From NCBI RefSeq assembly GCF_004138135.1, contig NZ_RYFD01000043.1, positions 1-39,037 on the forward strand: 39,037 bases of DNA, in the 5' to 3' direction. Made by a program: the position numbers and the translations under genes. The DNA comes from Candidatus Oscillochloris fontis. Its GTDB lineage: Bacteria > Chloroflexota > Chloroflexia > Chloroflexales > Chloroflexaceae. The notes under the pieces were generated by a model that ran no database searches, was not told where the DNA came from, and worked only from the letters and a program-made list of their open reading frames with translations. Positions 1 to 39,037 of this stretch are shown in pieces (position 1 is the first letter of the stretch; the number at the start of each line of letters is the position of its first letter).

Positions 1-237
1 CGTGGCGGGCTTCGGGGGCGATGCATCGCCTGCGGGTGCCCCACGGGGATAGGGGCGCGTGGCGGGCTTCGGGGGCGAAGCATCGCCTGCGGGTGCCCCA
101 CCCAGGTGGGGGGTCATGGCGGGCGATGCTTCGCCCCTACGACGGGCGGGGTGGGGCGTCATGCCCGTTGGGGCGAAGCATCGCCTGCGGGTGCCCCACC
201 CAGGTGGGGGTTCATGGCGGGCGATGCTTCGCCCCTA
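1..237. repeat. Tandem palindromic repeats, GCGAAGCATCGCC family
   Basis: About two and a half units of a hairpin repeat. Each unit opens with GGGGCGAAGCATCGCC, continues with GCGGGTGCCCCACCCAGGTG, and closes with the inverted arm GGGCGATGCTTCGCCCC. The arm GCGAAGCATCGCC begins near 75 and again near 173, so the period is about 98 bp. A degenerate half unit lies at 1-60. The same family recurs at 31217-31410 and 34395-34468. Short reading frames inside it are artefacts of the repeat. The right edge, read on the minus strand, supplies the TAG stop of the gene at 235-732. Confidence 0.85.
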
Positions 238-732
238 GGGTGCATCCTCGGCCCAGAGCATCCCCACGCGCTCGGCATTGACTACGATAACCCCGTTGTC
301 AAAGGGCGCGGCGCTGAGTGATCGCCAGCCCAACACCTCCTCTCCGGCCAGATCATAGACCGCAAATGGCCCGCTACAGGCACCATTGGTGAAGTAGCGA
401 GCAGGTGGGTTGAAGAGGGTGAGGAATTGGGTGGCCAGATCGGTGGCCTGCTCGGTTGTAACGACCTCGGTGGGGTAGGCTAACTCACTGGCGATCAGGT
501 GGGTTAGAATCTTGAGCGCAATCCGGCGGGGCACTTCGATCCAGTTGGCTCCCAACGGCTGATAGCCCTCCTCACGGGCTAGGGCATCCAGGATCTCGGT
601 GGCGGTGGGCAGCATATCGCCACGCAGTCGGCGCATACTGAGCAGGAGGGGGTAGCTTTCGCCCCGTGCTGCGTCAAGGGCATCGAGGAGTGTGGGGAGG
701 CTTGGGTCGGTATCGGGGAACAAATAGCTCAT
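235..732 (-). CDS. Hypothetical protein, 165 aa
   Basis: I do not recognise the family. The protein is soluble, with no signal peptide or membrane segment. It starts MSYLFPDTDPSLPTLLDALD and has a mainly helical first half followed by a C-terminal part rich in beta-type residues. ATG at 732 follows an AGAGG ribosome site. The stop codon TAG (235-237) is formed by the edge of the adjacent palindromic repeat, so the native C-terminus may have been replaced when the repeat arrived. It is divergent from the antiporter gene, with 135 bp between the two starts. Coding is supported by the uninterrupted frame, the ribosome site and the isolated position. Function is unknown. Confidence 0.7.
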   Translation of the reverse strand: MSYLFPDTDPSLPTLLDALDAARGESYPLLLSMRRLRGDMLPTATEILDALAREEGYQPLGANWIEVPRRIALKILTHLIASELAYPTEVVTTEQATDLATQFLTLFNPPARYFTNGACSGPFAVYDLAGEEVLGWRSLSAAPFDNGVIVVNAERVGMLWAEDAP

Positions 733-746
733 GAGGTTCCTCTGGT

Positions 747-775
747 GGATAGGTATGGCATTGACGTACCTATCC
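747..775. promoter_or_regulatory. Inverted repeat around the antiporter -35 box, candidate operator
   Basis: A perfect 9-bp inverted repeat, GGATAGGTA at 747-755 and TACCTATCC at 767-775, flanks the -35 hexamer TTGACG at 761-766. This is a typical place for a repressor to block RNA polymerase. The binding protein is unknown. Confidence 0.45.
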
Positions 776-790
776 TATTTCGTGTATACT
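761..790 (+). promoter_or_regulatory. Sigma-A type promoter of the K+/H+ antiporter gene
   Basis: TTGACG (761-766), an 18-nt spacer and TATACT (785-790). Predicted transcription start is near 797, about 70 nt before the chosen start codon. The leader contains a small hairpin (GATGCTTGAT with ATCAAGTATC) between about 821 and 850. Confidence 0.6.
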
Positions 791-867
791 ATTATAGAGA
801 TACTATCATGATACTCTGCTTTTGATGCTTGATGGGAGATCAAGTATCTATAATCATAGGAGCTGTG

Positions 868-2319
868 ATGCTAACAACAGAACTCATCTTGCTGGGGGTA
901 GCGGGGCTGTTGGCCATCAGTGTGCTGGCCAGCAAAGCCTCAAGCCGGACAGGTATTCCGGCACTGCTGCTCTTTTTATTGATCGGAATATTGGCTGGAT
1001 CGGAGGGGCCAGGGCGGATCGCCCTGGATAACCCTGGGTGGGTGCAATCAATCGGTGTGGTTGCGCTGGTGATGATTCTCTTCTCTGGTGGATTGGACAC
1101 GAGTTGGTTATCGGTACGCCCAGTGTTGGTGGAGGGCTTTACCCTCGCCAACCTGGGTGTTTTGATCAGTGCGCTGATTATGGGATTGGTAGCGTGGCTG
1201 GTGTTGGGCTATACGCTACTCGAAGGGGTTCTGCTGGGCGCGATTGTCTCCTCCACTGATGCCGCAGCCGTCTTTACGGTGATGCGGGCACGCGATGTGA
1301 GCCTTCAGGGGAACCTGGAGCCACTGATCGAGTTTGAATCGGGTTCAAACGATCCGATGGCGGTCTTCTTAACGATTGGACTGACTGGATTGATCATGAA
1401 TCCAGAGAGTTCAATCTTCAGCCTCATCCCAACTTTCTTCTGGCAAATGACGCTGGCGACCGTGTCCGGGTATGTCATGGGTCGCTTCATGACATGGGCG
1501 ATCAATCGGCTGCGGCTCAGTCAGGAGGGGCTGTATCCCGTCCTCACCCTGGCGTTGGTGTTACTCACCTACAGCCTGACGGCGGTCTTGGGAGGCAACG
1601 GCTTCCTGGCGGTCTACTTGGCCGGGATTGTGATGAATGGGCAGAACTTTGTGCATAAGCGCAGCCTGATGCGTTTCCACGACGGCATGGCCTGGCTGAT
1701 GCAGATTGCGATGTTCATTACGTTGGGGTTGCAGGTCTTCCCCTCGCGGATCATCCCGGTGGCAGGCGTGGGACTGCTGATGTCAGCAGCCCTGATCTTC
1801 CTGGCGCGCCCAATCAGTGTCTTTATCTCGCTGGCCTTCACCAAGCTGAGTGTGCGCGAGAAGTTGATCATCTCGTGGGTGGGGCTGCGCGGGGCGGTGC
1901 CGATTGTGTTGGCGACCTTCCCGCTGATGGCGGGGGTGCCGCATGCCGACGCCATCTTCCATATTGTCTTCTTTATTGTGATCAGTTCGGTGCTGCTGCA
2001 AGGCACGACTATCCCCTATGTGGCCGATTGGCTAGGGGTACGCGCAACGAAATCGGCGCAGTACCACTACCCGCACGAGTTTGTGCCGAGTATCTCGATG
2101 TGTAGCCGCTTGATCGAGCTGCGGATTGATCCCAACTCACCAGCCTTGGGGCGCTCGATCATGGAACTAGGGTTGCCACATGGGGTTTTGGTGGTCTCGA
2201 TCAATCGTGATGATGAGACCTTGGTGCCAAGTGGTGCGACGGTCTTGGAGGCGGGCGATCAGGTGATGGTGTTGGCCGAAGAGGAGATGTTAGAGACGGT
2301 ACGAGCGGCGGTATTATAG
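868..2319 (+). CDS. K+/H+ antiporter, NhaP2/CvrA type, with TrkA-C domain
   Basis: Integral membrane cation/proton antiporter of the CPA1 family, 483 aa, expected to exchange K+ (or Na+) for H+ across the cytoplasmic membrane. About 12 hydrophobic segments fill residues 1-390. Family motifs seen are SSTDAAAVF (near 128) and ESGSNDPMAVF (near 155), the latter carrying the conserved Asn-Asp pair. Residues about 405-483 form a TrkA-C (RCK_C) ligand-binding domain. An upstream ATG at 829 is in frame, but ATG 868 is preceded by TAGGAGC at the right distance and is preferred. RCK_C domains in related transporters bind c-di-AMP or nucleotides, and a c-di-AMP receptor gene lies at 11773. That connection is inference. 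Confidence 0.9.
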   Translation: MLTTELILLGVAGLLAISVLASKASSRTGIPALLLFLLIGILAGSEGPGRIALDNPGWVQSIGVVALVMILFSGGLDTSWLSVRPVLVEGFTLANLGVLISALIMGLVAWLVLGYTLLEGVLLGAIVSSTDAAAVFTVMRARDVSLQGNLEPLIEFESGSNDPMAVFLTIGLTGLIMNPESSIFSLIPTFFWQMTLATVSGYVMGRFMTWAINRLRLSQEGLYPVLTLALVLLTYSLTAVLGGNGFLAVYLAGIVMNGQNFVHKRSLMRFHDGMAWLMQIAMFITLGLQVFPSRIIPVAGVGLLMSAALIFLARPISVFISLAFTKLSVREKLIISWVGLRGAVPIVLATFPLMAGVPHADAIFHIVFFIVISSVLLQGTTIPYVADWLGVRATKSAQYHYPHEFVPSISMCSRLIELRIDPNSPALGRSIMELGLPHGVLVVSINRDDETLVPSGATVLEAGDQVMVLAEEEMLETVRAAVL

Positions 2320-2331
2320 CCACCTTCCACC

Positions 2332-2360
2332 CATGATGGGGGGGATCTTCCCCCCGCATG
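2332..2360 (+). terminator. GC-rich hairpin after the antiporter gene
   Basis: GGGGGGG at 2338-2344 pairs with CCCCCC at 2350-2355 around ATCTT, extended by CATG on both sides. No U tract follows, so termination strength is uncertain. A TATAAT (2378-2383) just downstream probably serves transketolase, without a recognisable -35. Confidence 0.45.
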
Positions 2361-2424
2361 GCGAAGATGCGCTCGTGTATAATAGGCGTAGCCCCCCCTA
2401 TACAAGCTGTTAGAGGAGATGTTC

Positions 2425-4446
2425 ATGAGCGAGACCACAGAGATGTCGGGCACTACGTCCGAGATCGACCAGCGCTGTGCGAACGCGATCCGTGCGTTGT
2501 CGATCGACGGGGTTCAGAAGGCAAATAGCGGGCATCCCGGCCTCCCGCTTGGTATGGCGGATGCCACCTATGTGCTCTGGGCAAAGTTTCTGAGCCACAA
2601 TCCGTCCGATCCGCACTGGCCGAACCGTGACCGCTTTATCCTCTCGGCGGGGCATGGCTCGATGTTGATCTATTCGCTCTTGCACCTGACCGGCTATGAT
2701 GTGTCGCTTGATGATCTCAAGCAGTTCCGCCAGGTTGGGAGCAAGACACCCGGCCACCCGGAGTACCACGATACCCCCGGCGTCGAGATGACCACCGGCC
2801 CCCTGGGGCAGGGTGTGGCCACCGCCGTGGGAATGGCGATTGCGGAGCGCTGGTTGGCGAGTACCTTCAACCGGCCCGGCATGCCGATTGTGGATCACTA
2901 CACCTATGTCCTGTGTGGTGATGGTGACCTGATGGAGGGGATCTCCCAGGAGGCGGCCAGTTTGGCTGGGCACCTCAAGCTGGGCAAGTTGATCTACCTC
3001 TATGATAGCAACAACATCTCGCTGGTTGGCCCCACCAGTTTGTCCTTCTCGGAGAATGTGGCTGAGCGCTTTGCTGCCTGTGGGTGGCAGGTGCTCCACG
3101 CCGATGGCCACAACATGAGCGAGGTGGGTAACGCCCTGGCTGAGGCCAAGGCGGATACCGAGCGCCCCTCGATGATCATCTGTACGACCCATATTGGTTA
3201 TGGTAGCCCCAAGCAGGATAGCCACGGTGCCCACGGAGAGCCACTAGGGCCAGCCAATGTCGTCAAGACCAAGGAGTTCTTCAATTGGCCCACCGAACCC
3301 GATTTCTTCGTCCCCGATGAGGTCTATGACCAGATGCGGGCGGCGGTTGAGGTTGGCTCGGCGCGCCAGCGCGAGTGGGAAGCGACCCTCGCCCGCTACA
3401 AGCAGTCCTACCCGGAGCAGGGAGCACTCTGGGATAGCATGATCTCTGGCGATCTGCCCGCCGATTGGCTCAGCAGCATGCCGACCTTCCCAACTGATCC
3501 GAAGGCGAAGGGAACCCGCGTGGCGTCGGGTGATATTCTCAATGCGATTGCGCCTGCCGTGCCGTCGCTCCTAGGTGGTTCAGCGGATCTGCACACCTCC
3601 GATCAGACCTATCTGAAGAACTATGGCTCGATCACGCCGACCGACTTCAGTGGGCGCAATGTCCACTATGGGGTGCGCGAGCATCTGATGGGTGCGGCGA
3701 TGAATGGGATGGCGCTGCACGGCGGGGTTATTCCCTACGGTGGCACATTCTTCGTCTTCAGCGACTACCTGCGCCCGGCGATCCGTCTGGCGGCGATCAT
3801 GAAGCTGCGGGTGGTGTATGTCTTTACCCACGACAGCATCGGGGTGGGTGAGGATGGCCCGACGCACCAGCCGGTTGAGCATCTAGCGGCCCTACGGGTC
3901 ATGCCCAACCTATATGTCTTCCGCGCTGGCGATGCCAACGAGGCAGCGATGGGGTGGCGCATGGCGCTGGAGCGTAGTGAAGGCCCAACCGCGCTGATCT
4001 TCACGCGCCAGAATGTGCCGACGCTGGATCGTGAAGTTCTCGCGCCCGCCGAGGGGGCGCTACGGGGTGGCTATGTGCTGCGGGCGGTTGAGAATCCGCA
4101 GGTGGTACTGATCGGTACCGGCTCGGAACTGAGCATGGCCCTCGAAGCCGCCGATCTGCTGGCCGCGCAAGGCGTGGCCGCGCAGGTGGTTAGCATGCCG
4201 TGTTGGGAACTCTTCGATGCCCAGGAGCAGGCGTACCGCGAGAGCGTGCTGCCGCCGAGCATCACCGCGCGCGTCGCGGTGGAGGCGGGGGTCTCGATGG
4301 GCTGGGAGCGCTATGTCGGGTTGCAGGGTGCCGTGGTGGGGATGACCAGCTTCGGTGCCTCCGGCCCGGCTCCGCAGCTCTACACCAAGTTTGGGATCAC
4401 CGCCGAGCAGGTGGCGGCGACGGCCAAGCGGGTGTTAGGAATGTAG
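2425..4446 (+). CDS. tkt: Transketolase
   Basis: Thiamine-diphosphate and Mg-dependent enzyme that transfers two-carbon ketol units in the pentose phosphate or Calvin pathways. The protein is 673 aa, a full-length family size. The N-terminal domain carries the TPP-binding motif starting GDGDLMEG (near residue 165) and the substrate-binding HPG and H residues early in the chain. The central Pyr domain has GVREHLMG with the catalytic Glu (near 418). The C-terminal domain runs to [14 protein letters not shown] 2425 is chosen over the in-frame ATG 2419 because GAGGAG abuts 2419 but sits 6 nt before 2425. It is a single gene, convergent with the RDD gene. Confidence 0.95.
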
Positions 4447-4450
4447 GTCG

Positions 4451-4501
4451 GAATCATAAAGGGGCTGCACACGCCTAGCGTGTGCAGCCCCTTTATGATT
4501 C
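4451..4501. terminator. Perfect 24-bp palindrome between transketolase and RDD genes
   Basis: Arms at 4451-4474 and 4478-4501 are exact reverse complements around the 3-nt loop CTA. The palindrome has an AT-rich base and a GC-rich core, so it can act as an intrinsic terminator in both directions for the convergent genes. The left gene ends at 4446. The last two codons and TAA stop of the RDD gene lie inside the right arm. Confidence 0.8.
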
Positions 4502-5269
4502 CAGGCTGGGTTGCTGCGCAGCCGGATACTCGCGAACGACCTGTTCGAGCAGCGTGTCGGCGGGGAGATCCGACTCAAGAACGAGGCGCTGGCGCAGATG
4601 CTGGGCCAACTGATCGGCCATGCGGGTACGCGCCTCACGACCGAGGTTGGAGCGGCGGCGCAGAAACTCCTGCGTCACCCCATACTCGTCGGGGGTCAGA
4701 AGGTGCAAGTTGGGCAGTGCGGGCAGATGAGGGGGCGGTGGGGGCAACTTGATCGGGGCCGCCTGGGCGGTAAGTTGATCGAGCGTCACCGGAGCGCCCT
4801 CGCGCACCACGAGTGTCCCGGCGGCCAGATCGCCCAACCGACGCGAGCGTGGGTCGGCGAACATCACGACGGCCCCCAAGCCATAGCCAAAGGGCAGAAA
4901 ATCAACAATGCGGATCAGGTTGCGGATGGCCGAGGCAGCGAGCGTGATCGGGCGGCCCCCCTCGCGCACCGTGCGCAGACCGAGCAGACGCTTACCGGGA
5001 GTCTGGCCGGCCCAGATCACCTCAAAGAGCATGTAGTAGCCCCACAGGCTAGCGAATGAGATGATTGCCCAGAGGGCCAACACCAGATCATCAGCATTCG
5101 CCGGGACAACCTGGCCTAGTGTGAGAAAGATGATCGTGCCAAATGCAGCAAGGAAGGTGAGTAGCAGCAGCGTATCCACCGCTGCGGCGAGGCAACGCGA
5201 ACCCAACCCGGCCACATCATAGGCCAGATCAACAATCTCCGGCGTCTCGACTACATAACGATCATCCAT
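4493..5269 (-). CDS. RDD family membrane protein
   Basis: 258 aa. The RDD domain covers roughly residues 15-160, with GSRCLAAAVD before a first membrane helix, a second helix (near 60-85), WAGQTPGKRLLGL, and a third hydrophobic stretch near 120-138 followed by DPRSRRLGDLAAGT. The C-terminal 90 residues are soluble, proline-rich then helical, probably cytoplasmic. RDD proteins are linked to small-molecule or ion transport, but this one's substrate cannot be stated. Its ATG overlaps the TGA of the upstream phosphatase gene by one base (TGATG), indicating translational coupling. The stop codon sits within the terminator palindrome. Confidence 0.85.
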   Translation of the reverse strand: MDDRYVVETPEIVDLAYDVAGLGSRCLAAAVDTLLLLTFLAAFGTIIFLTLGQVVPANADDLVLALWAIISFASLWGYYMLFEVIWAGQTPGKRLLGLRTVREGGRPITLAASAIRNLIRIVDFLPFGYGLGAVVMFADPRSRRLGDLAAGTLVVREGAPVTLDQLTAQAAPIKLPPPPPHLPALPNLHLLTPDEYGVTQEFLRRRSNLGREARTRMADQLAQHLRQRLVLESDLPADTLLEQVVREYPAAQQPSLES

Positions 5270-5943
5270 CAGAGCGCGGGTTGCTCAGCATCATCGGGCG
5301 GAGCCGAAGCCAATTCGGGATCGGCAAGCGCTTCAAGATGACGCATATCGTTAATACTCAGGATATCCCACCTATCGCGGCTACAGCGCATCATACTGAT
5401 CGAGGTATTACCGATATGGGGAAAGCGCTTAAAGCCATCGCCGGGGAAGCCCTCGGCGTGGGCGAGAAGCATACGGATACAGCCACCGTGGGTGACGAGG
5501 GCTATCGTCTCACCATCGCGGTGGGCGATGATACCCTCTAACGCCTCAACGACGCGCTTGCGCAACCCAGAGAGAGTTTCGGCACCACCACGCGGAATAT
5601 CCTGGCCCTCTGCGAGCAGACGCGCCTCGATAGGAAAGTGCTCACGGATCTCATCATAGCGCAACCCGCTCCACGTACCGAGATCAATTTCGCGCAGGGG
5701 CGGATAGAGTTGGACTGGCACGCGTACCGCTGCACCGATCTCCCATGCCGTTTGATAGGCACGAGCGAGATCGCTACTATAGATCGCATCAAATGTCACC
5801 CCTTCAGCCTGGAAACGTTGAGCTAACAACTGTGCTTGGCGCTGGCCAATCGCATTAAGTGGAATGTCGGCATGGCCCTGCCAGCGACCCGCGAGGTTCC
5901 AGTCAGTCTCACCGTGGCGGATTAGGTAGATGGTGCTGCTCAT
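5269..5943 (-). CDS. Histidine phosphatase family protein (phosphoglycerate mutase-like)
   Basis: 224 aa. The N-terminal catalytic motif LIRHGETDWNLAGRWQGH contains the phosphorylated His in RHG. A conserved acidic residue follows in LREIDLGTWSG, and the second catalytic His is in LVTHGGCIRMLL. This is the cofactor-dependent mutase/phosphatase superfamily. Candidates include phosphosugar phosphatase, cobalamin-pathway CobC, or a broad-specificity phosphatase, and sequence alone does not decide between them. ATG 5943 is preferred to a TTG three bases upstream, with GAGGAG 8 nt ahead. It is the first gene of a two-gene unit with the RDD protein. Confidence 0.85.
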   Translation of the reverse strand: MSSTIYLIRHGETDWNLAGRWQGHADIPLNAIGQRQAQLLAQRFQAEGVTFDAIYSSDLARAYQTAWEIGAAVRVPVQLYPPLREIDLGTWSGLRYDEIREHFPIEARLLAEGQDIPRGGAETLSGLRKRVVEALEGIIAHRDGETIALVTHGGCIRMLLAHAEGFPGDGFKRFPHIGNTSISMMRCSRDRWDILSINDMRHLEALADPELASAPPDDAEQPAL

Positions 5944-6083
5944 CAATGCTGCTCCTCACTCGTCGCACAGATCTAGGATGGCGTCCGCTGCCGCCACGCG
6001 CTGCCATGATACCATAGAACGTCGGGGAACTTTCGGCGGGTGCGATACGGTATATGGAATGGAATCCTAGCAGCATATTCCTC

Positions 6084-6112
6084 TTGAAATCAGCGAACGA
6101 GCGTGCTATAAT
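6084..6112 (+). promoter_or_regulatory. recA promoter
   Basis: TTGAAA (6084-6089), a 17-nt spacer and TATAAT (6107-6112), with predicted transcription start near 6119. The resulting leader is about 170-200 nt and contains the composite hairpin repeat at 6143-6236. A second TATAAAT at 6258-6264, without a clear -35, could give a shorter transcript. Confidence 0.75.
6094..6107 (+). promoter_or_regulatory. Candidate SOS box (LexA operator) in the recA promoter
   Basis: CGAACGAGCGTGCT matches the Gram-positive SOS consensus CGAACRNRYGTTYC at 12 of 14 positions. The mismatches are in the right half-site. It fills the spacer between the -35 and -10 boxes, where LexA binding would block transcription. 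No lexA gene is in the window. Confidence 0.6.
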
Positions 6113-6142
6113 AGCACACATGTCCAACGATAAAGATACGAA

Positions 6143-6236
6143 TTTTGTTGTGGTTTGGCGGCTTCACTGCCAAACCACAACAAAAAAAATATCTTCGGGG
6201 GCGGCAAAGCCACCCCCGCACCCCCACCGACCGAAG
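6143..6236. repeat. Composite hairpin repeat, copy 1 (recA leader)
   Basis: Module A is 17-bp perfect arms at 6143-6159 and 6169-6185 with core TTTGGC/GCCAAA. Module B follows an A-rich linker: CTTCGG, then GGGGGCGGC-aaa-GCCACCCCC (6197-6217, one mismatch), a C-rich tail and CCGAAG. Copies 2 and 3 are at 13025 and 32989. Being transcribed from the 6084 promoter, it forms the folded part of the recA 5' leader. Confidence 0.8.
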
Positions 6237-6323
6237 GTGATGACGGTGCATCTCCCGTATAAATAGAGTATGATTACGAAGGAGCAAACACGAGTGGCTA
6301 CGAATAACGGAGGAGCGCCCGCG

Positions 6324-7403
6324 ATGGCTATCTCGCCTGAAAAAGAGAAGGCTCTGGCTGCGGCAATGACGCAGATCGACCGCAAGTTCGGTAAAGGTTC
6401 GATCATGAAGATGGGAGAGGCCAGCTCGCGGTTAGCGATTGAAGTCATCCCAACCGGAGCGATCGCACTGGACATTGCGTTGGGTGTTGGTGGGCTGCCA
6501 CGCGGGCGTGTGACCGAAATCTTCGGGCCGGAGAGTAGTGGTAAGACCACGCTGGCCCAGCATATCATTGCCGAGGCGCAGAAGATGGGCGGGGTGTGTG
6601 CGTTTATTGACGCCGAGCACGCCTTCGACCCAATCTACGCGCAACGATGTGGGGTAAGGATTGACGATCTGCTCGTTTCGCAGCCTGACACCGGCGAACA
6701 AGGCTTAGAGATCTGTGAAACCCTGGTGCGCTCAAATGCCCTGGATGTGATCGTGATCGACTCGGTCGCTGCGCTAGTACCGCGCGCCGAGATCGAGGGC
6801 GACATGGGCGACTCGCTACCCGGTCTACAAGCGCGCCTGATGAGTCAGGCACTACGCAAACTCTCTGGAGCAATCAACAAAAGCCGCACCGTGGTCATCT
6901 TCCTCAATCAGTTGCGGATGAAGATCGGAGTGATGTTTGGGTCGCCCGAAACGACGACTGGAGGCCAAGCGCTCAAGTTCTACGCCTCGGTACGCCTCGA
7001 CATCCGCCGCATCGAGACGCTCAAGCAGGGCCAAGAGGCCATCGGAGCGCGGGCGCGGGTCAAGGTGATCAAGAACAAGGTTGCCCCGCCCTTCCGGCAG
7101 GCTGAGTTTGACATCCTGGCGAACGAGGGCATCTCACGCGAGGGCAATCTCATGGATATCGGGGTTGAGATGGGCATCATCCGCAAGAGCGGAGCTTGGT
7201 TCTACTTGGGCGAGGATCGACTCGGCCAGGGGCGTGAGAATGTGCGCGAGTTCCTCAAGGAGAATAAGGCGCTCACCGATGAGATTGAGCGGCTGATTAA
7301 GGCCCAGGCGATCAGCAACGCCACCACCGTGGCACTACCCACATCAGCCGTTTCAAGCGATGATGATGAGGTGGAGGAGGATGACGCTCTCTTTGAGGAG
7401 TAG
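6324..7403 (+). CDS. recA: Recombinase RecA
   Basis: DNA-dependent ATPase for homologous recombination and for induction of the SOS response. 359 aa from ATG 6324, where the N-terminus [19 protein letters not shown] matches the usual RecA beginning. Walker [10 protein letters not shown] is near residue 69 and Walker [13 protein letters not shown] near 142. The C-terminal tail is acidic (DDDEVEEDD). ATG 6324 has GGAGGAG 8 nt upstream. GTG 6294 (369 aa) has AAGGAG 9 nt upstream and cannot be excluded. ATG 6270 lies by the second -10 box and is unlikely. It is followed by recX, the usual arrangement. Confidence 0.96.
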
Positions 7404-7421
7404 TTCGGGGGTATAGATCAC

Positions 7422-7450
7422 GGAGAGACGGCCCGGCGGGCCGTCTCTCC
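7422..7450 (+). terminator. Hairpin between recA and recX
   Basis: Thirteen-base arms GGAGAGACGGCCC and GGGCCGTCTCTCC around GGC. There is no U tract, so it is more likely a partial terminator or mRNA stabiliser than a full stop. The following CCCCCACCGAAGATGG resembles the tail of the composite hairpin repeat. Confidence 0.5.
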
Positions 7451-7482
7451 CAATTCTCCCCCACCGAAGATGGATTGTGCCT

Positions 7483-8175
7483 ATGCCCACTGGAACCATT
7501 ACTGCGCTGCGTGCCCAGGCCCGCGATTCCCAACGGGTGAACCTCTTCATTGATGGCGAGTTTGCCATCGGAATGAGCCTGAACACCCTGGCCCAAGCGG
7601 GCTTGGGGGTTGGGATGGAGATTGACGCAGCCACCTGGGAATGGCTGGAGGCGGCCGAGCATGCCGACCGAGCGCTTCACCATGCGCTGCGCTTGATCGA
7701 ACAACGCCCGCGCTCGGTGGCCGAACTGGGCCAGCGCCTACGCCGCCACGATTATTCCCCCGCTGCTATTGAGCATGCCCTCAACCGCCTGAGTGACCTG
7801 GGTCTCCTTGATGATGCCACCTTCAGCCGCACATGGATCGAGAACCGCCGCAGCTTCCGCCCGCGTGGGAGCCTCGCCCTGCGCGATGAACTGCGTCGCA
7901 AGGGGGTTGCACGCGATCTGATTGATGCCGCGTTGGCCGCAGCGGATGGCGAAGATGTGGAAGAGGCCGCCGATCAGGAGCTAGAGCGAGCGCGCAGTTT
8001 GGCCCAACGGGCGCTGCCACGCTACGCCAACGCCCCCGACCGTCGCACCTTCCAGCGCCGTATGGGCGGCTACCTCCAGCGACGCGGATTCAGCCTCGAT
8101 ACCATCCGCCCCATCCTCAATGAGTTGTGGAACGCGGCGCAAGACGGTGAAACAGAGTCTGATCAGGTGCTATAA
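7483..8175 (+). CDS. recX: Regulatory protein RecX
   Basis: 230 aa RecX-family protein that binds RecA filaments and modulates their activity. The family's three-helix repeats are visible: ALRLIEQRPRSVAELGQRL with DYSPAAIEHALNRL (near residues 65-100), then the DDATFSRTWIENRRSFRPRG block with LRDELRRKGVARDLIDAAL (near 105-150). A third is near the C-terminus, with RRMGGYLQRRGFSLDTIRPIL. A 60-residue N-terminal extension (ALRAQARDSQRVNLFIDGEF) is common in long RecX proteins. The start is uncertain: GTG 7477 is two codons upstream, and the only weak ribosome site (GAAGA) suits it slightly better. It lies 79 bp after recA. Confidence 0.88.
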   Translation: MPTGTITALRAQARDSQRVNLFIDGEFAIGMSLNTLAQAGLGVGMEIDAATWEWLEAAEHADRALHHALRLIEQRPRSVAELGQRLRRHDYSPAAIEHALNRLSDLGLLDDATFSRTWIENRRSFRPRGSLALRDELRRKGVARDLIDAALAAADGEDVEEAADQELERARSLAQRALPRYANAPDRRTFQRRMGGYLQRRGFSLDTIRPILNELWNAAQDGETESDQVL

Positions 8176-8176
8176 T
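8148..8176 (+). promoter_or_regulatory. Possible promoter for the MBL-fold gene
   Basis: TATAAT at 8171-8176 overlaps the end of recX, with a weak -35 (GTGAAA/TGAAAC) 17-18 nt upstream. Predicted start is near 8183, giving a leader of about 20 nt. Confidence 0.4.
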
Positions 8177-8203
8177 AGTGCCTATTACTTCAAGGAGACT
8201 TGC

Positions 8204-8872
8204 GTGCCCGACGTACAATATCTTGGACACTCCTGCTTCCGCCTGCGTGGGCGTGATGGTATCGTCCTCTGTGATCCCTACAATCGATCCATCGGCATGG
8301 ATCTTGGTCGTCCCTCGGCTCATATCGTCACCATCAGCCACGATCACGCCGACCACAATTTTGCTGTCGGAGTCAAGCCACTCCGCGAGCGACTCTTTGT
8401 GGTTGATGGCCCCGGTGAGTATGAGATCAATGGGGTGTTGATCACCGGCGTGCGTACTGCGCATGATTCCCAAAAGGGTGCCGAACGCGGCTTTAATACC
8501 GTGTTTGTCATCCACCTTGATGATGTAGTCTTCTGCCACTTGGGCGACCTTGGCCATGAACTGACCCAGACCCAGCTTGAAGAGATCGGTGATGTTGATG
8601 TCCTCTTCGTGCCGGTGGGTGGAGGTGAGACGATAGGCGCGGTGGAAGCCAACAACGTCATCAGCCAGATCGATCCCAGAATTGTGGTACCGATGCACTA
8701 TGCCGCTCCACAACTCTCGTTTGAGTATCAACTCGCCCCACTCGATAAGTTCACCCACGAACGGGGCATCAAGGAACTGAACTTTGAAGAGAAGCTGACG
8801 GTAACCGCCACTAATCTGCCGGCAGAGAGCGAAGAGACTCGTGTGGTTATACTTCGTCCCGTCAATGAGTAG
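8204..8872 (+). CDS. Metallo-beta-lactamase-fold hydrolase, UlaG/UPF0173-like
   Basis: 222 aa. The metal-binding motif SHDHADHN (near residue 45) follows YLGHSCFRLRG. GPGEYEINGVLITGVRTAHD and FCHLGDLGHELTQ supply further ligands, and a late His is in VPMHYAA. This pattern is that of the UlaG/UPF0173 branch, whose members cleave lactones or phosphoesters; the substrate here is unknown. The start is GTG 8204 with AAGGAG 6 nt upstream. The longer frame from 8120 would run through recX coding sequence and the -10 box and is rejected. It has its own likely promoter at the end of recX. Confidence 0.85.
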   Translation: MPDVQYLGHSCFRLRGRDGIVLCDPYNRSIGMDLGRPSAHIVTISHDHADHNFAVGVKPLRERLFVVDGPGEYEINGVLITGVRTAHDSQKGAERGFNTVFVIHLDDVVFCHLGDLGHELTQTQLEEIGDVDVLFVPVGGGETIGAVEANNVISQIDPRIVVPMHYAAPQLSFEYQLAPLDKFTHERGIKELNFEEKLTVTATNLPAESEETRVVILRPVNE

Positions 8873-10940
<2,068 letters not shown>

Positions 10941-10950
10941 AAACAAAAAA

Positions 10951-10985
10951 GGGAGGTATGGCGAGCTTCACCCGCCATACCTCCC
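10951..10985 (-). terminator. Terminator of yceI (between convergent pyrG and yceI)
   Basis: Thirteen-bp stem GGGAGGTATGGCG (10951-10963) with CGCCATACCTCCC (10973-10985). On the minus strand it is followed by TTTTTTGTTT, a good U tract for yceI. In the pyrG direction there is no U tract. Confidence 0.8.
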
Positions 10986-10995
10986 GATAGTTATC

Positions 10996-11523
10996 TTAGC
11001 CCTCGTTTTTGATGATCTCGATATCAATGCTGATATCAATATCATCACCGACCAGAATACCGCCCGTCTCCAGCGCGACATTCCACTCCAGCCCCCAATC
11101 CTTACGGTTGATGCGTATCTCGGCACTAAAGCCAGCGCTCGTGGCGCCCCACGGCGACTTGGACTGGCCGTTGTACTCGGTGGGCAGAACGATCTCGCGG
11201 GTGACCCCACGAATGGTCAGGTCGCCGATGATCTTGCCCCGGTTGGAGCTTAGCACCTCAATCCGCTTGCTCACAAAGGTCATGGTCGGGAAGGTGGCAA
11301 CGTCGAGGAAGTCGTTCGACTTGAGGTGGGTATCCCGCTGATCGTTCATCGTGTTGATGCTGGCGGTGTCAATGGTGACATCAACCGAGGAGTTGGCGGG
11401 ATTCTGCTCATCGAAGTTGACCGTACCCTGGAACTGATTAAAACGACCTCGGGTGCGGGCGATCATCAGGTGGCGCACCGAAAAAGCAACTTGGGAGTGG
11501 GCGGTATCAATAGTCCAACTCAT
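10996..11523 (-). CDS. YceI family protein
   Basis: 175 aa covering the whole YceI lipocalin-like beta-barrel domain: SWTIDTAHSQVAFSVRHLM, then KSNDFLDVATFPTMTF, then GDLTIRGVTREIVLP and INRKDWGLEWN. Family members bind isoprenoid-type lipids in an eight-stranded barrel. This one has no signal peptide, so it is predicted cytoplasmic, unlike the periplasmic E. coli protein. ATG 11523 has TAAGGAG upstream. It is monocistronic, with its own promoter (11581-11609) and terminator (10951-10985). Confidence 0.9.
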   Translation of the reverse strand: MSWTIDTAHSQVAFSVRHLMIARTRGRFNQFQGTVNFDEQNPANSSVDVTIDTASINTMNDQRDTHLKSNDFLDVATFPTMTFVSKRIEVLSSNRGKIIGDLTIRGVTREIVLPTEYNGQSKSPWGATSAGFSAEIRINRKDWGLEWNVALETGGILVGDDIDISIDIEIIKNEG

Positions 11524-11580
11524 AGTGTAGACTCCTTAGGTTCTCGTTCTATTTCATCACAAAAATGTGTTGATATTACC

Positions 11581-11609
11581 GTTATAGCACACTTGCACAA
11601 TCACAACAA
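11581..11609 (-). promoter_or_regulatory. yceI promoter
   Basis: On the minus strand: TTGTTG (11609-11604), a 17-nt spacer, then TATAAC (11586-11581) with an extended TGC immediately before the -10. The leader is about 50 nt. Confidence 0.5.
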
Positions 11610-11617
11610 TACTTCTT

Positions 11618-11700
11618 GAGCGCCAACTCAGGGCATGGGCAAAGTCACCTCCGGTGGGGGTGCAGCCCCAAGAACTTTGCCCATGCCCTGAGCGCCAACT
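11618..11700. repeat. Long inverted repeat flanked by 11-bp direct repeats
   Basis: Perfect 19-bp arms at 11627-11645 (CTCAGGGCATGGGCAAAGT) and 11674-11692. Between them lies a GC-rich segment that, reversed, reads like module B of the composite hairpin repeat (TTGGGGCTGCACCCCCACCGG). The direct repeat GAGCGCCAACT occurs at 11618-11628 and 11690-11700. It lies just upstream of the darA promoter and may serve as a barrier between divergent transcripts. Confidence 0.75.
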
Positions 11701-11703
11701 CCA

Positions 11704-11732
11704 TTGACGCTGATGGCTGACAAACGTATAAT
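11704..11732 (+). promoter_or_regulatory. Promoter of the c-di-AMP receptor gene
   Basis: TTGACG (11704-11709), a 17-nt spacer and TATAAT (11727-11732). Predicted start is near 11739, about 35 nt before ATG 11773. It shows that the longer frame beginning at 11704 is not translated. Confidence 0.8.
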
Positions 11733-11772
11733 GCCGCCAAGTAGGCTGAAAGCTTGGGGGAGGCGCTGCCGC

Positions 11773-12015
11773 ATGAAACTCTTGATCTTTGTTACCGAGG
11801 ATGCCCATGCCGATGCAACCGTGGATGCGTTGGTCGGACAGGGACTGCGCGTGACCCAACTTGCGACCACGGGCGGTTTTTTGCGCCGGGGCAACACCAC
11901 CCTGCTGGTGGGGCTAGAGGACAACCAGGTTGAGCGCACGGTGGGGATTGTGCGCCAAGCAGCACCAGGAACACTGGCACTGACGATGGATCTCGAACGG
12001 TACGAGCGGCTATGA
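11773..12015 (+). CDS. PII-like cyclic-di-AMP receptor (DarA/PstA family), short form
   Basis: 80 aa. It begins MKLLIFVTEDAHADATVDAL and carries the diagnostic block LATTGGFLRRGNTTLLVGLE, the nucleotide-contact region of PstA/DarA proteins, which are trimeric PII-like cytoplasmic sensors of c-di-AMP. Usual members are about 105-110 aa. Here the C-terminal part is shortened, ending ALTMDLERYERL. Such short forms are plausible but ligand binding is not proven. A GGGAGG site lies 10 nt upstream. Its TGA overlaps the ATG of the reductase gene (ATGA), so the two are co-translated. The pairing with a ketopantoate reductase-like gene is unexplained. Confidence 0.8.
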   Translation: MKLLIFVTEDAHADATVDALVGQGLRVTQLATTGGFLRRGNTTLLVGLEDNQVERTVGIVRQAAPGTLALTMDLERYERL

Positions 12016-12998
12016 TCAAACGGATTGCGATTGTGGGGGCCGGGGCGATTGGCGGCTATATGGGGGCACGGTTGGCGCTTGCGGGGGCCGATGTGACCAT
12101 GATTGCACGCGGGGCACATCTGGCCGCGATCCAGCGCGATGGTTTGGTGGTGACCTATAGTGATGGGCACCATGAGGTGGCTCACCCCAGCGTCGCGACC
12201 GCCGACATCCATGCGGCTGGCCCACAGGACGCGGTGATCGTGGCGGTCAAGACCCAAGCCCTGCCCGCACTTGCGGCCTCCATGCGAACACTTTACACCC
12301 CCAACACCGCCGTCATCTTTGCCCAGAACGGCATCCCCTGGTGGTACTTCCTGGGCCAGGGTGGCCCCCACGCAGGCCACCGGATTGAGTCGGTGGACCC
12401 CGGTGGGCAGATTGCGGATGCCATCGAGTTTGAGCGTGTGATCGGCTGTGTGGTCTACCCCGCCGCCGCCATCGAACGCCCCGGCGTGATCCGTCACATC
12501 GAGGGCAACCGTTTTACCCTCGGAGAGCCGGATGGCAGCCGTAGTGAGCGGATTCTCGAACTGGCCCAACTCTTCAGTGCGGCGGGGATGAAAGCTCCCG
12601 TGCGCCCCGACATCCGCAGCGAGATCTGGATCAAGCTGTTGGGCAACCTCTCGATCAACCCGATCAGTGCGCTCACCCGCGCCACGGTGGATCGCATCAT
12701 TGCCGATCCCGCCACCCGCGATCTGTTGCGGGCCATGATGTACGAAGCCCAACAGGTGGCCGAGGCGCTCGGTGTCCGCTTCCCGATCACTATCGAGCAC
12801 CGCATCCAGATGGCCGAAGCGATTGGTGCCCACAAGACTTCGATGCTGCAAGATATTGAGGCCGGGAAGCCCACCGAGGCCGATGCGTTGGTTGGTGCGG
12901 TGGCTGAACTGGGTCGTCTGGTGGGCGTACCAACACCCCATATTGATACGATCTATGCCAGCATCAAGCTGCTTGAGCAGATAGTAGCGCAGCCGTAG
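12012..12998 (+). CDS. panE: 2-dehydropantoate 2-reductase (ketopantoate reductase) family protein
   Basis: 328 aa NADPH-dependent reductase of the PanE/ApbA family; the canonical reaction makes pantoate for pantothenate and CoA. The N-terminal Rossmann motif is GAGAIGGYMGARLALAG. The segment VAVKTQALPALAASM and the PAAAIERPGVIRH strand fit the family. The C-terminal helical domain has the catalytic-region signature EIWIKLLGNLSINPISAL with its Lys, and a final KTSMLQDIEAGKPTE substrate loop. It overlaps the c-di-AMP receptor gene by 4 bp. PanE paralogues with other 2-keto acid substrates exist, so the symbol is provisional. Confidence 0.85.
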   Translation: MIKRIAIVGAGAIGGYMGARLALAGADVTMIARGAHLAAIQRDGLVVTYSDGHHEVAHPSVATADIHAAGPQDAVIVAVKTQALPALAASMRTLYTPNTAVIFAQNGIPWWYFLGQGGPHAGHRIESVDPGGQIADAIEFERVIGCVVYPAAAIERPGVIRHIEGNRFTLGEPDGSRSERILELAQLFSAAGMKAPVRPDIRSEIWIKLLGNLSINPISALTRATVDRIIADPATRDLLRAMMYEAQQVAEALGVRFPITIEHRIQMAEAIGAHKTSMLQDIEAGKPTEADALVGAVAELGRLVGVPTPHIDTIYASIKLLEQIVAQP

Positions 12999-13024
12999 AG
13001 ACGATCCGGCGGGCTACCCCTAGA

Positions 13025-13110
13025 TTGGTGTTGTTTGGCGGCTGCGCCGCCAAACAACACCAAAAAAGATCTTCGGGGGTGGCTTCGCCGCCTCCGAACC
13101 CCCACCGAAG
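13025..13110. repeat. Composite hairpin repeat, copy 2
   Basis: Module A: perfect 18-bp arms at 13025-13042 and 13046-13063 with loop TGC and core TTGGCGGC/GCCGCCAA. After an A-run, module B has GGGGGTGGC-ttc-GCCGCCTCC (13075-13095), which pairs fully if G-U pairs are allowed. A C-rich tail and CCGAAGAT complement the opening ATCTTCGG. It lies between codirectional panE and the aminotransferase gene and could act as a terminator or stabiliser. Confidence 0.85.
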
Positions 13111-13325
13111 ATGTTTCTCGCTGACGTATAATAAGCCTTCATGTTAAGCGCTCGTTAAAGCAAGGTACTATCACCAATCCCCTCTGCTGGCACCCTTGCT
13201 GAAAGAGCAAAAAGGTAGGACTAGAGTCATCCCCAGCGGATCTAGGCGGGGATAGTTACCTATGGTACGATCAAATGTGTGCTCGCTCAACGATGCGCGG
13301 GTGCTGTAAGCAGACAGGAGCCGTC
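13111..13325 (+). other. Structured leader region upstream of the aminotransferase gene
   Basis: A TATAAT at 13127-13132 without a good -35 could start a transcript near 13139. The following 185 nt can fold: GCAAGG...CCTTGC near 13160-13200, then AGGTA...TACCT enclosing ATCCCC...GGGGAT near 13214-13263. No known riboswitch consensus (TPP, SAM, lysine, glycine, T-box) is visible. Promoter and function are unproven. Confidence 0.35.
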
Positions 13326-14486
13326 ATGTCGTCCGATCGGATCTCGCGCCGCGTCCACACAGTCCCTCCTTCCGGTATTCGCCGCTTCTTTGACATTGCG
13401 GCAACGATGCCCGATGTCATTTCACTTGGCGTGGGCGAGCCAGATTTCATGACCCCCGCAGATATTCGTGCTGCCGGGCAGCGTTCGCTCGATCTTTCAA
13501 CTGCGTATACCTCCAATTCGGGCCTAATTGAGTTGCGTGAAGCGCTCTCCGATCATCTGTATGGCCTGTATGGCATTCGCTACGACCCCGAAACGGAACT
13601 TCTGATCACGGTAGGGGTGAGCGAGGCGATGATCAATGCCGGGTTGGCGGTGCTTGATCCGGGTGATGAGGTGTTGGTGCCGGAGCCATGCTTTGTGGCC
13701 TACACCGCTAGTATCATCTTCGCCGATGCGAAACCGGTCTTCATCCCCACCAATGCGTCGGATGGCTTTCAGGTCTCGGCGGAGGCGCTGGAAGCGGCAA
13801 TTACGCCGCGTACCAAAGCGATTCTGATCGGCTTCCCCAACAATCCGACCGGCGCAGTGGTGAGCCGCGAGCGCTTGTTGGAAGTAGCGAAGGTGGCGGA
13901 GCGGCATAATCTGCTGGTGATTTCGGATGAGATCTACGACCGACTGATTTATGGGGTTGAGCATGTCTGTTTCCCGACCCTGCCCGGCATGCGCGACCGC
14001 ACCATCCTCCTCGGTGGCTTCTCGAAAGCCTACGCGATGACAGGTTGGCGATTAGGCTGGCTGGCGGCACCGGAGGATATTACGACGGCGGTGCGGAAGG
14101 TCCACCAGTATGCGATCATGTCGGCTCCGACAATGAGCCAGCATGCCGGGTTACACGCGCTGCGTCACGGTGATCAGAGTGTGCGGGCGATGGTAGCCGA
14201 GTATGATCATCGTCGTAAAGTGATTGTGGCCGGACTGAACAGCATCGGATTACCGACCTTCGAGCCACAGGGAGCATTTTACGCCTTCCCCTCGGTGGCG
14301 CACCTGGGGATGAGCAGCGATCAGTTCTGTGATCGGTTGTTGCAGGAGGAGCAGGTAGCAGTCATTCCGGGTGACGCATTCGGGCCGAGTGGAGCCGGGC
14401 ATGTGCGGGCGTGTTACGCAACCTCAATGGATAAGATCGAGGAGGCATTGGAGCGCATCGAGCGCTTTGTCCATCGGGTCTCGTAG
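13326..14486 (+). CDS. Class I/II pyridoxal-phosphate aminotransferase
   Basis: 386 aa fold-type I aminotransferase. GVGEPDFMTPADIR near residue 35 and NNPTGAVVSRE near 175 fit the family. SDEIYDRLIY supplies the Asp/Tyr that contact PLP, the Schiff-base Lys is in GGFSKAYAMTGWRLGW (near 234), and the C-terminal Arg region is GHVRACYAT. It is close to aspartate/alanine-type and N-acetyl-diaminopimelate-type enzymes, and the amino donor and acceptor cannot be fixed from sequence. ATG 13326 has AGGAG 5 nt upstream; an upstream in-frame start at 13275 lacks a ribosome site. It is monocistronic, preceded by a foldable leader. Confidence 0.88.
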   Translation: MSSDRISRRVHTVPPSGIRRFFDIAATMPDVISLGVGEPDFMTPADIRAAGQRSLDLSTAYTSNSGLIELREALSDHLYGLYGIRYDPETELLITVGVSEAMINAGLAVLDPGDEVLVPEPCFVAYTASIIFADAKPVFIPTNASDGFQVSAEALEAAITPRTKAILIGFPNNPTGAVVSRERLLEVAKVAERHNLLVISDEIYDRLIYGVEHVCFPTLPGMRDRTILLGGFSKAYAMTGWRLGWLAAPEDITTAVRKVHQYAIMSAPTMSQHAGLHALRHGDQSVRAMVAEYDHRRKVIVAGLNSIGLPTFEPQGAFYAFPSVAHLGMSSDQFCDRLLQEEQVAVIPGDAFGPSGAGHVRACYATSMDKIEEALERIERFVHRVS

Positions 14487-14535
14487 CCAGAGCCAACTCA
14501 ACTATCACATCAGGAACACACCTGTCATGCTGAAC

Positions 14536-14594
14536 TGAACGCAGCCGAGGATGTCTCATTGGGGTATGCCCAAGCCGATCCTTTGCTGCGTTCA
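14536..14594. repeat. REP-like inverted repeat
   Basis: TGAACGCAGCCGAGGAT (14536-14552) and ATCCTTTGCTGCGTTCA (14578-14594) form an imperfect hairpin after CTGTCATGCTGAAC. The phrase resembles short interspersed palindromes found in many bacterial genomes. It lies after the aminotransferase gene and may end its transcript. Confidence 0.6.
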
Positions 14595-14672
14595 ACCTAT
14601 CAGTGAACCATGTCGCTCCACCCACATCTGGGTACACGCAGCAACTTCATCGAACAGCAACAGGAGGTTCCT

Positions 14673-15011
14673 ATGACGGTTTCGAGCAGTTCATCCACCT
14701 CTCCACCGGTGCAGATTGAAAACGACCTGCACTGCGCCCTGACGGGACGACGCCTACGCCCCGATGAAGCCTACTGGGCACCGCCACTTATCACCACTGG
14801 CGAATTGATCGCAACCATTTGGCAGACCCTGATCACCAACCCTAGCAATCTGAGCCAGATCCTGATGGCCGAGCCAAACAACGTGCCCTACGCACCTGAA
14901 GCACGCCAGGAGTTGGCTCGCCGTCGCTCCACCGAGCAGGCGAAGTTGTTGGGGATGTTGTTGCTGGCGGCGGCAATCCTGATCATCCCGATTGTGTTGA
15001 TGTTGGGGTGA
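14673..15011 (+). CDS. Hypothetical tail-anchored membrane protein, 112 aa
   Basis: No family recognised. The N-terminus is Ser/Thr/Pro-rich (residues 1-17). A short conserved-looking segment DLHCALTGRRLRPDEAYWAP includes a single Cys. The middle is helical, and a strong C-terminal membrane helix (about 92-111, LLGMLLLAAAILIIPIVLML) gives tail-anchored topology. AGGAGG sits 5 nt before ATG 14673, a very strong ribosome site, and a strong terminator follows at 15026. A frame extended upstream to 14610 has no start signal. Function is unknown. Confidence 0.75.
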   Translation: MTVSSSSSTSPPVQIENDLHCALTGRRLRPDEAYWAPPLITTGELIATIWQTLITNPSNLSQILMAEPNNVPYAPEARQELARRRSTEQAKLLGMLLLAAAILIIPIVLMLG

Positions 15012-15025
15012 ACATGTATGGAATC

Positions 15026-15055
15026 AAAAAGGTCTGCGTTACCGCAGACCTTTTT
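15026..15055. terminator. Bidirectional intrinsic terminator
   Basis: AAAAA-GGTCTGCG-ttac-CGCAGACC-TTTTT: an 8-bp stem with A and T tracts on both sides. It serves the small membrane protein gene (plus) and the two tRNA genes (minus). Confidence 0.9.
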
Positions 15056-15064
15056 GTCGCCTTA

Positions 15065-15140
15065 TGGCGGACCCGACGGGATTTGAACCCGCGATCTTGG
15101 CCTTGACAGGGCCACATGTTAACCGCTACACCACGGGTCC
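15065..15140 (-). tRNA. tRNA-Asp (anticodon GTC)
   Basis: 76 nt with encoded CCA. The acceptor stem GGACCCG/CGGGTCC is followed by G and CCA. The anticodon stem TGGCC/GGCCA holds loop CTGTCAA with anticodon GTC. The T-arm is GCGGG-TTCAAAT-CCCGT. It is transcribed behind tRNA-Glu from the promoter at 15247-15275. Confidence 0.96.
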
Positions 15141-15150
15141 TAACGTGGCT

Positions 15151-15227
15151 TGGTGACCCCAGCGGGATTCGAACCCGCGATCTTCACCTTGAGAGGGTGA
15201 CGTCCTAGGCCGCTAGACGATGGGGCC
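15151..15227 (-). tRNA. tRNA-Glu (anticodon CTC)
   Basis: 77 nt with encoded CCA. The acceptor is GGCCCCA/TGGGGTC, then A-CCA. The anticodon stem TCACC/GGTGA holds loop CTCTCAA with anticodon CTC. The T-arm is GCGGG-TTCGAAT-CCCGC. It lies 10 bp from tRNA-Asp and is probably cotranscribed with it. Confidence 0.96.
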
Positions 15228-15246
15228 GCTCTCAACAACGATGTGG

Positions 15247-15275
15247 AGTATAGCACACCTTCAGGCATTTTGCAA
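15247..15275 (-). promoter_or_regulatory. Promoter of the tRNA-Glu/tRNA-Asp unit
   Basis: On the minus strand: TTGCAA (15275-15270), a 17-nt spacer and TATACT (15252-15247). Predicted start is near 15240, just before tRNA-Glu. Confidence 0.75.
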
Positions 15276-15323
15276 ATCGGCGCAATTTGGCGTTGGAACG
15301 CGCTGAATGATAGATGAGAATGA

Positions 15324-15352
15324 TTGACAGTCAGGAAATTTTCGGCTACTAT
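15324..15352 (+). promoter_or_regulatory. Promoter of the marR operon
   Basis: A perfect TTGACA (15324-15329), a 17-nt spacer and TACTAT (15347-15352). Transcription start is near 15358, inside a palindrome. It appears to drive six genes up to 22627. Confidence 0.7.
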
Positions 15353-15356
15353 AAGC

Positions 15357-15370
15357 GAATATAAATATTC
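15357..15370. promoter_or_regulatory. Candidate MarR operator
   Basis: The perfect palindrome GAATATAAATATTC covers the predicted transcription start of the marR gene. MarR proteins usually bind AT-rich palindromes of this size at their own promoters, so autorepression is likely. Confidence 0.6.
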
Positions 15371-15451
15371 TGTATCCGAACCTTTGAACCCTCAGCTAGA
15401 GGAAGGTGTGCGCGGGCAGTCACGGCTCGCTCTATTCGTATGGAGGATGGT

Positions 15452-15967
15452 ATGTCCCACCTACAACAGCGGGCGGCCTTTGTCTCCAAGATTAGCGGTG
15501 TCGTGCGACAGATAACGTGGCAAAGCCAGAAACAACTCTTGCGCACCCTCAGTCGGCCCGACATTGGGCTAACGATGCCCCAGATGGTCACCCTTTTTGC
15601 TATCCGTGATGCCCAGATGTGCCGGATGAGCGAGTTGGCCGATATGACCCAGCAGTCGGCGGGGACGCTGACCGGGATTGTAGATCGGCTGATTGAGGAT
15701 CACTTGGTTGGGCGGGTACGCGATGTGGAAGATCGGCGCGTGGTGCAAGTAACCTTGACTCCATTGGGGGAGGAACGGGTCGCCCGCGTTGAACGTGTCC
15801 ACCACAAAGAGATGCTACGCATGCTCGAACACTTCGACATCGGCCAGTTGCATGATCTGGATACCATGTTGCGGCTCTTGTTCGATGGTTTGCAGCAGAT
15901 GTGTGGCGATGATACCCATCCCGTGACATCGCTCCCCTCGATGCTCACGCCGATCCAGCCGGTCTGA
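15452..15967 (+). CDS. MarR family transcriptional regulator
   Basis: 171 aa winged-helix regulator. The DNA-binding part runs from LTMPQMVTLFAIRDAQMCRM through the recognition helix QQSAGTLTGIVDRLIEDHLV. The wing has the family signature VRDVEDRRVVQVTLTPLGEE. Helical dimerisation ends flank it. ATG 15452 has GGAGG 5 nt upstream; an ATG at 15440 overlaps that site. It is first gene of a tight operon and probably represses it through the palindrome at 15357-15370. The inducer is unknown. Confidence 0.9.
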   Translation: MSHLQQRAAFVSKISGVVRQITWQSQKQLLRTLSRPDIGLTMPQMVTLFAIRDAQMCRMSELADMTQQSAGTLTGIVDRLIEDHLVGRVRDVEDRRVVQVTLTPLGEERVARVERVHHKEMLRMLEHFDIGQLHDLDTMLRLLFDGLQQMCGDDTHPVTSLPSMLTPIQPV

Positions 15968-15971
15968 TGGT

Positions 15972-16919
15972 ATGCGTGTATTAATCACGGGTTCTAGCGG
16001 GCAGATCGGAACTAATCTGGCGCTACGCCTACTCGCTGAAGGCCACGCGGTCTTTGGTGTGGATCGGCGGGTGAATCCGTGGACCCAGGCATTCCCCACG
16101 CTGCTCCAGGATCTTGCCGCCCCACAGCGCGAATTTCACGGTGGAATTGGTGGTGCGCCCTACCCCGATTGTGATCTGGTTGTGCATCTCGCGGCAAATG
16201 CCAAGGTCCACGAGTTGGTCGAACAGCCCCACCGTGCGCTAGAGAATATCACCCTCTGCTTCAATGTGCTGGAGTATTGTCGGGTGAATCATCGCCCGAT
16301 CATCTTCTCCTCGTCACGGGAGGTGTATGGCGATATTCATCGTTACCTGACGGATGAGACCAGTGCGGATTTCAGTTATACGGAAAGTCCCTATTCGGCC
16401 TCGAAGATTTCGGGTGAGGCGCTGATCTATTCCTATGCGCGCTGTTATGATCTGCCCTATCTGATCTTCCGCTTCTCGAACGTGTATGGACGCTATGATA
16501 GTGATCTTGAGCGCATGGAACGGGTTATCCCGCTCTTTATGCGCCGGATTGCCCACGGAGAGCCGATTACGATCTATGGGCAGGAAAAGACTCTCGATTT
16601 CACCTATGTTGATGATTGTGTTGATGGCATTGTACGCGGGATTGAGCGGCTCTACACAGGGACGTTGCGCAATCGCACGATCAATCTGGCCTATGGCGAG
16701 GGCAACAGCCTGATTCGTATGGCCGAATTGCTAGGTGCTGCCCTGGGGCGTGAACCAGATATGCGGATTGAGGCCAGTAAACGCCCCGGCGAAGTACGCT
16801 ACTATGTGGCGGACATCTCGCTGGCGCGTGAGTTGCTCGGTTTTAGCCCGCAGGTGAATCTGGCGCAAGGATTGCAGCGTGCGGTCACGTGGTGGCAGGA
16901 TTGGGAGGCTCTACAATGA
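15972..16919 (+). CDS. NAD-dependent epimerase/dehydratase (extended SDR)
   Basis: 315 aa nucleotide-sugar-type short-chain dehydrogenase. The NAD motif is GSSGQIGTNLALRLL at the N-terminus. LVVHLAANAKVHELVEQPHR and SSSREVYGD follow, and the catalytic Tyr-Lys pair is in YSASKISGEAL. FRFSNVYGRYD and FTYVDDCVDGI fit UDP-glucose 4-epimerase-like enzymes. The exact sugar nucleotide is unknown. It starts 4 nt after marR and overlaps the sensor kinase gene by 4 bp (ATGA). Cell-surface polysaccharide synthesis is a reasonable guess. Confidence 0.88.
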   Translation: MRVLITGSSGQIGTNLALRLLAEGHAVFGVDRRVNPWTQAFPTLLQDLAAPQREFHGGIGGAPYPDCDLVVHLAANAKVHELVEQPHRALENITLCFNVLEYCRVNHRPIIFSSSREVYGDIHRYLTDETSADFSYTESPYSASKISGEALIYSYARCYDLPYLIFRFSNVYGRYDSDLERMERVIPLFMRRIAHGEPITIYGQEKTLDFTYVDDCVDGIVRGIERLYTGTLRNRTINLAYGEGNSLIRMAELLGAALGREPDMRIEASKRPGEVRYYVADISLARELLGFSPQVNLAQGLQRAVTWWQDWEALQ

Positions 16920-19150
16920 GCCAGAAACCTTCGCACCGCAGCACTATTTCAAACCAGGTGATGGATCTCTTCCAGGCTTCGGCGAGTCTGGTGGCGATCC
17001 TTGAGCCGGAAGAGCTCTTTGTGGCGCTCTTGACGCGGGTGGTGGAGGCGCTTCCGGCGGTGCATGGCGGGGTACTCTGGAGCTTCGATCCGAAGAACGG
17101 GCGGCTGCGGGCGAGTGCGACGGCGGGGTTGCCGTTGGATGCTGCGGGGCGTCAGATCCTGCTCAATTCCACCCTGCGGAGTGGTGATGGGGTGATCGGA
17201 ACGACCTTCCTACGCGATGAGCCACGGATTGTTGAGACGCACCTGGGTTACCGCGACATTCTGGGTACTGTGGCCCCGGCGAATGCCAACCTCTTCCAAC
17301 AGATGAGCGAACAATTGCCGCGCCGACTGGTGTGTGCCTATGTGCCGATGCGGGTGGGCAATGAGGTGATCGGGGTGCTGGAACTGCTCAACCTGGGCAA
17401 TCCGGTTGAGATGCCTGATGGACGCGCCATTGAAGTGGACGATCTGCCGATGTTGCAGATCTTTGCGAATCTGGCCGCTTCGGCAATGAAGAATGCGCAC
17501 CTCTACCATCAAGCCCAGCGCAGTGAGCGTCGCCTCAAAGCCTTTGATGCGGTGGTGACCGCGATTAGTACCGCTGCTGACCTCGGCGATCTTGTGCATA
17601 GTGTGTTGCATGTGGTGATGGGGTTGGTGGACGAGACGAGTGGTGCGTTGTTGCTGCTTGATCCCGCCCATGACCATCTCGATCTGGGGGCGCACCAGAA
17701 CCTACCACCTGCGTGTATCGAAGCCCTGACACGGGTGCCAGTCGCTATCTCGCCATGCGAGGAGGTCGTACACTTTGGGCAACCCATGTTGCGCCCCTTG
17801 TTGGAGGAGCGTGGCGAGGTAGCATTCTTAGCGGCGGGGTTCTCTGGTTGTGCCTACTTTCCGCTCTTGGCCGGGGGGACGGTGGCGGGGGTGCTCGCGC
17901 TCTATGGTGATACCGATCTGCCCATGCATGCCGACCGGGAGATGTTGCTGCCAATCTGTAATCAGGTGGGTTTTGCGGTGGCAAATGTGCGCCTCTATGC
18001 GGATAGTAGTAGGGAGCGGCGCAAGCTGCATACGGTGGTCACCTCGATTGCCGAGGGGGTGCTGCTGTGTGATGGGCGTGGGCGCTTGATGTTGGCGAAT
18101 GAAGCGGCACTGACGCTGCTGCGCCTCGATTCGTTGCCCTTTGAGCAGCGGCTGGCCGATATGCCCGATTTCTACCGCATGCGCGACATGAATGGAGATC
18201 GCTTGACACTCGATCAACTGCCGTTTGCGCGCGCCCTGGCAGGCGAGATCTTTCAGGACTACCGGCTTATTCTGCGTGGCTCTAGTGGCGATGAGACGGT
18301 GATGAGTTTTAGTGGCGCTCCCGCCCGTGCCGATGATGGCCAGATCGAGGGCGCGGTGGTGGTCTTTCGTGATGTGACGACCCACGAAAAGTTGGAGCGC
18401 GCCAAAGATGAGTTCTTGGCAGTGGCGGCCCACGAGTTGCGTAGCCCGCTGGCTGCGGTGCGTAACTATGCCGACCTGCTGCTGCGGCGTGAGCAGCAGC
18501 GCAGTCAGGCCGATTCGCGTGATGTGCGCGGATTGACGATCCTGACTCAGCAGGTTTCGCATATGCTACGCATGGTGGATAATCTGCTCGATGTCTCGCG
18601 TATTGATGCCGGTCAGCTCGATCTGCAACTCCAGCCGGTGAATCTGGTGGCGTTGGCTAATCAGGTGATTGATCAGCAACGCCCGGCGGCTGGGAGCCGA
18701 GAGCTTGTCTTAGAGTACCCCGATGCTGAATTGATGATCGCGTGTGACTCGTTGCGTATCCACCAGGTGATGACTAATCTGATCAATAATGCGATCAAGT
18801 ATAGCCCCGAAGGCGGGCGGGTGAGTGTGCGGCTGCGGGTGGTGCATGACGTGCAACGCCATCTGTTTGGGGATCAGCCATCGGCGGAGGTCGAGACGCT
18901 CTTGCAGCGCAGCGCGGAGCATGGCTTGGTGGTGATCACCGTGACTGATGAGGGTGGAGGGATCACCCCTGAGCAGCAGGCACGGCTCTTCGAGCGCTTC
19001 TACCGCGCCCGTAGCCAGCGTGCTGAGGGGTTGGGCTTAGGGCTGTATCTCAGTCGTCAGTTTGTGCAGATGCATGGTGGCGTGATCTGGGTGGAGAGTG
19101 TTGAGGGGGCGGGGAGTACCTTCGCCTTTGCGTTACCGATACGAGTCTAA
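16916..19150 (+). CDS. Orphan sensor histidine kinase with GAF-GAF-PAS input
   Basis: 744 aa with no membrane segment, so a soluble sensor. Two GAF domains (about residues 20-200 and 210-370) are followed by a PAS domain (about 375-490). The HisKA domain has the phospho-acceptor in AAHELRSPLAAVRNYADLL (His near 506). HATPase_c shows the N box NLINNAIKYSPEGG (near 620), G1 VTDEGGGI, the F box LFERFYRA and G2 GLGLGLYL (near 704). It autophosphorylates in response to a small ligand or light/redox signal, unknown here. ATG 16916 overlaps the epimerase stop and has GGGAGG upstream. No response regulator is adjacent, so its partner is elsewhere. Confidence 0.92.
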   Translation: MSQKPSHRSTISNQVMDLFQASASLVAILEPEELFVALLTRVVEALPAVHGGVLWSFDPKNGRLRASATAGLPLDAAGRQILLNSTLRSGDGVIGTTFLRDEPRIVETHLGYRDILGTVAPANANLFQQMSEQLPRRLVCAYVPMRVGNEVIGVLELLNLGNPVEMPDGRAIEVDDLPMLQIFANLAASAMKNAHLYHQAQRSERRLKAFDAVVTAISTAADLGDLVHSVLHVVMGLVDETSGALLLLDPAHDHLDLGAHQNLPPACIEALTRVPVAISPCEEVVHFGQPMLRPLLEERGEVAFLAAGFSGCAYFPLLAGGTVAGVLALYGDTDLPMHADREMLLPICNQVGFAVANVRLYADSSRERRKLHTVVTSIAEGVLLCDGRGRLMLANEAALTLLRLDSLPFEQRLADMPDFYRMRDMNGDRLTLDQLPFARALAGEIFQDYRLILRGSSGDETVMSFSGAPARADDGQIEGAVVVFRDVTTHEKLERAKDEFLAVAAHELRSPLAAVRNYADLLLRREQQRSQADSRDVRGLTILTQQVSHMLRMVDNLLDVSRIDAGQLDLQLQPVNLVALANQVIDQQRPAAGSRELVLEYPDAELMIACDSLRIHQVMTNLINNAIKYSPEGGRVSVRLRVVHDVQRHLFGDQPSAEVETLLQRSAEHGLVVITVTDEGGGITPEQQARLFERFYRARSQRAEGLGLGLYLSRQFVQMHGGVIWVESVEGAGSTFAFALPIRV

Positions 19151-19154
19151 ACCT

Positions 19155-20228
19155 ATGTACTACAAAGACCATATTCTGAACCTGCCGGCCTATAAGTCGG
19201 CGACGTTGCTGGCCGGGCCATCGGCGGAGTTGGTAAAGCTCTCCTCGAACGAAAATCCGCTCGGTCCTTCGCCCTTGGCTCTTACGGCGCTGAGTGAGGC
19301 GCTACACGGCATTCACCGCTACCCCGATGCGGGGGCGACGGCGCTGCGCCACGCGCTGGCTGCCCGCGATGGCCTGGAGCCGAGCCAGGTGACCTGCTCG
19401 AACGGCTCGGATGAGATGATTCTGTTGCTCTGTTTGGGGATGCTTAATCCGGGTGACGAGGCGGTGATGGCGGAGGGTACCTTCATCAGTTACCTGTTGC
19501 GCACGCTGGAACTGGGCGGGCGGGCGGTGCGGGTGCCGCTGCGCAACTACACCCATGATCTGGAGGCCATGGCGGCGGCGATCACCGAGCGCACCCGGCT
19601 GGTCTTTGTGTGTAACCCCAACAACCCCACCGGGACGAGTAACGGGGCGGAGGATCTGCGCACCTTTTTGGCGCGGGTGCCCGACGATGTGCTGGTGGTG
19701 GTGGACGAAGCCTATATTGAATTTGTCGAGCGCCCGGATTACCCCGATCTGCTGACGGAGTTGCGCGCCGGGCGGCCCAACCTGATCCTGTTGCGCACCT
19801 TCGCCAAGATCTATGGGCTGGCCGGGCTGCGGTTGGGGTATGCCTATGGCGCACCGGAGCTGATCAGCTACCTGGATCGGGTGCGCCCGACCTTCAATGT
19901 CAACCTCTTAGCCCAAGTCGCGGGACTTGCGGCGATCAACGATACCGCGCATGTGCGTCGCTCCCGCGAACATGCCAGTGCCAGCCGCGCCTTCTACATG
20001 CGCGAACTGAGTGCGCTGGGACTCACACCCATTCCAAGCGAAACCAACTTTGTAGCCTTCCCCATCCCTGGTGATGATGTCGCCATGGGCGAGGCACTAC
20101 GCCAGCGGGGCTATACCGTCACCACGCTAGCCGGTTGGGGGTTGTCGGGGCATATTCGCATCTCCTTTGGAACCGAAGAGCAGAATCAAGGGATGATCGC
20201 GGCCCTGCGTGATGCGCTGCATGCCTAA
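19155..20228 (+). CDS. hisC: Histidinol-phosphate aminotransferase
   Basis: 357 aa PLP enzyme that converts imidazole-acetol phosphate and glutamate to histidinol phosphate. Seen: the N-terminal KLSSNENPLGPSPLA, then HRYPDAGATALRHALA, CNPNNPTGTS, and VVVDEAYIEFV with the PLP-contacting Asp and Tyr. The Schiff-base Lys is in RTFAKIYGLAGLRLGY (near 217), and the terminal Arg is in GHIRISFGT. It starts 4 nt after the kinase gene. Some HisC-like proteins act on aromatic amino acids. It stands apart from other his genes in this operon, so that alternative remains open. Confidence 0.88.
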   Translation: MYYKDHILNLPAYKSATLLAGPSAELVKLSSNENPLGPSPLALTALSEALHGIHRYPDAGATALRHALAARDGLEPSQVTCSNGSDEMILLLCLGMLNPGDEAVMAEGTFISYLLRTLELGGRAVRVPLRNYTHDLEAMAAAITERTRLVFVCNPNNPTGTSNGAEDLRTFLARVPDDVLVVVDEAYIEFVERPDYPDLLTELRAGRPNLILLRTFAKIYGLAGLRLGYAYGAPELISYLDRVRPTFNVNLLAQVAGLAAINDTAHVRRSREHASASRAFYMRELSALGLTPIPSETNFVAFPIPGDDVAMGEALRQRGYTVTTLAGWGLSGHIRISFGTEEQNQGMIAALRDALHA

Positions 20229-20240
20229 CCCACGCCATGC

Positions 20241-20389
20241 GTAACTGTTCATACTTGGGGTAAACAAAGACTTTGATTGACGCCAAGGCGCAAAGACGCA
20301 AAGGTTTTGATGGGGGCATATCTTGAAGGCTTTGCGCCTTGGCGTCTTTGCGTCAAAACCGAAATGCTAGGGGAAGTGTGGACAGTTAC
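20241..20389. mobile_element. Miniature inverted-repeat element, copy A, IS66-like ends
   Basis: 149 bp. The left end GTAACTGTTCATACTT and the complement of the right end, GTAACTGTCCACACTT, match at 14 of 16 positions. The 8-bp sequence CGCCATGC is duplicated exactly on both sides (20233-20240 and 20390-20397). GTAA termini with 8-bp duplications are the hallmark of the IS66 family. The inside is a long imperfect palindrome built from GACGCAAAG/GGCGCAAAG motifs, with no coding capacity. The insertion separated hisC from the next gene, and its right duplication contains that gene's start codon. Confidence 0.88.
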
Positions 20390-20393
20390 CGCC

Positions 20394-21218
20394 ATGCCTA
20401 CGCAACACTGCCCGTCATGTGGTGCGCCCAACCCGGCCACCCATCGCTACTGTAGCCAATGTGGCGCGGCGCTCCCGCCTAGAGGCGGCCGCCCGCCATG
20501 GCTCATCCTGCTCGGCATGAGCAGCTTGGCGCTGGTCGGGCTGCTGCTCGCCTGCGCCGGCTTGTTGATCCTGGGGTTGCGCAGTAACCTGGCGAGTAAT
20601 CTGATATTGGGCACGGCCATCCCGCCGACGGTGATGGTGCTGCCGACTCAGCCCGCGCCTAGCAATCCGAGCCATACCGTCTTTGTCTATGACGACTTTA
20701 CTGATCCGGCGCTGAGTGTGCTGAGTGCGGAAGAAGATACCACCTCACGCACCGCCTTTGTCGAAGGTAGTTACGTTTTTGAAGTGAAGGAACGTGAAAC
20801 CCTGGCCTGGGCGATCACCGAGGATGCCTATGATGATCTGGTGGTTGAGGTGGCCAGTGAGACCCCGCCCGACTCGCAGGTGGTGGCGGCGGGGCTGATC
20901 TTCCACTACCAAGACGCGCGCAACTTCTACCTCTTCAGTGTCGCCAACGATGGCTATTATGCGTTGGAGTTACTCAAGGATGATACGTGGCAAACCTTGA
21001 TTGACTGGACGCAGTCGGAGATGATCCATCCGCGCTACAATACACTGCGTGTGGAGACCAAAGCTGAACGGATCACGCTGAAGGTCAATGGCTCGTTACT
21101 CGAAATGACCGAGGACAACGCACTCGCTGGTGGTACCACGGGGGTCGCGGTGAGTAGCTTCGAGCATGGCCCGGTCATGATCCGCTTCGATAACCTACTG
21201 ATCACCAGGAGTCCCTAA
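20394..21218 (+). CDS. Zinc-ribbon membrane protein with extracellular beta-sandwich-like domain
   Basis: 274 aa. The N-terminal zinc ribbon has CPSCGAPN and YCSQCGAAL (four Cys, residues 5-25). A membrane helix follows at about 37-62, then a Pro-rich linker. The 170-residue external domain (from VYDDFTDPALSVL) looks like a laminin-G/3-keto-disaccharide-hydrolase-type jelly roll: GLIFHYQDARNFYLFSV, then TLRVETKAERITLKVNG. ATG 20394 lies in the transposon's right target duplication. Before insertion the gene began 8 nt after hisC. No ribosome site is now within range (GGGGAAG is 17 nt away), so translation may be weak. Its TAA overlaps the next ATG (TAATG). Confidence 0.75.
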   Translation: MPTQHCPSCGAPNPATHRYCSQCGAALPPRGGRPPWLILLGMSSLALVGLLLACAGLLILGLRSNLASNLILGTAIPPTVMVLPTQPAPSNPSHTVFVYDDFTDPALSVLSAEEDTTSRTAFVEGSYVFEVKERETLAWAITEDAYDDLVVEVASETPPDSQVVAAGLIFHYQDARNFYLFSVANDGYYALELLKDDTWQTLIDWTQSEMIHPRYNTLRVETKAERITLKVNGSLLEMTEDNALAGGTTGVAVSSFEHGPVMIRFDNLLITRSP

Positions 21219-22627
21219 TGCTCCCTGAGCGACTGACGGCCTATCTGCGCTATTTTACGCGCTTGGCATTGCAAGCCCCCAACCGCTGGGAGGGCTTTGA
21301 TCTGCGCGACCCGGATACCCGCCCGACAGCGCTACGCAACCAGATCTTCTTTGCGGGGTGTGCGTTGGCGGCGCTGGCGCGGCACCCGCATGCCGAGCAG
21401 GATGAGCGGGCGATGGCGGTGACGGCGTTGGCCGATCTGACCGACCGCCTGATCCAGCGGCGGGTCTGGGCGGCGTGGGCCAACGAGATTGAGCGCACCA
21501 GTCTGCGACCCGACCCGGTTGATGCGGAGTATGGAACCTACACGACCGCGTTGGCCATGCTGTTTGGGCTTCAGGGAGTGCTGGGAGGCCAGGTGCGTTA
21601 TGGCGAGGACCCCTTTACGCTGCGCTGGTCGGCGGATGTGCGCAGTTCCTATACGGTGCGCGAGTTGATCGAGGCTCTGTGGAAGCAGACGCAGCAGTCG
21701 CCGGAGGGCGCGATCCGCTGCGAGGGTGATCTGGCGACCGCGAGTGCCATGGCGGCGTTGGTGTGGGCGTTGCGGCTGCACGATCTGGCTTATGCGACTG
21801 AGTATGGGGCGAGTGGGGCGATCTGGCTGAAGACGTTGGGCGAACGCATGGCGATTCGCGGGCCACGCATCTTGAATCGCCACACCCTGGCCGCTGGCTG
21901 GAATGTGAGCAACCGGCGGGCAAGCGGCGCTGCCGATGACCTAGAGGATGCATGGGCCTTGGCGCTGAGTGCGCCACTTGAGCGTGAACTGATCGCGGGG
22001 TTGGCCGAGCGCTACTGGGCAGGAACCGAGAAGATCCGTGAGCGTGGCGATGCGCTGGAAATCGGCTTCAGCTACCTCTTGGCGGTCGAGTTGGGCAAAA
22101 CGGAACTGGCAGCCAGTCTGCTGGCCAGCGCCGAGCAGCGCTTTGGGTTTGAGGAAGATGAGACGCAGGGACGGTGGGTGAAGGGTGTCGCCGCAACCCC
22201 GTGGGTGACGGCGCTCTTCGCCATGGGCGAGGCGGGCGGCATGGCGCAACTCCTCACTGCTGCCCTGCCGCCCTTGCCAGCCCCCGACATACCCGAACCC
22301 GACTGGCCGAGGATGGAGTGGGAAACCCTAGATTTCGCCCGTCCACAAGGCGAGCATGACCAAGGTGAAATTGTAGACCCCATGGACGATAGCACTGGTG
22401 GTGGTGTTGGTCTGCTTGCGCACGAAACCACAGACCATACCGACCAAAAAGACGATCAGCAGGGCGTCCCAACTGTACTGGAGGGCGTGCAGACTGGTGA
22501 AGAAGAGGTTGGAGAGCAGAATACCGAGGCGGGGCTGGAGCGCCCCACGGACGCCCAACTCCTCACCGAGACCGGCACTGACTCCGATGACGATGGCACC
22601 GATGGGGCTGATCGCAAAGGCGAGTAG
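21218..22627 (+). CDS. Hypothetical helical protein with antisense-derived C-terminal tail
   Basis: 469 aa, family not recognised. Residues 1-370 are mostly amphipathic helices, with recurrent small-residue/Trp patches (YTTALAMLFGLQGVL, ASAMAALVWALRLHDLAYA), suggestive of an all-alpha barrel. The last 100 residues (from about 371) are encoded in DNA that is also the 3' end of the protease gene on the other strand. They are Asp/Glu/Thr/Gly-rich and low in hydrophobics, unlike the rest, so they probably reflect loss of an original stop codon near 22328. It overlaps the upstream gene by one base. It is the last gene of the marR operon. Confidence 0.7.
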   Translation: MLPERLTAYLRYFTRLALQAPNRWEGFDLRDPDTRPTALRNQIFFAGCALAALARHPHAEQDERAMAVTALADLTDRLIQRRVWAAWANEIERTSLRPDPVDAEYGTYTTALAMLFGLQGVLGGQVRYGEDPFTLRWSADVRSSYTVRELIEALWKQTQQSPEGAIRCEGDLATASAMAALVWALRLHDLAYATEYGASGAIWLKTLGERMAIRGPRILNRHTLAAGWNVSNRRASGAADDLEDAWALALSAPLERELIAGLAERYWAGTEKIRERGDALEIGFSYLLAVELGKTELAASLLASAEQRFGFEEDETQGRWVKGVAATPWVTALFAMGEAGGMAQLLTAALPPLPAPDIPEPDWPRMEWETLDFARPQGEHDQGEIVDPMDDSTGGGVGLLAHETTDHTDQKDDQQGVPTVLEGVQTGEEEVGEQNTEAGLERPTDAQLLTETGTDSDDDGTDGADRKGE

Positions 22628-23470
22628 TTCATCGAAGGCGGCCTGATCGGTGAGGGGCCAGCCCATCTGGTTCCAGAGCCACTCAATGCCCAGGCCCAGC
22701 ACCTGTACCAAGGCGACCAAACCGAGCGCCAGGAGCACCGCACCCAGCACCTGGCGCCAAGTTGGCCAGACCAGGCCCAAGCGATCAAGCGCAGCCGTAA
22801 AGGAACGCCGGGTCGCATAGCCCACCGCCACTAACGCCGCCGGGATCGTCCAGACCAGGCTATAGATCTGATCGCGTAACATCCCCGCCGGATCGCGCCC
22901 CCCCGAAGCGGCCACAACATTCTGGCTGAGGAGGGTCAGCAGCGGTGGGGCACCAAGCACCAGGAGCGGAATGATAGACAAGGTGGTGATGCTGAGCACC
23001 GCCACAAGTGCCACGGTATGCACGAACGAGTGGGGATCGAGTGGGAGCAAGCGGGCCAGCCAATGGCGCACGGGCGAGATAAGTGGCACGAGGCTAAAGA
23101 GTAGCGCCGCTGCGGCCAGCAGGAGCAGGAGCGCGATCTGGAGCCATGCAGATGGGGCAAGCGGGGGCAGATCGGCAGGCACCCCGACAAGGCTGAGGTT
23201 CGCCGCAACCGCAATGCCCAACCCCAGCGTGATGGTGGCGGTTCCGATGATGAGCAGAGTCAGCCAGAGGCCGGTTGCGACCCAGGCCCAATTGAAACGC
23301 GGACCACCCAGGTAGGCGAGGAGGGCTAAACCGGCAAAGGGCAGCGTATTCAGGCTAGCCCCGGCAATCTGGCCGATCTCTCCACCAAGGGCAAGCCCGG
23401 CACCAAGCAAGAGTGTGAGCAGCAGTACCGCCGCACCAATAATGGACAGGTTGGGAGCGGGTTCATCCAT
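22328..23470 (-). CDS. CPBP family intramembrane glutamic endopeptidase
   Basis: 380 aa polytopic membrane protein with about nine or ten hydrophobic segments. The C-terminal Abi/CPBP domain carries GLGEELGVRGALQPRLG (EE and Arg, near residue 297), FTSLHALQY and VHGVYNF, the three conserved metal/catalytic motifs of the Rce1-like family. Members process prenylated or bacteriocin-type peptides; the substrate is unknown. ATG 23470 has GGAGG upstream. The frame extended to 23626 runs through the palindromic repeat at 23502-23622 and is rejected. Its last 300 bp are also read on the plus strand by the convergent gene. Confidence 0.85.
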   Translation of the reverse strand: MDEPAPNLSIIGAAVLLLTLLLGAGLALGGEIGQIAGASLNTLPFAGLALLAYLGGPRFNWAWVATGLWLTLLIIGTATITLGLGIAVAANLSLVGVPADLPPLAPSAWLQIALLLLLAAAALLFSLVPLISPVRHWLARLLPLDPHSFVHTVALVAVLSITTLSIIPLLVLGAPPLLTLLSQNVVAASGGRDPAGMLRDQIYSLVWTIPAALVAVGYATRRSFTAALDRLGLVWPTWRQVLGAVLLALGLVALVQVLGLGIEWLWNQMGWPLTDQAAFDELLAFAISPIGAIVIGVSAGLGEELGVRGALQPRLGILLSNLFFTSLHALQYSWDALLIVFLVGMVCGFVRKQTNTTTSAIVHGVYNFTLVMLALWTGEI

Positions 23471-23501
23471 AACACCTCCGCCACGAGATCGAAAAAATTG
23501 G

Positions 23502-23622
23502 TTAGCGCGAAAAAGCTCTGGGACGCGCCGCATGGCTTCGACAGGCTCAGCCAGCGGCGCGGTGGCTGAGCCTGTCGAAGCCCCGCGCCGCATTTCAGCT
23601 TTCCCAAGGCTTTTTCGCGCTA
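23502..23622. repeat. Nested palindrome with TTCGACAGGCTCAGCC arms
   Basis: Outer arms TTAGCGCGAAAAAGC (from 23502) and GCTTTTTCGCGCTAA (to 23622). Inner perfect 20-bp arms at 23534-23553 and 23563-23582 have the core TTCGACAGGCTCAGCC. The direct repeat CGCGCCGCAT borders the inner hairpin on both sides. The core resembles palindromes scattered in many bacterial genomes. It sits between the start of the protease gene and the divergent SRPBCC gene. Confidence 0.85.
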
Positions 23623-23699
23623 ACAAAAATTATGTACAATCAGTAGTGTAGCATGGGCAGTGTCCGGGGTTATCGGAACTACACACATCAAACAAACTA

Positions 23700-23728
23700 T
23701 TGACATCCCTTAACCGTCATGGTATCGT
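23700..23728 (+). promoter_or_regulatory. Promoter of the SRPBCC gene
   Basis: A perfect TTGACA (23700-23705), a 17-nt spacer and TATCGT (23723-23728). Predicted start is near 23735, with a leader of about 75 nt. Confidence 0.6.
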
Positions 23729-23810
23729 ATCTTTGCAAAGCATTGACAAAGAAGCCCGAAATTCTGTACACCTTTGCACAAACCTCACAATGCTGAGAGG
23801 AGACGGCCTC

Positions 23811-24290
23811 ATGATCACAGTTTCCCGCCGCAGCTACATCGAAGCAACCAGCCCGGAAGAGGTCTTCGCGGCCCTTGCTGATCCGACCCGGATCGGCACC
23901 CTAATGCCGCGCTTCCAAAAGGTGGAGTTGCTCAACTACAACGAGGAGGCTCGCACCGCCCGCATGGTCACCCACATGGCGATGGGAGGTATCTTCGGGA
24001 CGATCCGCTGCGAAGGGGATCTGACCTGGGTCGAGCCGAGCGAGATTGTATTTAAAGTCGAGACGCCCGTACCGGTAGAGACGCGCTGGGTTCTGACACC
24101 AGAGATGGACGGAACAGATCTATTTGCCACGATGTCGCTCGATCTTGCGCCCATGCTGGGGCCAATGGTGGCCTTCGTGCCGAACCAGTTGGTGAGCGAC
24201 ATTCTGGGCGGAGAGCTTGAATCGGCGCTGAAGACCGTGCGGGAGAATAGCAGCCAGCAGCGCTTAGAGTCACGCGCAATTGCGGCATAG
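23811..24290 (+). CDS. SRPBCC (START-like) domain protein, CoxG/polyketide-cyclase type
   Basis: 159 aa single-domain protein. The helix-grip fold is suggested by ATSPEEVFAALADPTRIGTLMP after the first strand, an alternating beta pattern in the middle, and the long C-terminal helix LGGELESALKTVREN. The family binds hydrophobic ligands in a deep cavity; the ligand is unknown. ATG 23811 follows AGGAG by 8 nt. An upstream frame from 23700 begins at the -35 box and is rejected. It is monocistronic, with a promoter at 23700-23728 and a terminator at 24323-24356. Confidence 0.8.
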   Translation: MITVSRRSYIEATSPEEVFAALADPTRIGTLMPRFQKVELLNYNEEARTARMVTHMAMGGIFGTIRCEGDLTWVEPSEIVFKVETPVPVETRWVLTPEMDGTDLFATMSLDLAPMLGPMVAFVPNQLVSDILGGELESALKTVRENSSQQRLESRAIAA

Positions 24291-24315
24291 AGAATTGTGA
24301 GGGTTTCCTTTCTGG

Positions 24316-24377
24316 TATAATCGCGGGGCACTGATGTCAGTGTCCCGCTTCTTTTTACCGGGCGGAGCATGCCCCGC
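24316..24377 (+). promoter_or_regulatory. Terminator/possible attenuator between SRPBCC and DUF92 genes
   Basis: TGG-TATAAT, an extended -10 ending at 24321, is followed at once by a 12-bp hairpin: GCGGGGCACTGA 24323-24334 with TCAGTGTCCCGC 24337-24348 (one G-U pair), then TTCTTTTT. A second segment GCCCCGC (near 24371-24377) is complementary to the first seven bases of the hairpin, so an alternative fold could relieve termination. It is either simply the SRPBCC terminator or an attenuator for DUF92. Confidence 0.55.
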
Positions 24378-24387
24378 TCACTTACCT

Positions 24388-25209
24388 ATGCTTGACCTCA
24401 CACGGATTGGTCTCGGATTGGTGCTGAGTGCCGCCATTGGTGGCCTCGCGTACTGGCGACGTTCGCTTGATGTGAGTGGTTGGATTGGTGCCATCGTGGT
24501 TGGCACAGTAACGCTTGGCTTTGGCGGATGGGCGTGGGGGCTTACGCTGATCATATTCTTTATCAGCAGTAGCATCCTTTCGCACTACAAAGAGTCGATC
24601 AAGGAGCGTCGCGCTGCGGAGAAGTTCTCCAAGGGCGGACGCCGCGACTTCACCCAAACTATGGCCAACGGTGGATTATCCGCGCTGTGTGCGCTGGCCT
24701 ACGCAATCACCGGCGAACCGCTGATCCTGTTGGCGGCCTTCGCGGGCGTTATGGCCACGGTAAATGCGGATACGTGGGCCACCGAGTTGGGGGTGCTAAG
24801 CCCACACCGGCCACGCCTGATCACCAACGGACGCCCGGTAGAACCCGGCACGTCGGGGGGGATTACACTCTTTGGGAGTAGCGCCGCAGCCATGGGGGCG
24901 GGGCTGATCGGGGTGTGTCTCTTTGTGTTGCTCAAGATCGAAGGCGCTGAGGCACCGATCTGGGTCATCCCGGCTGCGCTGGCGGGGGGATTCGCTGGTG
25001 CGATGATTGATAGCCTCTTTGGAGCGACGATCCAGGCGATCTATGCCTATTCCGATGGCCGCGAGACGGAACGGCGCGTGGATCGGCAGGGTAAGCCAAC
25101 CACGTTTGTGCGCGGTTGGGCGTGGATGAATAACGATGTGGTCAATGCGAGTAGTTCCATCGGTGGCGCACTGATCGCCATTCTGGTGATGCTGGCCTTT
25201 GGTGGATAG
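24388..25209 (+). CDS. DUF92 family membrane protein (phytyl-phosphate kinase VTE6-like)
   Basis: 273 aa with about six membrane helices. The conserved block DTWATELGVLSPHRPRLI is preceded by FAGVMATVNA and followed by GRPVEPGTSGGITLFG. These are family signatures, as are GAMIDSLFGATIQA and NNDVVNASSS near the end. Plant VTE6 and a cyanobacterial homologue phosphorylate phytyl phosphate to salvage phytol from chlorophyll. A similar prenyl-phosphate role would suit a bacteriochlorophyll-making host, but that is inference. ATG 24388 is chosen because ATG 24334 lies in the loop of the terminator hairpin. A membrane protein gene follows after 14 nt. Confidence 0.82.
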   Translation: MLDLTRIGLGLVLSAAIGGLAYWRRSLDVSGWIGAIVVGTVTLGFGGWAWGLTLIIFFISSSILSHYKESIKERRAAEKFSKGGRRDFTQTMANGGLSALCALAYAITGEPLILLAAFAGVMATVNADTWATELGVLSPHRPRLITNGRPVEPGTSGGITLFGSSAAAMGAGLIGVCLFVLLKIEGAEAPIWVIPAALAGGFAGAMIDSLFGATIQAIYAYSDGRETERRVDRQGKPTTFVRGWAWMNNDVVNASSSIGGALIAILVMLAFGG

Positions 25210-25223
25210 AAGAGGTCGTTGCG

Positions 25224-25601
25224 ATGCATAGTGCCCGTTCGCCCTTCACACTTGAGATGTTGGGCATGCCCAATGATCCGCTTACAGCGCTGGATCTGGC
25301 CCTCTCGACCGCAATCTGCGTGGGGGGAGTGGGGCATGTGGCGCTGACACCCTTCTACTATGGCCATGAGCAGGGGATTAACCAAGCATGGTTTGCGGGA
25401 TCGGGCCTCGCGCTGACCTTTATGGGGATGCTCAATATTCTGCGTCTGCGCGGTGATGCGACCGCCGGGGTGATGAGTCGGGTGGCGAATCTGGCCGGAA
25501 CCAGTTTCTTGGGCTTCGCCGCGCTTCAGAACCGTGAGGCGCAGACTGTCGCTGGTTTTGCGCTCGCGGCGACCCTGAGTGCTCTGGCCATGCGGAAATA
25601 A
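25224..25601 (+). CDS. Hypothetical membrane protein, 125 aa
   Basis: Not recognised. Hydrophobic segments at about 24-42, 55-73, 84-100 and 106-122 suggest four short membrane helices. A loop reads LTPFYYGHEQGINQAWFAGS. The gene starts 14 nt after the DUF92 gene on the same strand and is probably cotranscribed. The ribosome site is weak (GAGG 8-10 nt upstream). It may be a partner of the DUF92 protein or an independent small membrane protein. Confidence 0.65.
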   Translation: MHSARSPFTLEMLGMPNDPLTALDLALSTAICVGGVGHVALTPFYYGHEQGINQAWFAGSGLALTFMGMLNILRLRGDATAGVMSRVANLAGTSFLGFAALQNREAQTVAGFALAATLSALAMRK

Positions 25602-25900
25602 CCTTTTTCATCCACATTTTCCACATGTTATCCCCATTCTCGTGGTGGATCGTTGTATCAATTGGCATGAGGAGACCGATCAGGGCTGGGCTAGGTTCTG
25701 CTCACGTGGAGCTTATCCGTTATTAACGCAGTTCTAACCTTGGGCCGTTATACTCACACCCAGATGAGTACAGCAAACGGTACGCGGTGAGCCACTGCTG
25801 AACCAAGCGATAGCTACCACATTCTTCTGCATCACTGCCCTCTTTCTCCTCCAAACCGGCTGCCTGGAGCAATCCAGGCAGCTTCTTCGATTCTCGGCGC
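25602..25900. other. Intergenic region with DnaA-box-like cluster and hairpin
   Basis: Three 9-mers, TCATCCACA (25608-25616), TTTTCCACA (25617-25625) and TTATCCCCA (25628-25636), each differ by one base from the DnaA box TTATCCACA. A further TTATCCG lies near 25713. The rest, to the hairpin at 25859, has no reading frame I would call. A TATACT at 25749-25754 lacks a -35. Confidence 0.45.
25859..25882. terminator. Hairpin with GCAA tetraloop downstream of the methyltransferase gene
   Basis: GCTGCCTGGA-gcaa-TCCAGGCAGC, a 10-bp perfect stem, with TTCTTC following on the plus strand. It lies 19 bp beyond the methyltransferase stop on the minus strand, where a T-rich tract is lacking. Confidence 0.6.
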
Positions 25901-26656
25901 TTATTTTGCCGGAGCCGCAACGACGATCATGCGCGGGCTGCCGGTGGCGTACTCGTCCAGATCGTATGTCCCATAGACGGCGCGTACCACAAAGCCAGTG
26001 CGCGCTAATAGGTGCTCGATCTCGTAGCGGTAGAACCAGCGCATCACAAAGCGCATGGTGCGCCGTTGCAGGTGGCCCTCTTCATCGGTCTCGTCGTAGA
26101 GGTAGGTGACGTGTGAGGTTTGGGTGGCGGCGTCGCTATCAATGGCGATAAATTTCTGCACCCGCCGCCCATTGAGGATGTAGGAGCGATCCAACACCAA
26201 GCGATTATCCTCGCGGGCGATATCGGTTGGATCGGGGTTGAAGAGATCCAGCACGAGCGTGCCCCGGCGGGTCAGGGCACGCCGGGCCGTCTCTAGGGTC
26301 TCGATCTGATCGCGGACGCTCTCAAGGTGCATGAAGGAGTTGACCGCCACAAAGGCCAAGCCGAAGGTTTGGGGCGGCAGATCAACCCGACGTACATCAC
26401 CTTCGAGCAGAGTCGCGTGAATGCCTGCGTCCTCAAGGTGCTTGCGGGCAATTGCCAACATCGCCGGGGAGATGTCCACCCCGGTGACGGTGTAGCCGGA
26501 TTCGACGAGGGGAATCAGTACCCGGCCCGTGCCACACATCAATTCGAGGATGGGGCCATTGGAGCGGCGCGCCAATTCACGGTAGAAGGGTACATCTTCG
26601 GTGTAGTCGCGAAAATCGGCATCGTAGTAGTGCGCAAATGGGTCGTAGGTATGCAT
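25901..26656 (-). CDS. Class I SAM-dependent methyltransferase
   Basis: 251 aa. Motif I LELMCGTGRVLIPLVESGY (near residue 37) is followed by the acidic VTGVDISPAMLAIARKHL, GDVRRVDLP, and the motif IV region FGLAFVAVNSFMHL. The C-terminal beta-rich part matches the common small-molecule methyltransferase of the Methyltransf_25 type. The substrate is unknown. ATG 26656 is 6 nt after the stop of the preceding membrane protein gene, which together with the sortase gene suggests a three-gene minus-strand unit. Confidence 0.87.
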   Translation of the reverse strand: MHTYDPFAHYYDADFRDYTEDVPFYRELARRSNGPILELMCGTGRVLIPLVESGYTVTGVDISPAMLAIARKHLEDAGIHATLLEGDVRRVDLPPQTFGLAFVAVNSFMHLESVRDQIETLETARRALTRRGTLVLDLFNPDPTDIAREDNRLVLDRSYILNGRRVQKFIAIDSDAATQTSHVTYLYDETDEEGHLQRRTMRFVMRWFYRYEIEHLLARTGFVVRAVYGTYDLDEYATGSPRMIVVAAPAK

Positions 26657-26662
26657 AGTGAG

Positions 26663-27097
26663 TTAGATGACCCCGGTCATCGAGAGTATGAATAAGAAGA
26701 TGACAACAAAGAAGACCAATCCAAACAAGCCAACTATCAGAATACGTGGATCAACGATTGGCTCGAAGCGTGGACTGGCCGAAAGCTGTGGTGGGGTGGG
26801 CGGAGGAGTCATGGCTGGCGGATTGGTCGGGAGTTTCATGGGTGATGCACTGGTTGGCTCGGTGGGCAGGCGCACCTCATTATTGCGACTCTCACCACCA
26901 AGGCCGCGCAGGAGTGGCACAATCGAGGAGAGTACCACACTCAGGATGATCAGCCCCACTAAGAGCATATTCGGATCGACCTGCATGCCGGTTGCTTGAT
27001 AGATCATGTTGGCCAAAAATCTGGTGATGGGAGAGCCAAACATGATCAGTAAGAAGATAACAATGCCGATCCAACTATTGTTCTGTTTGCGTTGCAT
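26663..27097 (-). CDS. Hypothetical two-helix membrane protein
   Basis: 144 aa. Residues 1-9 are basic (MQRKQNNSW), with a membrane helix about 8-28 and a second about 42-62. A Pro/Thr-rich linker (TPPPTPPQLSASP) follows, then a third hydrophobic C-terminal helix about 120-142 (GLFGLVFFVVIFLFILSM). ATG 27097 has GGAGG about 7 nt upstream. It lies 14 nt after the sortase gene. No sorting signal (LPXTG) is seen. It could anchor or assist envelope assembly; function unknown. Confidence 0.75.
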   Translation of the reverse strand: MQRKQNNSWIGIVIFLLIMFGSPITRFLANMIYQATGMQVDPNMLLVGLIILSVVLSSIVPLLRGLGGESRNNEVRLPTEPTSASPMKLPTNPPAMTPPPTPPQLSASPRFEPIVDPRILIVGLFGLVFFVVIFLFILSMTGVI

Positions 27098-27111
27098 AGA
27101 TACTCCTCCGT

Positions 27112-28164
27112 TTAGTTTGGCACAGCCCGGACGATCAGACGGTGGGAGTAGACGCCAATCGGGACACAGGTGATCATGGTGAGGGTCTCGTTTGTGGTCG
27201 GCTGCATCACCCATGTCTCTGCGGGCAACAGGGTAAGCACCTCAGAGACAACGTAGCGGTGTTCTTGCCCACCTGCGCTGACATAGATCGTATCGCCCAC
27301 AACCACGTTGGGGAGTTGGTTGAAGATGATCCCGCGATAGCCGACATGTCCCGCCAGGATGATATTACCGGCTGTACCGGGGTAGGCGGAGATCGGCCAG
27401 TAGTGCGCAGCCGTGTAGCGCGGGACATCCCATGCTCCCTGGGAATAGCCGGTACTGACCACGTCGGTCTTCAAACCAATGCGCGGAATGCGTACCTGGG
27501 TGGGGCGAACGGCATCCCAGGCTTGGGCTGCGTTCTGCACGGGTGCCAAGGCTGATTCGGGTGCCTGGTAGGCGGCGAGGTACTGCCGCCCCAAGTGGCC
27601 CAATTGTACCTGATAGGCTGCGGGGTTGTTGGGGTGGTGCTCGAAGCGGGCACGCTCGAAGTACTGGACGGTATAGACTTGGCCATCCTGGGGGTTGGTC
27701 TCGTCAAAAGGTTCAGAGATAGGGTAGCCAAAGGTGGCCAAGCCGCCATTCGCCAACCAGAAGTCGCGGAAGACCCCACCCAAGCTGTGGCCAGTCTCGA
27801 TCACGTAGGTGTCCCCAGGGGCGGCGGCGGCAACCCGGACAAAGGCGGGGTCGGTGCTGCGACCCTCGGCGGCCCAGTGGCCCAGGAGACCAGCCAGGGT
27901 GATGCCGAGATCGGCATGCCACTCCAAACGCGCACGCTCAAAGTATTGGACCGGGCGACCATTCTCAAGAAAGACTTCGCTCAGGGGCAGACCGATGATT
28001 GCCAAACCGCCCTGGCGATCATAGAAGTCGCGGAAACTATAGGCTAGGGTGTGGCCGGTCTCAGCGAAGAAGACCGGCTTCCCCGCTGCGGTGTTGGCTT
28101 GGATCGTTGGGGCCGGAAGCAGCAGAAGGGCACATACGATGATGAGAAAGATAGAGTGGCGCAC
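27112..28164 (-). CDS. Secreted sortase with duplicated N-terminal repeat domain
   Basis: 350 aa from GTG 28164, which has GAGGAG 7 nt upstream; TTG 28182 is the longer alternative. The N-terminal signal peptide is SIFLIIVCALLLLPAPTIQA. Two copies of a ~75-residue module follow: ETGHTLAYSFRDFYDRQGG with QYFERARLEWH, and ETGHSLGGVFRDFWLANGG with QYFERARFEHH. The sortase domain covers about 210-350, with His in ILAGHVGYRG (near 274), Cys in MITCVPIG (333) and Arg in SHRLIVRA. It is a cysteine transpeptidase acting outside the membrane. The repeat modules probably bind wall or surface polymer. No substrate is encoded nearby. Confidence 0.87.
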   Translation of the reverse strand: MRHSIFLIIVCALLLLPAPTIQANTAAGKPVFFAETGHTLAYSFRDFYDRQGGLAIIGLPLSEVFLENGRPVQYFERARLEWHADLGITLAGLLGHWAAEGRSTDPAFVRVAAAAPGDTYVIETGHSLGGVFRDFWLANGGLATFGYPISEPFDETNPQDGQVYTVQYFERARFEHHPNNPAAYQVQLGHLGRQYLAAYQAPESALAPVQNAAQAWDAVRPTQVRIPRIGLKTDVVSTGYSQGAWDVPRYTAAHYWPISAYPGTAGNIILAGHVGYRGIIFNQLPNVVVGDTIYVSAGGQEHRYVVSEVLTLLPAETWVMQPTTNETLTMITCVPIGVYSHRLIVRAVPN

Positions 28165-28243
28165 CGCGATTCTCCTCGCCAAGTTGTCGTTGATGGCCGA
28201 TAATAGCTGTATTGTAGCACTGAGCAGCCCAAGGAGGATATGG

Positions 28244-28624
28244 GTGGAGCATCGCGTCGCGTATAAAGTGTACTACGAAGATACCGATAGCCTAGGGGTG
28301 GTCTACTACGCCAACTACCTCAAATTCATCGAGCGCGGGCGTACCGAATGGGTGGGGGCGCAGGGGCGACCGATCCATGAGTGGAACCAGGATGGCTTCA
28401 ATTTTGTGGTCTATAGTTTGAGCATGAAGTTTAAGCAGGCGGCGCGGTTGGGCGATCTGATCGAGGTGGTGACAACGGTGGATATGAGTTCGCCCTACCG
28501 CGCCCGCTTCCACCAGCGGGTCGAGTGTCAGTCCGTAGTGTTGGTGGAAGCGGACGTGGATATTGTGTGTGTGGATGGGGCGCGCCAGTTACGCGAGTTT
28601 CCGCAGTCGCTCCTTGCGGGGTGA
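28244..28624 (+). CDS. Acyl-CoA thioesterase, YbgC/4HBT hot-dog family
   Basis: 126 aa from GTG 28244 with AAGGAGG 6 nt upstream, a strong site that settles the start against a long upstream frame overlapping the sortase gene. The motif YEDTDSLGVVYYANYLKFIE includes the catalytic Asp of the 4-hydroxybenzoyl-CoA thioesterase family. ERGRTEW and the beta strands after it complete the hot-dog fold. The acyl-CoA substrate is unknown. Its TGA abuts the complement of the amidase gene's stop (TGATCA), so the convergent genes have no spacer or terminator between them. Confidence 0.87.
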   Translation: MEHRVAYKVYYEDTDSLGVVYYANYLKFIERGRTEWVGAQGRPIHEWNQDGFNFVVYSLSMKFKQAARLGDLIEVVTTVDMSSPYRARFHQRVECQSVVLVEADVDIVCVDGARQLREFPQSLLAG

Positions 28625-29674
28625 TCATGGATTGGTGGTCGTCGGGAACGGAAATGGCTCGGTGGAGACCTCCACCTGATCGGCGCGCACCCAACCGGGG
28701 GCGCTGGGGAGATCGCGGGCGAAGATCTGGTACCAGCCATCACGCAGTTCAAGCGCGAAGATGCGCTGGCTCGGCTCTAAGTTGGTGATGCGCCGGGCTT
28801 CATCGTTGGGCGCGGCGCGCATCACCGCGCCATCGGGGCCGACACGCAGGTTGGGCAGATCGGGCGGGATGAGCGCATCGGTATCGGTGGGGTCGCGCTG
28901 AGCCAAGTAGGCCAGAATGCCCTCGGCAATGCCACGCGCCACGCGCTCCGGCTGACCGAAGAGCACGGCGCGATCTGCGGCGTTGGTCATAAAGCCCATC
29001 TCGACAATAATGGCCGGGGTGGTACGCGCAATGGCGTGGGTGTGGCGGCGGTTGTTGAAGGCGTAGTAGCCGCGCATGTTGACCGTCACACCGCCGACAT
29101 CTTCGGGGAGGCCGGTGGCAGGCCCGTAGCTGGCGGCGACAGCGGCGAGTAGTTGCTGCGAGGCGCGTGAGGCGCGCCAGGGGGTGGCCAGCTTCCAGCC
29201 GCGTGCGGCACTGCCGGTCGAGCCATCGGCATGGATCGTGACAAAGGCGTCGGCCTCGTAGCTAGGCGGGATTGTCGCCGGGAGCAGATCTACCAACACC
29301 CCCTCGGCCTCTAAGAGTACCTGCACACGGCGGGCAATATCTGCGTTCAGTTCGGCCTCGCTGACACCGTTGTAGCGCGCACCAGTGGAGGTGCGGAAGC
29401 GGGCGAGTTCTTCGGGTAGCTCATGGGCATTGAGGTGACCAACCTGAAGCCCGACACGCGGCGGCATGGTGGCGGGGCGTGGGGTGGGCGTCGGCGCGAG
29501 GAGCGTGGGCGTCACCGGCGGGGTGGTCGGGCTGAGCGTGGCAGTCGGCACAACCGGCACAGCCGCCTCCGCCAGCGGGATGATCGGGCCGGTGGGCATA
29601 AGTGCGGGAGCCGGGGTCTGGGTGCAACCAACCAGCATGAAGAGTACGAGCAGGAGCAGAATGCGGCGGAACAT
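28625..29674 (-). CDS. Lipoprotein N-acetylmuramoyl-L-alanine amidase with SH3-like tail
   Basis: 349 aa. The signal peptide ends in the lipobox LVGC (Cys near residue 17), so it is anchored to the membrane exterior. A Pro/Thr-rich linker (residues 20-65) precedes the Amidase_3 zinc domain: VGHLNAHELP, Glu in GVSEAELN, His in VTIHADGS (near 144), and the catalytic Glu in IIVEMGFMTN (near 223). The tail (about 265-349) resembles a bacterial SH3 domain (NLRVGPDGAVMRAAPN, GWVRADQV). The enzyme cleaves the amide bond between MurNAc and the stem peptide. The upstream frame to 30157 crosses the lysZ gene and is rejected. Confidence 0.88.
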   Translation of the reverse strand: MFRRILLLLVLFMLVGCTQTPAPALMPTGPIIPLAEAAVPVVPTATLSPTTPPVTPTLLAPTPTPRPATMPPRVGLQVGHLNAHELPEELARFRTSTGARYNGVSEAELNADIARRVQVLLEAEGVLVDLLPATIPPSYEADAFVTIHADGSTGSAARGWKLATPWRASRASQQLLAAVAASYGPATGLPEDVGGVTVNMRGYYAFNNRRHTHAIARTTPAIIVEMGFMTNAADRAVLFGQPERVARGIAEGILAYLAQRDPTDTDALIPPDLPNLRVGPDGAVMRAAPNDEARRITNLEPSQRIFALELRDGWYQIFARDLPSAPGWVRADQVEVSTEPFPFPTTTNP

Positions 29675-29746
29675 ATGCGGGATCTTTCGAGGCTTCGTGT
29701 ATGATGATACCGTTGTACCATACGATGCTGAGAGAGGGATGAGAAG

Positions 29747-30550
29747 ATGTTGGTGATCAAAGTCGGCGGCAGCGCCGGTAATAACTATGATGCGCTCTGT
29801 GATGATCTGGCGGCGCGGGGCAGTGCTGCGGGGCCGGTGGTGCTTGTCCATGGTGGCTCGGACGAGACCAATAAGTTGGGGGAGGCGTTGGGGCATCCGC
29901 CGCGTTTTGTCACCTCGCCGAGTGGCTACACGAGCCGCTACACCGACCGGCGCACGCTGGAGTTGTTCATGATGGCGGCGGGCGGGGTGGTCAATAAGAG
30001 CCTGGTGGAGCGCTTGCAGGCGCGTGGGATCAATGCGGTGGGGGTGAGTGGGTTGGATGGGCGGATTCTGGCGGGCAAGCGCAAAGCGACCATCCGCATT
30101 GTTGAGGATGGCCGCCAGAAGATGTTGCGTGATGACTGGACGGGCACGATTGAGCATGTGAATAGTGGCTTGCTGCGCACGCTGCTCGATGCGGGCTATC
30201 TGCCGGTGGTCGCACCGCTGGCGTGCTCGGAGCGTGGCGAGGCGCTGAACGTGGACGGCGACCGCGCAGCGGCGGCCATCGCGGCCGCCTTGGGGGCCGA
30301 TACGTTGTTGCTGCTCTCGAACGTACCAGGGTTGCTACGCGCCTTCCCCGACGAGTCTTCGCTCATTACCCGCATCCCGCGCAACGATGTCGAGTCCTAC
30401 CTCAGTTTCGCCGAAGGGCGGATGAAGAAGAAGGTACTCGGTGCCCAAGAGGCGCTGGCCCAGGGGGTTGGGCAGGTCGTCTTGGGCGATGCGCGGGTCG
30501 CTGAATGTGTCACGCGGGCGTTGGCCGGGCATGGCACGGTAATTGGGTGA
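29747..30550 (+). CDS. lysZ: [LysW]-aminoadipate/[LysW]-glutamate kinase
   Basis: 267 aa amino-acid kinase. It begins MLVIKVGGSAGNNYDAL, then LVHGGSDETNKLGEALGHPP and RYTDRRTLELF, followed by SGLDGRILAGKRK and LNVDGDRAAAAIAAALGAD. The pattern follows LysZ of the LysW carrier-protein route closely: the DETNKLGEALGHPPRF and DRRTLE signatures are absent from classical ArgB. It phosphorylates the side-chain carboxyl of a LysW-linked glutamate or aminoadipate for arginine or lysine synthesis. LysW, LysX and LysY are not in the window. The ribosome site is weak (GAGAAG). It is divergent from the amidase gene. Confidence 0.88.
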   Translation: MLVIKVGGSAGNNYDALCDDLAARGSAAGPVVLVHGGSDETNKLGEALGHPPRFVTSPSGYTSRYTDRRTLELFMMAAGGVVNKSLVERLQARGINAVGVSGLDGRILAGKRKATIRIVEDGRQKMLRDDWTGTIEHVNSGLLRTLLDAGYLPVVAPLACSERGEALNVDGDRAAAAIAAALGADTLLLLSNVPGLLRAFPDESSLITRIPRNDVESYLSFAEGRMKKKVLGAQEALAQGVGQVVLGDARVAECVTRALAGHGTVIG

Positions 30551-30566
30551 CGGCTATAACCTCAAA

Positions 30567-30642
30567 TTGACGCAAAGGCGCGAAGACGCAAAGGGTGCAT
30601 TGTGTCACTCTGTTGAAGGCTTTGCGTCTTGGCACCAGAATT
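30567..30642. repeat. Decayed relative of the miniature element, copy B
   Basis: Contains TTGACGCAAAGGCGCGAAGA and TTGAAGGCTTTGCGTCTTGG, the interior of the miniature elements at 20241 and 32333, but neither GTAACTG terminus. It has no coding content and fills most of the gap between lysZ and the lipoprotein gene. Confidence 0.75.
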
Positions 30643-30660
30643 GAGTAGCCTCGCGATCTC

Positions 30661-31185
30661 CTAGCGCGTACAGAGGACAAAATAGCCCCGCGTATCGGCG
30701 TGGTAGTCGTAGGTTTGCTGCGCCGCCTGGAGGATCACCTGATAGCCAGGGGTGATCACCTGGAGATAGCCCATACCGGGTTGGGGGCAGCCCAGCGAAC
30801 TATCGCCCCACTCCACCGCTGCGCCGCGTAGCACCGTGACAGCAGACGCATCCACCCCACTGCGCTGCGCGGCATCGGCAATGATCCTCTTCAGCAGATC
30901 CGCCGGCACCTCGCCAACAATTGGCGGAGCCGCCGGGGTGATGCGGGGCAGATCGGTGGGTAACGGGCGCACCGGCGGCTTGGTTGGGTCGGGTGGGGGT
31001 GGCATGGGGGTCTCCGTCGGGCTAGAGGTGGCGGTCGCGGTGGGGCTGGGGGTGGCCGTCGCGATGAGGCTGGGGGTGGCCGTCGCGATAGAGCTAGGCG
31101 TAGTGGTAGGAATTCTTGCCTGCGGACGAGATCCACATGCCGTGAGAGCCAGAGCCAGCAGAATCAGGAACAGAATGCGATGCAT
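30661..31185 (-). CDS. Hypothetical lipoprotein with Thr/Pro repeat linker
   Basis: 174 aa. The signal peptide ends in LTAC (Cys near residue 17), a lipobox. The linker 25-85 is built of Ala-Thr-Ala-Thr-Pro-Ser units encoded by imperfect 30-bp tandem repeats at about 31017-31107. The C-terminal domain (about 90-174) has LGCPQPGMGYLQVITPGYQV and ends GYFVLC. That two-Cys domain is widespread in Chloroflexota and cyanobacterial lipoproteins, and its function is unknown. ATG 31185 has AGGAG upstream. It is probably anchored on the cell exterior. Confidence 0.78.
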   Translation of the reverse strand: MHRILFLILLALALTACGSRPQARIPTTTPSSIATATPSLIATATPSPTATATSSPTETPMPPPPDPTKPPVRPLPTDLPRITPAAPPIVGEVPADLLKRIIADAAQRSGVDASAVTVLRGAAVEWGDSSLGCPQPGMGYLQVITPGYQVILQAAQQTYDYHADTRGYFVLCTR

Positions 31186-31216
31186 AGCGGGACTCCTCGT
31201 TTATGATTGATCCTTA

Positions 31217-31410
31217 GTAGGGGCGAAGCATCGCCCACCAACCGCGTTCGGGTGCCCCTGCTCCATGGCGGGCGATGCTTCGCCCCTCCGGGATGATCGG
31301 GGAACCCGGCATGGTACGGGCGACGCATCGCCCACCAACCGCGTTCGGGTGCCCCTGCTCCATGGCGGGCGATGCTTCGCCCCTCCGGGATGATCGGGGA
31401 ACCCGGCCAT
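31217..31410. repeat. Two tandem 97-bp hairpin repeat units, GCGAAGCATCGCC family
   Basis: GCATCGCCC starts at 31228 and again at 31325, a period of 97 bp. Each unit has arms GGGGCGAAGCATCGCCC and GGGCGATGCTTCGCCCC (the second with one change, GACGCATCGCCC) and the spacer CCGGGATGATCGGGGAACCCGG. The two units are nearly identical, pointing to a recent duplication. Confidence 0.88.
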
Positions 31411-31469
31411 GATGGGGGTTCTGTACCGATCAAACGCTGGCGCACCCGCCGAAGTTCCCCAAACGCCTA

Positions 31470-31478
31470 TGCTATAAT
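31470..31478 (+). promoter_or_regulatory. Extended -10 promoter of the glycosyltransferase gene
   Basis: TGC-TATAAT (TATAAT at 31473-31478) with no recognisable -35. Transcription start is near 31485, so the leader includes the palindrome at 31494-31577. Confidence 0.5.
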
Positions 31479-31493
31479 CTTTGCACAACCATT

Positions 31494-31577
31494 CGTACCC
31501 TTCGACACGCTCAGGGTACGTTTCGCAACCGCTCTCCCGACTATGAACATCCGTCCCCTGAGCGTGTCGAAGGGGTA
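31494..31577. repeat. Palindrome with CTTCGACACGCTCAGG arms
   Basis: CCCTTCGACACGCTCAGG (within 31494-31515) and its complement CCTGAGCGTGTCGAAGGG (within 31557-31577) around a 41-nt loop. It belongs to the same kind of repeat as 23502-23622, with different arms. The closing arm's AAGGGG lies shortly before the glycosyltransferase start codon and may contribute its ribosome site. Confidence 0.85.
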
Positions 31578-31586
31578 AGAGTATCA

Positions 31587-32318
31587 ATGCCGATGCAGAC
31601 GCTCTCGATCTTCCTGCCAGTGCGCAACCAAGCCCCCACACTCGCGACCATGGTTGCCGAGTGTATGGCGGTCGCCAGCCAACATTGCCCCGACTATGAG
31701 ATCATCGTGGTTGATGATGGAAGTGATGATGCGACGGGGCAACAGGCCGATCTGCTGGCAGCAAGCTACGACCCCGTGATGGTGCTGCATCTCTCCGAAC
31801 CGCGTGGCTATGTGGCCGCGCTGCGGGCAGCGTGGGCGGTGGCGCGGGGGGAGTATCTGTGCGCCTACAACCCGTATGGCGCGGTGGGCATCAGCGAACT
31901 GCCGCGTCTGCTCACGATCCATCGCGATTATGCGGTGGTGTTGGGCTACCGTGGGCAACGCGCCACATCGCCACTCGCGCTCTTCTATGCCATCCTGGTG
32001 CGGCTGCTCCTGGGTGCCGATCTGCCCGATCCAAGCCTGCGTTTCGCACTCTTCCGGCATGATCTGGCCGAATTCATCCCCGATCAGGTACCCGATGGGT
32101 TGGTTCATGGCGAGATCTATGCACGGGCGCAGCGAGCCGGGTTGGCCGTAACCCAGGTTGAGGTGCAGAGCCAGCGGGGGCAAGAGCCGTTGGCAAGCGC
32201 GGCGCTGTTTGAACTGATCACGTATTATCAACAGGGCGGGATTCAGCAGCGCATGAAACTCGGCGTGCTCCTCCTACTTGCCACCTTTTTCCTCTGGTTG
32301 GCCCGCCGTCGCCGCTGA
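31587..32318 (+). CDS. Family 2 glycosyltransferase-like protein lacking the DXD motif
   Basis: 243 aa. The GT-A nucleotide-binding start is SIFLPVRNQAPTLATMVAEC, then YEIIVVDDGSDDATGQQADL, LSEPRGYVAALRAAWAVARGEYL and SELPRLLTIHRDY, all in GT2 order. The position that should hold the metal-binding DXD/DADGQ motif reads AYNPYGAVG (near residue 92), so Mn/Mg-dependent transfer is doubtful. A C-terminal membrane helix (about 221-237) ends in RRRR. It may be an inactive paralogue, a binding protein or a metal-independent enzyme. ATG 31593 is an alternative start. Confidence 0.78.
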   Translation: MPMQTLSIFLPVRNQAPTLATMVAECMAVASQHCPDYEIIVVDDGSDDATGQQADLLAASYDPVMVLHLSEPRGYVAALRAAWAVARGEYLCAYNPYGAVGISELPRLLTIHRDYAVVLGYRGQRATSPLALFYAILVRLLLGADLPDPSLRFALFRHDLAEFIPDQVPDGLVHGEIYARAQRAGLAVTQVEVQSQRGQEPLASAALFELITYYQQGGIQQRMKLGVLLLLATFFLWLARRRR

Positions 32319-32332
32319 TTGCATACCGCTGC

Positions 32333-32473
32333 GTAACTGTTCACAGTTCTCCTAGCATCCCAGTTTTGACGCAAAGACGCAAAGGCGCAAAGCCTTCAAG
32401 GATATGCCCCCTCAAAACCTTTGCGCCTTTGCGTCAACCAGAGGTTTCTTTTACCCCAAGTGTGAACAGTTAC
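32333..32473. mobile_element. Miniature inverted-repeat element, copy C, IS66-like ends
   Basis: 141 bp. The left end GTAACTGTTCACA and the complement of the right end, GTAACTGTTCACACTTGG, match over 13 bp. The flanking 8-mers ACCGCTGC (32325-32332) and ACCACTGC (32474-32481) differ by one base, a slightly decayed target duplication. The interior is the reverse complement of copy A at 20241, including the GACGCAAAG palindrome and GGCATATC-CTTGAAGG segment. It has no coding capacity. Confidence 0.88.
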
Positions 32474-32545
32474 ACCACTGCACCTTTTTGCACTTCTCGG
32501 TCGTCAAATGGGAAGGTTCGTCTACTACTGAAGGAGAATGCTACT

Positions 32546-32968
32546 ATGAGCCAGCCTGAAGACCTCAATAACCAGCCACAGCAGCCGGATCTGGGGAGTG
32601 AACTACGTGAGTTTGGGCATCAGATCGAGCAGGCGGTACGCACCGCGCTGGAGAGCGAGCGCACGCAGCAACTCCAGAAGGATATTATGAATGGCGTGAA
32701 GGAGATCGGCAGCCAAGTGCAATCGGCGCTCAAGGCGATTCAGGAGGATGACCGGCTGCGCGAATTGGCCGAGCGCGGCCAGCAGGCGCTCAACCAAGCC
32801 CAGCATAGCCAAGCGGCGCAGGATTTCCAGGAGGTGCTTGCACGAGGTATCACGCAACTCAACGAGCAGCTTTCGGCCTTTGTGACACGCTTGCAGAGCA
32901 GTACGCAGACTCCACCCACCACTGGCGAGACAACGCGCCTGGATGTTGAGGATGAGGATAAGCTCTAG
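32546..32968 (+). CDS. Hypothetical coiled-coil protein, 140 aa
   Basis: Soluble, highly charged, Gln/Glu-rich helical protein. Residues 20-125 are heptad-like (LGSELREFGHQIEQAVRTAL, IGSQVQSALKAIQEDDRLRE, LARGITQLNEQLSAFVTRLQ), with a disordered Pro/Thr and acidic tail. The pattern is seen in small cytoplasmic proteins found beside envelope or stress genes; no function can be assigned. ATG 32546 has AAGGAG 9 nt upstream. The upstream frame from 32366 is inside the miniature element. It is followed by composite hairpin copy 3. Confidence 0.72.
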   Translation: MSQPEDLNNQPQQPDLGSELREFGHQIEQAVRTALESERTQQLQKDIMNGVKEIGSQVQSALKAIQEDDRLRELAERGQQALNQAQHSQAAQDFQEVLARGITQLNEQLSAFVTRLQSSTQTPPTTGETTRLDVEDEDKL

Positions 32969-32988
32969 TTGGGGCTACGCCCCAGACC

Positions 32989-33066
32989 TTATTTTTCTCG
33001 TATGTTGGCGGCTGCGCCGCCAACATACGAGAAAAATAATTCTTCGGGGGCGGCTTCGCCGCCCCC
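32989..33066. repeat. Composite hairpin repeat, copy 3
   Basis: Module A has perfect 24-bp arms at 32989-33012 and 33016-33039, loop TGC, core TTGGCGGC/GCCGCCAA. The outer part TTATTTTTCTCGTATG differs from the other copies yet pairs perfectly. Module B is GGGGGCGGC-ttc-GCCGCCCCC at 33046-33066, preceded by TTCTTC. It lies between convergent genes and may terminate both; a small GGGGC-tac-GCCCC hairpin precedes it near 32971. Confidence 0.88.
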
Positions 33067-33081
33067 GAACCCCCACTGACC

Positions 33082-34365
33082 CTATACCCGCTCGATCTTG
33101 GCCCCTAACGCGCTGAGGCGCTCATCAATCCGCTCGTAGCCGCGATCAATCTGGCCGATGTTGTAGATCACGCTCTTGCCCTTGGCACACAGCGCAGCGG
33201 TGAGCAATGCCATCCCGGCACGAATGTCGGGGCTGGGCAGACCCTCCGGTTCACCGTAGAGTTGCGAGGGGCCGACCACCACCGCCCGGTGGGGGTCGCA
33301 GAGCACGATCTTGGCCCCCATGCCGATCAGGCGATCCGCGAAGAAGAGTCGGCTCTCGAACATCTTCTCGTGGATGAGTACTGTCCCTCGCGCCTGCGTG
33401 GCCACCACCAAGGCGGTACTGATCAGATCGGGGTTGAAACCGGGCCAAGGAGCCGAGTCGATCTTGGGAATGGCTCCATGCAGATCGTGATTGACCTCTA
33501 AATTTTGATCTCCGGGTACCACAATATCCTCACCCTCATCGCGCCACGTCACCCCCAAGCGCCCAAAGGCGATCCGACTCATGCGGTGGTCACGCGGGCG
33601 GGCACCGCAGATACGAAGTTCACTACGGGTGACGACCGCGAGGCCAATTAGCGACCCGACCTCCATGAAGTCGGGGCCAATCGTGAAGTCGGTGCCAGCC
33701 AGACTCGTGACGCCCTCGATCTCCAACAGGTTGGTGCCAACACCATTGATCCGTGCGCCCATCTGGTTGAGGCAGCGGCAGAGATCCTGGACGTGGGGTT
33801 CGGAGGCGGCATTGCCGATGGTGGTATGGCCATCGGCGAGAACCGCCGCCATCACCGCCTGCTCGGTACCAGTGACACTCATCTCATCAAGGAAGATGTC
33901 GGCTCCGCGCAGCCGATCCACACTGAGTATGTAGCTAGTGGGGGTCACTTCGAGAGAAGCGCCGAGAGCCGTGAGGGCGTGGAAGTGGGTGTCGAGGCGT
34001 CGCCGCCCGATCACATCACCGCCGGGACGGGGCAGCGTGACCGAGCCACGCCGAGCGAGGAGCGGGCCAGCCAGGAGCGGCGAGGTACGGATGCGGCGCG
34101 AGAGGCCGACATCGGGGTCAACCGTGGGGGTGATGGGGGTGGTGAAAGCGTAGGTATGGGCATCAAGACGCTCCACCAGCACACCGAGTTGTTCTAGCAA
34201 GGCCAGTTTGATGCGCACATCACCAATATCGGGGAGATTGCGCAACACCACGCGGCCACTAGTCAGGAGGGTGGCGGCGAGCAGTGGGAGTGCGGCATTC
34301 TTATTCCCCGCAGGGGTGATACTCCCACTGAGGCGCTGGCCACCTTCGATGACAAAACGTTCCAT
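33082..34365 (-). CDS. murA: UDP-N-acetylglucosamine 1-carboxyvinyltransferase, Asp-type active site
   Basis: 427 aa. Transfers enolpyruvate from PEP to UDP-GlcNAc, the first committed step of peptidoglycan synthesis, in the cytoplasm. It has the duplicated EPSP-synthase-like fold, with [15 protein letters not shown] near the N-terminus (Lys-Asn pair), [17 protein letters not shown], and [13 protein letters not shown] near 380. The flexible active-site loop reads [16 protein letters not shown]. The usual catalytic Cys is replaced by Asp at residue 117. Asp variants, as in mycobacteria, are active but resist fosfomycin. ATG 34365 has AAGGAG 8 nt upstream; GTG 34371 is less likely. Confidence 0.94.
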
Positions 34366-34394
34366 GAACACAACTCCTTATGGGCATAACGTCG

Positions 34395-34468
34395 TAGGGG
34401 CGAAGCATCGCCCACCATGTGATCCGGGGAACACAACTGAATTGGTGGGCGCGATGTTTCGCCCCTAC
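34395..34468. repeat. Palindromic repeat, GCGAAGCATCGCC family, single unit
   Basis: GTAGGGGCGAAGCATCGCCCACC (from 34395, split here only by description) pairs with GGTGGGCGCGATGTTTCGCC and CCTAC ending at 34468, around a 25-nt loop. It lies between murA and the upstream DUF697 gene. The TAG of CTAC on the minus strand is the DUF697 stop codon. Confidence 0.85.
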
Positions 34469-35556
34469 TTCCCACGCGGCAAAATCGAGCGCACACGGCG
34501 TCCGAGTTGCTCGACAATCCCGCCACTGACCTCGCTCCCGCGCTCGCGGGCACTCGCAACCAGCGTCATCGCCCGTTCACGCCCGGTGCGCAACGCCTCA
34601 TCGGTGATCTCCTTGAGGCGCACACCCGAAAGAAGTTCGCCACTTTCGAACCAGCGCCATGCGACCATCCCGGTGGAGTAGGTGCCGGCATAGGCGATAG
34701 CCACTTTAGGCACGATGCCCCAAACCGGAATGAGGCCGACCAGTGTGCGCGCCAATTGCCGCCAGACGAAGGCACCGCCCAATACCGGCAGCACCTCACG
34801 GATACGAGCCTGAAAATCCGGCGGTGCTCCATAGGCCAAGGCCAGTTTATAGACCAGCATCGCCTGGTTCTTGGTCAAGACCAACATATCGGCAGCAGCA
34901 AAAGGCAAGTTGAAGATCGGAACCTGTTCGGGCAGTGCCGAGGCGAGGGCGTAGGTGGCATTGCTGAAAGAGGTGGTATTGATGATCTGGCGTGCATAGC
35001 CGGAACGTAGCCCCGGCAAGCGACGTGCGGCGGCCATGTGCAATTCGCTAGGCAGACGCTCAAAGATTGCATCCGCGAGCAGATCGGCAGCCTGTGGCGC
35101 ATCGGGATCGGGTAGCGCGATGGCATGGGCAGTACTCAGTGTGCGACTCGGATCGTCCAAGGCTAACGGAGCATTCTGCGCATAGGTGAGGATGATCACC
35201 GTGGGCATGGCCAGATCCGCCAAGAGTTTGAGCGCTGCCGCCGAGTGGGCCGAGATAGGCTCGCGGCTATCGAGCATGATCAGCAAGAGATCGGCCCGCC
35301 GTAGTGTTTCGCCCCGTTCGCCCCCCAGCCCGCCCCGGCGCAATTCGGCCAGAGTCGCAATGATCAACGGATTCAAGCCCACCGGCCCGTAGCGCTGGCC
35401 CTCGCTGCGGCTCAATAGCCCCACCGCACGCGCTAAGGCTGGCTGCTCGCCAAGGCAGGCGATCAAGACGGGGCGTTCGCTCTCTTCACGAATCGCCGCA
35501 ACGTCTATCTCACGTAGCGTACTGAAGGCGGCACCCAAATCATTCCAGCTCGGCAC
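34465..35556 (-). CDS. DUF697 (YcjF/GTPase-associated) family membrane protein
   Basis: 363 aa from GTG 35556, with AAAGGAG about 6 nt upstream. Residues 1-180 look like a degenerate GTPase-type alpha/beta domain (RPVLIACLGEQPALARAVG, ADLLLIMLDSREP, PTVIILTYAQNAP) without a P-loop lysine. Residues about 200-330 form the DUF697 domain, with hydrophobic hairpins: SNATYALASALPEQVPIFNL, LVLTKNQAMLVYKLALAYG, VGLIPVWGIVPKVAIAYAGT. Function is unknown. A frame extended to 35787 would translate through tRNA-Gln and is rejected. Its stop codon is part of the palindromic repeat at 34395-34468. Confidence 0.8.
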   Translation of the reverse strand: MPSWNDLGAAFSTLREIDVAAIREESERPVLIACLGEQPALARAVGLLSRSEGQRYGPVGLNPLIIATLAELRRGGLGGERGETLRRADLLLIMLDSREPISAHSAAALKLLADLAMPTVIILTYAQNAPLALDDPSRTLSTAHAIALPDPDAPQAADLLADAIFERLPSELHMAAARRLPGLRSGYARQIINTTSFSNATYALASALPEQVPIFNLPFAAADMLVLTKNQAMLVYKLALAYGAPPDFQARIREVLPVLGGAFVWRQLARTLVGLIPVWGIVPKVAIAYAGTYSTGMVAWRWFESGELLSGVRLKEITDEALRTGRERAMTLVASARERGSEVSGGIVEQLGRRVRSILPRGK

Positions 35557-35630
35557 GGAAAGCTCCTTTGGCAATGAGACTGGCTCTATGCAGATTATAG
35601 CATGCCCGCTGCAAACCACCCCTCCGAATA

Positions 35631-35639
35631 TGGTATAAT
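35631..35639 (+). promoter_or_regulatory. Extended -10 promoter of tRNA-Gln
   Basis: TGG-TATAAT (TATAAT at 35634-35639), start predicted near 35646, 7 nt before the tRNA. The -35 region (TGCAAA near 35610) is poor. Confidence 0.6.
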
Positions 35640-35652
35640 AGCAAGTAGCTAT

Positions 35653-35726
35653 TGCCGGGTTGTGTAATGGTAGCACGACGGACTTTGAATCCGTCTGTTC
35701 AGGTTCGAATCCTGGCCCGGCAGCCA
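35653..35726 (+). tRNA. tRNA-Gln (anticodon TTG)
   Basis: 74 nt with encoded CCA. The acceptor is TGCCGGG/CCCGGCA followed by G-CCA. The anticodon stem ACGGA/TCCGT holds loop CTTTGAA with anticodon TTG. The T-arm is CAGG-TTCGAAT-CCTG. It is a single gene between the DUF697 and prs genes. Confidence 0.96.
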
Positions 35727-35843
35727 TACGACCACTACCCCGTGGGATGGTCACCCGCACAGAATGCCAGCTATGGCAGTCAACCACGACGTTCTGAGTA
35801 GTTCACCATTCCCCACACTGGCATCTGTCTGGCCACCTTCTCA

Positions 35844-35866
35844 GCAGCGGAGCAGTGCTCCGCTGC
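35844..35866 (+). terminator. Hairpin between tRNA-Gln and prs
   Basis: GCAGCGGAGCA and TGCTCCGCTGC are separated by a single G, giving an 8-10 bp stem, followed by ATCTTCTTTAG. It probably ends the tRNA transcript, or serves as a leader hairpin for prs 34 nt downstream. Confidence 0.55.
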
Positions 35867-35899
35867 ATCTTCTTTAGTATCGCGGAGTAGAGATCAGCG

Positions 35900-36838
35900 A
35901 TGGACGGTCGTTTGCTTGTGTTTAGCGGGAATGCCAACGAGGCACTGGCCCGTGAGATCGCCACCAATCTGCGCATCGGTCTAGGGCGAGCCATGGTTGG
36001 GCAGTTCAAGAATGGTGAGACGCGCGTCAAGCTCCAGGATAATGTGCGCGGCTGTGATGTCTTTGTCGTTCAGCCGACATGTTCACCGGTTGATCACCAT
36101 TTGATGGAGTTGCTGCTGCTGATTGATGCCCTGCGACGGGCCTCAGCCGCCCGTGTGACGGCGGTGATTCCCTACTATGGCTACGCCAAGCAGGAGAAGA
36201 AGACCTCCGGGCGCGAGCCGATCTCGGCAAAACTAGTGGCCAACCTCATCCGTACTGCGGGTGCGGATCGGGTCTTGACGATGGATCTGCATGCCCCGGC
36301 TATCGAGGGCTTTTTTGATATTCCGGTTGATCACCTTCAGGCGGCGCAGCAACTGGCCGACTATATCCGTAGCCTGAACCTCATCAACCCGGTGGTGGTC
36401 TCGCCCGATACGGGTGGGGTGGGGCGCGCCAACCGCTTCCGCGAGCGGATCGGGGCGGGGTTGGCGATCATTGCCAAGCAGCGCCCAGAGCCAGATGTGG
36501 CGGAGGTGCTGGAGATGGTGGGGGATGTTGAGGGTAAGACGGCGATCATCGTTGATGATATGATCTCGACTGGTGGGACACTGGTCGAAGCAGCCCATGC
36601 ACTGCTGGATCGCGGGGCGCGCAGTGTGTATGCGTGTGCCACCCACGGGGTCTTCGCGGCGGATGCGGTGCCGATCATCGGGCGCTCAGATCTGGTTGAG
36701 ACGATTGTGACCAATACGATCCCGCAGACGGGGGATCTGGCCGAGGCTCGCATTCGTACTATTAGTGTGGCCCCGCTCTTTGCGGAGGCTATTATGCGTA
36801 TCCATAAGGATCTGTCGTTAAGTGCGCTCTTCTCGTAA
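35900..36838 (+). CDS. prs: Ribose-phosphate pyrophosphokinase (PRPP synthetase)
   Basis: 312 aa. Makes phosphoribosyl pyrophosphate from ribose 5-phosphate and ATP for nucleotide, histidine and tryptophan synthesis. Features: FSGNANEALAREIA at the start, FKNGETRVKLQDNVRG (ribose-phosphate and regulatory region), the catalytic flexible loop YYGYAKQEKKTSGREPIS, TMDLHAPAIEGFFDIPVDHL, and the PRPP-binding signature IIVDDMISTGGTL (near 216). This is the class I, Pi-activated type by sequence. The ribosome site is modest (GGAG about 12 nt upstream). Confidence 0.95.
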   Translation: MDGRLLVFSGNANEALAREIATNLRIGLGRAMVGQFKNGETRVKLQDNVRGCDVFVVQPTCSPVDHHLMELLLLIDALRRASAARVTAVIPYYGYAKQEKKTSGREPISAKLVANLIRTAGADRVLTMDLHAPAIEGFFDIPVDHLQAAQQLADYIRSLNLINPVVVSPDTGGVGRANRFRERIGAGLAIIAKQRPEPDVAEVLEMVGDVEGKTAIIVDDMISTGGTLVEAAHALLDRGARSVYACATHGVFAADAVPIIGRSDLVETIVTNTIPQTGDLAEARIRTISVAPLFAEAIMRIHKDLSLSALFS

Positions 36839-36847
36839 TTGAGCGCC

Positions 36848-36929
36848 CTCAGCTACCGTTCCACGGCCCCGAGTGCCGATGTTGCATGTATGCACATCTC
36901 TACTTGGGGTCGTTGGCATGGCGGCTGAG
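36848..36929 (+). other. 82-nt stacked hairpin between prs and the CNNM gene
   Basis: Three nested helices: CTCAGC 36848-36853 with GCTGAG 36924-36929; ACGGCCCC 36863-36870 with GGGGTCGT 36906-36913 (one G-U); and GATGT 36878-36882 with ACATC 36894-36898, which encloses GCAT/ATGC. No U tract follows. It overlaps the predicted -35 of the next gene. It could be a prs terminator or stabiliser or a small RNA; no known family was matched. Confidence 0.45.
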
Positions 36930-36942
36930 TCTCGTGTAAGAT
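36913..36942 (+). promoter_or_regulatory. Possible promoter of the CNNM-cdd unit
   Basis: TTGGCA (36913-36918), an 18-nt spacer, TAAGAT (36937-36942). Predicted start is near 36949, with a leader of about 70 nt. Confidence 0.45.
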
Positions 36943-37017
36943 GGGGCTTCAGACTCAACTCATCGTATGCGCTGCATACCCTCTGAGGTCTTGTCGTAGT
37001 GATAGGAGTGTCTTACC

Positions 37018-38337
37018 TTGTTGGAGGACCCAGAACCTAGTTTGCTGCTGATCGGTGTCGGCTTATGTCTTTTGATGTTGGCCTTCACCTCAGCAGTTGA
37101 TGCCTCGTTCACTGCCATCAGTCGGCATCGTTTGAACCAGTTGCTCTCCGAAGGTGCCCCGCGTACCCGTCGCGCCGTCTCACGTCTGATTGACGACCCC
37201 TACCACTTCAAGTCCACGATCATCTTCCTCAATACGACCATCCTGATCACGGCGACGGTCTTTACCCTCCGCCTCACGATTGGTCTTCCGCCTTGGCAGC
37301 AGGCGCTTGATCTGGCCCTGTTGGTGCTGGCGGTGTTGATCATGAGCGAGGCACTCCCCAAAGCGCTCGCGATGCGCAATCCCGATGCGACGGTGATGGT
37401 TCTCGCACGCCCGCTGCGTCTGCTGGGGCAGATTCTCTGGCCGCTGATTGCGCTGGTCAATCTGATCACGGCCCCGCTCTTCCGCTTTGTGAGTGGCCAC
37501 AACTCCTACCCCTCGCCGCTTGTCACGGAAGAGGAGTTGCGGTTGCTGGTCAATGTGGGAGAAGAAGAGGGTCTGATCGAGCATGACGAGCGTGAGATGA
37601 TCGAAGGGGTGATCGCGTTCGGGAACACGCTGTTGCGCGAAATTATGGTGCCGCGTGTAGATATTGTGGCGCTAGAGGTTGATACGCCGCTGGAAACCGC
37701 GCTTGATGTGGTCATCAGTGCGGGTCACTCGCGCATCCCGGTCTATAACGAGACGGTCAATCAGATCGTGGGTATTCTGTATGCAAAGGATCTGATTCCG
37801 GCGCTGCGTGATGGAAAGCGGCATATGCCGATCAATACGCTGCTCCGTCCGGCTCATTTTGTGCCTGAGACGATGCGGGTGAATGCGTTGCTTGAGGATC
37901 TTCAGCAGCGCAAGGTGCATATGGCGATTATTGTTGATGAGTATGGAAATACCGCTGGCTTGGCGACGATTGAGGATCTGATTGAGCAGATTGTCGGCGA
38001 GATCCAGGATGAGTATGATACCGAAGATCCGTCCATCCAACCACTGGATGATGGGGTCTATATTGTTGATGGTCGCGTGGCGATTGATGATGTGAACTAT
38101 CTGGCCGACCTCAAGTTATCCTCAGATAGCGCCGACCGTATCGGGGGGCTGGTGTACGAGCAACTAGGGCGCATCCCACGGGTGGGTGACGAGTTGCAGT
38201 TTGAGGAGGCAACCCTGACGGTCTTATCGGTCAAGGGCATACGCCCACAAAAACTACGGATTGTGCGCCGCTCCGCGACAGCGGATACTGCGGTGGAGGG
38301 CGCTCTGAGAGAGGGGGAGGTGTATGAGCCAACTTGA
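37018..38337 (+). CDS. CNNM/CorC-HlyC family transporter with paired CBS domains
   Basis: 439 aa. An N-terminal DUF21 membrane domain has four hydrophobic segments in residues 5-155 (LNTTILITATVFTLRLT, MSEALPKALAMRNPDA). A CBS pair (about 205-330) has IMVPRVDIVALEVDTPLETA and MAIIVDEYGNTAGLATIEDL. The CorC_HlyC domain is at about 345-425. CNNM proteins are Mg2+ transport/efflux regulators that sense ATP-Mg at the CBS pair. The start is TTG 37018, nine nt after AGGAG; no ATG or GTG nearby has a ribosome site. Its 3' end overlaps cdd by 14 bp. Confidence 0.88.
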   Translation: MLEDPEPSLLLIGVGLCLLMLAFTSAVDASFTAISRHRLNQLLSEGAPRTRRAVSRLIDDPYHFKSTIIFLNTTILITATVFTLRLTIGLPPWQQALDLALLVLAVLIMSEALPKALAMRNPDATVMVLARPLRLLGQILWPLIALVNLITAPLFRFVSGHNSYPSPLVTEEELRLLVNVGEEEGLIEHDEREMIEGVIAFGNTLLREIMVPRVDIVALEVDTPLETALDVVISAGHSRIPVYNETVNQIVGILYAKDLIPALRDGKRHMPINTLLRPAHFVPETMRVNALLEDLQQRKVHMAIIVDEYGNTAGLATIEDLIEQIVGEIQDEYDTEDPSIQPLDDGVYIVDGRVAIDDVNYLADLKLSSDSADRIGGLVYEQLGRIPRVGDELQFEEATLTVLSVKGIRPQKLRIVRRSATADTAVEGALREGEVYEPT

Positions 38338-38734
38338 CTACGCGACGCTACGCGCCGCAGCGCTAGAGGCACGCCAACGGGCTTACGCGCCCTATTCGCG
38401 CTTTTCAGTGGGAGCGGCGGTGTTGAGCGCCAGCGGGAGAATCTTCCTGGGGGGTAATATCGAGAATGCGGCCTATCCCATGACGATCTGTGCTGAGCGG
38501 GTGGCGCTGTTTAGTGCCTATGCCGCCGATGAGCGCGAGATAGTGGCTTTGGCAGTGGTGACGCCAACAAGCGACGTGGCCAGCCCGTGCGGGGCGTGTC
38601 GCCAGGTGATTGCCGAGTTGGCCCCGCAGGCGATGATCTTGTTGCTCAATCTGGAGGGGGCGGAGCGGATCGTGACGCCACGGGATCTGTTGCCGTTTGG
38701 CTTTGGCCCGCAGCAGCTTGCCGAATTGGGCTAA
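38324..38734 (+). CDS. cdd: Cytidine deaminase
   Basis: 136 aa, tetrameric-type enzyme that deaminates cytidine and deoxycytidine for pyrimidine salvage. Seen: YAPYSRFSVGAAVLSASG, GGNIENAAYPMTICAERVAL with the zinc Cys and the catalytic Glu (CAE), and PCGACRQVIAEL with the two further zinc Cys. ATG 38324 has GGGGGAGG upstream, inside the CNNM gene, and the coding regions overlap by 14 bp, indicating translational coupling. With prs and pyrG it is part of the nucleotide-metabolism genes in this window. Confidence 0.95.
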   Translation: MSQLDYATLRAAALEARQRAYAPYSRFSVGAAVLSASGRIFLGGNIENAAYPMTICAERVALFSAYAADEREIVALAVVTPTSDVASPCGACRQVIAELAPQAMILLLNLEGAERIVTPRDLLPFGFGPQQLAELG

Positions 38735-38756
38735 GCACCTAGGGAACTACGCCAAA

Positions 38757-38789
38757 AACGGCTGGTGATGCGGTGCATCGCCAGCCGTT
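38757..38789. terminator. Terminator shared by cdd and the SRP RNA gene
   Basis: A 15-bp stem (one G-U) with arms AACGGCTGGTGATGC (38757-38771) and GCATCGCCAGCCGTT (38775-38789), loop GGT. On the minus strand it ends in TTTTT, a strong terminator for the SRP RNA. On the plus strand GTCTTTATT follows for cdd. Confidence 0.85.
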
Positions 38790-38804
38790 GTCTTTATTAA
38801 TGAG

Positions 38805-38899
38805 AATGGCACCTCCGAACACCCAGAGGAACTCACCTACCGTTGCTGCCTCTCGGCCCTGGCGGGGTTCAGTAAGTGTCTGCCGTTCTTCAGTGCCGT
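38805..38899 (-). ncRNA. ffs: Signal recognition particle RNA, small bacterial (4.5S) type
   Basis: About 95 nt on the minus strand. The conserved apical domain reads CAGGGCC-GAGA-GGCAGCAAC (tetraloop complement at 38851-38854), matching the SRP signature CAGG-N-CC-GNRA-GG-N-AGCA of the Ffh-binding helix. GAAC/GTTC helices lie below it, and GGCAC (38897-38893) pairs with GTGCC (38812-38808) to close the hairpin. It forms the RNA scaffold of the particle that targets membrane and secreted proteins. It has its own promoter (38905-38934) and terminator (38757-38789). Exact ends are approximate. Confidence 0.87.
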
Positions 38900-38904
38900 G
38901 GATC

Positions 38905-38934
38905 ATTATACACGATTGGGTAGGGTTGTGGCAA
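38905..38934 (-). promoter_or_regulatory. SRP RNA promoter
   Basis: Minus strand: TTGCCA (38934-38929), an 18-nt spacer, TATAAT (38910-38905). Predicted start is near 38899, matching the 5' end of the folded RNA. Confidence 0.8.
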
Positions 38935-38948
38935 ATGTGGCGCAAATT

Positions 38949-39037
38949 GTAACTGTTCACTAGTCCGTAAATTAAGACCTCTTGTGTTCTATCGCCACGT
39001 CACTTAGACTGGTGGCATGAAAAAACAGCACCTCACC
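38949..39037 (+). mobile_element. Left end of an insertion sequence or related element, cut by the window edge
   Basis: GTAACTGTTCAC at 38949-38960 is identical to the terminal repeat of the miniature elements at 20241 and 32333, but the sequence after it (TAGTCCGTAAATTAAG) differs. An ATG at 39017 begins a frame reading MKKQHLT before the window ends, which may be a transposase gene. If so, this could be the autonomous partner of the miniature elements. The right end is outside the window. Confidence 0.5.
39017..39037 (+). CDS. Possible start of a mobile-element gene, only 7 codons visible
   Basis: ATG with the codons for KKQHLT and no stop before the window edge. No ribosome site is clear. 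It is listed because it lies inside a putative insertion sequence end; identity cannot be judged from seven residues. Confidence 0.25.

Follow-up and report, generated by a model that had tools for sequence, protein, structure and literature searches.

In the 39,037-nucleotide stretch of Candidatus Oscillochloris fontis DNA analyzed here (the window; contig NZ_RYFD01000043.1), a hisC-like aminotransferase gene and a downstream gene for a zinc-ribbon membrane protein are separated by a short gene-less element, and the target duplication that borders this element carries the start codon of the downstream gene. The account proposed here, which we hold to be highly probable as a whole, is that the element is an IS66-type miniature inverted-repeat transposable element (MITE) moved in trans, that about half of the readable copies of its family keep a register of 14 bp from the -35 box of promoter-like sequences, and that RNA polymerase would guide the choice of target; the copy beside hisC is an exception to that rule, and it probably broke a translational coupling between the two genes.

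The element between hisC and the zinc-ribbon gene

An original prediction, made from the letters of this DNA, placed a 149-bp element between exact 8-bp repeats, each containing an ATG. Direct reading and a repeat search confirmed the element and its exact direct repeats (CGCCATGC, 20233-20240 and 20390-20397), with the ATGs at 20237 and 20394 (Table 1). When the flanks were joined in a script, with the element and one repeat removed, the hisC stop lay 8 nt from the ATG (junction TAA-CCCACGCC-ATG), the distance that had been predicted; the further claim that the insertion separated two co-directional genes and kept the ATG through the duplication is supported as well. The terminal inverted repeats are imperfect (16 nt, 88% complementary in the repeat search), and the element holds no transposase gene; the open frame that crosses it merely extends the downstream zinc-ribbon gene. 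No Rfam family was found in the element.

Table 1. Coordinates of the features at the hisC/zinc-ribbon junction and of the second MITE copy in the window.
Feature	Position	Strand	Basis
hisC-like aminotransferase gene, TAA stop at 20226-20228	19155..20228	+	Pfam Aminotran_1_2, 5e-58
Left copy of the 8-bp target duplication, ATG at 20237	20233..20240		Direct reading, repeat search
Mini-ORF (MRNCSYLG-stop) opened by the duplicated ATG	20237..20263	+	
149-bp MITE with IS66-type ends, GGGG end at 20241	20241..20389	+	
Left terminal inverted repeat	20241..20256	+	23/24 outermost nt equal to the end of the L122 IS66 element
Internal palindrome, left arm	20277..20303		27 nt, 85% complementary to 20330-20356
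Internal palindrome, right arm	20330..20356		Repeat search
Reading frame open across the element and continuous with that of the zinc-ribbon gene; ATG codons at 20310 (preceded by AAAGG) and 20364	20310..20393	+	
Right terminal inverted repeat	20374..20389	-	Repeat search; comparison with IS66 element ends
Right copy of the 8-bp duplication; ATG 20394 is the start of the zinc-ribbon gene	20390..20397		
Zinc-ribbon membrane protein gene	20394..21218	+	Pfam Zn_Ribbon_1, 2e-7
Second MITE copy in the window, duplication 7/8, no promoter at the register	32333..32473	-	

The MITE family and its IS66 kinship

The element beside hisC, a non-autonomous miniature element of IS66 type, belongs together with its sister copies to a large MITE family in the host genome. 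Its recurrence there exceeds chance: searched against the host genome, it gave 64 matches at E<=0.001, some of them the palindromic core read on the opposite strand, and the terminal pattern had 91+75 exact matches as against 0+1 for the reversed control. Among the fetched loci (66 of the 166 terminal-repeat matches lay outside those listed and hence fetched by this route), at least 68 distinct insertions combine terminal repeats with a duplication of at least 7/8, and in 55 of these, as at the copy beside hisC, the duplication is 8/8; the insertion counts refer to copies duplicated to at least 7/8. MITE-like sequence in the flank set 19 of the 68 apart and left 49 non-nested insertions. Tandem copies that share a base, odd for an element that duplicates 8 bp, turned out to be insertions of copy into copy with their own duplications. 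In L059, L067, L070 and L101, for example, the inner and outer copy each have their own duplication where readable, and the inner one has in most cases entered the core of the outer copy at its TTGACG. Since this core (TTGACGCAAAGGCGCAAAGACGCAAAG with its complement) also stands without IS66 ends in several relatives and in the window near 30566-30633, the MITE seems to be an older interspersed palindrome enclosed by IS66 ends.

IS66 elements are defined by GTAA ends and an 8-bp target duplication, and only part of the family carries the accessory genes tnpA and tnpB. An element of this kind with the ends of the MITE was found in a genome other than the host, an Oscillochloris MAG (G010), where it spans 1439 bp (L122:1369-2807) between ends GTAACTGTTCACACTTGGGGTAAA and GTAAGTGTTCACACTTCTCCTAG, both of which match the MITE ends in the right order. 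A sister copy (L044:4201-4349) is identical to it in 24/24 and 21/21 end nucleotides, and the window copy in 23/24 and 20/23. The ends of this candidate parent begin with GTAA (GTAACTGTTCACACTT / GTAAGTGTTCACACTT), and its 454-residue protein (P0001) matches DDE_Tnp_IS66 (PF03050) at E 8.2e-48 and zf-IS66 at 7e-6, just under the cut-off of that model. The IS66 label of the original prediction was therefore right in substance as far as the ends are concerned. The element is without tnpA and tnpB; on its tnpC strand only one frame stays open for 150 codons or more. An 8-bp duplication is absent at this copy and at the relative in G062, complete (8/8) at a broken relative in G018, and present at the MITE copies.

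DDE_Tnp_IS66 was detected in 17 of the 41 genomes of the family (host included). In the host genome itself a profile search found no PF03050, the model having matched in 4 of 14 control genomes, and a tnpC search at E<=1e-40 returned no match there. Phages gave no match, and plasmids only IS66 proteins of <60% identity. The MITE would have been mobilized in trans by an IS66 transposase of the tnpC-only type that can no longer be detected in the host assembly; the lack of a co-resident transposase in these searches counts against this account. Four places with DDE_Tnp_1 in the host were considered as an autonomous partner and rejected, all being without matching ends on both sides. The contig end at 38949-39037 was likewise rejected as the left end of a partner; it is another IS inserted beside a terminal-repeat copy. 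That IS is itself multi-copy (77 bp shared, with a frame starting MKKQHLT) and occupies 13 contig-end places, in 3 of which, the window included, it directly follows the terminal repeat of a MITE (GTAACTGTTCAC or a close variant of it). A separate set of IS66-type elements (L127, L128 and L139) has GTATCCGTTCAGG ends, one of them a variant, and duplications of 9 bp rather than 8 bp.

Placement of the host copies relative to promoters

Alignment of the flanks of the host copies revealed conserved columns on one side only. Outward from the GGGG end, the 8-bp duplication is followed by 6 bases and then by TTGAC(A), 17 bp and (TG)nTATAAT, which is a sigma70-type promoter by the familiar consensus; its -35 box starts at a distance of 14 bp, and the promoter is directed away from the element. 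Among the 49 non-nested insertions, 21 reach at least 8/12 consensus matches at offset 14 of this flank and 16 reach at least 9/12, against a single insertion at either threshold in the opposite flank. Offset 13 yields 7 and 2, offset 15 yields 3 and 2, and the other offsets between 0 and 44 at most 3 and 1. The background over 242,506 positions is 0.0030 per position at >=8/12 and 0.00047 at >=9/12, and a binomial estimate for 16/49 is 2e-41 if independence is assumed; no two flanks are duplicates, the highest pairwise identity being 0.60 over 52 nt. A matrix built from the same genome recovered 24/49 at the GGGG end when each insertion was left out in turn and 0/49 at the other. With 25/49 insertions reaching 7/12, base-exact placement relative to promoter-like sequences holds for about half of the copies, and about half are off-rule.

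The register promoters, as predicted from sequence, look real. Ten open frames downstream of them were compared with Pfam; six have families (SSB, IF-3, S1 domain, glycosyltransferase 2, ABC ATPase and MMR_HSR1 GTPase) and four have none. A further downstream frame is one that we take, by eye, to be ribosomal protein L28-like. The genes concerned include ssb, infC and a tRNA-Ser gene, and in the last case (L064) 16 nt separate the -10 box from the tRNA 5' end as placed by ARAGORN.

Such a distribution might in principle arise if insertion were random and selection had kept the copies upstream of promoters, where they are harmless or raise expression. An insertion just 5' of a core promoter should indeed be tolerated, and MITEs are usually intergenic according to a review (PMC10969869). 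Survival of this kind would be expected to leave a broad zone of insertions, however, rather than a base-exact offset of 14 that holds 16/49 copies at >=9/12 when its two neighbors hold 2 each and the other flank 1, and it does not readily account for the single orientation in the host genome. A base-exact register with a preferred orientation is hard to obtain by survival alone, which argues for target choice, and random insertion followed by selection is thus very unlikely.

What the transposase would recognize is a different matter. It could recognize the DNA directly, mainly through a TTGAC lying 15-19 bp beyond the element, so that promoters would be struck merely as carriers of this motif. 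Most of the flank information does lie in the -35 columns (0.5-0.8 bits at bases 15-18, as against 0.2-0.4 at bases 35-43). Moreover, copies inserted into other copies use the TTGACG of the palindromic core: 12 of the 19 copies with MITE-like sequence in a flank have a -35 match of at least 5/6, and 9 of these 12 have a -10 match of 2/6 or less, so that the -35 hexamer may be enough by itself and a polymerase may be dispensable. On the other hand, enrichment at the proper spacing extends to the -10 hexamer and its preceding TG, 5/49 copies combine a weak -35 with a strong -10 (3+5 or 3+6 matches), and a reach of about 43 bp would be easier for a bound polymerase. We regard direct reading of the DNA as a serious alternative, though a somewhat improbable one, and guidance by promoter-bound polymerase is the interpretation carried forward here.

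The window copy itself does not obey the rule. Its GGGG flank reads AGGCAT-18-CCGCGA, 1/12 matches with a matrix score of -3.8, and the second copy in the window is off-rule too. Because the window copy breaks the promoter rule, its duplication of a start codon looks incidental.

The register in other genomes and in full-length relatives

Six genomes from three other genera provided 43 insertions with duplications, 41 of which could be oriented (2 were dropped). At offset 14 from the GGGG end, 13/41 reach at least 8/12 and 11/41 at least 9/12, with at most 3 and 2 at other offsets; at offset 14 from the other end, the numbers are 7/41 and 5/41. The matrix trained on the host found 13/41 and 5/41 at the two ends in the exact register and 0-2 at every other shift tried, on a background of 0.0047 per position. 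Counted at either end, the matches are distributed as 6/13 in G018, 7/10 in G053, 3/10 in G054, 1/4 in G051, 1/3 in G023 and 0/1 in G024. The promoter is faced by both ends in G053 (3/10 and 4/10), whereas in the host genome it is faced by one end only. That the same register recurs in other genera is a further point against random insertion.

Thirteen distinct tnpC-related loci were collected, and the ends were examined in all of them but L313. Three of the four closest full-length relatives (at least 58% identity) have a promoter in the exact register at the GGGG end: TTGGCG-18-TATAAT in G010 (10/12), TTGCCA-17-GACAAT in G062 (9/12) and TTGACA-17-CATACT in G018 (10/12), the last with a perfect duplication and a broken transposase gene. 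The fourth, in G020, is visible at one end only, and no promoter was found there. A locus from a Ktedonobacteria MAG (L309) is ambiguous, with 10/12 at one of four end placements, and no promoter was found at the register in L299, L300, L303, L305, L308, L310 or L312. Of five Chloroflexota IS66 elements whose ends differ, 0/5 show the register, which leaves a rule general to all IS66 unsupported. Since three of the four closest relatives fit and the elements with other ends and most of the distant tnpC loci do not, the promoter rule seems to be limited to one IS66 clade.

Translation at the hisC/zinc-ribbon junction

The original prediction held that the insertion had left the zinc-ribbon gene without a nearby ribosome site, and in this it was not borne out. 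In the joined sequence there is no anti-Shine-Dalgarno pairing upstream of the ATG to be lost, the best value being +0.9 kcal/mol; at present a weak GGAAG (-6.6 kcal/mol) stands 14 nt ahead of the gene's ATG. The pre-insertion ATG lay 8 nt past the hisC stop and lacked such pairing, which suggests re-initiation, and the zinc-ribbon start was thus probably coupled to hisC, so that coupling rather than a Shine-Dalgarno sequence would have been lost. The insertion would have broken this stop-to-start coupling, and the first ATG past the hisC stop is now the one that opens the 8-codon mini-ORF, with its end at 20263. It is possible that an N-terminally extended zinc-ribbon product is made from the in-frame ATG at 20310, since an AAAGG precedes it (-3.8 kcal/mol, gap 3). 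A consensus scan of 19900-20600, the element included, found no promoter- or terminator-like site. The RNA of the element region is predicted to fold stably (z -2.8), as the palindrome alone would lead one to expect.

Relatives of the zinc-ribbon protein occur in 40 of the 41 genomes searched, many of them matching over part of the protein only, and the order hisC - zinc-ribbon gene is conserved in 4 of 5 same-genus relatives. In L020, L023 and L024 of the same genus, the protein also starts four residues ahead of the first CPxCG, and the zinc-ribbon start codon is therefore plausibly the ancestral one. The gap between the genes is 54 nt in L024 and 80 nt in L020, and hisC there is only 67-74% identical, so that the junctions cannot be aligned and speak neither for nor against the predicted empty site, which a search with the zinc-ribbon protein in 40 relatives did not verify. 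The junction in L020, L022 and L026 carries other short repeats (CTGCAATCTGCAATC, GCAATCCACAATCC and GGGGACTGAAGTCCCC), as if it were prone to them.

It might still be argued that the insertion targets or exploits the start codon and cost the gene its ribosome site, and the duplicated 8-mer does contain a start codon. Across the family, however, the columns of the duplicated 8 bp are nearly flat, with no start-codon consensus and an ATG on either strand in 16/68; the start was without a Shine-Dalgarno sequence before the insertion as well, and where the gap is 8 nt, chance alone will frequently bring an 8-bp duplication onto the start. Start-codon targeting is accordingly very improbable, and the event at hisC is better viewed as an off-rule insertion of a promoter-associated family.

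Discussion

Transcription usually starts about 7 nt past the -10 box. Counted from a start so placed, the duplication would occupy about -49 to -42, the zone of the polymerase alpha-CTD and of UP elements. A complex of transposase and transposon ends could therefore be guided to promoters, most likely by bound RNA polymerase, and cut at about -49/-42 relative to the transcription start, within the alpha-CTD/UP region, which would leave the core promoter, and hence often an essential gene, intact. Stated in full, a Chloroflexota IS66 clade would select its targets through promoter-bound sigma70 RNA polymerase and insert at about -49/-42, with a single orientation in some hosts, and this could have let its MITEs spread beside essential genes with the promoters spared. 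We consider the case for this more specific proposal to be evenly balanced on the present comparison of genomes.

If the proposal is true, a promoter-reading transposon clade would provide a direct and testable link between transcription and transposition, and it would explain how a large MITE family is tolerated beside ssb, infC and tRNA genes. Such MITEs could also serve as natural promoter markers in uncultured Chloroflexota. Target choice by bacterial insertion sequences has mostly been described as random or as governed by short sequences or structures, and in the open-licence literature, subscription journals lying mostly outside its scope, we recognized no report of an IS66 element or a MITE inserted at a fixed distance from promoters.

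Several known systems resemble the family in part. MITEAba12 (PMC6382973) and the Correia elements (PMC10969869) are likewise short and gene-less, with terminal repeats, duplications, many copies and a parent inferred through shared ends, but the promoters described for them lie inside the element and point outward, whereas in the present family the promoter is a target outside the element and none was found inside the window copy. The tnpC-only type of IS66 shares the GTAA ends, the 8-bp duplication and, in the full-length relative, the DDE_Tnp_IS66 transposase; the window element differs from it in having no gene, and the family in its base-exact placement upstream of promoter-like sequences. 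In yeast, the Ty3 and Ty1 retrotransposons integrate at RNA polymerase III promoters. The present family is an unrelated bacterial DNA transposon, but it would work in a similar way in that a fixed place upstream of the transcription start is occupied and the gene is spared, in one copy upstream of a tRNA gene. If RNA polymerase is indeed the guide, these elements would be a bacterial counterpart of polymerase-guided retrotransposon integration.
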